From assembly GCA_021234155.1 (NCBI GenBank), contig JAJEKV010000017.1, positions 7,909,253-7,973,252 on the forward strand: a stretch of 64,000 nt of DNA. Reading direction: 5' to 3'. The stretch comes from Isoetes taiwanensis (lineage: Eukaryota > Streptophyta > Lycopodiopsida > Isoetales > Isoetaceae). The notes below the pieces were generated by a model. The model was given only the letters and a program-made list of their open reading frames with translations. It was not told where the DNA came from and searched no databases. The position numbers and the translations under genes are program-made. Shown piece after piece: positions 1-64,000 of this stretch. The first letter of the stretch is position 1, and each line of letters starts with the position of its first letter.

Positions 1-376
1 CAATTAATTGTTTCCCACAATTTCCACAATCTGATTTGATACATTGTAGCTTATGCCACTCGTTGCCTGCTGCTCTGTCACATACCATAGCCCTCCAAAA
101 TGTGCTAACATTATCAAATGTCATGTTCTTGGCTTGACATATCCCAGCATGAGCTTCAGCTACGCACACACCACAATTGCACGAACAATTTTCATGGAGT
201 CTTGACCTCATCAAATTAAATGCCTGCTTGTACAGATCTGATTGCTCGTGTTTCACGCAACAACATGTGTTTCTTTCCTTTAGCTTTCTAATGCAAGAAG
301 CTTTTAAGTATTCAAATTGCCTAAGCCCAATCCGAACCTCTGGATACTGATCCACAAAATTCTGGAATAATTTAGC
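1..376 (-). CDS. Cys-rich exon of unclassified repeat-encoded protein (partial, runs off the window)
   Basis: The minus strand is open for about 125 codons from a consensus splice acceptor (ttttacag) at 377-380 to the window edge, with no stop. The protein begins AKLFQNFVDQYPEVRIG, contains a CCCVKH cluster, a CNCGVC cluster and a CGNCG cluster, so it looks metal binding. The pattern of a pre-motif with YPEV.IG.R.FEYLK followed by KERNTCCC resembles uncharacterised proteins encoded by dispersed repeats in plants and animals that I know only as a pattern, not by name. No catalytic residues are visible in this part. It lies next to a matching degraded upstream part at 845-1185, so it is probably the 3' portion of the same old gene. 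Function is unknown; a transposon-encoded DNA-binding protein is the most likely class. Confidence 0.45.
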
Positions 377-844
377 CTGTAAAATTACAGTGAAATAAAA
401 TTAGTCACCTCATTACATTACATTACATTACATACAAATCTTTTACATATTCAAGACCCTAAACTCCCACACATACATGTATATTCTGACTTGAATTTTA
501 TTTCATTTACTATGAAATCACATAATTTCTTGACAATTAATACATCTCCACACTAATTTCTTCTTAGTTACTGCCTACATCTACAATACATCCAGAATAT
601 ACATGTAAATAAATATACATGTACGTGTTGCCATGAAATAATTTGACATTTCCATGTAGAGCAAACTAGTGCTGATTGCATCTACATTACATTCAAAAAG
701 TAAAGAAATCATTACAAACTTTACATCAAGAAAGTTACAAAATAAAAAAACATCTTTATTACGCAAAAAGGATGCAATTACGGCTAAATTACGATTAATG
801 TCGTACTGTAATGTCAATATATTGAATTGGTTGTGTCCTCTTCT

Positions 845-1185
845 TCATGACATCTCTAATTTTTGGTGAAACCTTTGAGTTATCTAACCAAAACTGAGCA
901 ACCATATCCTTCATAGCCTGATCTATAGTATTTGTTCTTGGATTTCACCCGCTAATGCCCACGATTTGTTCCACCTAGTGACATTCTTTTCCTTCTCTCC
1001 ACTGCTAGTTTCATATTTCTAAGATGTATTTTCAGCAACTTAGCTGCTAGTGAAGTCTTCTGTAATTCTCCTTCCTCTTCAACCACCATAGATAGTACAT
1101 AATGCTTTGCAGCAAGTTTGTCATTGCTATTTGCATGTTTGACATCTTGGAGGCCATCCTTTAAATTCTTTTTACGGATCTCATT
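845..1185 (-). pseudogene. Degraded upstream part of the same Cys-rich repeat protein
   Basis: Reading the minus strand, one frame gives DGLQDVKHANSNDKLAAKHY and then KTSLAAKLLKIHLRNMKLAV. After frame changes near 960-930, another frame gives MVAQFWLDNSKVSPKIRDVM. The last block matches a recurring pattern (FW..NT.VSP...DV..KR) that I associate with the same uncharacterised family as the exon at 1-376 and that normally precedes it. Several frame changes and stops mean it is not translatable as it stands. The interval 377-840 between the two parts holds no further coding signal and could be an intron plus decay. Assignment to the same gene is an inference from order, strand and family pattern. 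Confidence 0.4.
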
Positions 1186-2579
1186 TTCCTATAGCCTCTT
1201 GAGGCCTTCCAATGACCGGCTCAAATAGGAATTGCAATCTTTTGTCCTGCAATAATCTTCTTGCAAATATACTTTGCTTGTTTTGGAGTCAAATTAGATA
1301 CCTCATCCATTATGAGATTCTGGCAAGATTCACCTTTCTTCTAATTGGCTTTGTCACGTATCCACCCCTACAAACCCGCTGTTTCGATTTTCTTTGCCTG
1401 CTTGTAACCCTGACATACCCAAATCCAACTCTGACAGATCCAAATCAAATCTTGCAAACTAGACCCAAATTACAGGCTCAACTACAAACCCAAATTCAAG
1501 TCTGGCCAATCCAAATCAATTTCTGTTGATTAAAATCTGACCAACCCAAATACTAATTCGACCTGTAAACCGAAATCCGAGCTGCAAATCTGATTAAAAA
1601 ATACACCTTTAAGAATTTGTCTAGGCCTCCAAAAATTGATCTGCTCTGTCCTCCAGGAATCGACATGCTTTGCATGGAGCTGACGCAAAATAAATCGGTC
1701 TGCTCTACATGAAAACGAAATTCAGAATGAAAAATTGACGATTTTGAATTTTTTGTTTCCTTGTATGATCTGATGGAAGTCCTAGTTTAAGACACATCAT
1801 GAAATCCGGTAGCCAACGATTATGATTGGCCTTCAATTGTAGTCTTATTTTGCAGTGGGGGGTTTCCCCCGAAAGAAAGCAAGGCACCGAAATTTTGACC
1901 ACCTTAAAATATCGCCCTTATTTGACTCATTTTTTTACAGCGAAAACGTCTGTTGAATTATCTCTGCGATTTTCGGTGGCGCCGCCTTCTACTCTATTTT
2001 GCACTCTACTTCTATCATGCCGACCCAACACTCCACTTCTATCGCACCTTCTATTCTGTTTTGCACTCTGGCCGGCTCTACAGTAGCTGGAACTGTAGCA
2101 TGTCCATGAAGATGGGCAATGGTCCAAAAGGGGCCGGATTCTTCTCTGCACCGATGTGAAGAAAAAACAGAGGATATTTGGGATTTCTTCACAGCAAAAA
2201 CAAGGTGCAAATAGGGGATTTTTTTCAATATTCTTCCATCGTTCTTTCCCGTTCAGGGCCGATTCCTGTTTTTACTTCCTTTCTATCTTCTTCCAGAAGC
2301 AATGATCCTATCAGGAGTTTTTTTCAGCTTGATTCTTCAGGAGTTCATAGCTTGATTCTTGCAGACGAGTTCAATCCAACGAATGAAGGCCTCTTGCACC
2401 AGAATGCAAACACCCGTTGAATCTAAGTGCACAAACAGAGCCGCCACAGGGCAAATATAGGATGCAAACACCATAGCCATGGCTGAAAATGCCAAGCCAA
2501 GTACAAAAATGCCGAAAATGAAAATCCAAGGCTGGAATCTATCAAGAACGGACTAAATTTTAAGGTTGATAAAATTTCG
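1186..2579. other. No gene seen; degenerate short repeats
   Basis: No recognisable coding sequence. Between about 1400 and 1600 there is a degenerate run built from CCAAATC / ACCCAAAT units. The short open frames here have no motif or codon pattern that supports a gene. 1880-2450 includes low-complexity TCTATTCTG / CACTTCTATC stretches. Confidence 0.6.
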
Positions 2580-2706
2580 TCGGAGAATTTCACTTACCGT
2601 TGAAATTTCTCCAGGAAATTTTCAGCAGACCTGGCAGCGCCGAGTGGCGCCGCCAGGTCTGCTGAAAATTTCCTGGAGAAATTTCAAGGTGAGTGAAATT
2701 TCTCCT
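2580..2706. repeat. Long near-perfect hairpin (foldback) element
   Basis: The arms 2600-2635 and 2652-2687 are perfect reverse complements over 36 nt, beginning TTGAAATTTCTCCAGG. The loop (2636-2651) itself forms a GC-rich stem, GCGCC/GGCGC. Outside the perfect arms the pairing continues with a few mismatches to about 2580 and 2706, giving arms near 60 nt. The GC-rich core stands out from the AT-rich surroundings. No flanking target duplication is evident. It could be a very short foldback transposon or a precursor-like hairpin. No transcription evidence is available. Confidence 0.75.
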
Positions 2707-3039
2707 TCCATAAATATAAGGAACTTACATAAGGCATAAGACATGTCTTAATTTAAGCCCGTGTGAAAGCAACTTTTCCTTAGTTGGTTAGATGGACCTG
2801 AGCATGCTCATGCTGCAATTTGCTACTGCATCAAAAAAAAAGAAGCCTTCAAACTATTATCACGCTAATGCTCATGCTGCTATTTGCTAATGCCCAATTA
2901 TCATTCTTGCAACAACAATCCAAGAAAGCCTCTGCAATTTGTGCGTCAACCGCCTTTATTAATGATAGGCAACTCCATGTAAAATTCAAAATGTACATTA
3001 CAAACACTTTAACCCAGTTCAAATTTCTACATTAATATG

Positions 3040-3040
<1 letters not shown>
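2707..3040. other. No gene seen
   Basis: AT-rich stretch with no coding signal or clear repeat structure that I can support. Confidence 0.6.
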
Positions 3041-3526
<486 letters not shown>

Positions 3527-3529
3527 TGA

Positions 3530-4790
3530 ATGGCACGCTATACATGTTAAGCCCCGGCATTATTGGAGGACTACTTCTTCCCATTCTAGGCGCCTTCTAC
3601 GGATGCATTACTAATACTTTCGAAGAATACTTCTTTAGGGCATACGTGACAGCAACGCAAGTGTCCGATCTTGAATTGAATGGCATGGCATGGCATGGCA
3701 TGGCATGCGATATCTGGGATGGCAAATGGTAATGCAGTAGGGGTTCGTGGAATGGGTCTACTTGTCGGATCAACTGTTATGTTGCTTACTCTTCTGCAGG
3801 GGGTAGCTCTCTGCTTGTTGGCCGTTGTGACCTTCAAGATGGCAAAGCAAAGGATTGCACATTGACAAGGAAATTTGACATTTTCAAGAAGAATTTTCTC
3901 TGAGCTAATTTTTGCGGCCGACACTAACGTAACCAACTATCCAGTCTTGGAGTTTTGACAGATCCATGAAACAAGAGTGGCAGCTTGGATTATGATTGTC
4001 ACCTTGTTATACCCTACTTATTCGCTCGATTCCACACACATTTCATAAGAGTCAATTGGGACATATTTGATATTATAAAAGTGTGCTTTGGCATTCATTG
4101 GACTCTTGGTTTCTTGCTCTTACCGGTGCTTCATCAACCTTGATTTTCATTTCTTCAAGTAGCCGCTTCTCTCTTACCTTATTCATCTTCATAGTGTTTT
4201 GCATGAAGTCGCTTGAAAATTACACTTTAGTAGAGTCCGGATTATAGGCACTGCCTTTTCAGCTTCTCAATCGGTCGGTTGTGGTCTTGCATAGTTGTTT
4301 GATCATCTTCTATGTCGTATTCTCACCTTGGATTCAAGAAAGGAGAATATACTTTTGCCAAAGAACACCTTAGGAGGACTCACATTCTCGCACAGAGTTT
4401 GAGGAGTATTCCCATGAAAAATTGGGCGTCGCTACTAGAAGATAGAAGAACTCCCTAATACAGCCATTTTTCAAAGTAAGTGCTTGTTTATTGCACCAAT
4501 GCAAAGATAAGAAAACGGATCATTCTTGTTGTCTCAAGTCTAGACTTCTCATGCATCCCTTGCTTCATACGTAATCTTTGAAGCCTTTGACATAGACAAA
4601 AAAACGGACCCTTTCCAAAAGTGAGCTGAAATCGCTTGTCTGAAGTCTCGGGAATATGTACCCACACAAATATACTTGAAGAAGATGAACTCCAAGTCCG
4701 GTTAAGAGACTTTGATATTTCAATGATGGATTGATTCAAAAAACGAGAATTCATTAACCAAGATGTCAAAATGGGTGAAGGCAACTGGGT
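3530..4790 (+). pseudogene. NCL-type Na+/Ca2+ exchanger-like (EF-hand) pseudogene
   Basis: Pieces of a plant NCL-type cation/calcium exchanger appear in order in changing frames. These are SPGIIGGLLLPILGA (about 3549-3593), TDALLIL, GMGLLVGSTVMLLTLL (about 3752-3799), RCDLQDGKAKDCTLTRKF (3823-3876), AAWIMIVTLL (about 3982) and ALAFIGLLVSCS (about 4088). Then come two EF-hand remnants, FDIDK with TLSKSELKSLV (about 4590-4640) and EDELQVRLRDFDIS (about 4680-4722). Family members use the two alpha-repeat membrane regions to exchange cations and the EF-hands to sense calcium. Here there are several frameshifts and stops, the second alpha-repeat region is absent, and a GGCAT pentamer run sits inside the first. 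It is therefore a broken, partial copy. Introns are not separable from decay. The family assignment rests on the ordered match of several blocks. Confidence 0.7.
3680..3712. repeat. GGCAT pentanucleotide microsatellite
   Basis: About five tandem copies of GGCAT/TGGCA interrupt the exchanger pseudogene between its GALPDALLIL-like and VGMGLLVGS-like blocks. A shorter ATGGCATGGCATGG run occurs at about 3366-3380. This kind of slippage repeat explains part of the frame loss. Confidence 0.85.
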
Positions 4791-5182
4791 TTGATCTATT
4801 AGGAAACTTGCATTATGCCTATTATCTTATGTAGCACTATATTCAACTCATATCATGATGGATTTTTAAAAGCGCATCGGACCAAATTTACTATGGCTAT
4901 AAGCCATCGCTCCATCCAGAATTTCATGCACATGAATTACGTCTTTTAACTATTTTAAAGATTGCAGTTGCTCTTCATAACATTGTGATGAAGAGACAAA
5001 TTATGCTTTTATGCCATTCATATACATGATACAATGCTGTGGTGAAGAATCAAATTATATATCTATACCATTTAGCAGTTAAATGCTGTGGTGAAGCGTA
5101 TGTAATTAAATTACAGTATGCTATAACATTATAGTTTCTCGGGTTTCATATTATGCTTTTTTTAGCCGAAGGGCAAAAAAAA
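4791..5182. other. No gene seen
   Basis: AT-rich; nothing recognisable as coding, although it could include the decayed 3' part of the exchanger pseudogene. Confidence 0.55.
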
Positions 5183-5647
5183 TTTTAGTATCACAACCAA
5201 CACATAACAACCATTAACATTAATTAACCAACCATTGGGTCCAACATATTTTTGTTAAAATCCCCCTTAAGCCCCCTTTTGTTTGGGTGCATATTCACAC
5301 GGGGGGTGACGTAGGGCAGCGAGAGCTCTTATAATTATATTTTGCACGTACAAAATCAACACCATATAGTATTTTGCTTGAAATCTTATAGTATTTTACA
5401 AATGTTGTTATCTGATATAGCAAATTTTTTTATTTGCATACCCCAAAACGAGAACTTCACATACGGTGTAGATTAAGGAATAAGGGGTGAATATGCCTAT
5501 CCAACGACTCTGTTGCCGGAGTCACCCAGGTGTGAATATGCACCCAAACAAAAGGGGGCTTAAGGGGGATTTTAACAAAAATATGTTGGACCCAATGGTT
5601 GGTTAATTAATGTTAATGGTTGTTATGTGTTGGTTGTGATACTAAAA
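5183..5647. mobile_element. MITE with 118-bp perfect terminal inverted repeats
   Basis: Positions 5183-5300 and 5530-5647 are exact reverse complements over 118 nt, with termini TTTTAGTATCACAACC. The interior (5301-5529) is non-coding. A diverged relative of the right half lies at about 30930-31190. Perfect arms point to a recent insertion or gene conversion. Flanking sequence is A/T-rich and I cannot define a target duplication, so the superfamily is not assigned. It has no coding capacity and would depend on a transposase elsewhere. Confidence 0.85.
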
Positions 5648-5984
5648 AATTCAATCACCCTTTTATGCTTCTACCCAATATTATCCATGAGGAGCCTACT
5701 TACACCTACTACCATGCAAGTCCATGTACACATATGCCCTACTACCAATTCTAGAATATCACTCATGAGGAGAACACTACCAATTCCAAAGTATCACCTA
5801 TGAGGATGTCCAGACCATTTCACATTCTTATTCACATATACTGCTCAACCCTCAATTCTATTACCAACAAAGTATCATTCATGAGTAGTATACTCCCATG
5901 AGGACCCATACCACATCTACACCCATGGAGCCGCATTTACTAAAGTATCATCTATAAGAAGCTGACTCGCACCTATCACACATA
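5648..5984. other. No gene seen; degenerate AGTATCA(C/T)..ATGAGGA motifs
   Basis: The segment contains loosely repeated phrases such as AGTATCACCTATGAGGA and CCCATGAGGACCCATACC. A similar phrase set occurs at 11660-11865 before the second tandem array, so the two array flanks are related. Confidence 0.5.
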
Positions 5985-6362
5985 TTGAGGTGCTTATCCA
6001 GGAACATCTAGAACATTTTAGCATATTCTATTTTAAGTGTTTGCAAAGTTTCAAAAAACTTTCTATTTTTAGACTGAGGCTGAAACATTCTAGAACATTC
6101 TATTTTGAGTGTTTGCAAAGTTCCAAAAAACTTTATATTTTTAGACTGAGGTGCTTGCCTAGGAGCATCTGAAACATTCTAGAACATTCTACTTTGAGTT
6201 TTTGCAAACTTTTAGAGAACTTTCTATTTGTAGGCTAAGGTACTTTCTATTTTTAGATTGAGGTGCCTGCGCATGAGCATCTGAAAAACTCCAGAACATT
6301 CTATTTTGAGCAGTTTGTAAAGTTTCAAAAAACTTGCTATTTCTAGACTGGGGTCTTGTCCA
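5985..6362 (+). repeat. Tandem array of about 88-bp units (left block)
   Basis: About four degenerate copies of a unit with GAGGTGCTTGCC, AGCATCTGGAACATTC, TAGAACATTCTATTTTGAG and CAAAAAACTTTCTATTTTTAG. The array abuts the truncated end of the Helitron helicase. The same family forms a longer array at 11866-12970 on the other side of the Helitron. The unit length near 88-89 bp was read from the better copies in the right block. Confidence 0.75.
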
Positions 6363-7975
6363 TGAGTCCTGTTAAATTTCCTTCAAAACAGTATCTACTG
6401 TGGTGAGCGCGTCGGAATGTGTCATGCTTAATTCATCCCACACCAAAAGTGTTGCTTTTCTTATTCTATCCACCTGTTTGCCCAAGACACGCAGTCAGAT
6501 GTTGCTTCATGTGTCAGGTTTAGTGGGAGCTTGAATGTAGTGTGCACTGTTTGGGCTCCCTTGAACAAAAGGCTTGCTATGCCCGTCCATACAACTGCAA
6601 TAACACTGAGCTCTCTTCCTCTTAACATGCTAATTATTGTATTGAAGACAAACGTTTTTCCAGACCCCCCAGGATCACCCACATATATACATGAATGTGA
6701 TGGTTGGACTTCTTCAATTGCAAGGAGAATGACATCAGCTATTTCTTTTTGGTCTGGAGTCAATCTTGCGTATCGCTCATCACCTTTAGTTTTTACAAAG
6801 ACTACATCGACTGTTTGATTGACGGCTGTATCATGATACCGAGTTATTCTTGGTTCTGGGAGTTGAATTGATTGACAGTTCGTCCCATTTGCAAGGAAGA
6901 CTTCATTCATGGATAATAATGTTGCATTGTATACATCTTCCTCTAGCATGTCGCGGGCATAATCTTCTGCTAAATGGTGCTTGAACTTCTCTCACATGTT
7001 CAATGGATCTGAGGGAGGGCCATATATGCAGATGAAGGCAAACGTTTGTCGCAATTGAGCAGGCATTTGAAAAGTAACTGCATCATCAAGAGTTCTTTCC
7101 GATTCTGCATCATCTGCTAATAGTCCAAGTTTCTTTGTTGTCTCATGAAATGTGTTGCATTGCTTCCCATTAATATTTTTCATATCCTCGCAGCAATAAG
7201 CGCAAGTAATACCTTTTCATGTCTTTTGGGCTGACATTAAATATTCTGGATATAATGATGGGGAGTTTCTGGATATATATATTGCCGGGCAGCTGCATCA
7301 ACTTTATTTAGCTCGAACCAGGCAGTGAGCATCATATGTTTTGTTGCAGCACGTTGCAAGGCAATTCGTTCTTGACCTTCTTCATAATATATGATTTGTT
7401 TGTCGGGCAAGTGAACAGGGAATCTGCCCATAATATAATAGTTAGTAATGATAAAATATACTCTAAGTTCCAAAGCAACAACCGTGTACAGTGTGGGATA
7501 TGTGATGCATTTTGTAACCATATGTCCTCCACATTGCTTCTGGTGGTGCAGAGATATATCTTATATCAAGGAACTCTTGTATCTCGTTTCAATTGTATGT
7601 GGCTTGTATGCATGTGTCTGGATGTGCTGTTAGTGCAATTCTTGCTCGATCGTGGCCTTTATGAATGTACTTAAAACTGTACTTTATGCTCCCAATGCTG
7701 AAACACTGCTCCACATTTATATGACAGGCGTACTTCTTTAAGAGATAGGCATTATATAGAAAAATCGTACTGCTGTCTATCATTCTATTTCCTTGCTCAT
7801 ATTGAATGTCAGGATGTCTTCTATATTTTGGACATCCATTCTCTTTGATTGAGGTATTTTCAGCAAATGCTTTTGGAAAACCTTTAGAACGCTCCCTTTT
7901 TCCAATCTTTTCATTCAGGTCCATGCGCCATGCATTTTTTTACAATTTCATGCAATTCGAAATCTTCCAATGGGT

Positions 7976-8055
7976 CTGGTATATAAATAGAAAAACAACA
8001 TGGACTTCACTTATATTACCACATCGGAACTGAAATAACAATACGATATATATAC
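7976..8055 (-). other. 80-nt spliceosomal intron inside Helitron 1
   Basis: On the minus strand the donor is CCAG|GTATATAT (exon ends at 8056) and the acceptor is ATACCAG|ACCC (exon resumes at 7975). Joining restores AEIPDPLEDFELHEIVKKC, exactly the conserved Helitron block AEIPD......LH..V...M. Without splicing, the block is interrupted. This is good evidence of a true intron retained in the element. Confidence 0.8.
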
Positions 8056-9525
8056 CTGGTATTTCTGCACTTGTGATCCTATCAATGTCATCGCTATCCC
8101 GTATTTGATCTGTTTGTTCCATTATTAGTAGCATGTGAAAGTGTGGCAGACCCCGCTTTTGGTATTCAATTGTATATGTTGTAGGCTTTAACTTTTCCAG
8201 AAATATCTCCTTCTAAAATATCATAGAGAATTGCCAGAGGATTGCCATTAGTTTCGCGTGATACACACGGACCACGTCGGGTCTATCCTCTGGCGATTGG
8301 CCTACCTCTAAGTTATTTGTGATTTTTGGCCAATTTGAATTGCATGTACATGTAACGAATAGGTCTGGCTTCCCAAATCTCCTTACCAATGCCATGGAAT
8401 CTTGATAGTTTTGTTCCATGGCACGTGCACGACCAATAAATGATGATGGTAAGATAACCAATCGTCCAGATGCCAAGCCTTGTGCCTCTGCTTCATGGTT
8501 CACATAATCAATCAAGCCCTCATACATCTCAGCTTGCAAGTTTTTTTGGTTGAGGCGGTAGAAATTCAAGGTATTGGCCTCTATCCTTGCGTAGGCATCA
8601 ACTATGAACTGTTGCGTTAGTGTGTCGCCGCTCAACATGGGATTGAACTCAAACTTAAGGGTGCTGTCAGGTTCTGTATTCCTTTGCGTGCTTAGTCAAT
8701 ACAAATAATTTGCAGCATAGACACATTTTGTCTCGATCGACTCGATGAAGCAGTTGTTTGGTTTCTCATATTCATTTCCCACCCTTTGTCGCCAGATGGT
8801 ATTAACGATGGGTAAGTAAGAGCGTCTACGTATGGGTCGGTAATGGCAATATTCCTGAGGTTGCCGCCTCTTTGATGGATGCATATATCCCTATTAAAAG
8901 GCGGCTTCCCATCCAGATTTACAAATATTACAGCAATCTCATTGACGAATGCAAGGTTGTATTTTCGCAAGTCCAGTCCAGTCCTCTCATCGCTGAAGTA
9001 CATCCTTACTTCTGCATGTTCATTTAGCCCCCGTGCATTTTTCTCTACCTCGTGCATCATATGCGGGGCCTGTGGTAAATGGGTTCGTGCTCCTTATTTC
9101 TAAGTCAAAATCGTCTCATAAGGTCCATGTCACATTCTACATTGTGCACATTTTGCGCACTTTCCTCGTTTACGTACTCTATATTTAGAATGTATAGCTG
9201 GGCATATCACGACAATACATTATCATCGGAATGAGCAGGCCCGAATCTATGGTAGACTTGATCGTGGATCTTAAAAGCAATATAGGCCTGGTTCATTGAA
9301 TTGTTGTATGTCTGCCACGAATGATGCAAATGCCAATGCATTATTGTAAATTCTGATATGTGACTTGAACTCCTTACTTTTTGGGCGATCTCCAATTAGA
9401 AAGTGGTATAATAATGGAGGTATTGCCATCAAAGGAGGCAGGCTAACCTTGCCATCATAGCAACACTTCGTATCATCATGCTTAAATGTTAGTGCATGAC
9501 AATATTTGCACTCCCGGTCCAGTTC

Positions 9526-10155
9526 TTAACAGTGATGAGGCTCGATGTGCATTGAATGATTAGTCCGAGCTATTCTGTAAGTTGAAGCATTATCTCGATT
9601 TGCACGTCTTTGTTGAGCCTTTACAGCTAGCCTCTCAACATGTTGCTCCTCGCCCCGGCCGGGCCGAAGCCTACTTGCGGCCATTTCCTCCGCATGGTGG
9701 GCCAACCTGGCAATACGCACTGCACCCGTCTCTCCTTGCTGGGCACTAAACTTGCTTGCAGCTCTTTCGTCTGGCTGGTGGACCAACCTGATACCATGCT
9801 TCATATCCGTCTCCTCTGTTTGGGCCGGACCACGCTTTCGCGGCCACTTCCTCGCATGGTGGGCCAACTTTTGGCGGCATGCTGCATCTGTCTCCCCCCG
9901 GGTGTTTGAATCTGCTTTCGCCCTTTCCTCTGTCTGGTGGGCCAACTTGGTAGCACACTCCTCCTCTATTTCTCTACTCTTTATTTATGCTCTTCTGTTT
10001 CTCTGTATTTCGGAAACTCTATCCAACCTTGCTTGTCGCTTCTCTGGTGTCTCTGTTGCAAGTAGTCATTGTTTTCTATTTTGGTACCTTTCTCTATCTC
10101 GGGCGCGTCTAGCTTCTTTCTCATCTAATGTCTCCTCTCTTTGTCTTCGTGGCAT
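9526..10155 (-). CDS. N-terminal 23-27-residue basic repeats of Helitron 1 (STPR-like)
   Basis: The likely start ATG is at 10155-10153 (MPRRQREETLDEKEARRARD). After a stop and frame changes near 10085-9990, the frame 9945-9526 has four successive units of roughly 23-27 residues. Each begins with a GET/EET-type turn and continues with a pattern R/KLAHH.EE.AA..R; examples are ETDAACRQKLAHHARK and GETGAVRIARLAHHAEEM. This looks like the STPR-type DNA-binding repeat (one score and three amino acids) seen in some Helitron and animal regulatory proteins. DNA binding is an inference from family knowledge. The upstream poly-T tract (10162-10181) marks the 5' side. Confidence 0.6.
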
Positions 10156-10161
10156 TGTTCT

Positions 10162-10336
10162 ATTTTTTTTTTTTTTTTTTTTCTATCAACAATCTATTTT
10201 GCCCAAACAATATGTAGAAGCACGGTTAGAATAATGGCTTTGGAATATGTATGAGCATTTAAAACATTGCGAAAGATCACATAACAGTTATTCCAATCAC
10301 ATTCTAAAACTTTATATCTTGGCATGGGGGCGGACG
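10162..10336. other. Poly-T tract and non-coding spacer
   Basis: A run of about 20 T at 10162-10181 lies just 5' of the Helitron 1 start (minus strand). The rest is AT-rich spacer before the 245-bp repeat array. Confidence 0.6.
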
Positions 10337-11290
10337 AAAGTTTTGGAATACACTTCTCCATAAAAATTACTATTTCTGGACATGCCACCTATCTAACTAT
10401 ACCCTAAAACTTTCTATTTTTGGACATTGTAGAGTATTTTATTTTAGTTCCTTTGCAAACTCTCTATTCTTCTTAAATTGGTGATAAGAAGTTTATATTA
10501 CTTAAAGTTTCCCCTAAATTGAGGTGCAACAACTATCCGCCTCCATCGAAAGCATTCTACCCCATTCTTGAGCGAGGGGGGGAAAGTTTTGTAATACACT
10601 TCTCCATAAAAATTACCATTTCTGGACATGCCACCTATCTAACTATATCCTAAAACTTTCTACTTTTGGACATTGTAGAGTATTTTATTTTAGTTCCTCT
10701 GCAAACTCTCTATTTTTAAATTAGTCGATAAGAAGTTTCTATTACAAAAGTTTTCCTAAATTGAGGTGCAACAACTAACTGTCTGTAGAGCATTCTACCA
10801 TGATTCTTGAGCATGAGGGGCAAATCAAAGTTTTGTAATACACTTCTCCATAAAAATTACCATTTCTGGACATGCCACCTATCTAACTACATTCTAAAAC
10901 TTTCTATTTTTGGACATTGTTGAGTATTTTCTACATTCTAAAACTTTCTATTTTTGGACATTGTAGAGTATTTTATTTTAGTTCCTTTGCAAACTCTCTA
11001 TTTTTATATTGGTCAATAAGAAGTTTCTACTACGAAAGTTTCCCTAAATTGAGGTGCAACAACTGTCTGTTTATAGAACATTTTACCCTAATTCTTTTGC
11101 AGAGTCTCTATTTTTAGATTGACCAATGACCATGTACATTGTTCTAGAACTTTCTAGAACATTTTACATTAACTCTTTGTAAAATCCTAGAAAACTTACT
11201 ATTTTTTTACTGAGGGGCACATTAAGGTTTTACAATAGACATCCCCAGAAAAATTTCCATTTCTGGACGTGCCACCTATGTATGATGATT
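10337..11290 (+). repeat. Tandem array of about 245-bp units
   Basis: Three full units and a partial fourth. Unit starts with AAAGTTTTG(T/G)AATACACTTCTCC occur near 10337, 10582 and 10828, so the period is about 245 bp; a partial, more diverged unit starts near 11222. Each unit contains CCATTTCTGGACATGCCACC, CTATTTTTGGACATTGTAG and CCTAAATTGAGGTGCAACAAC. The third unit carries an internal duplication of the ACATT(C)TAAAACTTTC segment. No coding. Confidence 0.85.
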
Positions 11291-11865
11291 GCAAACATTG
11301 CAAAATACCACAAAACGCTTTTGGTCTCTTTTTAGCATGAATGCATGTGGGATATTTGTGCTCCTTTATATACCGGAAAAGGATTCTCTTTTCTGCAAGA
11401 ATGCATGTGGCATATATGTGCAACATCTTAAAATAGATCACTCTTAATTAGTTTGAGCTTTAACTTTGTCAATAAATTATGCTTGGCCTAATGGTAAGGA
11501 TGGGGCTTTTTTGTTGCAACTTCTGCACAAAACATGAAAGTGTTCAAAGGGCCTTAGAAACTTAGAATTCAATAGCCTTCACCCTTATTTATGTTTGAAT
11601 TTCAAATTCTAGAACTCTCTAGACCTATTTAGAGCAATTTAGAATATTCTATCGATCTCAAAGCATCATCTATGGGAAGCTTAGTCACACCTATTGCCAA
11701 TTCCACAGTATTACCCAAGAGAAGCCCTCTTATACCTACTACCATGCACATATTTGTACCCATCTATTACCAACAAAGTATCAATCATGAGTAGCATATT
11801 CACACATACACACATGAGGACCCATACCACATCTACACCCATGAGGCCACGTTATATCCACTATT
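11291..11865. other. No gene seen; tRNA-like A-box fragment
   Basis: Contains ATGCTTGGCCTAATGGTAAGG at about 11479-11500, a plant tRNA-derived A-box-like element matching the SINE head at 13053, but with no B-box in range. The remainder resembles the spacer at 5648-5984. Confidence 0.45.
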
Positions 11866-12970
11866 TTTAGACTGAGATGCTTGCATATGAACATCCAAAA
11901 CATTCTAGAACATTCTATTTTGAGTGTTTGCAAAATTCCAAAAAACTTTCTATTTTTAGAGTGAGGTGTTTACCCTAAGCATGTGGAACATTCTAGAACA
12001 TTCTATTTTCAGTATTTGCAAAATTTCAAAAAACCTGCTATTTTTAGTTTGAGGCGCTTATCCAGGTGCATCTGGAACATTGTATTGTGAGTATTTGCAA
12101 TCTTTCAAAAAACTTACTATTTTTAGACTGAGATGCTTACCCATGAGCATCTCAAAATTTCAAAAAACTTACTATTTTTAGACTGAGGTGCTTGCCCGTG
12201 AGCATCTGAAACATTCCAGCATATTATATTTTGAGCATTTGTAAAGTTTCAAAAAACTTGCTATTTTTAGACCGAGGTGCTTGCCTGTGAGCATCTAAAA
12301 CATTCCAGAACATTCTATTTTGAGCATTTGCAAAGTTTCAAAAAACTTTCTATTTTTAGATTGAGGTACTTGCCTAGGAGCATCTGGAACATTCCAGAAC
12401 ATTCTATCTTGAGCATTTGCAAAGTTTCAAAAATTTTCTATTTTTAGCCTGAGGTGCTCACCCATGAGCATTTTGAACATTCTAGAAGATTTTAGAAGAT
12501 GCCAGAGCTATCTAGAACATTCTAGAACATCCTAGAGCATTCTTGAATTATTTAGCCCTCGCCCTTAACTATGTGTGAACTTCATCTGGAACATTCCAGA
12601 ACATTCTATTTTGAGCATTGCAAAGTTTCAAAAAACTTACTATTTTTAGACTGAGGTGCTTGATTCCAGCATATTCTATTTTGAGCATTTGTAAAGTTTC
12701 AAAAAATTGCTATTTTTAGACTGAGGTGCTTGCCTGTGAGCATCTGGAACATTCCAGAATATTTTATTTTGAGCATTTGCAAAGTTTCAAAAAAGTTTCT
12801 ATTTTTATCCTGAGGTGCTTGCCTACAAGCATCTGGAACATTCCAGAATATTCTATTTTTGAGCATTTGCAAAGTTTCAAAAAACTTTCTATTTTTAGCC
12901 TGAGGTGGTTACCCATGGGCATCTTGAACATTCTAAGACATTCTAGAAGATTCTAGAAGATGCCAGAGCT
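11866..12970 (+). repeat. Tandem array of about 88-bp units (right block)
   Basis: About twelve degenerate units; CATTCCAGAACATTCTAT occurs at 12301 and again at 12390, giving an 89-bp period. Typical unit order: CATTCCAGAACATTCTATTT, GAGCATTTGCAAAGTTTC, AAAAAACTTTCTATTTTTAG, CTGAGGTGCTTGCC. Several units are shortened or fused. The short open frame at 12726-12956 is only a translation of the repeat. The same family borders the other end of Helitron 1. Confidence 0.85.
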
Positions 12971-13049
12971 ATCTAGAACATCCTAGAACATCCTTGAATT
13001 ATTTATTTCGCCCTTAAGTATATGTGAACTTTTTTTTTTTCAATAAACT

Positions 13050-13125
13050 AATGCTTGGCCTAGTGGTAAATATGGGAGGTTTAGAGAGCAAAGACCAAGG
13101 TTCAAATCCCTTCCACAACCAAAAA
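13050..13125 (+). mobile_element. tRNA-derived SINE-like head
   Basis: CTTGGCCTAGTGGTAAA (A-box like) is followed about 50 nt later by GGTTCAAATCCC (B-box like), the internal promoter arrangement of tRNA-derived SINEs. There is no cloverleaf, so it is not a tRNA gene. The 3' body is unclear because the candidate retroelement starts at 13150. Confidence 0.5.
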
Positions 13126-13149
13126 GTTCTAAAATGGTGATTTCATTAT

Positions 13150-13329
13150 GAATGCAATGGTTCTATGCTATCATAGAACCATCATTCTTGGGAAGACGGC
13201 ATCCTATTTTGGGACCTTTTTTCGAGGGCCATTTTTAGATTCATCTATAAATTGTTCCATTTCCTTTATTTCTTTATCGGCCTTCTCTTTGAGTGTTCCA
13301 TCTTCTTTGCTTTCTTATCTCTACCTTTC
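13150..13329 (+). repeat. 180-bp direct repeat A1
   Basis: Identical by eye to 15874-16053. Near its left edge are 11-bp inverted arms ATGGTTCTATG and CATAGAACCAT around a 4-bp spacer, like a tyrosine-recombinase core site. Confidence 0.9.
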
Positions 13330-14383
13330 TACTCTTTCTAGTTAGATGTTTGGTATTCTTTTTGTTGAATAGGTTACTTAGTTCTTAGAATTTCTGTGCT
13401 TTTCTGTGAGTTTTAAGTTGATTAGAAATGGTAGATGTTGAATCGTTTCCACTAAATCTAAGCTTACTTTTAGGCTGATCAAAATTTTTAACCGTATGGT
13501 TTAGTATGCCCTTGATGTTCCCAAAACATGTTTTCTATTTGAACGTCTGTGTCAAAATTCTTCATGGCAAAACATCTTGAATGGAAATTATAATTATCTT
13601 GAATTTCCAACTCAAACAGATCATTATTGTAACTTCAATTTGCTCTCTGTGTCTTGTGCTTGTATGACTTACAGCATATTATGGGAATCATTAAAGAATT
13701 TTTTCATAGGTTCAGCACAAATCTTTAGTACTTGCAGTTTATCCTCAGATTTCTGCTTTAATAGTTTTGCAGACTATTCTTCTCTATCATTAATCTTCTG
13801 CACCTTCTGCACTTCTTTTTGAAGCTCCACTGCCATTATCAGTATGTTCATTATTGTCTATCTGCCCATGTGCATAGCTTGGAATCGAAAAATGTTAGAA
13901 GCTCTAATCAATCCTCATGACGGCAATAAAAAGCTTTAGATATCTGTGTGCAGCAAGAGACATAGAAGTCTACAGTCTGTATCTCCATATTTACCCAGAG
14001 ACTGGAAATGTCACAAACCCAGTTGTATGCACCAATTACTCGGCTCACCTATTACCGGGTTGCTAATTCCGTGGTCTTAAATGTGGACAACCATGATCCC
14101 ATCTACTTCAGCTATTCCTATCTTTCCTCGTCTGACACCTCGGGTTCAACTTTAGGTTCGGGTCCTGGTTAGCATCTTCTGATTTTTGCAGCAAAAGATC
14201 CGGCCAATGTATCCATGAATCAGAAACCAAGCAAAGCTAAACCTTATCTGCCATAGCCGAAAAAGGAAGTAAAAAACCCAGCAAAATCTTTACCTTATCT
14301 GCCATAGCCGGATTTGTGCCGGGATTTCCGGCTGCTTTGTGCAATGCTTTCGCAAATATCCTTCCTGTCTACAAATTTAGGTT

Positions 14384-15259
14384 TTGCTCTCCCTTTCTCT
14401 AACTATTCTTGGTATAGCTTTTCGTCTACCTATTATAAGTTTTTTCTTTTCGAAATTTGCCACAAAAACCTCTTTTTCAGCTAATAAGGTTATTTTTTCA
14501 TTGGCTAAACTAGGTTTATTTTGTGGATTGGCTATTTTTATTCATGACTCTGAGATATTTGTTCTTATTGGGGGCCATCTTTATCTTTCGGGCATAGCAT
14601 GCTTATTTTTTCCACTTTCTTTCCTGGAGAATTTCCTTTTCTCGATGGCATCTACTCGAGCCACTTCTCATAAGCATAAACGCAAGTATGTTGCTAAAGG
14701 ACGGTCGTCTATCCCTGTTAAGAAGCATCGCGCATCAGCTATTCCTTCCGTTAATTGCACTCCATTTTCTTCCCATGCTCCTCCCTTTGTGGGCCAAAAT
14801 TCTACGGTTCCCGGTGCTTCTTCTTTGGATGTTAATAACGAAATTCTACAAGCAATAAAACTCCAGTCTGCCCAAATCCAAGACTTACAAAGTTCTTTAT
14901 CCAGCCGATCTCATGTTAATGAGAAGATTGAGGCCTTGAGGTTGGAGATTCAGGAACGCACTTCTCGTGTCGTACCCACTTTTAAGAATGATCCAATTAG
15001 ACACCAGTACGAGTTCTTGTCCTCTATGCTAGACCGTTTTAACGATTTGTATTCTCGCTTGTCTGCATTGAGCCCTTCGATTCCTGATGATGTTCTTACA
15101 ATTGTGGAAGGGGGTAAGACGTCTGTTGCTCAACATATGAAGTTCTTGATTGTTGCAGACAAGGAGGGCTATGAGATAGCTCTCGATTTTGATGACCATA
15201 TTTTTCCTCCATTCTCCGTTGATGAAGCACTGCGTCTCAAACTCGCCCGCCAACGATGA
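14384..15259 (+). CDS. Gag-like ORF of the split-repeat element
   Basis: The frame is open for 291 codons, but the realistic start is the internal Met at about 14645 (MASTRATSHKHKRKYVAKGR), giving about 205 residues, because the upstream part is hydrophobic and shows no domain. The protein has a basic N-terminus, a Ser-rich linker, a short helix-rich segment (SAQIQDLQSSLSSRSHVNEK) and a C-terminal block with an IADK.GY motif followed by an acidic/aliphatic tail (VADKEGYEIALDFDD...EALRLKLARQR). That C-terminal pattern, a K..L.VAD..G[WY]..A..., resembles the Gag-like ORF1 of DIRS-type elements as I remember it. No zinc knuckle is present. No further element ORF follows. The frame has stayed open, which suggests recent activity or domestication. 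Confidence 0.55.
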   Translation: MLSLSLTILGIAFRLPIISFFFSKFATKTSFSANKVIFSLAKLGLFCGLAIFIHDSEIFVLIGGHLYLSGIACLFFPLSFLENFLFSMASTRATSHKHKRKYVAKGRSSIPVKKHRASAIPSVNCTPFSSHAPPFVGQNSTVPGASSLDVNNEILQAIKLQSAQIQDLQSSLSSRSHVNEKIEALRLEIQERTSRVVPTFKNDPIRHQYEFLSSMLDRFNDLYSRLSALSPSIPDDVLTIVEGGKTSVAQHMKFLIVADKEGYEIALDFDDHIFPPFSVDEALRLKLARQR

Positions 15260-15836
15260 CCTAGTTTGTGTTCATTAGTTGATTTACACCTTTGGTGGGC
15301 ATGGAACTCATTGTATTGACCCTTCTTTTGCCTCATTGGGGCAGGGGTTCCTTCCACGATTCATTGCTTAATTTGGTTTTTCATCTATACATTTTGTGCT
15401 TCTAGAGGCTAACTATTGATTTTTGCATTATTATTATTTATTATATTCTTTTGACAACCAATGTTTCTCGTTGTTTCTTGCTCTACTTCTTTAAGTTGCT
15501 CCGGATTGTCTTTTGTGTACGATTTATAGTGCGTAGGGTAGTTTTTCAAATCTTGGTCCTGGATCCTTTATACAGTCATTAATTTTCGTATTCATGGTTA
15601 ACCCTTGATATCTTGTGCTTTGCAATTTTATATTTCATTTTGTGTGGTGGCTTTTGTAGTTCGCGAGTCTTCACTTGTTGTGCTTGTCTATCAACTCTGG
15701 CTTTATATCTCCTTTCTTGTCACATTTGAGCATTACTAATGTGGTAGATGTATTCATTTTTAGGATCTCTGAGCATCCTGGATTTCATTTTAGTTTTCTC
15801 ATTTTCTAGATTTAGAGGTGGAGTGTTCCTCTTCTG

Positions 15837-15880
15837 TCGGCTATGTTATTTGTTGTTGTATAGAGTCTCCCAAGAATGCA
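15837..15880 (+). repeat. 44-bp direct repeat B1
   Basis: Same 44 bases as 16889-16932. It overlaps the start of A2 by seven bases. The B1/A2 junction forms a palindrome with CCAAGAATG and CATTCTTGG as outer arms. Confidence 0.9.
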
Positions 15881-16053
15881 ATGGTTCTATGCTATCATAG
15901 AACCATCATTCTTGGGAAGACGGCATCCTATTTTGGGACCTTTTTTCGAGGGCCATTTTTAGATTCATCTATAAATTGTTCCATTTCCTTTATTTCTTTA
16001 TCGGCCTTCTCTTTGAGTGTTCCATCTTCTTTGCTTTCTTATCTCTACCTTTC
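15874..16053 (+). repeat. 180-bp direct repeat A2
   Basis: Second copy of the A repeat, immediately after B1. Identity with the first copy ends sharply after CTACCTTTC. Confidence 0.9.
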
Positions 16054-16139
16054 CCACCCTCCCCACCCTGTTATTGGTTTTGTTATGTTCACTGCGCTAT
16101 AATCGATTGGTTATTTGTTTTTTCTTTTTAAATTTTTCT

Positions 16140-16300
16140 TGCTTACGGGCGGATGTTCTTCCCCGTACTAGTTTGCAGATGCTTTTGCCCTGGCTAGGCG
16201 GATGTTCTTCCCCGTCCCGTTCTCAGAAGTTTTGCTCGATGGATGGATGTTTTCCCCGCTCTAGTTTGCAGAAGTTTTTCCTGGCTAGGCGGATGTCCTC
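16140..16300 (+). repeat. About 48-bp tandem repeats (GGCGGATGTTCTTCCCCG)
   Basis: Four imperfect units carrying GGCGGATGTTCTTCCCCG and GTTTGCAGAAG lie between A2 and B2. A further pair of about 100-bp units with ATTTTTTCGACTTTTTGCTA follows at about 16480-16630. Confidence 0.7.
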
Positions 16301-16888
16301 TGTCCTTTTTCTGTACTTTTTCTTTAAGTCTATTTAAGTTTGAAAGACTAACAATTTTGATGGGTGAAGTGGTTTGAGTTGCCTTTTATTAGGTTTTCTT
16401 GCGCGAGCACATTGAATCAAGTCTTCTGGGGTTTTTGGGCATTGCGATCTTTCATTTTTCGGCATGTTTGGTGTTGGCAGTGCGTGGGAAGCCTGCTTTG
16501 CGCATAGAGATATTTCGACTTATTGCTTCTATTCAGATCCCAATGTTATCGGTGCGCATGAAGCTTGCTAGCGGATGGAGATTTTTTCGACTTTTTGCTA
16601 CTATTTGGATCTCAACAGTATCGGTTGTATCACTCTTAGTCCATTTTTTATCCTCATGGTTTTCCCCGAAAACCCAAAAGGGCGGGGTTTTTAGTCCAGT
16701 TGATAAGATTTCGGACTTCGAGTTTGTGTGGCTTTATTTTATTTTTTTCTTTTTATAAGACCTCCGATGATTGTCTAGTTTCGGGGTTTTAAGAGGTGTT
16801 TGGCTTTACATATTTTATGGCCATCCATTATTACTATTCTATTGTTGTACTTGTTTTTTGGAACACTCAATAAGAAAGCCACTTCACT

Positions 16889-16932
16889 TCGGCTATGTTA
16901 TTTGTTGTTGTATAGAGTCTCCCAAGAATGCA
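16889..16932 (+). repeat. 44-bp direct repeat B2
   Basis: Second copy of the B repeat and the proposed right end of the element. Beyond it the sequence changes to the leader of the LTR at 17171. Confidence 0.9.
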
Positions 16933-17170
16933 TAATTTCCACTCCAATTTTACTAAAAAGTTCATTTGACTCATTCCTTTTTCCCTCAATCTATCGTTTA
17001 GCCTAACTCTATGACCCTACTACTTGGGAGAAAAATCCCTCCCCCCCTTCCTTGAGGTGCAATGCTGGAATTTTCCATTCCACGCTGTTCTAGGTCGATT
17101 AATCTACTTCAACAGGGTTATGGTCAGTGCTAGCTCTTGGTCAACCAAGAACATTGCTCTGATATCATTG
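16933..17170 (-). other. Putative LTR-retrotransposon leader with primer-binding site
   Basis: On the minus strand, TGATATCAGAGCAATG at about 17152-17167 resembles the initiator-Met tRNA primer-binding site (TGGTATCAGAGC). It sits directly inside the end of the LTR at 17171. The leader continues to 16933, where the split-repeat element begins, so the retrotransposon body is cut off there. Confidence 0.45.
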
Positions 17171-18073
17171 TGATGCTCCCCACCAAATATACGACGCCCC
17201 GTCGTACATCTCGTGGGAAATCCCCCATCCAGCCTTCAGGCCGTATGAGCCCTCCGTCTACCCCGCACCCAAGATAGCTCCGGTGCGGGACGAGGCCACC
17301 AAGGTATCTTGCGCGCCCTTCCCCTATGGGCTCCTATAACAGCGGAAGCATAATATAATTTCAGTACTAGCAATAATAATACATCCAACTACCTCAAGGG
17401 TAGCACATCCGCACAACCATATATACATCGAAGATAATAACCATAGGAGCTCCTATCCAGGCTCAGACTCGTAAGGGAAGTAGACTGATGGTTGGGCCTC
17501 AAGATAGAGCAGACCGAGATATGACAATGGTGGGGCTGGCTATAGACAATAACTAGGGTTGACCACTCCATCGCCCCTCCGGTGCATACTTTGCAGATGA
17601 GCTAAATCGGGCTCTGGCGTGACTACAAACTGCCGGAGATGTAATTCCATTGTATCACCCATTAGGACTACTCCGGGTTGCATCTCCCCGGTCCGTTGAA
17701 GTAGGAAGGGTTGCATCTCCCCTTCCCGAGCTCTAGTTGCTCCATGGGCGGCTAGAGAATCGTGGCGACACACGATTCGTTCCCGACTGAACTCCCCAAA
17801 CTAAGAGCCAAGTCGACACCTGCAACTCTTGAGAGTCAGGGCGACACCATTGACCCAGGAAGTGTCGAACCCATACCCGGCCTACACGAAGTGACTGACT
17901 ATAGGCCTAGCCCGCTATGGGTCCCCAGTCGCCGTGCTCGGTAGGGACCTCCCTCTACTTTGCCACTAGCCCGTTGTATGGTGCTAAGTCACTCCATAGC
18001 CCCCGTAGCCTGGTGGGTTCCTATGCACAGGCCGCATATAATAGGAACTAAGGGGTCTAAATTAGGAGCATCA
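17171..18073 (-). mobile_element. Candidate LTR (about 903 bp)
   Basis: The segment begins TGATGCTCC and ends GGAGCATCA, a 9-bp terminal inverted pair with TG...CA ends, typical of plant LTRs. It is bordered on the minus-strand 3' side by the primer-binding-site-like sequence. It is more GC-rich than its surroundings and non-coding. No second LTR or pol sequence is in the window, so it is a truncated element. The boundary at 18073 is inferred from the inverted ends only. Confidence 0.5.
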
Positions 18074-19116
18074 TCTACATAATGGCCACTAGTTCTCTAC
18101 CCCCCTTCCCAATACACAAGAGGTGCAAACATAAGATCAATCATCATCGTACATCAACATAATCATGATAAATAGTAAAGATAACATCTAATCTACATAC
18201 ATGAATCTACCTATTTGTTAGGGTTCGTTGATTAGGGTTCGAAACCTAGACTGGGGGTCTAGGAAGACTCTACTAGTAAGATAAGATATTAGCCCATCTA
18301 GAATCCTAGGTTCCAGATGATCTACCTATGAAGTTACTCTGAATACTTGCTCCGGACGAACTTCCTCCAACGATCTCCATGACTTGCTGATAAGTGGGGT
18401 GGTTCCTCCTCCTTCTGATAAGCGTGCTACTTTGGAATTGTCGATCTGAGCTACGCCGCAGCGAATGGTGTTCGAAATCGAGTTCGGAGCGAAGAACAGG
18501 TCTCAAGGTAGGTGGAGCCAAAAAGTGGCTTAGGGTTAGTGTTAGGGTACCTATAGGTTAGGGTTCTATTGTCACTGCCATGTGGCTCCAATGGGGTGCT
18601 TCCATGTGGCAGACGCCCAATAAGGTGAGGCCATGTGGAAATGGCCCTATGCCTAAGGTTGGCTAAGTTATATAGATAACTTAGCCATGCTCCATTTTCC
18701 ACCCACTATGGTGTACAAGGCTATAATGGTAGACTTGTACGGTAACGTGGCCCCAGAAATATATGTATTTATGGCGTATATTTCAGGGGAACATCACAAA
18801 AGGCTCGCCTTTTTTACGACTTAAAGTGACTATTGGCTGCAGTAGAATTTATTTGGAAACTACACTTCCTAAATTGGTTCCGGTCATGGACAAAACCTAT
18901 TCTAGTCGTATAGACATTGATAAACATTCTACTATATGTGATAATGCCTTGAAGGGGGCAGGAATGTCTATTGCACCATATGCATTCTGCAATCGTGTAG
19001 CATCATTGCATTCCTTGATACATTTAGTCTAGCACTTGTATGCATGGTAACAAACCTCTTATAAAGTATGTGTGCCAAAAACAAAATAAAGGACTATTGC
19101 TACTACCTTCCTTCGA
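18074..19116. other. No gene seen
   Basis: Contains repeated phrases TAGGGTTCG and TTAGGGTTAG but no gene. The open frame at 18763-19032 has no recognisable domain. The segment 18640-18700 has a short palindrome around GCTAAGTTATATAGATAACTTAGC. Confidence 0.5.
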
Positions 19117-19215
19117 TTAATAGAAACCTGACCTGCCATGGTCTTACAATAAATAGGATTGTTCATAAATGTCTTAGTAGCTCTTACTTATAGCTCACTC
19201 TCTCGATTAATAAAA
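19117..19215 (-). repeat. Partial copy of the GrpE-exon duplication unit
   Basis: GAAACCTGACCTGCCATGG through CTTATAGCTCACTCTCT is repeated at about 20186-20275. It contains the minus-strand 5' fragment of the GrpE exon copy (ATTGTTCATAAATGTC...). The Mutator-like element sits exactly between these two copies. Confidence 0.75.
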
Positions 19216-20184
19216 GGGCAAATTATAAAAATGCCCTTGTATTTTATACAAATCATGAAAATGCCCGTATATTTCTTTTAATTACTGAAATGCCCTTCCT
19301 CAGAAAAAGGACAACTATTCGAGCGCATTGGAGGTTTAATTTTTGCTAAACCAATTGGAGGCTCTCCCCAAATCATCTATTTCAGCTTGGAATTTGACAT
19401 CAATTTAGGAACAGTCCTCGTCCATTTTTGTTTTTCCAAGTTTCCTTCTATGACGATAGCTTTGGAATCAGAAGGAAAGAGCGATTACAATTTTATGGTC
19501 AATTAAAAGCTTGTTGTATCAGGTTAGTTTGCTCAGATTCTGTTCTCTTTATAGATTATTTATGTCAATAAGCATTTCAATACAAAGGATAGAACTATTT
19601 CAGATTAAAGCTTGCAGCCGCAGCAGCTTACATTGATTCAATATAATTTTGCTACAGTGTGACATGGCCGTATGCATGCAGATTTTAGCTTTTGAATGCA
19701 TATCAAACTCTATGTATCCAATCAGTAAGGAATACGAGGCAAAACTAGCAGAAATTGTCTAGAGAGATAGTTGTTATTGAGTCCTCTGAAATATCTCACC
19801 AAAAGAATTGAAAGATAAGATTTAGAAAGCTCTTAAGATCAGCTTTAAAGAACCGAAAAAACTTGAAGAAAAGAAACATAGATCTCCAGTGAAGGATCAG
19901 AAGTAACAGAAGCCCAAATCCTCTCCAATAGAAGCCGTAACCATCTTCTTCAAAAGAAGTGTAATGGAATATAGAAAAGTGGCTCTACCATATAATCTGA
20001 TCAGCTCTGTTGTGTTCAAACGACCAATTGCAAATGGAAGCCATGCATGGATTGTTGCAGGCATTAGATTTAGGTTTGATAAGAGATTCATAAATAGGAA
20101 ATAGAGGCATTTCTATAATTGAAAGAAATACAAGGGCATTTTCGTGATTTTAGTTAAATACAAGGGCATTTTTATAAATTGCCC
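19216..20184. mobile_element. Non-autonomous Mutator-like element, 969 bp, 9-bp target duplication
   Basis: Termini are GGGCAAATTATAAAAATGCCC on the left and, as reverse complement, GGGCAATTTATAAAAATGCCC on the right. Similarity between the ends extends about 80 bp with further AAAATGCCC(T)TGTATTT subrepeats. Direct 9-bp duplications TTAATAAAA flank it (19207-19215 and 20185-20193). Long TIRs and a 9-bp duplication define the Mutator superfamily. No transposase domain is visible inside. Confidence 0.9.
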
Positions 20185-21505
20185 TTAATAAAAACCTGAC
20201 CTGCCATGGTCTTACAATAAATGGCATTGTTCATAAATGTCTTAGTAGCTCGTACTTATAACTCACTCTCTCTCAATTTCAGCCTTAATAGTGTGCCTCA
20301 ATTTCTCAAAGTTATCAAGCAATGGCAGCAAGCTGCAGATAAGGCCTTCCTTTAAAATTGTTTAAGAACCTTGAGTATAAGAATTTTCGTTAACTAGAGC
20401 CTCTCGTTCCCCTAATTCCTTGTGTTTCTATCACCTCCCTATCTTTCCAAATCTTTTATATCTCTTCAAGGAAAAATCTTACAAGAAAACAGATTATAGT
20501 CCAGCCAGTTAAAAACGCTACCCATTACCCAGCCTTTACATGGTATTCGCATGTAAGAACCTGATAAGCTAAAGGGGTGCATGCATATTCTAAAAACTCA
20601 CCGAAGGATCAACAAACTCTTTACCAGTAGTCTCAACACTTGACAGCCCATGTGACTTGAGAATCTCCATGAGTTGTAAATGTCCCGGTAGCTCTTGCTT
20701 ATAACTCGTTCTCTCTCCGTTTCAGCCTTAATAGTGTGCTTCAATTTCTCAAAGTTATCAAGCACTGCAGCTTGCTGCCGATAAGGACTTTCTTTGAAAT
20801 TGTTTAAGAGCCTTGAATATAAGAATTTTAGTTAACTACAACCTTTCGTTTCCTTGATTCCCTGTGTGCTCTATCCCCTCCCTATCTTCCAAATCTTTTA
20901 TATCCCTTTAACAAATAATCTTACAACAAACAAGAGAGTATTCCAGCCAGTTCAAATTGCTACCCAGCCTTTACATGGTGTTCCATTTTAAATACATGTA
21001 AGAACGTGATAAGCTAAAGGGGTCCAACTACAAATGCATATTTTAAAAACTCACCGACGGATCAACAAACTCTTTACCAGTAGTCTCAATACTTGACAGC
21101 CTATGTGACTTGAGGATCTCCATGAATTGTTCATAAATCTCCTAGTAGTTCTTACATATAACTCGTCCTCTCTCAGTTTCAGCCTTAATAACGTGCTTCA
21201 ATTTCTCAAAGCTATCAAGCACTGGCAGAAAGCTGCGGATAAGGCCTTCCTTTGAGATTGTTTGAGAACCTTGAATATAAGAATTTTGATTAACTAGAGC
21301 CTCTCGTTCCCTTGATTCTCTGTGTGCTCTATCCCCTCCCCATCTTTCCAGATCTTTTATATCTCTTTGACAAATAATCTTACAACAAAAAAGATTACAG
21401 TCCAGCCAGTTCATATTGCTACCCAGCCTTTTTACATGGTATTCCATTTTTAATACATGTAAGAAGGTGATAAGCTGAAGGACTAGAACTAAAAATGCAT
21501 ATTCT
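20185..21505 (-). pseudogene. Serial decayed copies of the GrpE exon
   Basis: Tandem units of about 450-463 bp each hold a copy of the 3' half of the GrpE exon plus adjoining intron sequence. The exon-end mark CTCACC..GGATCAACAAACTC recurs at about 20598, 21048 and 21511. The AGTTTCAGCCTTAATA..GTGCTTCAATTTCTCAAA block recurs at about 20275, 20720, 21175 and 21640. The unit at about 21142-21270 still reads EGLIRSFLPVLDSFEKLKHV. In the copies, the first half of the exon is replaced by unrelated sequence (AACCTTGAATATAAGAATTTT...). Stops and small indels break them. They could be alternative or dead exons of the gene at 21516-22920. Confidence 0.8.
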
Positions 21506-21515
21506 AAAAACTCAC

Positions 21516-22920
21516 CAAAGGATCAACAAACTCTTTACCAGTAGTCTCAATACTTGATAGCCCATGTGATTTGAGAATCTCCATGAGTTGTTCATAAATG
21601 TCCTGGTAGCTCTTACTTATAACTCGTTCTCTCTCAGTTTCAGCCTTAATAGTGTGCTTCAATCTCTCAAAGTTATCAAGCACTGGCAGCAAGCTGCGGA
21701 TAAGGTCTTCCTTTGTAATTGTTTCTGCTTTCTGCAGTTGTACGGCATTCTGATATTTCTCAAGTTCCGGATGCAAACATGAGACAAGATTTCTATCTGC
21801 ACTAATCACCTCAGAAATAGCATTCTTAGATGGAAAAACCTCCTGACTGTCAGGAGGCAAACTGAAGCTGCCACTGACACTGCTTCCTTCCTTTGGCACC
21901 TCATTGCTGACGTGCTCAAAGTCTTCGTGCTGCAAAAAGGGAAGAGCAAGGACATATAACATATCAAAAATGAAATAAGGACATATAAACATGCATTCAA
22001 ATAGTTGAACTTAGAAGCTCACGCGTGCATACGTAGCACATAATATTGAATAAGTGCAAGTGTAGCCTCCCTTCAGATTATTACAGTTACATCATAACAT
22101 CCATACCAACCAAGTAGACAAACAATAAAGGGTATAATCTCTTTGGTCTTGGTGGTAATACTGGAAAAGAATTAATTTTCAAGATTGTCAGTGTACCTGA
22201 GATCAAACTTTAGTTGCTCAGCTTTTTCCTATCATTCTCAACCTATCTAGATTCTAAGACCACATAAAAAAGATGCTATTCCACATTATCTTCAGACTAT
22301 CAATGCACTTTATTGGAGATTACCATAACAGTAGAATGGAAAGACAAGGCACATGCGCTAACCTTCCTTTTCTTATTCTTTGCTAAAAGAAGTTTTGACA
22401 CTTGTTGCTGCATTGTAAGTAGCATTTCAGTACGTTTTAGCTCTATTTCAGTGCGCCTTTTCTCCATTTCAATTCGGCGACACTCTGCTTCGGCTCTAAG
22501 TCTTTCTGCATCTCGATGCATTTCCAACTTGGCATCTTCTATTTTCATAATAGATTCTCCGAAGCATCGAATAGCTTCTAATACCTCTTGAGCTGACTGT
22601 TCATTCTCCGAAGGTTTACAGTTCCAGTCATTAGCCAAAAATAATTTAGACTCTTTCAAATTGAAGTACTCATGTGATGAGTCTAAGTGAGGCAAACTGG
22701 GAGACACATCTGCCATGCTTAATGTCTTTCCACCTGCTGCCCCTTTCCTGATTAATTTTGCAATGCCTTCTTGCACATCAGTCTCCCAATTTTGGTGGCT
22801 CTCAACTTGGTCACTGCTATATGGTCTACTCCCATCGACGGAAAGGTGCTCCCCTGAGTCCATCCCACCAGGTATAACAGCCAGTTTAGGACTTGAAGAC
22901 CTATTTGTACTCATTTGCAT
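21516..22920 (-). CDS. Chimeric gene: trihelix-like C-terminal tail spliced in frame to a GrpE co-chaperone segment (partial)
   Basis: Exon 1 (22920-22363, start at MQMSTNRSSS; a second ATG at 22914) encodes about 186 residues ending AKNKKRK at donor GTTAGC. Its last 70 residues (AIRCFGESIMKIEDAKLEMH... RRTEIELKRTEMLL) match the coiled tail of trihelix/ASIL-type transcription factors, without their DNA-binding domain. Exon 2 (21929-21516) begins HEDFEHVSNEV after acceptor TTTTGCAG, in the same phase. It carries the GrpE core: DLIRSLLPVLDNFERLKHTI, SYQDIYEQLMEILKSHGL, ETTGKEFVDPL up to a GTGAG donor. GrpE is the nucleotide-exchange factor of Hsp70/DnaK in plastids and mitochondria. The C-terminal beta-wing exon of GrpE is not found downstream, where only decayed exon copies lie. 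Whether it is expressed is unknown; it may be a transduplicate. Confidence 0.6.
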
Positions 22921-23013
22921 TTGAGTAAGGCCACTTTGTTTCAATGGCAAATTAATTATCAGCACTCATCTCCCTGGATTTCGACTGTCTGCTCTCGGAC
23001 GGGTAGGTAAAGC
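22921..23013 (-). other. 5' part of the first exon, or untranslated leader, of the chimeric gene
   Basis: An acceptor-like TTTTTTGCATGCAG ends at 23014-23013, and the following sequence (LPTRPRADSRNPGR in one frame) meets an in-frame TGA before the ORF, so it is probably untranslated or part of an older exon. Confidence 0.35.
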
Positions 23014-23191
23014 CTGCATGCAAAAAACGAAGACAATGCGATTCAACCTAAACTCTCATCTTCTTCATCAATCTGCAGCGGAAGCCGGAAACCCTTCATA
23101 TTCCCGTGTTTTTAATTTTAAAATGAAAACCCTTCCTATTTTACGAAAACCCTCCGTCTTCCGTTTTCCGTTAAAATTATTTAAAACGAAC

Positions 23192-23240
23192 AAACATCCG
23201 CAAAGAAATGTTTGCGGATGGCCGCCGCAAACATTTCTTT
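23192..23240. repeat. Short palindrome, AGAAATGTTTGCGG family (copy 1)
   Basis: AAAGAAATGTTTGCGG (23202-23217) pairs perfectly with CCGCAAACATTTCTTT (23225-23240). An overlapping palindrome CATCCGCAAA...TTTGCGGATG lies at 23195-23220. Related palindromes occur at 33306-33340 and 48732-48774. Confidence 0.75.
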
Positions 23241-23602
23241 TTTTTTCAGATTCATCATTGGAATTTGTGTTAAGTCCTAAATAGTGCAAAAATAGCCAGA
23301 GTAAAAAATACCTCCCAAGTTCCTCTTGAGTACCTATGTTGGTGGAAGAAGCTTATTGATCATGTAACATATGTCCTCTGCATCATTTTTATTTCCTGCA
23401 ACAATAGTTGTGCCGAATTTCAATGTCTAAGTACAGAATGGAATATTCTACACACAAGAAACTTTGTGTATAGAATATGTAAGAATGGAATTGATGGAAA
23501 TCCATCTCAAACATCACCTCAAATGAAACGTCAGATTCACGTTGCGAAATCTTGCAGAATGCCAATGACATTTGATTGATCTATTACTGCTACTGCCTGA
23601 TA

Positions 23603-23790
23603 ATCTTCCTATTGTTTTTAACCATTTTATATTTTTTGGGGGTTAATTATGCGACTCATGATTATTCTTCCTATTGATTTCGAGCATTTTATATTTTTTG
23701 GGGGTTAATTATGCGACTCATGATTAGTCTTCCTATTGATTTCAAGCATTTTATACATTTTTGGGGTTACATGACTTATGATAAGCTTTG
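23603..23790 (+). repeat. Tandem repeat, three units of about 61-62 bp
   Basis: CTTCCTATTGATTT..AGCATTTTATATTTTTTGGGGGTTAATTATGCGACTCATG recurs, with unit starts at about 23609, 23670 and 23732. The last unit is diverged. Confidence 0.9.
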
Positions 23791-25330
23791 CTAGTAGAAT
23801 AGTTCACACTTGTTCTCCTTGCGCTTTGTTTTTCAAATGTGATTCCCTCAAAACCTGTTCTTTTTAATCTCTGGACAAAGAAACAAGGTGCTGATGCATA
23901 AATTTATTTGTTTCAGATGATTGCCAAACAATGCCTTGTAGAATTGTTCAAAATGTATTATTGACGTATTTATTGACATACTGTTGGCCTAAATCGAATG
24001 CAAAATGCTCTTTTTACTTTAGTTCTTATTTTGGAATATCAATATTCATTTATCTTGTGAGTTCAATATTCATAGGCAATGCACTTTCGGGCTTGAGAAA
24101 CCAGCTATTCTACGACCATATAAGCCTATTGATAAGACTCCAAGAAGGCAAGCTTGTACCTAGAACAATAATTTATACTAAAAGGCTTATGGAAGACTAA
24201 TCTAGTTCAAAGGAGTTTAAGGTATACAAAACATCACGAATATAAATAGATGCTAGAACACAATCCTTTGATGATACATGTTTATCACCAAGGAGGCCGG
24301 TTGATTAACGTGCCATCTAGGCATGTGCATCAATGTGATTAGCCTTAGCATGCTGCATAGGCTTATGGTTCCAAAGATTGAGGTTGAGGATGAGTAGCAT
24401 CTTCTTCAGTTGTGTGCCCGCTGGACAAGCAATCAATAATGGCAAAAAATATGTTTCGAAGGATTTATTGTCGTGGCTCACATATTTTTTTATCATTTTT
24501 GTGGTTTTGAATGATCTTTTTTAGCCTATCAAGTATATATTCAATTTTATTTTTCTATATTCTTCTCATCACTTACATTAAGTATGGAGTACACAATGGT
24601 TGAAAAAAAAGGGGTAACATTCATGTCTATCATCATTTCCCATTAAAGATGCGAAAGTACAATGGCTATAAAGGAGGAAATATTTTTACATACTTTTTCT
24701 ATTTTAAAGGCTTTAATATATTGGTGGATTCTAACTACAATGATTGGACTCTTTTAACACCAGGTCTGAATGTATGTGAAATGTATGTGAGGGAGGCAAT
24801 GTAGCTTTGAACTAAAAATACAACAACAAAAACAGAAAGAGAACACAACAGCGACTAGTTAAGGGCAAATAAAAAGCGGCCAACTTTTCTTTATCTAAAT
24901 TTTTTTCGGGATTTCTATTTTTGGGATCCCTACTTATGGCGGTCAAGAACAGCAAGCAGTATGGGTGCTTGGATTTCGGCAAATGCTACGAATTATTTTG
25001 GATTTCAGCAGGTGCTACGAATTTTTTTGTGGACGACTTTGCAGGTGCAAGAAGTCATCCCTTACCAGATTTCGGAAAAAGGTGCTTGGATTTCAAAGGA
25101 AGGTGCAGACACCGGAGTTTCCATAGCTAAGTTTGGATTTTAAAAGAAACTTTGCAGGTGCAGGTGCTGCAAGAAATTTATATGGGCTTTCTGATCCTTC
25201 TTCTTCTTCAAAAAAAATAAAAATTAAAAAAAAATCCTTTTCTAATGTCTAGCTATAGCTATGGCTCTTTCTGATTCCAAGCTCTGGATATGGCTTCTTC
25301 CGGTGAAATATCACTTCCCATTATGATTTT

Positions 25331-25488
25331 CTGCTCTTGGTGATAAGTATTTTCTGCCTTTCTGTGTTATGTATGTGGTGGGTAGTTTTGCTCTAGTGGA
25401 TATCTTCTCCACTGGGTTTGGATTCCCCCATGTATTCTTTGTATTCTTTTGAGTAATGAAGGTTCACGTTCATCCCAAAAAAATAAAA
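25331..25488 (+). mobile_element. 5'-truncated LINE tail (158 bp) with 16-bp target duplication
   Basis: The 16-bp direct repeat TTCCCATTATGATTTT lies at 25315-25330 and 25489-25504. The insert ends with GAGTAATGAAGGTTCACG and an A-rich tail (AAAAAAATAAAA). Variable long target duplication plus a 3' A-tail is the signature of target-primed reverse transcription. The tail sequence is like plant L1-type LINE 3' ends. Only the last 150 bp is present. Confidence 0.8.
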
Positions 25489-25504
25489 TTCCCATTATGA
25501 TTTT

Positions 25505-28500
25505 TTACCACTAAATCATGCAACCCGCCATAGCCATTTGTTACAAAGGACCCATTTGGCAGAGTGTCAACGCAGGCACATGATTCAATTCAACTCCGAC
25601 CGATTGAAAAGCCGAATTTTGATTCTAATTTTGATATGAAATGGTATGGCATGGAAGAAAGGGCACAACTCTGACCGCCATAATTAGAAACTAGCTCCAC
25701 AGAAATCCCGAAGCAACAAATAAACATGCAGGAGCAATACCTGGTGACCAGATTCAACATTTGAAGCTATATCTAGAAACCAGATCCAGCATGTCGCCAG
25801 AAGAAAAAGGGCGAGATTTGGCTGTGGCAGACATAGAAGAGGCATCAGAGGAGAGGCATCGATCATCCACAAGAGAAGGTGCCAGATTGGATGAATTAAG
25901 AGAAGAGGTCAGATTGGATGGATTAAAAGATGGACTGAAGATTTTTTCTCGGAATACATGGCGGTGGATTTCAAAAGAAAATTAAACACAACTAACGGAC
26001 GATGGGAAGAAAATATGAATTATTTTTAGGCGGACGGAAAAAAGGAAACTGCTTTATCAATCTTGTTAATTTGGGATTTTCAGGCTTGGCTAAATTTCTT
26101 TTTGGAATTTATGTTACCATTATTTCCTAAGTTTTGGACTGCCGGCAAATATTCTCGACTTTCCAAAAATCAGGATTTTTTTTTTCTTTTAAGATTTCAA
26201 ACTTTTTCATTTTGTGGCATTCCTTAGGTTAGTCGATCATCATGTGCATTTCCAGGTGGTGGTTTAGGCATGCATATCGGCCATCGGCCATCAGTTTGCA
26301 GGTAAGAATTTTGCTCTTCCAAAGAAAGCAATGTCGGTGGAGTATTCGGCTACTGAAACATTCAGCCAAAGGGTTCAAATATTTACTTAAAGGGCTTCAA
26401 TTTTTGTTTACAAGGTCGGTCCCAGAGCCATTGCAAGCATTAAAGTTTGTTCTAGAACATATGGTTGTTCCTTGGTGCATGTTAATCGGGCAAAGATTGA
26501 ATCTATTTCATTTTTTTCTTTGTTTGCAGATAAGCCACCATTCTTTCAAAGGTTTAGGGTTTCTAGAGCTTCCGCTTTGCTTATGAGATTGGTGTGAAGA
26601 GATTCTAGACCATCAAGAGATGCTTCTTCTTTCTGCTGTATTTGTTTTAATAGAGGTTTGTCTTCAAGTTTTGAGGGCAAAACAAAGATGCTCAAGCTCT
26701 GTCCTTTCAAATCGTTATTCTTTCATACTGTTGAATTGTTCCGGATGAAGCACCAAGACAAAACATATACCATTTTTTCCTTGCAAACATTAACTTACCA
26801 CTTGCTATCTATCTGTGCAGGAGCATCTAATTCTAAAGGATTCAAAGTGGATCACCTTCTTATGAAGTATGCTCTATGGTCCCCTGGCTTGCCACAGTTT
26901 GAAGACCAAATTTAATGAATAAAAAACTACAGCTAGGTCAACTTTCTTTTCATTGCATTTCAATTTGAAAGTTTTATTTTATAGTTAGTGTTTCCAAGTA
27001 AATATTTCCATTATGTGTGCAGGTAATAGAATGATTCTATATTCTACCTTGCTCTTCCATGATGCTTTCCATTGCATTCCCATGGCTTTCTTATTCAATA
27101 TAAATGGTACAACGGTCACATACTAAGGTAAGTCTGGAAGGAACTAGCGGTAATCAATCAATCACTGTGTTGTTTTGTTAATGTATTGTTTTGTTTCTTA
27201 ATTTGCATAGTATATGGTCTTATTTAGATGGGCATCCCAGGGTCTCATCTACTCTAATGTAGCCATCTGCAAACTAAGGGAATTTACCATCAAATATCTT
27301 TGCAAATAACATGGAGTGTGGTGTAATGGTGCCATGTCAATGATGAGGATTTTGCTAATCTTTGTATTAGAGTTTGATAGACTTCTCTTTGCATTCTTTA
27401 GCTCGCTTGACAAAATTTTCCTTGCATGACATCATTTCAGAAAGCCACATGCTTTTTTGTCTTCCTATATTTTCCTTGGGTCTTTTCCTGTGCATTTATA
27501 ATTCATTCTAGCCAATGTCATACATCTTAGTGGATGTAGTTATTTATCTGATGTGCATCATTATTAGGTGGAGCTTAATGGGTCCAATAATTTAGCTGAT
27601 GTGGATCTCTATATGGAACAAGTAGCTGATGTTTTAATTTCTTCAAACAGAAAGGATCTTGAATTTCTTTATTTTTTGCAGGTGATGAGGCTCTGCACAT
27701 AAGCGCATGTTATATCATGTTGCAAGCAACTGGTCATGGTTGGAGGTAATCATGAGGTAATCTTCTAAACAGTTGCAGATAGCTGCATATAGCTGTAGAC
27801 ACATGTGATCTTGGCATTAGCAGTGTATTAACATTTATGTACCCCTGACTAATGACAGTGTATTCTCCATTTATCTGCCAATACTGGTACTAGAAGAATG
27901 GGGTCTATTTTGCATGCTCATTTCAATGCTTACGAATTCTTTACAATTTCTGCCATGATGCTTCATCCATATTTCTAACCAGCGAGGACTCTCAACAAAT
28001 GTAATACTATTTAAAATTGCCAAGGCTTGCGCTTCAGCAACAATGATAGAAACACCATATCCCTAAGTCATGTTTTCTCTCCTCTCTCAATTCCTTTTCA
28101 TGCTACTTTTGTTGGCCCACGTTCTCTTTGATCTTGCTTGAATGGTGAATTAACAGATTACATTCAATACTTTATTGCTGTTGGTGTCACTACTGTTTTG
28201 CTTCTGTGAGCATGATTTTGAGATGTTATAGATATTGGCAAGTGATTTGCATGTGTTAACCACATATCTGGCATTCATTTTGAGCCCCATCATTGCTTAT
28301 TGAAATGTTTAGACCAGTACTTGACTATTATTGATGAGCCAGGACCCCGTCATTTATGTCAGAAAAATCATTGCTAGAACTTCTTACATAAACAGAGCAG
28401 TTTTGAACAATTAGTCTGTTCTATTTTCTTGACATACATGCATGGCAGCAGAAATATATGTCTTCTGTTCTGAATTGCAGTCTGGCTACTATTCTGGATC

Positions 28501-29030
28501 ACATTTTGTGTTGGAGCTATGTATACTTTACTTATACACATACTCTATAAGCTTCCATTTGCACAATTGTTGTAATCAGAGTACCACATCCATTTGCTAC
28601 ATGTACTACTACTAAGTTTGCAAATACACTCTGTTTTTATTTATCTCAGCTTCAAGGCGATTGTAGTTATATGTTTCCTTGCCCAAATCTCATGCTTATT
28701 TGATAAGTTTTAGTTAGACATGCACTATCAACGTGCTTTTTGCTACTTACTAAGGGATAATAGTTTTAGTTAATACAAATTACACTTCCTTTCTAATGCA
28801 AGTTACAACTTTAAATGTATATGGTTAATCTTATGGATAACCGACATGTGATATCATTTGCCAATTATTTGCCTTTTCTTTAGGCTGCATGTTTTGCAAT
28901 CTCTACGATGACACCGGCCCCCAAGATCATTCCATATAACATGATAAGTTGTTGCTACGATCTGACGGCAACATCCAGTGGCCAAAAGCATCTAGAGCAT
29001 GAAGTAAAGCTAAAAAAAGTTCATTACAGT
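25505..29030. other. No gene seen
   Basis: About 3.5 kb of AT-rich sequence. Short frames at 25761-25985, 26242-26586 and 26658-26915 have no domain I recognise. Some GCAG|G acceptor-like sites occur (about 26300, 26820, 27023, 27680) but no convincing exon chain. Could be introns of an unseen gene. Confidence 0.5.
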
Positions 29031-29045
29031 TTGAAAGTCAAGAAC

Positions 29046-30150
29046 TTTTTTTTTTTTTTGAAGAATATAAGAATGTATTAAACCACTAGAATGCGATCAA
29101 GTACAATGATAAGTGTGGTGCTTGAGACTTGGTAAGCCTGCCACAACTTATGCCTCAAGATCGGACCAACCGAAAAGGGCTAAGCACTGCATTCTGAAAG
29201 ACCTTTGCTCTCCGTCTTTTCCAAACCAGCCACAAAAGCCAAGATTTGCATAAATGAAATGCCTGCCGCCTGGCCACTGCCCACCTGCTAGGAAGGACTC
29301 CCAAGAGAATCTTCTGACTGCATAGTGAAGTCCCAAAGAGGGCTCTCACCCAGGACCAAGCTGCCCCTACCTCTGTGCATAGGACAAAGCAGTGCTCAAT
29401 GTTCTCACGTCGCCTCCCACATAACCTGAGGCTACGGTGCAAGATCTGCCACAAAAGGGTACAGGATTTTAGGAGGAGGCGGTGTATTCCACGCCCACTT
29501 CCACATGGCGGGCCACTTACTCCCCGGAAGCTTAAGCGACCACTTATCCGGCGACAACGTGTCTGGCGCTAGGGAGCCCATAAGCCGATGCTACAAACCG
29601 AGATGCATCAAGTCCACTATCGACTTCCAAACGCGATTGACTTGAGAAGACAACCGCAAATGGAATATCATTGACAATTCGGCCCAAGTCCAGATGTCCC
29701 ACCCACAAGGCCAAATCTCTCCCTAAAAAACTCCCACGGGCGGATGACCCTCCCAATACCGATCCGCGGATGGATGTTACCCCCGCGGCAATCCATCGGC
29801 ACCGAAGTACACAGGTGTAGGGAAGAGGCCAGAGGGAGATGCAGAGTCCAAGGGTACCCGAGAGAAAGGGCGATGAGGCTACCATACCTGCTAGGGTCCA
29901 ATGAAAAGAGAACCCTGACCACCTTCCAGGCCTTTAGGAGACCCTTAAGAAAAGGCGAAGCATGAGGGAATGGCCGCAAATCCTCAAACAGAGCCCACGG
30001 CAACTGAGCTGGAATAGCTGGCTTCCTAAACACAATAGAGTGACGAAGCGACTGTGCCAACAGAGCCAAACCTGGGGATTGTTGCTCCTGCAACAACTGC
30101 CAGATGAATTTCGACACCAGAACCTTCGTGTGCAATGACACATCAAGACT
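29046..30150 (-). pseudogene. LINE ORF2 3' end (zinc-finger RT tail region), broken
   Basis: The minus strand ends in a poly(A) tail seen as T(14) at 29046-29059. The frame 29454-29155 contains CGRRRENIEHCFVLC, the C..C...E...H....C pattern of the zf-RVT domain found at the C-terminus of plant LINE ORF2 proteins, followed by hydrophobic Trp-rich sequence. Upstream frames 30141-29668 and 29885-29544 continue ORF2-like sequence through frameshifts. The reverse transcriptase catalytic domain is not present, so it is a 5'-truncated LINE of about 1.1 kb. A convincing target duplication was not found. The segment is distinctly more GC-rich than its flanks. Confidence 0.7.
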
Positions 30151-30929
30151 ACCATCTGCAAATCTTATAGCACACTAATCTTATAAATTGCTACAAGAGG
30201 TTTATAATATCGTGCATTTTAATTAGGTTTAAGCTTCCAATGTGTATATTTGTTCATGACAATAGTGTCTACATGAAAACATATATGCAAGGAACAACTT
30301 ATTTGTACGTGTTGTCCCATGCCCTATAATCACATCTCACAATGGGTTCCAACATGAGATAACCAAGTTTAAGGCCCAAAATACCAAATACACTAAATTC
30401 TATTGGGAAAAGACCACTTTTTGGCATTGTAGTCATCGATACGGCTGGTCTACTCTTCCAACAAGATTTACATAATTAGATCAACATGCTTGGCAATACA
30501 ACTTCTTATGCTTGTTTTTTGTTGGACATTTATATTCAACGATCTTATAACGCATAGTTGCTATGCCCGTTAATCTTAGTAGAGCCTGTGTTGAGGAGCA
30601 CAAAAGCGGGCCTGGTTGTTAAGTTATACTGGCACGTAGGGCATAGGCGTGTGTTGAGGAGCACAAAAACGGACATGTGTAGCACATAGGTCATATTCAA
30701 GAAATCATATGCTCTCAAATTTGAATTTAATTCATTGCATCTACTTGCATGTCACATTACAAAAGGGTTTCTATGTTACATTGAGGTTTTAAATACCACA
30801 TACACAAAATCTATATATTGAATTCTTTGTCAATGGATCTTAAGAAGTTCTTCTATATGGCCCTTACCCCCTTCAAGCCACATTGTCTATTCCAAGCAAC
30901 AATGAAACGACCACCTATTCAAACCCCAC
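30151..30929. other. No gene seen; small tandem duplication
   Basis: GTGTTGAGGAGCACAAAA(G/A)CGG occurs at about 30590 and 30651, marking an imperfect duplication of about 61 bp. No coding signal. Confidence 0.6.
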
Positions 30930-31190
30930 AAATCTTATAGTATTTTGCAAAACTTGTTATACAGTATAGCAAATTTTGTACTTGCATACCCCACAAACGA
31001 GGAACTTTACATACGGTGTAGATTAAGGAATAAAGGCTGAATATGCCTATCCAACAGCTCTCGCTACCCGGAGTCACCCCTCGTGTGAATATGCACCCAA
31101 ACCAAAGGGGGTTTGAAGGGGGATTTAATTTTTAAGTGTTGGACGTAGTGGTTTAGTGTTATGTATTGTTATATGGTCGTGTTATATTAA
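30930..31190 (+). repeat. Diverged half copy of the 465-bp MITE
   Basis: CTTATAGTATTTTGCAAAACTTG, CATACGGTGTAGATTAAGGAATAA, GAATATGCCTATCCAAC and GTGTGAATATGCACCC align in order with about 5385-5640. The left inverted repeat is missing. Identity is clearly lower than between the two arms of the copy at 5183. Confidence 0.8.
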
Positions 31191-32361
31191 AAACATTTCG
31201 GGTCCCGAAGGGATTCACAACATTAAAACAATGATATCGATAACACATGGTGAATGATAGTGGATGGAGAACCATTGGGAATTTTAATGATTCCATTAGA
31301 AGAAAAAAATAGAAATAAAAGCAATAACTACGATGATCTATGAGAATGAAAATATTCTAAATCCTCTAAACTAGAATGCTAAAAGATGCATTTTATGCAT
31401 GTAATAGTAGAACAATAGCATACTTATGGCATGGGACTTTGAAATCATTGCAGTCATATCTTTGCCAACATATGTGCTTGCAATAGGAAATACCATGTGA
31501 ATTGATATTTAGCTTGCGAAGATACTCGTAATAGTATTCCATATTTGAAATTCAAACAGCTTTATTAGCAAGAGCAAGGCACAATTCCATATTTAAAATC
31601 CAAAAAACTTCATGTACAAGAGGTTAGGGCAATAAAATTGGACCAATCTATAACATAAGAAAATCATTAATGTTGATGTTTTCAGCTTTCCTTGTTGTGC
31701 CCATAGTTCACTCTGTTGAATAAGAAATATCATGCTATTTTTGCTAATGGTCTGTTAAAATATGGCCAGCAACGCATTTACCCTAGAATGGAGATCCGAG
31801 CACAATCTTGTTCGTTCGCTATCTGAGCATGCTCTTTCTTCCTGAGTGTTTGTTGGCCCAAGCTTTCAGGCAACAATGCAACAATTTCCAATGCATGTTT
31901 GCACAATACAGAAGAGAACATACAGATCTAAGCTAATGTTCTGTTGAAATATGACCAGCGATGCATTTACCAAAGCCTGCAACCCTTTTTGGTCAATACA
32001 ACACATCATCTTAATCCTAGATGATGCATGAAGGAAGATTCACAAACATAAATTCTCATACATAAAATAATAATGGAGAATTTTGTACTTATCCAGGTCT
32101 TGCCTCAAGGAGCCATTGCTGCTCCTCCCATTCGTGCTTCTCTGTATAGATCTACGGCAAGAGGTAACTGCTCCTAAACTTAATGAAAGATTCTTAAACA
32201 GTTTCTAGATCTCACAAGCTTGTTGTAGAGGATTGCTTAGTCCCTTCAAATTAGAGTAGAATATATGATAGCCTGCAACGTCAATCAGCTTTTCAGACCC
32301 AGTAAAAAAGAGCACGGAGCCACTCAGATTATTATTAGCCATTTTCAAGTTGACCTGTTTT
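31191..32361. other. No gene seen
   Basis: AT-rich. An acceptor-like AGGAGCAG at about 32170 followed by LPLAVDLYREARMGGAAMAP (minus) might be a further exon 3' of the carbonic anhydrase, but I cannot link it. Confidence 0.4.
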
Positions 32362-32782
32362 TTACTCTCTATCATCATGTACCTGTTTGAGTCTTGTGTG
32401 AGACAGTTTTCTCATCACTAAATGGGCGATCTGGGTATGTCTGCCTTTAAGCTCTTGAACAAAACGGGCATTCCCTCCCTGCAAAGACCGAACCATCATA
32501 AACATGCAAGAGAAAAAAGGATGGAAAGAAAGGGATCATACTTACACCAAGAACACGCTGAATGGACTTAAGCTGCTTCAACGAGACTGTTGTGACCTAA
32601 AAAATCTTTCCAGATTAAGTCCTCTCCAACGAGCATAAGCAAATAAATTACTCACATTTTTGGCAATCAGCCAGAGCACGTTCTCTATACAAGGTGGAGT
32701 CGTCATAGAACCGTGATAAAAATAATAAAGATTTCTCCATGTTAGCTGCGGAGGATTAATGATACCCAAGTCGATGGTTTTA
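32362..32782 (-). CDS. Alpha-carbonic anhydrase, C-terminal exons only
   Basis: Three exons splice cleanly in phase 0. Exon a (32782-32656) encodes KTIDLGIINPPQLTWRNL...GSMTTPPCIENVLWLIAKN, then donor GTGAGT. Exon b (32596-32546) encodes VTTVSLKQLKSIQRVLG, then donor GTAAGT. Exon c (32478-32362) encodes GGNARFVQELKGR and ends at TAA. Alpha-CAs interconvert CO2 and bicarbonate; plant members are secreted, plastid or lumenal. The MTTPPC block carries the conserved Thr next to the zinc hydroxide, and NAR.VQ.L.GR is the normal C-terminal signature (Phe replaces the usual Pro). The exons with the three zinc-ligand His are not found upstream, where a repeat copy lies at 33000-33240. It is thus a truncated gene, although the remaining splice sites and frames are intact. 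The C-terminus is longer than usual. Confidence 0.75.
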
Positions 32783-32999
32783 CTGCAAGATTTTGCCCTT
32801 GATTTGGATTTAGATTTAGATTTGAATTGGGAGTCTGAGTCATCCAGATGTTTTACGCTCTGTCACAGACTAACACTTGCAAAATAAAGACAGAAACTTG
32901 TTGATGGAAACAGTTACCCATGTGATATGCTCTGTAGTCCTAGAAGAAACCTATGCTCTCCCATATCCGCTGCTTGCCATAGTCCTTTGCTCCACGAAA

Positions 33000-33240
33000 T
33001 TGTTTATGAAACCCTAGTGACCTTTTTTTTAATAAAAAAAGAGGGCTTTCATTGTAAGCCCTTCGATCTCTTTCAATAAAAAAAGAGGGCTTCGTAGGCC
33101 CTTTGATCTTGATCACTAGGTAAGGAGGATAAGAAAAATTGCACAAACTGCATGCAAAAACTTGGTGCACTTTAGTACACCTCAGGAAAACCATGCCAAA
33201 AAACGTATAAAATTACAAAAAAAACTCCCCTGTTATAATG
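33000..33240 (-). repeat. Dispersed repeat, copy 2 (inverted relative to 3040-3240)
   Basis: Reverse complement reads ATTATAACAGGGGAGTTTTT, GGTTTTCCTGAGG and GTGCACCA in the order seen at 3040-3240. An internal duplication AAAAAAAGAGGGCTT occurs twice (about 33034 and 33079). It lies immediately 5' of the truncated carbonic anhydrase. Confidence 0.5.
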
Positions 33241-33305
33241 CTAGATATTCAAATTGTTAGTACGTCCGGCAACGCCGGGCACCATAACTAGTATATGTTT
33301 AGACA

Positions 33306-33340
33306 AGAAATTTATTGCAGTGGTCCCCGCGAACATTTCT
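33306..33340. repeat. Short palindrome, AGAAATGTTYGCGG family (copy 2)
   Basis: AGAAATTTATTGC and GCGAACATTTCT form imperfect arms around a 10-base centre. The reverse complement matches the ends of the palindrome at 48732-48774. Confidence 0.6.
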
Positions 33341-34389
33341 CTTTATCAACTTGATGTCCATAGTTGTAGAAGGTCTCCAGCTCAATTCAATTTAGCTTCC
33401 TTAATCCATTTTAGCTTGTCCAACATTTGATAATGGTTCCTTGATTAGTAGTAAAATCTGTGCCAGTTCGAAATAATACAAAATAAGTTTCTGAACATGC
33501 GAGATTTGAACTCGTGATTTTCCACAAAAAAAAAAAAAAAAAAAAAAAAAAAAACGAAAAAGAAAACTAGCAGAAATGCAGGGTTGAGGTGAATCATGGC
33601 ATTTAGAAGGTACTATGAATTTGGATGCCCCACAGTGTATGCACTTCCTATTGAATGACCTGCAATGATGTCATTCTACTTGTCTGATTTCAAGTGTCCT
33701 TGCTAATCTAAGTGTGGGTCTCCATCGACATTGATATTATGCAAGTTCATCCAACGTTTGTTGATGCTCTTCTTCTGTTTTCAATGGCAGCTTGTTGGGC
33801 TCTTCTTTGGCTTGTTTGGCTCTTCTTGTGGAGTTTGTGCGTTAAGACATGAGCCGAAAGTTGTTTAGCGCCTAAAAGTAGTGCACGCTACGCATGTAGA
33901 GGCGGAAGGAGAGGGTGTGAATTTCAGTGCTCTGTGATAGGCCTTTGCGATGGCATTTGGAAGGTGTCGTGAATTTGGATGCTACGTGATAGGGCTATAT
34001 GATGGCATTGTTGATCTATTTGATGGGAGTACACTGTCCCCCCCCCCCGGGGCAAGAATATATATTAATAGATTCAATCTTACATTGGGTATCCCAAAAT
34101 GGGATTTTGGTAGAAGGAATTATGGCAAAATAGGGTTTACTATAGGAATAGATGCCTTCGACGAGGCTTAGATAGTATATGGAGTCAGGAGCCAATTTGA
34201 AGCATCAAGAGTTGAGGAGAGTACCTTACTGCATGCTTTTTTAATCCGCCTCCCAATGGCATTTGGAAAGTGAATAGAACCACCTTACGGTGCTGCAGGG
34301 TTTTGGCGTGTGCAGTTGCTACTACATTAGCAGTATTATTTTGGCTGGAAGCCTGCTGTCATGATTGGCAATATGATTGACAGTTGTTT
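33341..34389. other. No gene seen; poly-A run and recurrent ATGGCATTTGGAAGG phrase
   Basis: A run of about 29 A at 33526-33554 is preceded on the minus strand by a B-box-like GAGTTCAAATCTCG, so a decayed SINE is possible. The phrase ATGGCATTT(A/G)GAA(G/A)G followed by GAATTTGGATGC recurs at about 33598, 33951 and, partly, 34258. Confidence 0.45.
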
Positions 34390-37300
34390 CCTGTCATTTA
34401 TTCGTGACAACATCATGTACAGTAGTTCGAGCATGAATGCCCTTCTCACGACCATGATTTCGTTGCCTTCTATCATGGAGCTTTGGTTCTTGTGCCTTGT
34501 CATGGCATAAGTTCTCTTGAAGATGGTCTTGGGCCCTTGGTGTCTGTACTGAATCAGTGTTCATTTGACGCGCATGTGTTGGAGAGAGTTGTCGACGTGG
34601 AATGTGATGCCTTTTTTTTCTCCTGTGTGCTCGTCGGTCTCTATGTACGTGACTGTTCTTGTCGTTCCGTTGACTATTTCTCCCAGTATGTCCATGTTGG
34701 TAATGATTATGACTCTGCATCCTATGGTGACCTAAGGTATTTGGTAGAATGTGTGGTCTTCAGTCCGTTGCTCATTCCGTCTTCTGCTATTGCGTTGGTG
34801 TGGGCTCGTATCTTCTTGGAACGCCTGGATCTGTTGGTGTCTTACGTCCGTGTGTCTGATTTTATTTGGCCATTTTTTTTTACTGCATAATGAAAGAGCA
34901 TCGTATGTTAGTGCAGTTGGAGAGCTGTACGTGTTTTTGGTTTACCTAGGATTGCGAATTGGTAGTGCATAGTGGTGGCTCCTCTCCATAGCTTTGTTGC
35001 AGTTGGTGGTTGCTGTAGGCAACACTGCTTTTCCATTGTTGATGAAGTATTGTATCATGTGTTTCGTCAGGTAGGTCTTTTCGGATCCTGGCATGCCTGA
35101 TATGACGTGGAACCCACTGCACTTCTCTTGTGATTGCTTCGTAGACGTGTTTGCTCGGTTGATAGCGTGGCATTCATTGGTGGGTTGGCTGGTATGTTTG
35201 GTTGGTCTATCTGTTGCGCTTGGCTTGCTTTGGTCCTGCTGGTCGTCTGCATATGGGTGCTGCTCTTCTTGCTCAATGTTTGTTGAGTCGTGATGCTGCG
35301 TGTTGAGCGACGGGATGTTTTGGAGTATTGTGTCCATGATTTGTTGTTGCTTCTCGTTCTCTAGGATGTGGTATTCTGCATACGCTTACATGTAGGTGAG
35401 GATATCATCTTCGGTTGACAGTAGTTCTCGGAGCTGGCATTCCAAGACGTAGGACTGTGCGTGATTGTTTGGGGAGAGGAGTTTACCTTCTGCTTTGCAG
35501 GAGATTTTCTCAAGGAGTATGTTGTAGAAGAATTCTTCAGCATAGTGAATGAGATGGTAGTCGGCGAAGCGTAGTGGTTGGTTTGTGGGGATGATCTTGT
35601 GGCCTAGAGTTATGTGGGATATGGCTTACTTTGCGGACGTTGCTGGTTCGATGATGTATGAGCGCCAGAATTGCATGTATGTTATATGTCATCCATGTTG
35701 GTGGGCCTTGATGTGTAGTGGTCTATGGGGTGGAGGCGCCGCGTGTGAGGAGGCGCTCTTTGGTTGACGGTGGGGAGGAGTCGACAAAATAGACGTCGTC
35801 CAATCTCCTTATGGTTGGTATTTGGAGGCATGCTAGTGCGGCTTCAGTGGGCGAGATTGGTTTGGAGAGCAACATTTAGGATAGCAGTCTTGCCTTTGTT
35901 TCGCCTATGTCTGGGAGGCCGAGCCTTAGAATGTCTTGTTCGTTTAGGTTGAGATGGCCATGTGGTTCGAGCTTTGTTGCATACATGAGTACGTAGTATG
36001 TCCAGCTTCCATGCATGAGTCTCTAGATGTTCATGTGCATTCCACAAAGCAAGAGGATTGCTGGGTATCATGGCATGTTTAAGTGCTCTTCTCTTGGTCC
36101 GAAATATAGCCACCTCTGTTTGTTGTTGTCAAATTGTGCCTCGCAGTTTGGCTACGGTGGGACGGGAAACATGTACCTGCACAGTATCACGTGGCCTTCT
36201 AGTTTGCAGGAGGGCCCGCATGTGTGGATTTTCTTGTGCCTGACTAGGCCGCATAGGTTGTCCTCGTCTCGTGCCCCTGTTGTGCTTAGTATGACGACGA
36301 CGATCTTGTTTCTGATCCTCTCTATGCCTACTTCGTTCACCCACAAGATGATGTGTGAGTGCAGCTAGTGCCTATTTTGTATTTTATATCTGACCATGTA
36401 ATGCCATACTTGTCCCAATAGCTTGCCTCCTCCGAGTATGTGCTTTATGAGGAATGACTCGAGGCGTTTGTGGAATAGAGTGATGTATTCAACTGGACAA
36501 TTTGTCCATGTGAGGTCTTGGTGTATTTTCCCGACAATGTCTTCGATGTGGATGATCTCTTGCCATCTTCTCTCCCTTGCCCTGTCTACGGTGAGGGTGA
36601 GAAAGAATGTAAGCCCTATACAATTATATTGTGAGATATGACTCATTTTGCAAGTTGAAAAGTAGTTCGACATTACCAGAAATTTTAAATGATACAAAAT
36701 ACAATTTTCTCCAATCCGCTGAAATTTTATTTCTTTTCAACGAACCCATATAAAACATCTATCCATCAATTTGTATTTTTGCTTTTTTACATCACAGCCA
36801 CCCAAACTTTATTTATGATTCAACATCTTTCTTTTCTCTTTTTTCAATTTGTATTTTGATCGCTTCATGAATACAAATTTAGCAATAGCTTATACCTAGA
36901 AAAGCAAAATTAGAACTTGAAACTTTTAGCATGCATTATGGAATATGGCAGCCTAAACCATTGTGGATTTGAAGATAATTCAAAAATTGTAACTCTCTCT
37001 ATAGGCTGCAAGTTGCAAGAGACATAGATAAAGAACTCTCAATTGACATCCATGTGCACATGATTTGATTGACGATTTCATGCTTAATATTGTGTAGCAG
37101 AATCTCACAACAGTGAATGCAATTGAGCAAAACCCAAACACCCAATTAAATTAGAAAACAAAGGTGTGGAACCGGAATTAATCAAGCTGAACATATCACT
37201 TGAGAGAATAAAATATCCCGCAAAATAAACGGATTGCGGCTTGCAAGGCAGAAAAATCATGCAGTGACAAAATCTCACCAAGTTTGAGCAAGCAAATAAT

Positions 37301-40300
37301 GACACAACTTGACATAAATTAGAAGATAACTGGCGGATTTAGCACAAGTATCTAAGTTCCAGGAATCACATGGAAGAAATTAGCTAGGTTATCAAAAAAG
37401 ACCATGGAACACCCTTCTGAGTATTTTTACTAATATAAAGTCTGCTCTTCTATTGGTCTATGTGGACGTTATAAAAACCTATTCTATCCTATTATATTAA
37501 ACATAGCTAAGGTAAAAAAATTACATGCAGCAGGTGAAGATGAACAAGCCATCATCTAGAAGAACAATAAGATAGAAGCCTAAAAATCATCCCTGCAAAT
37601 TTTGCCACTATCAGCTAAAAATGAGTGCGTTGGATCACAGACTATCAATTGTACTTTTTACCGTCATGGAGAAGAAAACTCACTTTGTTTTGGCAATTGA
37701 ATCATTCCTTATGAGACAAGGCAATTAGCCGCCCGTGCAGCTTCTCTTACCAAATCTAAATCTTTTGACACGTTCTAGAGTTAGATTTACTTCCTTTTAT
37801 GATTTTGAAAATCTAGTTGCTGAAGATATCATTCGCAATCAGTTTTTGTGCCTCCAAAACCTGTTCTAATTGCTGAAAATGCAATTTCTTTCAGGGTTTA
37901 TGCTTTGTATCACGTTGAAGCAACAACAAGGTCTAAGATACTTATGTGTGCTAGTGTGCTTGAGAAGTAAAAAATGCATCATTGTTCTTCAGAATGAGAA
38001 GAGTTAATATGTGTTATTCAACTCCAGGAGTATCGGTGAAAAAACTCATGGAGAATAAGATACAATACCTATCTGGAAACATAGTAGATGGCCGAATCAT
38101 GTGTCGCTCCTCCAAAATGACAATGTTTCATCCTTCCAAGAACCTGACATGTAAAAATGCAAAGAAGTTCAAATTCAAAAAAGAAATGCCAAGAAGTTAA
38201 ATTCATAAAAGATCTGCTATTTTTAAAATGCTTTTTGAATTTAGAGTAAATCACTAACCTTTATAATGGCGGATTCAATTCAAGTTTTCTTGTTATTGTT
38301 TAATGGTGATTCAGGCAGTGCCGGGATGCTGGTTTCTCCTTTATTGCGGATAAGAGAAATGCTTGCTTCCATACTAACGGTTGCTTCAACAACATCCAGT
38401 GGCAAAGACGGCGCAAAAGGTAACCCTCTTTTCACTATAGATTTAGGGAATGCTCGTTGTTTTCATTTTCAAATCTTTACGGAATGAGCTCCTTGGTTTT
38501 TATTTTGAAATTATGTATATCCTCTACAAATTTTTCCCATTCACATTAGCAAATAAATTTGTATATGATAATATAGTGGGTATGGATGAGTCAAAATATT
38601 AAAATATCATTTTGATCGTGATGGTGCCAATGGTAGAGTGTAACCCCTCTCCTTGGTAATCCATAAATATTGAGTATATACATGGCCAATTATAAAGTTC
38701 ATAGATCATAACTTGAGCTTATTATATAGCTAGCTGTTTATGGATCACGGACTTGAGTCCGTAATCTAACAAACAAAAGACTTAAATCCATAGGTCAAAT
38801 TAAATCTTTAGATTATGGAACTCCATAACATGCATTCATTTTTCCAAGTTTATAAGCATGTGAGGCTAATATTTAAATGTATGTTATCACAGACTAATAT
38901 GAATGCTTTATAAACATCTCCATCTTTGAACGATACATCAAAAAGATAATAGCAGGTGCATATTCTACACTCAAATCATCGCACGATGATAAAAATGATT
39001 TCAAAACTAGTCAATATGATTCAAAATGAGAAGTGGGATTCTCTCAATTTAATTGCATAAGGCTTATGTTGGGATACCCCACTTATTGACCATTGCAAGC
39101 AGATCTTCGAGGTGCTTTCTGTGGTATTCAGGGGTATTTGGGATGTACTTGGGGATTTTGTGCTTGATGATGCGGCACATTAAATCTTGTTCTGTTGAGT
39201 TGGAGTGTGTTGCTTTGTAGTGCTGGATATCCTTGTGGAGCACCCTTGTAGTTATGGACTTCGAGATGATGAGTGATTGGCATATTTGATACATCATTAA
39301 CAAATATGGCTTGTGCAGTGTGAAGAAGGAGAGAGGCAGGATTCATGACTTTATGTAGATGTTGAAGTCGATGGGGCATCGATGTATTCCGAGCCCTTTG
39401 GGAAATAGGAAGGGCAATATGCATGCTTCCAGCATTACTGGTGTCTGCATGGTGTTGTGGTTGATGAAGGTCCCTTCTGTTGTCAACATTATTGGTGGGT
39501 TCTGGTTGTTGGTTTCTTATCTCGGGATGAGGGGTGGAAGATGGTATATGTCATCTTATTGGTAGGTGGTGGATGTGTCTTGGATATTGGTCGTGTCGCA
39601 AACAGATATTGTGCGTATAGTTGAGTTTTGATTTGTGGCATATGCACTGTCTTCACATGATCTAGTTAGGATGTCAGAGATGGCTGCAAGGGAGATGATG
39701 CAGAGGCCTGTTGTTGGGTTCAATTGCTCGTACATTGTTTTGTACTTGCCAACAATCAGATTGTTGTGGATGAGGTGCAAGAGCGAGCCCTTATTATTGC
39801 TTTTGTCGTTTGATCTAGATTAGACTGGTTGAGTTCCATCCAAGAGACTAGGGGCTTCTCTTTGGCGTCTGCCTACGATTATGCCGTTCATTCGTCTCTC
39901 GACAATTATAGGTACGTCTATTGTTGAGATCATTTGGGTATAGAATGTTGGGAGCATAAGCACGTCTCGGGTGTATGCATGAGATGATGTCCATGTTGTT
40001 GGCAAATGTCTGCCACATTGCAAGTGTAGAAGTTGTTTGAGTTGTTCCTCACGTAGTTGTGGAGGAAGGCATTGAATAGGCAAGATGGTGGGCGTTCCTC
40101 GCGCGTGCTTGGTCATTTCTTCTTTATGTGCTTTGGGTCCTTGTGGATAGTGGGCTTGCCACAGAACGCATATATGCATGTTGGCTTGGATTGTTTGGCA
40201 ATCCTTTTTCCATTGTGCCACATATTGAGTTACGCTTGGCCAATCGTTCATTGTTGGTAGCAAGCGAATCTGCCTGCTTTGTTGGATCCTCTGTCTTGCT

Positions 40301-40330
40301 GTCTATCTTCTTTGGTGCATTGGTTGGCAT
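34390..40330 (-). pseudogene. Helitron 2: HSHIILW-type Rep-helicase, broken
   Basis: Minus-strand order: a poorly conserved N-part (40330-39470), then LPFLFPKGLG (about 39395) and YHRKHLEDLLAMVNKWG (to 39078). A 2462-nt gap with GT-AG ends follows, then LTFFLTLT (36615 on), WTNCPVEYITLFHKRLESF, YKIQNR-stop and the HUH motif LHSHIILWVN (about 36340). Next come CGPSC...CRYMFP (about 36180-36160), LSKPISPTEAALACLQIP (about 35830), Walker A ISGMPGSEKT (about 35090) and a C-terminal helicase piece RVIIITNMDILGEIVNGT (about 34650). The HSHIILW/CPVE.ITLFH wording resembles Rep proteins of oomycete-type Helitrons rather than typical angiosperm ones. Walker A has Glu where a small residue is expected, the helicase middle (Walker B to motif IV) is deleted, and several frameshifts exist. 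It is inactive. Confidence 0.75.
36616..39077 (-). other. 2462-nt interruption of Helitron 2 with intron-like GT-AG ends; no gene seen inside
   Basis: The exon side ends AAGTGGG|GTATCC and resumes TTGTATAG|GGCTTACA. Joining gives K-W-G-L-T-F-F-L-T-L-T in frame, matching the Helitron block before the Rep core. The ends also show loose inverted similarity (AATTGTATAGGGCTTACA against AATTGCATAAGGCTTATG), so an inserted element is an alternative to an intron. Inside, a possible exon at about 38314-38419 (CRDAGFSFIADKRNACFHTN in one open frame, bounded by CAG and GTAACC) is unrecognised. The rest is AT-rich and non-coding. Confidence 0.5.
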
Positions 40331-42434
40331 TCCATGATTGATTGCCTAGAAGAGGTCCATTATTATGTAATATACGATTTGTTGTAAACAATAAGAATAT
40401 CGTTTTCTTAATTAATTCACTTAGCTATGATTTTTAATGTTACATTGAACGTACGGAAGAATAAGTTTTCTTGGCTCTATGGCCTTTTTGGCCACAAAAG
40501 AAAATAAAAAATATCATTCTCAAAAAATCACAAATATCATTCCCAAAGCTTACGTACAGGTCCACATTGCTATGCTTCATCATGCAAATATTCTGGCATG
40601 AGGCCATTGCAACATTTTGAATGAACTTTATTTCTTTGTGGAGACATAGAAAGTTCCATCTAGACACTCTAAACAAGGAACAATGCTATGACGAATTAAC
40701 AATATCTTGATTGAAAGATGCATAGTAATATGTTGACGGTTTTATATTGTTGGTGTTGCTCGTCTATAAATCCAACAAACCACAAATTATGATAATAATT
40801 ATGCCCATAGTTACATAGAATGCTACATTATGCATTTTTCATGACTATAATATGCACTAGTTAAGGGGCTGAAAATATTTTTTTCCTGTAACGCTTCTTG
40901 CAAACGCTTCAGAATTCTTAACTTGGAAAATAGAATGGTTTTCAATTTTGAAAAAATAGGAAGGGCTTCCACGAACAATAGATAGATAGATAGAAAGAGT
41001 GTTCTTACATTATTTTCTTAACATATATAATTATTGGAGGGGATTCTTCTGGAATATTACCTTGAGATTCTTACCTTGAATTTTGACACGTTAGCAAATC
41101 TTGTGCGCAACACTCCTTCATAAAATTTTTTGACACGTTTCAGATATCAGGACCCAGACTTTTAACCGATAGCCAATAGCCGGGATTGAAGGTGCTGAAT
41201 CTCAGAACGACATCAATGTAGCGAATTTAGAAAGATAGCCAGTAGCCAGGATTGAAGCTGGTGAGATTGGGACGACATCAGATCTTAACAGATGTAGCGA
41301 ATTTAGATACATAGGTTTGGTAGCAAAATCGTGTGTGGGTTAAAGGCTGGCAAATTTGCAGAGGTCTGAAAATTGTGGACAGAAGAATTGCATGTGTAAT
41401 TTGAAGAGACCCGCGAATTTGTGCTGTGGCAAAATGTGGACGAGACAATTCCTAGGTGTCGATTCTGAGCTGCATACAGTAGAATGTGCTCTGTCATCTT
41501 GCTCTTGCCAGAAACACACAGGTTTGAGTTGTCACTTCTTCGGCCTTCAATATTGTGGAGGAAAATTCGACACATTTTCTCTGTCTCAAATTATACCAAG
41601 TGTCGATTAGAAATACAGACGAAAATCCGGTGCTCATAATATCCGCAGCAGCTTTAATTATCTGGTAGCTATTATCTAGCTGTTACCGTGGCAAATGCCA
41701 GCAATCGATTGGATGTAATATGGTATAAAACAAGATCTATTTGGCTGTTGTTGTGAAGTTTAGGAGAAGGGAAGCATTATGTTTCATGTGGCGGACCAAA
41801 TCCACCTTTCGACCCTCAGGTAAACTGATCTTCTATTTCCTTATTCTATTGTATTCTGTTCAAAAAATCTACATATTTCCTTTTTGCGCATCAACTGAAT
41901 AGAGCAATTTGAAAAGCAGTGACATTAAAATCCATTGAACTGTATCACAATTCACTTTTTTCAAAATATAACAGACCCATGAAAAACAAGTCAGAGTTGG
42001 AAAGAGAATCCTGGTAAGACCTGGTATGGAAATATGCCAACAATGCTAGCAGAAAGAATTGCAGTCTGGTGAGTCCCCCTTTTGGCCTTTCTTCACGCTC
42101 TTGAAGAGTGCTGCACGAAAAACACTTCCCTGATTTTTCCACTCTTTCTTCTTTCTAGTGGGAAGTTGGATGAACAGACTAATTTAACTAATTGCTCGCG
42201 AGAACAGAGATTTCTACAATTCAGCCTGTTCGGAACACCTTAACACCCTGTCCCCAGATTTTCATTCTAGGAATGAATCTGAGGCGTCCGATCAAGCATG
42301 AAGAGGGCATGTATGGCCGGTAACATCTTCCCCTGTTTTGTTATGACCATAACACCTTTTGTTATCACCATAATAGCCTCCACAAGACACGTGGGTCAAT
42401 AAAAATCATTGCCGTGGTGTTAAGGCGATAACAC
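40331..42434. other. No gene seen; small repeats
   Basis: Contains GATAGATAGATAG at about 40980. A two-unit tandem repeat of about 66-75 bp at 41169-41305 starts with GATAGCCA(A/G)TAGCC(G/A)GGATTGAAG and ends with ATGTAGCGAATTTAGA. No recognisable coding sequence. Confidence 0.55.
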
Positions 42435-42514
42435 CTTCTCGAGGGCGTTATGAAACCGCCGAGGCCGATCTGTCGGCGACCTCGGCGGTTTCGCCCATAA
42501 CGCCCTTTGAGAGG
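42435..42514. repeat. GC-rich hairpin (foldback) of about 80 bp
   Basis: Left arm CTCGAGGGCGTTATG then GAAACCGCCGAGG (42438-42465), right arm CCTCGGCGGTTTCG then CCCATAACGCCCTTTGAG (42480-42512), with a 4-nt insertion and a few mismatches. The centre is TCTG. A smaller palindrome GGTGTTAAGGCGATAACACC lies just outside at 42416-42435. Confidence 0.7.
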
Positions 42515-43020
42515 CCAAGTATCTAGCCCATCGGAAGCTCCTCGCACCTTCACTGCTTTTTTCTAAGAGATCCTAGGAATTAACCTTCGATGATCTGAAT
42601 CAAATCAGGACTAACTGCCGATCCAGATAGAATCCGGATATGTCTCCACCTCAGAAGATTTGGTTACACACCGTGGTTCGCCCTTTTTCGTGTTTCCCTT
42701 TTTTTTTCCTTTGTTTTCCTTTAAAACATCTGTGCTCGATATCTTTTTAAACAATACGTGTCACAATTCTTTTTATACTACATGTCTAACTTTCTTCGTA
42801 ACAAGTGTTTAACTAAAAATAGGGATAGGAAACATTTTGCTTTTAATAAATAAACTTTTTTTTTTTTTTTTTTATATGTATTAATAAGAAACTTTCGAAA
42901 TTCCGGCAAATCCAAATCCCAAAATCTGCCATACAACATAGTGATGAAAAATCATGCACGCATGACTGGCTTGATTTGTAGATAAGACCTGAGTCGTTAG
43001 GCTCACAAGCAGTCCAATGA
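42515..43020. other. No gene seen; poly-T tract
   Basis: About 19 T at 42857-42875 are followed by ATATGTATTAATAAGAAAC, which resembles the reverse complement of a retroelement 3' end. No coding. Confidence 0.5.
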
Positions 43021-43029
43021 AGAAATTAA

Positions 43030-43575
43030 TTTCCCTTTTATAGAAAGCTAACATATAGGACTTGAATCTACCTATCAATATTGGTCTTACCGTCAGTCGG
43101 GCATAGCCGGGAATGTGGTAACAATGCATCTGGCGAAATGGAAATATTGTTCCGTGGTATGGAAGGAGGATGGCCGAACTATGCCCAAAAATGAGGGTTA
43201 TGTTTTTTGGTGGAGATTCGTTTCATAATAATGGCTGATGATTAGTATTTGTCGCACAAGTTGGCTTGTGGCCAAGGACTAATATAAGATAACAGGTGAA
43301 AGGCTAACGATTACAAACGATATCTTGGACATAAAGAGCTTATTAACAAAAGAGTGGGTTATTTTGATCAGAAAAGGGACGAAGAGTTTTGTTTTGATTT
43401 CCCGTTGAACTATAAAGGAAGTGCTTTCTTACACACGCTCGCAAATACAGGGTAGTAAAGTGCATACTATTTTAGTCGGGCCAATTTTTTGACATCCTCC
43501 TGAGATAAATGTGAATTATGGCCTAGAGATAATCTTGATAGATAGGTAGATTCGAGTCCTATATGGCAGTGATTG
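43030..43575. repeat. Inverted pair of tRNA-like (SINE B-box) segments
   Basis: GATAGGTAGATTCGAGTCCTATATG at about 43540-43565 (plus) matches GATAGGTAGATTCAAGTCCTATATG read on the minus strand at about 43055-43080. Each has a B-box like GATTCRAGTCC and an upstream weak A-box (GGCCTAGAGATAA or GACGGTAAGACC). They look like two SINE heads in opposite orientation. No cloverleaf, so not tRNA genes. Confidence 0.5.
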
Positions 43576-45204
43576 GTCTAGTGGCCCCATGCAATTCCTG
43601 CAAAGTATGTAATGATGATAGTGGGTTTTTAAACAGGTTGATCTTAAAAAGCCAGGAGATTGACTTTTGAAAATGTCCTGGGTCATTCAGCATCATACAA
43701 CTACAAATTGGGGTTTCCGCCTCCATGCATCCTAAACCCCAATGCATGGTTTGCCCATGATGCTGCCTCCATACCATTGAAGCCTGAAAGCACTTGGGCT
43801 TAGATTTAGCAAATGTGACACAGACAAAATGTGATTTAACCCAAATAATTTAGTCTGCATTTAATCTAAGATGTAGACTAAAAAAAATGGTGAATCCGAA
43901 ACCATTTGGGCTTAGATTTAGTAAATAAATTAGTTTGAAGTTAAAAAGCTAAGCCACCTAGTTGACCTTTCTATGTCACATTTACTAATGCACGTCCATA
44001 AAATGAAGGTTATGATGAAGTTAGATTTTGGAATGCGCAAGATGAGATATTTGACGTTCATAAACCACCTTGTTAAGCCCATTTTGTACCTCATGTAGCC
44101 CTACCAACAATGATTTATTAGCATGATTTGGCTGTTATTGCGAACGTTAGATGTTTACCCATACCTATCGACTTTCCGCTATTATAAGCCCATACAACGC
44201 AGACCACCAAACCCGAAACTTTCCTTCAATTAAGCTAAGCCATAAGCTCTGGCATGGTAGGTTCGGCAGACCTAATAATCTTCTGGCAAACCCAACAATG
44301 GGGAGCTTCAACAATTCACAACTCCAGCCAATCTGGAGCTATAAGGCAACTTCCATTCCAAGTCACAACCGATCTTTATTTGGTCCGCATGCACGCCTTG
44401 CTCTTTTTGTTTTTCTATTTTCAACGTACCTCTACAATTTCCATATGAATAAAAGGCAATAGTTAGTTTTTTGGACTTTTCGTTATTGTTAACAAATATG
44501 TAGTCGAGTAGTATCCAGTTTGAATGAATGTGTTATACATTCAAATGGTACCACAACTATTAATCTATGACTTTTTTTTAGCTCCTCATATAAAAGCTTA
44601 AATCTTAGAACTCTATTCCACATCACACTTGAACATCACAATATTATAATCTTACTTGGTCTGAAGTCTCCATTATTTGATTTTTCTAAGTTGCACTCAT
44701 TTTGCTTTTTTTTTTGGGGGATCGTAAATTGTAGGTGTCCATGTTAGGAATGTTTAGATCCTACTAGAGTCAATGGAGCAAGTTCAAAAAATTAGTACTA
44801 GTTCAATATGGTTAGTTGGGGATAGTGTCCTCCAGGATTTCGTGTACATTCATAATTACTTTTTTTTTTTAAATTTGCATTGCTTTATGGGTGATTTTGG
44901 AGGATGGGATTTTTACCCGAGATCCCATTAGGAAACTTAACCATTTGTAATTGTACTACACACATGAGTGCTAAGTTGCTATGTTTCTATATTTGCAGGA
45001 AATATGCTCAAATGATGGCAAACAATGCATGTATGTTGTAGATCTAGAAAGAAATAAGATTAACGGATGATGATCACGAAGAGATATATTATGTGAATTA
45101 AAGAAGAAGAGGGAAATCAAGTAAGTTTTTTACACCATAGATAGCGTGTATGCGTAGTGGCCAGTTTTATGTCTTATGTTGTGTTGAATAGTCAAACCCG
45201 CCCT
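43576..45204. other. No gene seen
   Basis: AT-rich. The phrase A(C/T)TTGGGCTTAGATTTAG occurs twice (about 43792 and 43905) with TTAGTCTGCATTTAATCTAAG between. No supported coding region. Confidence 0.5.
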
Positions 45205-48200
45205 TATTAAAAGAATGACTGATTCAGAGAGAAATTTATGGAGGAATGCATACTATAGACAAAGGTACGCTAATTTAACTGAGAGAGACGTGCAGCCTCT
45301 AGAAGCATAGTAATTCCCAACATAACTCCCACCGACGAACGAAGACATAGGGTGCAAAGATGGAGAGAACATGCAAGGCAACGTTCAGATTCAATAAACA
45401 CTCCCACTAATATGTTGTCAGGCTCGATAGTAGGAATTCCTTTGTCATGCAGGCAAATCTACCACAAAACGAAATGAGATTGTTAGACCCCAACAAGCGA
45501 AGAGAATGTAGCGATGATTTAGAACAAGGGCATTTGGCACGTTAAAAGCTGTGCACGACGTATGAGCTTGGCAATAAATCGAACTTATACTATGTGTACA
45601 TGGAATAAGAGGTGCACATATTGCCAAATCCCACTATTGAATGTCGAGCAGGATGGATTTTATTGCAACAATGGAAGATGGTAGCTCCCACCATTACCTC
45701 CTTTGCCCGTACCATTGAACAATACAACATACCCGATTTTCAAACGGACGCCAGAAAGATTAATAGACTGTTTTGCTTCAGTGTGCTTGGAATCGATGGC
45801 GGATTTCTGAACCTAGATTTTCCTTCTTCCGTCACAATTACTGGTCGCACATATCACAGAATACTTCCTACAACAGATACAGAAAATCCTATACATTGGT
45901 ACATCTATGATGAATCACAACGTTATGTACATGCACGTAACCAAGCAGTGCCATTTCAATGGATTATGACCATTGCTTCGATTCTTTCTCAAATAAATCC
46001 ATTTATTAGTCATCTTCGAACCATGGGAAGCATGCATATGCCATCGGCATACATAACAATTGAAGGAGTTATAGCAAGCGATGAGATTGCAGCCATCGCT
46101 GAGGTTAACAACACAGCTGATATTAGGCCCCGTGTTGCTGGTCTTTGGGTGCAAAACCAAGGGGAACCAACCTGCATGAATATTCTAGACCCCATGTATG
46201 AACCACTTCAGTACCCTCTATTCTATCCGCACGACACATTAGGTTGGAGACCTACGAACGAGTACAATCTCACACAGTTGCAATGGTATAGAGTGAGGTT
46301 GTTGCATGAAGAACAATTCCTACAATTAGGTCGACTTTGCGGGGAGTACTTAGTTGATATGTACTCAAGGGTTGAGGATGCCCGACTGAACTACTTTAGG
46401 ACGTCAGTCTTTCGAAAGAGGAGAACACAATATGACGAGGATTACTCTGAGCGAGAGAACGATGATCGAAATGACGTCATCTTGCCTGCATCATTCTTAG
46501 GGAGTAAAAGATAGTGTTCAATGCAAGTAGCAGACGCGTTGGCACTTTCTCGGGCAAAAGGTTGTCCCACCTTATTCATCACAATGACAACAAATGTAGA
46601 TTGGCCTGAGATTTGGGTTGCACTTAGACCATGACAAAATGCCTCTGATGCCCCTATGGTTGTTGTTCGATGTTTTCATGGTAGGCTACCACGGTTGAAA
46701 GAGTTGCTACGAAAATTCTTTCAGCGGATATCATACATGATTCATGTCATGGAATTTCAAAAACGAGGATTACCCCATGCACATCTTGTGCTGCGTACAG
46801 AGCCTGAAATACCAATTGAATGTATTGATGAAATCATTTCTGCTGAACTGCCATCGGATCCAGTTCTTCATGCACAAGTCCAAAAATTTATGATACATAG
46901 GCACACAGAAAGATGCTCTGGCAACAATACCCCCTGTTGTTACAAGTTTCCAAAGCCTGTGAATCCCCTGACATATCTTGATTCAGAGAAATCCAGAGGA
47001 TATGTGGGTAGTTCCATATAATGCTTTCTTGCTGCATGAGTTAGATTGTCATATCACATTAGACATTGCGTCTACTGTGCATGTGTTCTCCTATCTCTAT
47101 AGTTACATATACAAAGGGTTCGATACTGCCAATTTTCGAGTAACTCAAGAGCACCAATCTACGTCTCAACCATCATCAATGAATAATCAACAGACATGTT
47201 ATACATCACAGTCCTTAGCAAGAAATGTTGAAGAAAGAACAGAGGCCATGAGAGAATCAATCCAAAATATATCAGTGGATCAAAGTGTAAGACAACCTTC
47301 TACAAATGAGATACGTGATTACGTCAGTGCACGTTATTTGTCTGCCACAGAGGCATCATGGAGGATAATGTCATATCATATAACAGATAAATTTCCATCT
47401 GTTAAATGCCTTCCATTACACCTACCATTGCCAAATACAAATTCACTCTTGGACCACTATTTTTTACGGCCCCTAGAGTCTGAGTTCGATGCTTTTACAT
47501 ACGTCCAATACTATGAGCATTATACATTAAGCACATGCAATGGCATATCTATTTTGCAACTCAAGAGCACCAATCTACGTCTCAACCATCATCAATGAAT
47601 AATCAATAGACATGTTATACATCACAGTCCTTAGCAAGAAATGTTGAAGAAAGAACAGAGGCCATGAGAGAATCAATCCAAAATATATCAGTGGATCAAA
47701 GTGTAAGACAACCTTCTACAAATGAGATACGTGATTACGTGAGTGCACCTTATTTGTCTGCCACAGAGGCATCATGGAGGATAATGTCATATCATATAAC
47801 AGATAAATTTCCATCTGTTAAATGCCTTCCATTACACCTACCATTGCCAAATACAAATTCACTCTTAGACCACTATTTTTGATGGCCCCTAGATTCTAAG
47901 TTCGATGCTTTTACATACGTCCAATACTATGAGCATTATACATTAAGCACATGCAATGGCATATCTATTTTGCAACATGGCGAATACCTAGAACAAGAAC
48001 GAGCAGGATATACAAAAAACATTGTGAAAAAGAGAACAAAGCAATCGATTATATGTAGAATACGCCTCTTACTGCCTCGAATTGGTGAAGCATTCTATCT
48101 AAGACAAATCTTGCTACATCGACCCGTCAGGACATGGGAAGAACTCAAGGTCGTAAATAATCAGCAATATGAAACTTATCGACAAGCTGCAGAAGCACAA

Positions 48201-48434
48201 GGACTAATTGGAGCATATAATGAAGCAATGTTAGTTATGGAAGAAGCAGTATCGTTGTCTCTAAGTCCCACACAACTACGGTTTTTATTTGCAATGGTGT
48301 TACTTGATCAAGCACCAGCAGTTGAAATATGGGACAAATTTCGAGTACTATGGAGGCATTGCACTAATAGGTTGGACGTTAGTAGTGGACCCAATCTCAC
48401 AAGTTTAGAACTATATAAATATTCGCAGTCCTAA
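45205..48434 (+). pseudogene. Helitron 3: Rep gene, broken, helicase lost
   Basis: Basic N-terminal repeats (RNLWRNAYYRQRYANLTER, RWREHARQR) lie at about 45215-45400. A zinc block RCTYC...GFYCNNG follows (about 45628-45670). The frame 45612-47021 then runs as one Rep ORF with two in-frame stops (TAG 46512-46514, TGA 46632-46634). It includes VLGIDGGFLNLDF, LFITMTTNVDWPEI (about 46570-46615) and the HUH motif FQKRGLPHAHLVL (about 46757). After a frameshift near 47000, YNAFLLHELDCHITL and YLYSYIYKGFDTANF continue, then a 416-bp tandem duplication. The end of the Rep region, PRIGEAFYLRQILLHRPVRTWEEL, follows (48070-48150), and it stops at 48434. No helicase is present. Compared with Helitron 1 it shares the HAH/HFH-type Rep and the basic N-terminus. 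Confidence 0.85.
47142..47973 (+). repeat. 416-bp tandem duplication inside Helitron 3
   Basis: 47142-47557 and 47558-47973 are head-to-tail copies with about ten differences by eye (for example AATCAACAGAC versus AATCAATAGAC, and GCACGTTATT versus GCACCTTATT). Both copies encode RESIQNISVDQSVRQPSTNE. The duplication breaks the reading frame. Confidence 0.95.
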
Positions 48435-49940
48435 ATAAATAAGGACTTATTAGTCTTTATCAAAAGAGCTGATTATAAACGTAGGTATCTCTAAATTTGC
48501 AAATCAACCATGCAATTTATTTTTAACATTCAAAGTCTATATGCACAAGGCAAGGGGAAGATGTGAAAAGTTTAAGCCAAGAATAATTACGTATTTTGAT
48601 TACCATCCATGTTCAAGACATTTTTGCCACGAAATCTTGAGGACATGCATGTTCTTTCGCATCTCAAGGATGTCGAGAATTGAGATCTATTTGACTTAGC
48701 ACAAAACTTCTTTTGCCGCAGGTTGGAGAAGAGAAATGTTCGCGGCGGCCGCAAGGCCGCCGCGATAAATTTCTTGTATATTTAAAAATAAATAAAGGTG
48801 ATGTCACGCTATGAGTTGCTCTTAAAGCTAGGTATGAATTATTGTTGTTCGTTATATGCGTTTGATGATACTTTGAATTAGTGATTAGCTAATTTCCTTT
48901 CAGTTTCTTGTCAACCTTGCCAACACAAAAATGCCATGAAAAATAGACAAAATACTAAGTCAGAGGATATCACTCCCTATAAATGCATAAGCGAAATATT
49001 AACATTGAAAAATAATGAGAAAAAGCATACGTGCTCAATTAAAGCTTACAACATCAAGGAACATCACTTTTTCTTGTAAGCTTTGGTGACACTCAATAAA
49101 AGAAGGCCGCTTTTGATGTTACAAGACCTGAGTTCAATATTGCAAGCTTATATGCCCAAGTTCAAAAGGTATTATGCACTAACATCTTTTTCCTGGTAAG
49201 TTTCGGTGGCACAACCAATAATAGAAGGCGACTTTTAATGTTACAAGAACTGAGTGAAAGTTACATATTGCAAGCTTATCATCACCACAGCAATTCACAT
49301 ACCTATATTTAGCCATGTCAATACTAACATTATATGCCCAAGCAAGCATTTCAGAAAGTATTATGCATTACTCTCACTACAATGACTCCTAATATTTAAG
49401 GAGATTAATTTGGATAATGCATTGGAAACCGATCTAGTGATGTTTATGAGCCCGAGACTTTTTCCTAGTATTGTGTTCGGATGCCGAGAATATACACTAT
49501 AGCCAGTTCCTCTTTTTAATCATAGAGTAGATGTTCAAGAGTTGAATCATAGCTAGTATTGTCTGATCATGGAAATCTCATCAATATGTTCAAATATCAA
49601 CTTCAAAGACAAGCAATTCTTTGTGTAGTTTTAGATTATTCTTCATTGCAAGATAATTATGTCTTCTTCCCATCTGTTAGATGGCGGCACAAGAATGCAC
49701 CATAAAATCTTGACCCGATTATGATATTGTGTTCAGAAATTTACATTTGAGATGACCTGGCCCTTCTCCTTTCTTCAGAAGTTCCCAAGGACTTCTGAAT
49801 TTCAGATTCCACAACTGGGTTTGTCTCTTGCCTAGAATCGTTTAGTCCTGTAATGATGACAAATCTTCTTGGTTTGTCTTCTTATGAGTTTTGTGGTCAA
49901 GAAATCAGGAGATCAATAGGAATGGCTAATGGCTGCTGTT
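48435..49940. other. No gene seen; one palindrome
   Basis: Apart from the palindrome at 48732, this holds two similar segments (about 49050-49160 and 49190-49280) with TTACAAGA(C/A)CTGAGT and GGTGGCAC/GGTGACAC, an imperfect local duplication. No recognised coding. Confidence 0.5.
48732..48774. repeat. Short GC-cored palindrome, AGAAATGTTYGCGG family (copy 3)
   Basis: AGAAATGTTCGCGGCGGCC and GGCCGCCGCGATAAATTTCT are near-perfect arms around GCAA. The core is almost pure G/C in an AT-rich region. Confidence 0.8.
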
Positions 49941-49947
49941 CTGTGCC

Positions 49948-50199
49948 TTGGTTTCAGACGACATGGCAAGTTCAAAAATCAGGGTGAATGCCAGGCAACC
50001 CTCTCCTTCCCAGTTCATCCGAGCCTTCTTTGCTTCTTCTTTTCAATTCGTCCAAGCCGTCTTTCTGAGACCAAATTCAAGGTTAAAAGCAGATGAGGAG
50101 CACACCACTATTTTGGCAAGTCTACCGAGAGTGACTGATAAAGATGAAGAGTCTGATGATGTTAAAGATGAAGAGTTTGATGATGTTGATGATGAATGA
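49948..50199 (+). CDS. Possible terminal exon with acidic tail, unrecognised
   Basis: A strong acceptor GGTTTCAG precedes an open stretch encoding MASSKIRVNARQPSPSQFIR, then FFASSFQFVQAVFLRPNSRL and an acidic tail ending DDVDDE at a TGA. The composition looks like real protein rather than noise, and the segment lies tail-to-tail with MFP1. I do not recognise a family and see no upstream exon with confidence. Could be the last exon of a neighbouring plus-strand gene or a captured fragment. Confidence 0.3.
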   Translation: MVSDDMASSKIRVNARQPSPSQFIRAFFASSFQFVQAVFLRPNSRLKADEEHTTILASLPRVTDKDEESDDVKDEEFDDVDDE

Positions 50200-50501
50200 T
50201 TCAATAGACTGAATTTTGTATCTACTACCTATTATAGTTTCAGCAAGTACTTGCTGCCACGCTACATGTCAAGTTTTGGACTGCAATTCCTACTATTATA
50301 TCACTTCTGACTCATATATATATAATGCATAAATCTGATTCCCACCATTATTAATAAATTCTGTTTCTTTTGTTCTATATTAACACCCATAATCTACTAC
50401 CAATAATGGGTAGAAAGTAACATCAACAATACAGTGTAGAACAATTTGCAAAAGACACCAGAGATAGTATGTATAGACTGCGTAGTGGCAATATATTCAA
50501 T

Positions 50502-50605
50502 GATAACTTTCTCCTCGGACTCCAGCATCTCCCAAACATATGAGTGTAGTGGCAAGATAACTTTATCCTCGGACTTTAGCATCTCCCAAACATATGAGCT
50601 GGGAG
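50502..50605 (+). repeat. 54-bp tandem duplication
   Basis: GATAACTTTCTCCTCGGACT at 50502 recurs as GATAACTTTATCCTCGGACT at 50556, each followed by AGCATCTCCCAAACATATGAG. It is in the 3' flank of MFP1. Confidence 0.9.
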
Positions 50606-50895
50606 GTGTAGTCCTTCAAAGGTTAGAAGATGTACAAAAGATCAAATTCTTTAGAGGTCAAATAATATATGAATGGCAGAGAAGATTCCCTTAGATCCCT
50701 CGGAGGTGCAATTTCATAATACTGCACCAATAACAAATTCATCAACCATACATCCGTATGTTAATGGCAACATATTTTGGTAAGAGGGTGCTTTTCGACT
50801 CAATTACCTCCTTGCATGTGACTATGCTCCTTCAACATCTAGTTTTTTTTCCCGATTATGGGCTGAACTAAAGGAAAAACGATAAAGTAACCAGC

Positions 50896-53828
50896 CTATG
50901 CATCTGAACTTTCTATCGCTGTTGTTACTAGAACTTTGTTCCCCTGAGATGCACCTCCATTTTTAACATTCACATCAAGACCATAAACTTCATCAAATTT
51001 CTGCCAAGGTGCAGGCATTTTCTTCTTAGAGACAAAAATGGGAGTTAAATTCAAGAATAGAAGCATGTAGGCACTTACCTGGTCTAGGTTAGAAACAATA
51101 AGTTCCATTTCTTTCATCTGCATTGCGATGTCTGTAGCTTCCCCTGATTGATCTTGAAGGTGCTTGCCCTGCAGAATATTTATGTTACAGGACTGGACGA
51201 CAAAGCATGTTCTAAGATGAAGTTTTATGAAAACCATGATTCAATGCTATGCTCTAAAATACAGTAGAATTCCAGTAGAGAATGTGCCATGAAAAGAGTC
51301 GATATTGACCAGTGAACACACATGTTATAATTCTCTTGCTGGTAGGTAGCAAACAACAAAAATCTCAATGTACCTGAAGATAGAGACATTCTTTTTCCGC
51401 AGAATCAGTAATGCCTTCTTCAAGCTTCTTCAGTAAGGAAACAGTCTCTGTACCAACCTGTGCAATGCTTTCCATTCTCAATCCTGCAGACTTTATCATA
51501 CTGGCCATCAGAGACGTTTGTTCTTTGAGTTTAGACAGTTTTGCTTCTGCATTCATGATCCCCTCTTCAATTTCTAAAGCTTTGGAAATAGCTGTCTGTT
51601 TCTCTTCAAGAAGTTTTACAAGAGCAGCCTCAGCCTGCATTGCTTTTTCATGCAGCTTTGTTGAATACGCCTTTTCTTTCAAAATATTTTCTTCAAGGGA
51701 AGCCTTTTCCGCGTCCAGTATGGAAACCTTTACATTTGCATCTTCTAAATCTTTACATAGAGAATCCAAAGATGCCCTTAACCCATTCATATCAACCTTC
51801 GCTTTTGAGAGCTCAGATTCCAGATTTTGCACAAGCATCTGCTCAGTTTCTAATGCACTTTTAGTTGCGAGGACTTCCTCTTCAGCATTAGCAGCCTTTC
51901 TTCTCTCCTCATTTAATTTGTTCGTTGTAAACTCAACAGTGTTAATGGCCTCATCAAGTTTGCCCTGAAGATTATTATTGGTAGTAATGGCGTCTTCCAG
52001 CCTTCTTTGCAGGTCTGATACGCTCTGTGAAGAGGCCACTAAGCCTTTCTCAGCTTCAGCTATCTGTTTTCTTAAGCTGGAAACTTTTCCCTGCTCTTCT
52101 CCTAGAGATGTAGTTAAAAGATTTATAGTTGTTTCAGATTCAATTTGCAGTTCTGCCATTTCCCTCTTAAGTTGATCCTTTTGCTCATTGCTTTTCTCCA
52201 TCTCTTTTGACAAGCTACTAACCTCAATTTTACTGTTTTCTAGATCTTTTGAGGCTATATTTAATTTCTCAGTCAGATTCCTTATGGTAACTTTTTCCTC
52301 ATTAATTATCTGTTTCATTCTTTGAATGTCAGCATGAAGGTCCGCAATAACCATTTCCTTTTCTTTTACCTCGTCTAACTTACCTGTAAGTTGGGAAGTC
52401 AATTTCTGTATCTCTGTTTCCTTCACTGCTAGATGCTCATTTGCCAGAGATAAATCCCGACTAGCCGACTTTCTTGTGGCATCCAATTCTTGCTCAACAG
52501 ATTTCAACAATTTAAGACTTTGCTCACCCTTAGCAGTGGCTGCAGCTAATTTCTTTGTTTCAGCTTCATAGTTATTCTCTTTTTCTATTAAGACTTGCCT
52601 TAATTCTGATATCTCATTCTCAAGCTTTTGAAGTTTTGTCGATGTTTTAGAAAGATCCCCTCTTGCAGTATCAAGTTCAGAAAGTAGGTTCTGACAATGG
52701 TTTTCTTTCTCATTAAATGACAATGTCAAATTGGAAAGAATTGTGTCCTTCTCTTCCATCTTTTTCTCTTCCAATTGTAACTGATTCTCTAATTCCAAGC
52801 TTCTGGCTTTTTCATTTGAAAAGTTTTCATGCAAGGACTTATATCTCTTCTCTGACTCTTCAACAGCGGAATGAAGACTTTCAACTTTGTTTTGCATATT
52901 CTGCATCAAGGCCTTTTGAGTACTTAATTCTACTGACAACTCTTTTGCCAGTTTCTTAGAAGAATGCAGTTCTTTTGACAAGGACATTTTTTCCTGGTTA
53001 ACTGTTTCTAATTCCTTCAATGATACCTGTTTCTGCTCTAACAGGCTGCTTTCCATGGTTTCTTTCATTGTAATGAGGTTGGCCTCTGCCTTTTGTAGCA
53101 TCAAATTTGCCTAAAAATATAGGAAAATAGATCAAGTAATCAATCTAAGTAACAAGGGAAATTGCATCACGGACTCACACTTTCTAAGGCCAAATCTGAC
53201 ATGGACTTGGCTTTTTTTTCCAACAAGAATAACGCGCCCAGTATTCCCGCCCCAACCACACCAAGTGAATTGAGAAAGCCAAGTGGAACAACTCCTGGAA
53301 TCTGCATTAGGATACCTCTATATTTCATTTACAGTAACATTTCCTTGACCTAAGATTAAGAAATCAGCAGTTCTTACTGCTTGTTCTGTGTCAGATGCTG
53401 CCCCCATTTGGTAAGTTGGTTCCCCATGTGGACTAAATTTTGAAGGAAACGGCATGTATTTTGCTTCTTCTGCATATGCTACAGGCTCTAGACTTGGAGA
53501 CGATTAAAATTCAACTAGTTAAAAACCTAATTATAGGTTTATGTACAACTGACTTAGAAAAGGAAATCATGCTTGACTTCTTACCGTATTCAATAGACGA
53601 CATAGAACCGAGGGCAATGAGCCCTAGCAATGCAGCCGTTCTTCTGCCGAATCTTCCTGGTGTCTTATACTCGCTATCTTTGTCAATATCTTGTCTGCAG
53701 ACAATTTTGTGTTTCATTTCCCTCGTTGTACACTGCTTCGTCCTTCTAGAGGTACCAATCCATGTGTTTTTCCGGTAGTAGAAGGGGGCAGTCGGGCTTA
53801 AACCCAAGGCTACCATGCTTATCGACAT
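50896..53828 (-). CDS. MFP1: MFP1-like (MAR-binding filament-like) plastid coiled-coil protein, intact
   Basis: Six exons with GT-AG introns: 53828-53585, 53487-53378, 53301-53179, 53110-51374, 51168-51079 and 51024-50896. They total 2433 nt, exactly 811 codons including TAG. Residues 1-60 are a Ser/Thr/basic plastid transit peptide. FGRRTAALLGLIALGS (about 60-75) is a twin-arginine thylakoid-type signal and AYA (85-87) a likely cleavage site. IPGVVPLGFLNSLGVVGAGI (about 119-145) is the membrane anchor. Residues about 160-740 are one long coiled coil. MFP1 proteins are thylakoid-bound, contact plastid nucleoids and help in starch granule initiation. The layout (twin-Arg signal, PLGFLNSLG..GAG.LGALF anchor, then coiled coil) matches the family; known angiosperm proteins are somewhat shorter. 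The C-terminal basic DNA-binding tail is not obvious here. It is the only intact gene model in the window. Confidence 0.88.
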
Positions 53829-54990
53829 ACTGGTCTAGCTCGAATTTTCAGCTATCGGTAGATTATCATTTGTGGGGTTATTGCTCTAAAAGCCGAGCGA
53901 CATAGCAATCTGCATAGAATGCGGTTGAAATGCTTTCAGGCAGCTGGGACTGGATTATCCAAAGGCTGCAATTGGTCGGGGTCTGCCCTTATCTTTGGGC
54001 CTATCTATATTCATCCACAGAACTGTCCGAGTCATTTCCATCAAATGAACTTTCACTTTCATGCTTTCCTTATCCTTTCGCAGGATCTAGCCTGTGGGTG
54101 GCCACAAAATCCTGTTGCAGAATTTCAAACTCAGATGAATATGTTATCCTGACGCTATATTAACGTGTTATTATTTTTCCTGGGCCCTTGGATCGTGGCA
54201 CAATTCGTAGGATATTCCCCCTCCACAGATCCTGGTCGCCCATCTGAGGTCTTTCTGGGGTCAAACTGGCCCCGTTGACCCACTTTTAAAGGGGGCACTC
54301 CTTACCACCATGTATTCAGGCACAGTGGTACCCGTACAATACAGCGGCACATGAATACATAATCTAGGCATGGCATAACTCAAACACAGCACCAGCATTC
54401 AAAGATGAGACGAGTCTGCAAAGAATCCTCGAGTGCTTGGCCTCAACAGAGCGATGCCAGAAACCAAGGAAGGGCAGAACCAGGCAGTTCCATCTATCTC
54501 TGCAGGCTCCATATACACATGCAGGTTCTAATAGCTCCCTGCAATCTCCCATGCAAATCCCCTGCTTTTTCCCCTCCATTGCAAAACAGCTTGGCCCTTC
54601 TCCAACTTTCGCACTGCCAATTCCATTTTCTGCACCTGTAACAAAAGGCTTTGACGTATCTGCCCGATTCTGCCCTTCTTTGTTTTCTAAGCCTGGCCAC
54701 GGTAAACAAGAGAAAAACCAGAGATAGAAAGCTTTGTGCAAGTGCACCACGCGCCCACCCATCCCTCACAAAAATAAACCCTAAATGCTTCTGTTTCGAA
54801 TCTAGGATGCCACTGTCAGCAATGTACGTATTCCCATACGAATATAACAAAAAACCATTAATATATGTTATAAAAATACGGTTTGTGATTGGGCAAACAT
54901 TATCAAACTCAGATGGAGATGTTATCCTGACTTTTGAAGGTGCGCTTAAATTACAAGTTTTTGCCCAATAACATCAGTTATGTATATAGG
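53829..54990. other. MFP1 upstream region; no gene seen
   Basis: Presumed promoter and 5' leader of MFP1. The phrase CAAACTCAGATG(A/G)(A/G)(T/G)ATGTTATCCTGAC occurs at about 54127 and 54904, a diverged direct repeat of about 26 bp. Overlapping open frames at 54360-54850 on both strands have no recognised domain. Confidence 0.45.
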
Positions 54991-55088
54991 AAAGTCCATT
55001 TACTGGACTTTCCTGATGGGGAAACCTGCCGACGCGCGGCAGCACAGAAGCAGGTTGACACGTCAGGAAAGTCTAGTAAATGGACTTT
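54991..55088. repeat. 98-bp hairpin (foldback) element
   Basis: AAAGTCCATTTACTGGACTT continuing TCCTGA (54991-55016) pairs with 55063-55088 over 26 nt with one mismatch. An inner pair AACCTGC/GCAGGTT and a GC-rich centre extend the hairpin. No target duplication seen. Confidence 0.8.
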
Positions 55089-56929
55089 GCTATTATGTGG
55101 ACAACAGATAGGCGACCATTCTATGCCACGTGTCGCCAATCCAACAGTCGAAGCAAGAAAGTCAAGTAAAAAAAACAAAATGTTAGTAAATGAATTTCCT
55201 GGAAAAGAAAGAGGAGGCAAAAATGCCACATGGCGGCACAAGAGGATTTGAGGGCAGAACGACGCCTATCTATTGTTTACATAGAGGGTAATTTTAAATA
55301 AAATCTCTTGGAAAATTTACAAGTAAATTTAGTCCAAATTTTACCGTGAATATATCGATACTTCTTAGTTAATCCCTTAATCCTTGCTTTGTTTAGGCTT
55401 ATGTTATGATATTGAAGAATTAATATGGGAAGGTTGAGAACATGGGTTTTGTCCAATTGAATATGGATATCATACATGCTAAAAAAACAACACCTTTGGT
55501 TCATCTTTGCCATGGCACACAGTACACTCCAAATAGTCGAAATGATTTATATAGCCACATTTAAAGATCTCTTAAGTCTAAGTTAAATTAATGGTGTAAA
55601 AGCCATTTTATTAAAAAAAGAAAAAACGCGCACCACAAATAGCAAGGCTTGGGCAGTGTAACGTGTGCGGTAGCATCCACCATAGCAAGATCTACCATTA
55701 CATTGCCGCCATCGTGAACACCCCAAATAGCCGAGATCCAATATTGTTGCCCCAAATGGCTAATTTTCCTGTATGATTTGTTGTCTGCCATTCATAAATA
55801 TAAAAACATGGGACAACATCCATTTTAACAGGAGCTTGCCCAAACCTTAAAACCCACGAAGTGTGCTAGCTTCTTAAAATTCCCTTTTCCAATTGTTCAA
55901 ACTGTCCATATTAACAGGAGCTTGCCCAACCCTTAAAACCCATGAAGGGCTGCTTGGTTTCTTAACATCCCCTTTTTCGATTGCTCAAACTATTGCTCTG
56001 ATAAGTTACTACTGCCAAAGGAAAGTATAAAACAGAGGCCATGGACATCCCAAACGCTTGGAGATCTTAGGCTCCAACCTATTTTCTTACACTGGCCACT
56101 GGAAAAAGAGCCTCCTGAGATGAATTTGTTGCCGAATGTATGGCTGGCATTGCATTGGGGTTCTGGAAAAGGGGTGATCCAAATTTCTATTCATGAATCA
56201 AAATTTTTGAGTTCTGTCATCTCTGATTGAGCACCACAGGCTGCAATTGCAGCTAAAGTACGTGAATTTGCCACACTGGTACGAGTTTGCAGGAACTCCA
56301 TCAGATTTGCTTTTGGCACCATTTCCTTCTGCCTTTAACATTAACAAACATGTTAAGCCCTTTAGAATATTAATTAACCAAAGTCTTGTCAACAACTGAA
56401 CAACCCCAAATCAGACCAATCCCAAGTGGGCTTCAGCATGCTTTCGCATTCTTTGGGATACTTTACCAATTCGTGCTAAACAACATACTGGACAATTCAC
56501 GACGGGGAAGTAACCTTATCATTGCCTCTAATTTGTTTCACCTCTGCATCATAAGCCCGAGCTATTTTGTGCTTAAGATTCGGAAGATTTCCCCTGTTTC
56601 TGGCCTCTGTGGCATGAGCTCATAGTTTTGCTTAAATTTGGATGCCTGATTAACTCCATTGATGCAACCTTCTGGGGCCGAATATGATTGAGAAACGCAG
56701 CCTGAACATGCACAAGAAAGGATGTCATGCTATAGCAGACACGTAGGCGCCCAAAGGATAAACTGAGCATAGAAATGAATGCACCAACCATTTAGAACGA
56801 GGAGGGAAAATGCATTATTGGGCCGACCCTCCAAAATAGGACCGGTCCAATAGTGCATTCAATTCAATTCGATTGATAATAAGTATCGATGAATCTGACC
56901 AACAATAATAATAGCCCCCTCCTCCCCCC

Positions 56930-56960
<31 letters not shown>

Positions 56961-57152
56961 ACCATGGACAAAAAATAGGCCAATCAATGGCTGGCACGTC
57001 AGCGTCGGACCATGCCGCCCTTTGCTGGCCGGACTTACGAGCTATATTTTTCTACTGTTTTTTTCCACTATAGCCAGCTAATTGGGCAGCCTTTTAGAGC
57101 AATTTGTTTTTTGCACAGATCATGTTTTGGAGCTCCACTTCAGAATCGAGCC
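55089..57152. other. No gene identified; exon-like remnants and a tandem duplication
   Basis: TTAACAGGAGCTTGCCCAA(A/C)CCTTAAAACCCA recurs at about 55825 and 55911 (86-bp period, two units). On the minus strand, an acceptor TTCAG at about 56702 precedes an open stretch (one frame EGCINGVNQASKFKQNYELM), and 56340-56180 reads MEFLQTRTSVANSRTLAAIA. These look like decayed exons of a host gene that I cannot name. A C-run plus about 26 A at 56923-56957 is low complexity. Confidence 0.4.
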
Positions 57153-57460
57153 TTTTTTTTTTTTTTTTTTTTTTTGAAGAACGTGTCATCAATATATTAA
57201 AAGAATGATAATGTTACAAAGCAAGTGAGGAGGAAGGAGAACTGTTCCAAAGAGCCTTTTGGAGCTGTGCCTCTCCAATTTTGATTGCAATGATATTCTT
57301 TTTAATCGCCAAGCCGCGAATTCTTGTGAGTTGATCTTGCCGTTTTCTTTTGCATTTTGATTTTCTTAGATTAATCTTCAATTGCTCAATTGGGCTTTGC
57401 TTAACAGCTTCTGCCGGGTTTTTCTGTTCTTGTAGAACAATTTTTTTCTCCGGCACTAAT
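57153..57460 (-). mobile_element. LINE-like 3' end with poly(A)
   Basis: About 23 T at 57153-57175 followed by GAAGAACGTGTCATCAATATATTAAAAGAATG resemble the tail of the LINE at 29046 (T-run then GAAGAATATAAGAATGTATTAA), i.e. a minus-strand retroelement 3' end. The basic Lys-rich frame 57456-57214 has no clear domain. Confidence 0.45.
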
Positions 57461-57614
57461 TATTTTTCTTTGAATTGACCGTTTTGGAGCTGTGATACCA
57501 TCCAATTTTGGGGAGCTGCAATTTTTTGAGTGCATTACGCTTTTGCTTTTGCTTTTGCAATTCGATTGGTCTGTGGTGAAATTTTCGTTAGTACATAATT
57601 GCCTCTTCATTCTT

Positions 57615-58642
57615 CAAGATTCTATGTAGATTTTCCTAGATTCCCTAAGATTCTATAAAGATTCCCTTAGATTTCCCTAGATTCCTAGATATTCTCTTGA
57701 TATTCCCATAGATTGCCTAAGATTGTTGAGATTTCTCTCGACCTCTTTCTCCAAAATTCTACAGAGATTCCCTTAGATCCTATGAAGATTTTTCTGCATT
57801 CTCCAAGCTTCAAGATTGCCCTAGATTCTTAAAGATCTTATGAACATTCCTTTATATTCCCCTAGATTCCTCAAGATTCTATGTAGATTCCCCTGCATTC
57901 CCAAAGATTATCCCAAGATTCCTCTAGATTACTCAAGATTTTATGTAGATTCTTCAAGAATCTCCTAGATTCCCTTAGTTTATATGAAGATTCTCTTAGA
58001 TTCTCCAAGATTCCACATGACTCCACTAGATTCTTAAAGATTTTAGAAAGGTTCTCTCAGATGCCATTAGATTCTCTTAAGATTCCTCTAGATTCTCTAG
58101 GGTCTTAAAAGATTACGCTAGATTCTCCAAGCTTGCATGAAGGCCCCCCTAGACTCTCAAAGCTTTATGAAAATTCCCTTAGATTCCCCTAGATTCCCAT
58201 TAGAAATTGAAGGATTCTCTTGAGATTCCCAAAGATTCCCTTAGATTTTGATGAGATTCCCCTAGATTCTCAAAGATTATTCCAAGATTTTTCTAGATTC
58301 CCAAGATTCTATGTAGATCTCCTAGATCCCTATAGATTCTACGAAGATTCTTCTAAATCCCCTTGGCCTTCCCTTAGATTCCTTAAGATTCTAGAAAGAT
58401 TCCTCTATTTTTATGATTTTACAAAGTTTCTCCAAGTTTCCATCAAGATTACCCTAAATACTCAAAGATTTTAGCAAGATTTCCCTTGATTCCACTAGAT
58501 TCCCAGAGATTCTCTTGATATTCTCATAGATTTCCTAAGATTCCCTTGAGATTCCCTTAGAGTCCCTAAGATCCTATGAAGATTCCCCTAGATTCTCTAA
58601 GATTGTATTAGGATCCCTCTAGATTTTCTAAGTTTTTATGAA
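57615..58642 (+). repeat. Degenerate tandem array of AGATTC-based units, about 1 kb
   Basis: Continuous run of phrases like AGATTCCCTTAGATTC, CAAAGATTCTATGAAGATTC and CTAGATTCTCTAAG. AGATT recurs every 10-13 bases, with a looser higher-order pattern of about 35-40 bases. Any open frame inside only reads the repeat. No flanking duplication. Confidence 0.9.
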
Positions 58643-59080
58643 GAGAAGAATGTGGGATTGTCGATTAAATAAACTTTGACTACTACTATGAAATTTTGGC
58701 TTGACGCTATATATAATTATTGAATTGATTTTGTAGGAGGATATTGTTATGGGGTAATGATATATTTGGGACCTTGGGATATATGTGTAAAGATTAAATT
58801 CTTTACCTAGGTATGCGAGAATTACTTTCTTAGGTTTAGCATAAAGCAAAATCAAGATGCACGCTTGTGCAAGTCTCCACCCAAAGTCTGAAAAGTTCTT
58901 TCTAAACCCAGCTCTAAAAACCTCCTTCTCGGCACAATCACTAAGAATCAGTTTTGCAGATCCATATAACTTTGCCATTACATGGCCAAGCCAATCCCGT
59001 ATGTGGTAACGAAAAATAGAAGCGGACATAATTATGAACAAAACACGATCCCCCAAAATGTCCATTTTATGCCAATACAA
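58628..59080 (-). pseudogene. RNase H-like fragment (retroelement), tentative
   Basis: Open for 150 codons. The segment FRYHIRDWLGHVMAKLYGSA, then CAEKEVFRAGFR, resembles the plant retroelement RNase H pattern (G.I.RD..G......G....AE..A...GL). The catalytic first Asp is not seen and the C-terminal half is unrelated. Could equally be chance; low certainty. Confidence 0.3.
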
Positions 59081-59699
59081 GCTATGTGTTAAAACAAAAC
59101 TCTAACAAACTGCTAGAATGTTATATAGCAAAACTCTCAAAGAACAAGGTGCTTGCGCACAGAGGGTTGCCCCGAAGGAGAAGAGAAGGGGAAAAGGAAG
59201 AAAGGAGAGAAAGGAAAAGGAAAAATTGGAAAGGCTAATTGGATGAAAGGGGAATTGGGTTATGAGGCCATTTCTGGAATTGTTGAAGTTGAACAATATG
59301 CAACGTAGCAAACTTAGAGCTCTGAATCCTCCTTCAGCGATCTTATCGATTGTTTAATGTTTTACCTTACCAAATGTCTTGCTAGAAACAGCTTATAGTA
59401 CTTTTGCCCTGCAGTTAGTTGGAAACCAACGAATCCTAATCTTGCCAACGTAATCGTACATAAAGGTAATGAAATAACGCGATGGCATCATGGTTTTCTA
59501 TTTATGAAATAATTAAGCATCAATTGCTAAATGTCCCCATGATTATAGGACACGTGAAAATGTTCACTATGTTATATGTCTTAAATCAAGAGACACATAC
59601 ATTTACATGAGTACAAAATAAAGTTAATGCGTTGTTTCAATTTGTGCTTATTCCAATAATATGGAGACTCTCCTATGATCACTCCATGTCTGGAAATAC
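59081..59699. other. No gene seen; purine-rich stretch
   Basis: 59175-59235 is an almost pure A/G tract (GAAGAGAAGGGGAAAAGG...). The remainder is AT-rich. Confidence 0.6.
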
Positions 59700-60486
59700 C
59701 CATGCTTTACATGTGGAGAAGTTAGTCCATATGTGATCTAGTAAAAGCAAAGTATGCCTAGTAGAAATCTTCACGCTTACAATGAAGCCATGAAATATGC
59801 CACCAACATGTCATAATAACCGTTCTTGCAATGCATGTTTATGTTGAAGTCCCCGAGAACTATTATCTTATGCGAATAGTTCAAATTGTTAAGTAGTGTA
59901 ATATTACATCTTCGATGAATACATGAACCGAGGAACTAGGAGGCCCGTAAATGTTGATGATCCGGATAACGTCTTTAGTTTTGTCATCTAATAAATGAAC
60001 CAATCATATAGGCACGCATCGAATCAAGATTACCGTAATGTAACAAACTTATTCTTGAAGTTTTGTAAAGTGTGGCAATCCCACATTTGGCAGTGTTCAT
60101 AATAGATTGATAACCTTCTCTGTTAAGCATGCAATTGTCATTGGATCTAACTTCTTGTAAGCATAGTATATGTGAACTCATCAACTGATGATCACCACAT
60201 ATGTCTTCAATGTGAAGACTCGCAGAAGATGCATTCAATGTCGTTACAATACATGTCGTATCTGCAAATTCGTAAACATTTGGCATCGAATACTCCCATG
60301 ATGCCCATGTTTTAAACCGCTCCATTTCATGATCTACAATAGGATTAACCTTGAAGTTTGAGTGCTCCAATGGCCACTACTAGAGTGCATGCGAGATAAC
60401 GCAAACAAGACCAGGTTTTTTTATAGACGCTGGATTGAAGCAAAGTTCATGCAATGATGATCCTTGTGCTCTGTGTACAGTTCGAG
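59700..60486 (-). pseudogene. Helentron: end of helicase plus APE-type endonuclease domain, broken
   Basis: After the inserted element, the helicase resumes at its motif VI: VHRAQGSSLHELCFNP (60478-60430). It continues HSNFKVNPIVDHEMERFKTW (about 60360-60300) and then an apurinic-endonuclease-like domain: TTLNASSASLHIEDI, SHILCLQEVRSN (about 60150), LGDFNINMHC (about 59840-59860) and LDHIWTN (59721-59744). QE and GDFN are catalytic and core motifs of the exonuclease-endonuclease-phosphatase fold. A helicase followed directly by this domain is the Helentron (Helitron2) arrangement. Stops and frameshifts (two stops near 60400, several in 59800-59750) break it. It joins the upstream part at 61529-63990. 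Confidence 0.8.
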
Positions 60487-61528
60487 CAGGGTAGCCCTTA
60501 AGCCCAAATTTTCATAGGTGTAATTTAGAATATGAGGCGAATCTTAGCTTTTTTCGATTAGTTATGTTGGCGATTTTGTTTCAGGCTTCAATTTGAGTTG
60601 TAGCAACCTTGGCGAATCTTTCATCCATCAAACGATGGAATATATACTTTTTTCTCAAGATATCTAGGTGCCTAAACCCTAGATTTCTACCACAATATTT
60701 AACATCATTCGTCACCAATTTGAAGAGTTTGATCATGTCATAAGGATGTCTGTGCAACAATTGAACTGAGCAGTTGATGATTAAAATACAGGAGACAGAC
60801 AATCATATACATCATGTATTACCTAGATTGGTTGCACGTATATAGAAATAATCATGATAACAAAAAATAGAAAAAATTAATAGCCAAGATGCTCTGAAAT
60901 GTAAGACAAGAGGGCAAGTATTCTGATAAAATGAGTAAGCAAACCAACTATAACTACTCTACAACATACCTCATCTAATTGTAAATCTCAATAGCTCCAC
61001 ACTAAGGGCTAAACAACAATAAGTACACAAACTTAGCCCAGGCATAATTGCATATTATGGTGGGCAAGCACAAACTGATTTGATTTCAGTCATCTTTTTA
61101 AGATTGGATAAACAACAGACCAAAAGAAAAAATACTCCAAGATTGCATACTTGGATGTTGGAGCCGGATCATGAAATCCATATAACATGCATGGTTTTCC
61201 CCCTTCCCCTCTTTTTTTTCCTGGAGGTAAATGGCAATTCAAAAAACTCACCAAGAATAGAATTCGTATTAATTTTACATGATTTTTGGGGTTAAGGGGC
61301 GATTTTAGAATAATTACCAAGAATAAAATTCACATGGGGGCGAATCCAAGAATCCATCATTTAGTGATGTAGGCTAACTTATGAGTGGAAGGAGAAAATT
61401 TCGTAGACAAGGTGGCGATATTTTATTAGCACCACGCCTAATTGATCCTACTCAACGGTAGTGAAAAAAAATGCAAATGTCCAAAAAAATAGCCTTTTGG
61501 CGATATTTCGAGCTTAAGGGCTACCCTG
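60487..61528. mobile_element. hAT-type element, 1042 bp, 8-bp target duplication
   Basis: Ends are CAGGGTAGCCCTTAAGC at 60487-60503 and its reverse complement at 61512-61528 (17-bp terminal inverted repeats). The 8-bp direct duplication AGTTCGAG flanks it at 60479-60486 and 61529-61536. CAGGG termini with 8-bp duplications are typical of hAT. The frame 60802-60581 has no recognised domain and no transposase is visible, so it is non-autonomous. Removing the element and one duplication joins the helicase halves in frame (QLAVART with VHRAQG). Confidence 0.93.
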
Positions 61529-63990
61529 AGTTCGAGCTACTGCTAGTTGTACAGGAAATTGCTCACGCATTATTTTATGCTTGTCATTGCTGTCTATCTG
61601 GCATAATTTACTCGATTTCTCTATAGGTGTCCACATTGCATCAATGTCATTAGTTCTACAATATTTGAATCTTTCTCTAGCATTTGCACCTGTACGGGTT
61701 TTTTCAAAGCATATCCATAGCAGCTTCTTTGGCACCTGAGTGTATACATGAAATATACCCTCTGCACCGTTCACCAAGCCATCAAATAGATCTATATTAC
61801 TTGTAAGCTCTACAAACATACCAGTTTCAATCTTAACTGCTTGTGCAAACCGTGTGTCTTGTTTACATCTGATGATAGTGATGATGATGTTGGACATCCA
61901 TCCTGATGCGTGTCTTTTGAATCAAATATGTCAATGTTTCCATCACTCCTCATTAGTACCTAAGTAATGAAGTCATAATGAGTAAATGAATTTGTTTTAG
62001 TTACATGTTTTGCAATTATATAGTAAACGAACCTTGTCATTGTGACCTTTCACATCGCCACGCTTTATAAAACAAGTATGGCAATGCAAGATCATCCGGA
62101 GGTCGTCTTACACACATGTGCCATTTACTAAATTTATATCGCCATCACTTTGTTTTCCAATTCTCATGCGAAGCTAAAACTTTTGCGAACGGTATATCAC
62201 TTTGTTGTCTAACTAATTCCTTCAATTCACATGCCTTGAAATTGGATTTCCATGGATGATATAATGCCGGTAAACAAATAGATCCCAACCGCCTTATATC
62301 TTTTGCATCAGGATCACAGAATATCATTTTGTCATATAATGGTGGCAACTGGTAAAAATCTCTAGATGTTATAACATCTAGTCCTCCAAATGGTATATGG
62401 AATGTTCCTTTGAACCTGCATAAAATACATAAATTATTTAGTTCGTATAGCATACAATTTTACATTGTCAATTTATTTTGGCCAAAGATTATCTCTTACC
62501 TATTGCACATGTGATCCACTGCATAGAATAGTGTCAAACCAACCATAGATATCTCATCGATGACAAGAAGCTTAACTGTGTCATGTGTGTTTCTCGTATG
62601 TTGTAATGATTCGTACGACGTCGAATTCAACTGACGACCATAATCGACATTAGGCCGTATTCCCATAGCCGAAAGTGTATGGTAATCCCGCTTATATGAT
62701 CTCGCAGACCTTACCCGTAAATGCCGTAACAATTGTTGTTGGTTTCCCCACGCACTCAATATACTCATGCTCATACCACCTTTTCATTCCTTGAATTATG
62801 CATTTTAATACTGTAGACTTCCCAACTCCTGCTCCACCTGTGAGAAATAACATTATCCGGTGTCGGGATCTATCATTTTCTTATACATAATGTCATCAAA
62901 CAATAAGCGTTGCTCAATGTTTAGTCTTCTTATCATACTATGGTATACATGAGTTTCTACCAATTCAGATCTCGTATCAAGCAACCACTATGTTTCTTAG
63001 GTATCGTTTAAAACGCCTCTTTAGGAAACTCATTCCCAACATCAAACTCATGAGCAACATTAGCATCATCATCTAGTAAATGTCCGTATTTCCTTCTTGT
63101 TTCAAAAAGCACATTCAATGTTTGCCCAATCATCTGTTTCTTCTCCATCTCCGAATATTAACTTCTTGTGACGCTTTTCTATTGCTTCCTCACGCATTGC
63201 ATATGACTCGTAACATGTTTGTCCACACATAACAAGTTCTTTTTCATCACGAAACGGAATGTGCAACATTAATCTCGTATGCCCATGCCTCCGTGTCTTT
63301 ATGCTTATTAACGTATACTGAATCTTATTATCGCATTCTTTTTTTCACGGTGATATACATCCTTCCTTTTTTTATTTATGTAACGCCCGCCTACATCTCT
63401 ATATTGGGATACAACTACAACAAGGCTTACATCTTCCAGTTCCTTATCTCTATTCATATATTTGTTTATAACATTGTTTGCAACAACATCCATACTATCT
63501 GGTTAAGCTTCTTCAATTCTTCTTTCCTCTTCAACACACAAACTTCAAGTATCTGGGTACATTAGTATCAACAAATATAATCATACATTTGCTTTCGTTT
63601 GTAGCGGCATTCCTAATATCAACATTATAGCCTCCGATATACTTATCTCTTGACATCGAATTAGAGCATTGCCCAACTTTCTTATTCTCTGTACAGCATG
63701 CTCATTGTTTTCATTACAACATTCTATAACTTTAGCAAGTGTTGCAGATATATCAGATTCAGGTGACGTTATATATGATAAACAATACGTAGCCACAGCA
63801 TATGCATTGAATATATATTGGAAATCAGTGTTTGCTCTCCACAAAGACCTTTATCTTATAATTGAATGCATTCACTTTACAATGTTTCAGTTTAGCTTCA
63901 AATATACTTTTGGTCCTTTCAGACCATATGCAACTACTTTTAAATATACTTCATCTGTAATTCCAAGTTCCTCCAACATTGTGTTGTAGT
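61529..63990 (-). pseudogene. Helentron: Rep C-terminal part and PIF1-like helicase, broken
   Basis: From the right edge, the minus strand reads WRANTDFQYIFNAYAVATY (about 63840) and LMLHIPFRDEKELVMCGQ (about 63265-63215), both typical of Helitron2/Helentron Rep-helicase linkers. The helicase then follows: Walker A GGAGVGKST (about 62812-62840), Walker B LLVIDEISMVG (about 62545-62575), LDVITSRDFYQLPP (about 62345-62390), GMFVELTSNIDLFDGLVNGA (about 61780-61835) and FPVQLAVART (about 61529-61560). An intron-like gap lies between 62495 and 62454 and others may exist near 62140-61900. Frameshift or stops occur near 62700. The gene continues upstream beyond the window, so the HUH domain is not seen. 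It connects across the hAT insertion to the endonuclease part. Confidence 0.85.
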
Positions 63991-64000
63991 CCTTCATATC

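Follow-up and report, generated by a model that had tools for sequence, protein, structure and literature searches.

A gag-only element with split direct repeats in the land plant Isoetes taiwanensis, and enzyme-bearing relatives in the same genome

What kind of element carries two different pairs of direct repeats that interlock, with little more than one short ORF between them, and how could it have inserted? The question is raised by a 64,000-nucleotide stretch of the land plant Isoetes taiwanensis (GenBank assembly GCA_021234155.1, contig JAJEKV010000017.1, positions 7,909,253 to 7,973,252, forward strand), hereafter the window. A first-pass annotation, made from the sequence alone, had proposed a gag-only tyrosine recombinase (YR) retroelement of the PAT/Ngaro/VIPER kind, along with checks that could refute it.

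Repeats, ends and other copies

The two A copies (13150-13329 and 15874-16053, 180 nt each, spacing 2724) and the two B copies (15837-15880 and 16889-16932, 44 nt each, spacing 1052) are 100% identical within each pair, and on comparison the interlocked pairs proved to have exactly the lengths, positions and identity first attributed to them. A seven-base overlap of B1 and A2, GAATGCA, had also been reported, with copies expected to start there; the overlap is present, but it is really a GAAT core plus adjoining letters, and the expected start did not hold. Because the only sequence common to the copies is (T)GCAATGG... at one end and ...CCCAAGAAT at the other, left and right respectively, the element is placed at about 13154-16929, or about 3.8 kb. 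Judged from the aligned copies, the GAAT before A1 and the GCA after B2 are core or target letters that lie outside it. The features are as follows.

13150..13153, + strand: left-end GAAT core, made up of target or shared letters that differ between copies
13154..13329, + strand: A1, left terminal repeat, identical to A2 in 176/176 aligned columns
14645..15259, + strand: Gag ORF, 204 aa, without a zinc knuckle, from the ORF and its homology to the Gag of other copies
15837..15877, + strand: B1, internal right-end copy, up to the AAT core, identical to B2
15865..15921, + strand: hairpin across the B1-A2 junction, predicted by DNA folding, with two stems and a 2-base bulge adjoining the crossover
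15878..16053, + strand: A2, internal left-end copy, identical to A1
16054..16888, + strand: Y segment between A2 and B2, aligned in L001-L007, with differing lengths
16150-16296: 45-bp imperfect tandem array inside the Y segment
16889..16929, + strand: B2, right terminal repeat with the AAT core at its end, identical to B1 and matching the Y-end+B2 pattern

The terminal repeats are direct, and inversion is seen only in the junction hairpin. At gathering scores Rfam had no hit anywhere in the window, and at E<=1 none in 12900-17100.

When A was used as a genome query, at least 47 matches were obtained (40 of 369 candidates were scored), and among the matches listed there are at least 10 same-strand A pairs 2.6-4.2 kb apart, the window pair included. 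Eight of the other nine were cut out as loci L001-L008, the pair on C1032 being left out. A1 followed by B1A2 was observed in 8/8 of these loci and B2 within the cut stretch in 7/8, the B2 of L008 not being found in its stretch, so that the proposed search for copies sharing both ends was answered positively and the split-repeat order A1...B1A2...B2 stands. A1 and A2 are identical within the window copy, L001 and L006. Split direct repeats also occur in L009, L011, L012, L014, L016 and L018, whereas the stretches cut for L010, L015, L017 and L019 do not contain the full set, with no A1 found in L019.

Two readings would make the arrangement secondary. In the first, A and B are unrelated dispersed repeats that interlock here by accident, for which nothing speaks beyond the caution of the first-pass annotation itself. 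Chance is set aside because the A1-B1A2 order recurs at other A-pair loci; the interlocked order is found in L001-L008 and in relatives with different internal sequence, and the genome holds 94 places with the X-end+B+A pattern and 65 with the Y-end+B2 pattern, against 0 for the reversed-pattern control in each case. This accident can practically be dismissed. In the second, two shorter elements with the same ends, A-X-B and A-Y-B, were inserted in tandem; the resulting string is formally identical, and a compound of two full elements is known at C1049. Against it, the Y segment comes after B1A2 both in independent insertions and in distinct subfamilies, and among the 23 X-end+B places listed that lack an exact GCAATGG just 2 run out into flank, neither of them with an A1 (a stand-alone A-Y-B was outside the search). 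Since the order is kept in independent insertions, both readings are rejected, the tandem pair remaining very improbable. The preferred reading is of a single split-repeat element.

Gag, enzyme-bearing relatives and classification

Between A1 and B1 the Gag frame runs from 14384 to 15259, with its first ATG at 14645, giving 204 aa. The product is 93-94% identical to those of L001, L003, L004 (two pieces) and L005, about 72% to L006 and L008, 48-58% to L007 and L002, 46% over 197 residues to L009, and 59% to the enzyme-bearing relative L018. By these alignments the ORF is a Gag homologue, as had been supposed. A motif search for the zinc knuckle CX2CX4HX4C found none in the Gag of the window, L001, L003-L006, L011 and L012; the motif is present in the Gag region of L009, L010, L018 and L019, and L008 keeps a remnant behind a stop. 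Within the gag-only group, Gag has no Pfam match, and its dN/dS of 0.22-0.43, with few changes underlying, suggests weak constraint. AlphaFold, run on the window Gag alone, returned a mean pLDDT of 52, and the fold was left out of the argument. No trace of RT or recombinase was detected in the window with the L009 proteins as query (E<=1e-4), and the first description of a gag-only, non-autonomous form is borne out: the Gag homologue is present and both enzymes are missing.

A partner with RT-RNase H (RT-RH) and YR between A1 and B1, which the first-pass annotation had suggested looking for, was found in the same genome. L009+L022 has A1, a Gag region, RT-RH, YR, B1A2 and B2; the 677-aa RT-RH frame of L009 matches PF00078 (2.6e-16) and PF13456 (E 4e-4, just under the cut-off), and the 326-aa YR matches PF00589 (6.8e-10). 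L018+L020 has A1, Gag, RT-RH, YR, B1A2 and B2, and contains the junction sequence of the window element itself, the RT match of L018 having two stops. Partial forms are L012 (A1, RT pieces, YR, B1A2, B2) and L011 with L023 (A1, YR, B1A2, B2), no intact Gag being found in L011; L019 is spread over several frames. The YR of these relatives is forward and placed ahead of B1A2, with profile matches to Tre/Cre recombinase (best E 8.4e-7), and their RT-RH matches Ty3 RT in the PDB (1.4e-20). PF00589 scores above the cut-off in L009, L011 and L012, and at 58 places. The YR residues R, K, HxxR, H..W and Y are invariant in the 13 sequences aligned of 18 cut, while the other five, L010, L019, L038, L045 and L050, are broken, partial or changed and were excluded (the first Arg is lost in L038). 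The median dN/dS of YR, 0.13 from 32/105 pairs, provides sequence evidence that this protein is under constraint.

An RT in L016 (PF00078, 7e-36) was set aside, since its motifs look like those of a nested LINE. A second kind of YR protein was also observed, in L013, with none of the family repeats in its 10 kb.

The marks of the YR (DIRS) order, RT with RNase H on the one hand and a YR bearing the R, HxxR and Y residues on the other, are present in the relatives and both absent from the window copy; similarly, the Pat1-like mark of a zinc-knuckle Gag is met by the relatives and unmet by the window copy. The inverted terminal repeats and internal complementary region of DIRS1-like elements are not met, the repeats being direct. 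Compared with the PAT type (Pat1-like, Toc3, Kangaroo), as defined in the portion of PMC4157794 available to us, the family shares split direct repeats, RT-RNase H and a forward YR before B1A2, and its relatives share the zinc-knuckle Gag of Pat1-like elements; for a Dam-like segment after RNase H there is only a weak hint (PF05869, the only Pfam match listed for this tail, E 0.029 in L009 and 0.15 in L041, below the cut-off). The family differs in that the host is a land plant and the window copy has Gag only. According to the accessible parts of the sources, Ngaro elements have the same order, A1, ORFs, B1A2B2, and a YR with HxxR and Tyr (PMC8547959), but a Dam-like domain, here merely hinted, marks the DIRS side (PMC3783388); VIPER/TATE elements likewise have A1 at the 5' end, then B1, A2 and B2, but are described in kinetoplastids (PMC6681497). 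The PAT type is favoured because of the zinc-knuckle Gag and the sub-threshold Dam-like tail, and the sequences point to it rather than to Ngaro or VIPER, although this rests on no tree with reference elements. TOC1 of Chlamydomonas is likewise a non-autonomous, split-repeat element of the green lineage, but its host is an alga.

Insertion sites and the junction hairpin

The prediction of insertion without target duplications was followed up at empty sites. For L009, all 40 scored matches (of 110 candidates) bridge the joined flanks, with 93-99% identity; for L004 there is one match, at 95%, and for L014 several, at 84-94%. Those of L005 are looser, with 6-9-base gaps directly left of the junction, and L016 gave no clean empty site. 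Insertion at L009, L004 and L014 is thus without target-site duplication, the window copy being outside this test, and an LTR element with duplications is ruled out, as neither the ends nor the empty sites agree with it. An A stands immediately 5' of the element at 12/13 left ends, and, counted letter by letter over these ends, 31 of 39 letters match GAA (null mean 10.8; 0/20000 draws as high). Two copies depart from insertion without duplication: in L018, alone in repeating a longer target stretch, 16 bases of the left junction recur at the right end, and L003 has one extra T.

Cryptons and Helitrons also insert without target duplication, so these sites would equally fit a Crypton-like DNA transposon with the same recombinase, or a rolling-circle element, and the window copy indeed has no RT. 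Against this reading, which we consider improbable, relatives with the same end type carry Ty3-like RT-RNase H and a zinc-knuckle Gag, and such repeats anneal during reverse transcription in the Ngaro/PAT model, as far as the available text of PMC6681497 describes it.

We are therefore left with high confidence in a non-autonomous, gag-only YR retrotransposon with split direct repeats, nearest to PAT and mobilised by the enzymes of fuller relatives. Transcription would run across the element; the Ty3-like RT-RNase H of a relative would copy the RNA; the two ends would be repaired and joined on the internal B1A2, which would yield a circle closed at B2-A1; and the YR of a relative would recombine the junction core, AAGAAT, with a short A-rich chromosomal match. 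The structure, the family, the enzyme-bearing relatives, the ends, the empty sites, the core match and the constraint on YR rest on the evidence above, whereas RNA, free circle, movement and use of the relatives' proteins are inferred here, not shown.

The junction itself has a predicted DNA fold of -21.7 kcal/mol (z -9.17; 0/200 shuffles as good), and the hairpin covaries, with paired changes across subfamilies and a bulge or loop adjoining the crossover. Only internally is the B-A junction present in full, as it would be again in a circle that had just closed. As a circle would have two equal B-A junctions, circularly permuted copies are expected; none was shown among the pattern places examined, which is surprising and counts against a simple circle model. 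The compound of two full elements at C1049 (L053) was considered as a circle opened at the internal junction, and this was ruled out by typing its Y segments, one of which is 99.3% identical to type 1 and the other 97% to type 2. The typing shows instead a single crossover, to the left of B, in which a type-2 molecule recombined with a type-1 resident.

A speculative possibility, which we regard as unlikely though worth stating, is that the recombination site is a folded strand, YR acting on the junction hairpin in single-stranded cDNA. The recombinase would then act during or just after the joining of the ends, which could explain why copies open at B2-A1 rather than at the internal B1A2. The analogy is with integron integrases, whose attC substrates are folded. 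If true, this would to our knowledge be the first case of integration by way of a folded site in a eukaryotic retroelement; one literature search listed none.

Record in plants and significance

The first-pass remark that such elements are rarely reported in land plants fits a 2022 review, which, in the part available, leaves DIRS elements out of land plants; it sits less well with repeat tables, available in part, that list 'DIRS' in a fern and two seed plants, namely C-fern (361 elements, 45 kb; PMC6890710), Dracaena (98,513 elements, 2.42%; PMC6294377) and Cunninghamia (8.26%; PMC13415678). These entries may be YR elements or pipeline labels, no structure being given in those portions. From similarly partial texts, DIRS is included with the retrotransposons of plants in a 2024 review (PMC11630846), repeats resembling those of DIRS occur in a Gypsy element of a charophyte (PMC5890265), and Iyer and Aravind (2012) state that complete versions of the DIRS1-class source of the plant ALOG regulators were unknown from streptophytes (PMC3537659); the present elements have not been shown to be of that kind. 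Among the titles and abstract openings of the literature found, none reports a land-plant YR retrotransposon, and the main texts of two Isoetes genome papers, supplements excluded, contain neither 'DIRS' nor 'tyrosine recombinase'.

The kind of element is already known, and the interest lies in the host, the junction hairpin and the missing permutations. Taken together, the ends, the enzymes, the empty sites and a dependent gag-only group give access, in a plant, to a route of integration that has had little study; the hairpin and the absence of permuted copies are open to testing at the bench.

Repeats, ends and copies of the window element

The interlocked direct repeats claimed by the first-pass annotation are confirmed, in the order A1 - B1A2 - B2, with both copies of A and both copies of B identical. 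The repeats and the tandem arrays of the window are as follows.

Repeats and tandem arrays in the window (forward strand)
13150-13329 and 15874-16053: the two A copies, identical
15837-15880 and 16889-16932: the two B copies, identical
11899-13031: tandem array, unit about 89 bp
20226-21724: tandem array, unit about 461 bp
47142-47976: tandem array, unit about 416 bp

The annotated span of 13150-16932 holds for the repeats but not for the element itself: family copies share a left end, (T)GCAATGG, and a right end, CCCAAGAAT, so the window element runs from about 13154 to about 16929. Its Gag ORF, a stop-to-stop frame at 14384-15259 with the first ATG at 14645, gives 204 aa that match nothing in Pfam at E<=1, and, as annotated, the window copy has no trace of a reverse transcriptase (RT) or tyrosine recombinase (YR). 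An Rfam search of the window matched no family and ARAGORN found no tRNA in it. The sequence directly left of A1 (13040-13149) resembles a tRNA-derived SINE, with what we take to be its A- and B-box-like strings. TATA-like strings occur about 100 bases into the A repeats of the window element and of L009, L016 and L017, further loci of this genome; their position would place the start of transcription inside A, in which case the internal copy would help to restore the element end.

The genome searched comprises 1,658,258,908 bases in 1110 contigs. When A was used as the query, 40 of 369 candidates were scored and 47 matches obtained; among them we count ten pairs that lie on one strand with a spacing of 2.6-4.2 kb, the window's own pair included. 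Eight of the nine others were extracted (L001-L008), and the proposed check for copies with both ends is met, as A1 and B1A2 are present in 8/8 and B2 in 7/8, B2 not being found in the stretch extracted for L008. L002 and L007 have common flanks and are counted as one insertion. A1 and A2 are identical in L001 and L006 also, and 88.5% identical in L008. With X denoting the segment before B1 and Y that between A2 and B2, the junction pattern occurs at 136 places with at most two mismatches, X-end+B+A at 94 and Y-end+B2 at 65, both exact, and reversed-pattern controls gave 0. The window Gag has 154 matches in the genome, being 93-94% identical to L001, L003, L004 and L005, about 72% to L006 and L008, 59% to L018, 48-58% to L007 and L002 (broken), and 46% to L009. 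Gag dN/dS is 0.22-0.43 in four gag-only copies, from few changes. Since the family is spread over many long contigs, contamination is unlikely.

Insertion sites

When the flanks of L009 are joined, 40/40 scored genomic copies (110 candidates) span the junction at 93-99%; L004 has one spanning match at 95% and L014 several at 84-94%. In the seven aligned sites read, these junctions neither duplicate nor lose bases, which bears out the expected insertion without target duplication. The matches for L005 are looser (77-83%), with gaps of 6-9 bases immediately left of the junction, and those for L016 extend only 11-16 bases beyond it and are not counted as empty sites. Unlike the other insertions examined, L018 (with L020) repeats 16 target bases of the left junction at its right end, either as a conversion tract or as a duplication. 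The right end of L001 has target-like letters within the core. In 12 of 13 insertions (L007, L008, L015, L017 and L019 left out) the base preceding the start TGC is A, with an extra T at L003, and GAA matches at the 13 left ends total 31/39, with a null mean of 10.8 and 0/20000 draws as high.

L009 sits inside a family of at least 40 copies, 93-99% identical over 220 bases, with empty sites such as C908:13710984-13711203. A 227-aa frame of unestablished identity adjoins this family sequence.

Coding relatives and classification

The fuller partners sought for the gag-only element exist. Five of 58 genomic matches to PF00589 were extracted (L009-L013), and L009, L011 and L012 have split repeats of the window-element kind beside YR; L010 has the junction hairpin, complete repeats being absent from its extracted stretch. 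In L009 a Gag region is accompanied by a 677-aa RT-RNase H frame and a 326-aa YR; the RT-RNase H of this locus has 72 matches in the genome, several of them stop-free. L018 and L019 join the window's junction sequence to Gag, RT-RNase H and YR, with breaks in both; A1 was located upstream of L018, L009 and L011, and was not found upstream of L019. The median YR dN/dS is 0.13 (custom script; 32/105 pairs with 0.02<dS<1.5, from 15/18 sequences, L010, L019 and L045 omitted), and the top value, 0.53, involves L038, where a catalytic Arg is lost.

L013 (C1041:9433500-9443499) and other PF00589 matches, at profile positions about 88-167, represent a second kind of YR protein of about 410 aa, open in L013, without repeats of the window-element family; none of that kind was found in the L013 stretch. 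It may be Crypton-derived or domesticated.

The terminal repeats are direct rather than inverted, which argues against a DIRS1-like element. Zinc knuckles are present in four Gag regions of relatives plus one remnant, and a Dam match in relatives falls below threshold. Judged from sequence, these features and the forward YR ahead of B1A2 would favour the PAT type over Ngaro, under the definitions of PMC4157794 and PMC3783388. The former cautions that such features are homoplasious, and hence PAT is a working label only. 'DIRS' entries for seed plants are already in print, for Cunninghamia (PMC13415678) and Dracaena (PMC6294377).

The B-A junction and the proposed circle

The DNA of the B-A junction folds into a pair of stems, and a bulge or an internal loop adjoins AAT(G), in 6/6 of the subfamily sequences folded (z between -8.9 and -10.9; 0/200 shuffles as good for each). 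The unpaired part is a 2-base bulge in four subfamilies and a small asymmetric loop in L012 and L010. In an alignment of nine sequences, which we chose and which are mutually related (the L010 inner stem being one column out of register), 95.4% of cells pair versus 89.8% shuffled (0/500), five pairs are altered on both sides (1/500 shuffles as high) and covariation is 0.192 versus 0.115 (0/500). Slid versions of the structure pair at 53% or less, and further pair types show no excess over shuffles (359/500).

A circle carrying both B2-A1 and B1A2 should at times open at B1A2, which would leave Y-end+B+A inside the copy, whose right end would be X-end+B. The genome has a single Y-end+B+A, in the compound locus L053, versus 65 Y-end+B2 places; the flanks of the remaining 64 were not read, and an altered A would escape detection. 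X-end+B occurs at 115 places, and 5 of the 94 X-end+B+A places have a different base ahead of CAAGAAT, so that, by subtraction, 26/115 lack an exact GCAATGG. Three of these fall outside the 100 listed X-end+B places and were not inspected. Among the other 23, a Y-B2 end lies 1.0-1.7 kb further on at five, A is changed at one, and 17 were extracted; by eye, a changed A2 follows in 15/17, and 2/17 (one a 74-base fragment) end in flank, neither with A1. There are thus at most a few candidates for permuted copies, none of them demonstrated.

Loci bearing on the proposed circle
L059/L076 (C157) and L070/L075 (C1031): X-end+B straight into flank, without A2 or A1; possibly X-only or permuted remnants
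L053 (C1049:12911400-12921399): compound of two subfamilies

L053 reads X1-B(type 1)-A-Y(type 1)-B(type 2)-A-X2-B(type 2)-A-Y(type 2)-B(type 1)-flank, both Y segments having been typed against four further loci. This order fits one crossover in which a type-2 molecule, its B2 already joined to A1, recombined with a resident type-1 element. Over 228 bases, the B-A stretch does not differ from the type-2 molecule's own B1A2. L053 seems to be the best trace of a closed B2-A1 junction, with conversion inside a tandem array still possible.
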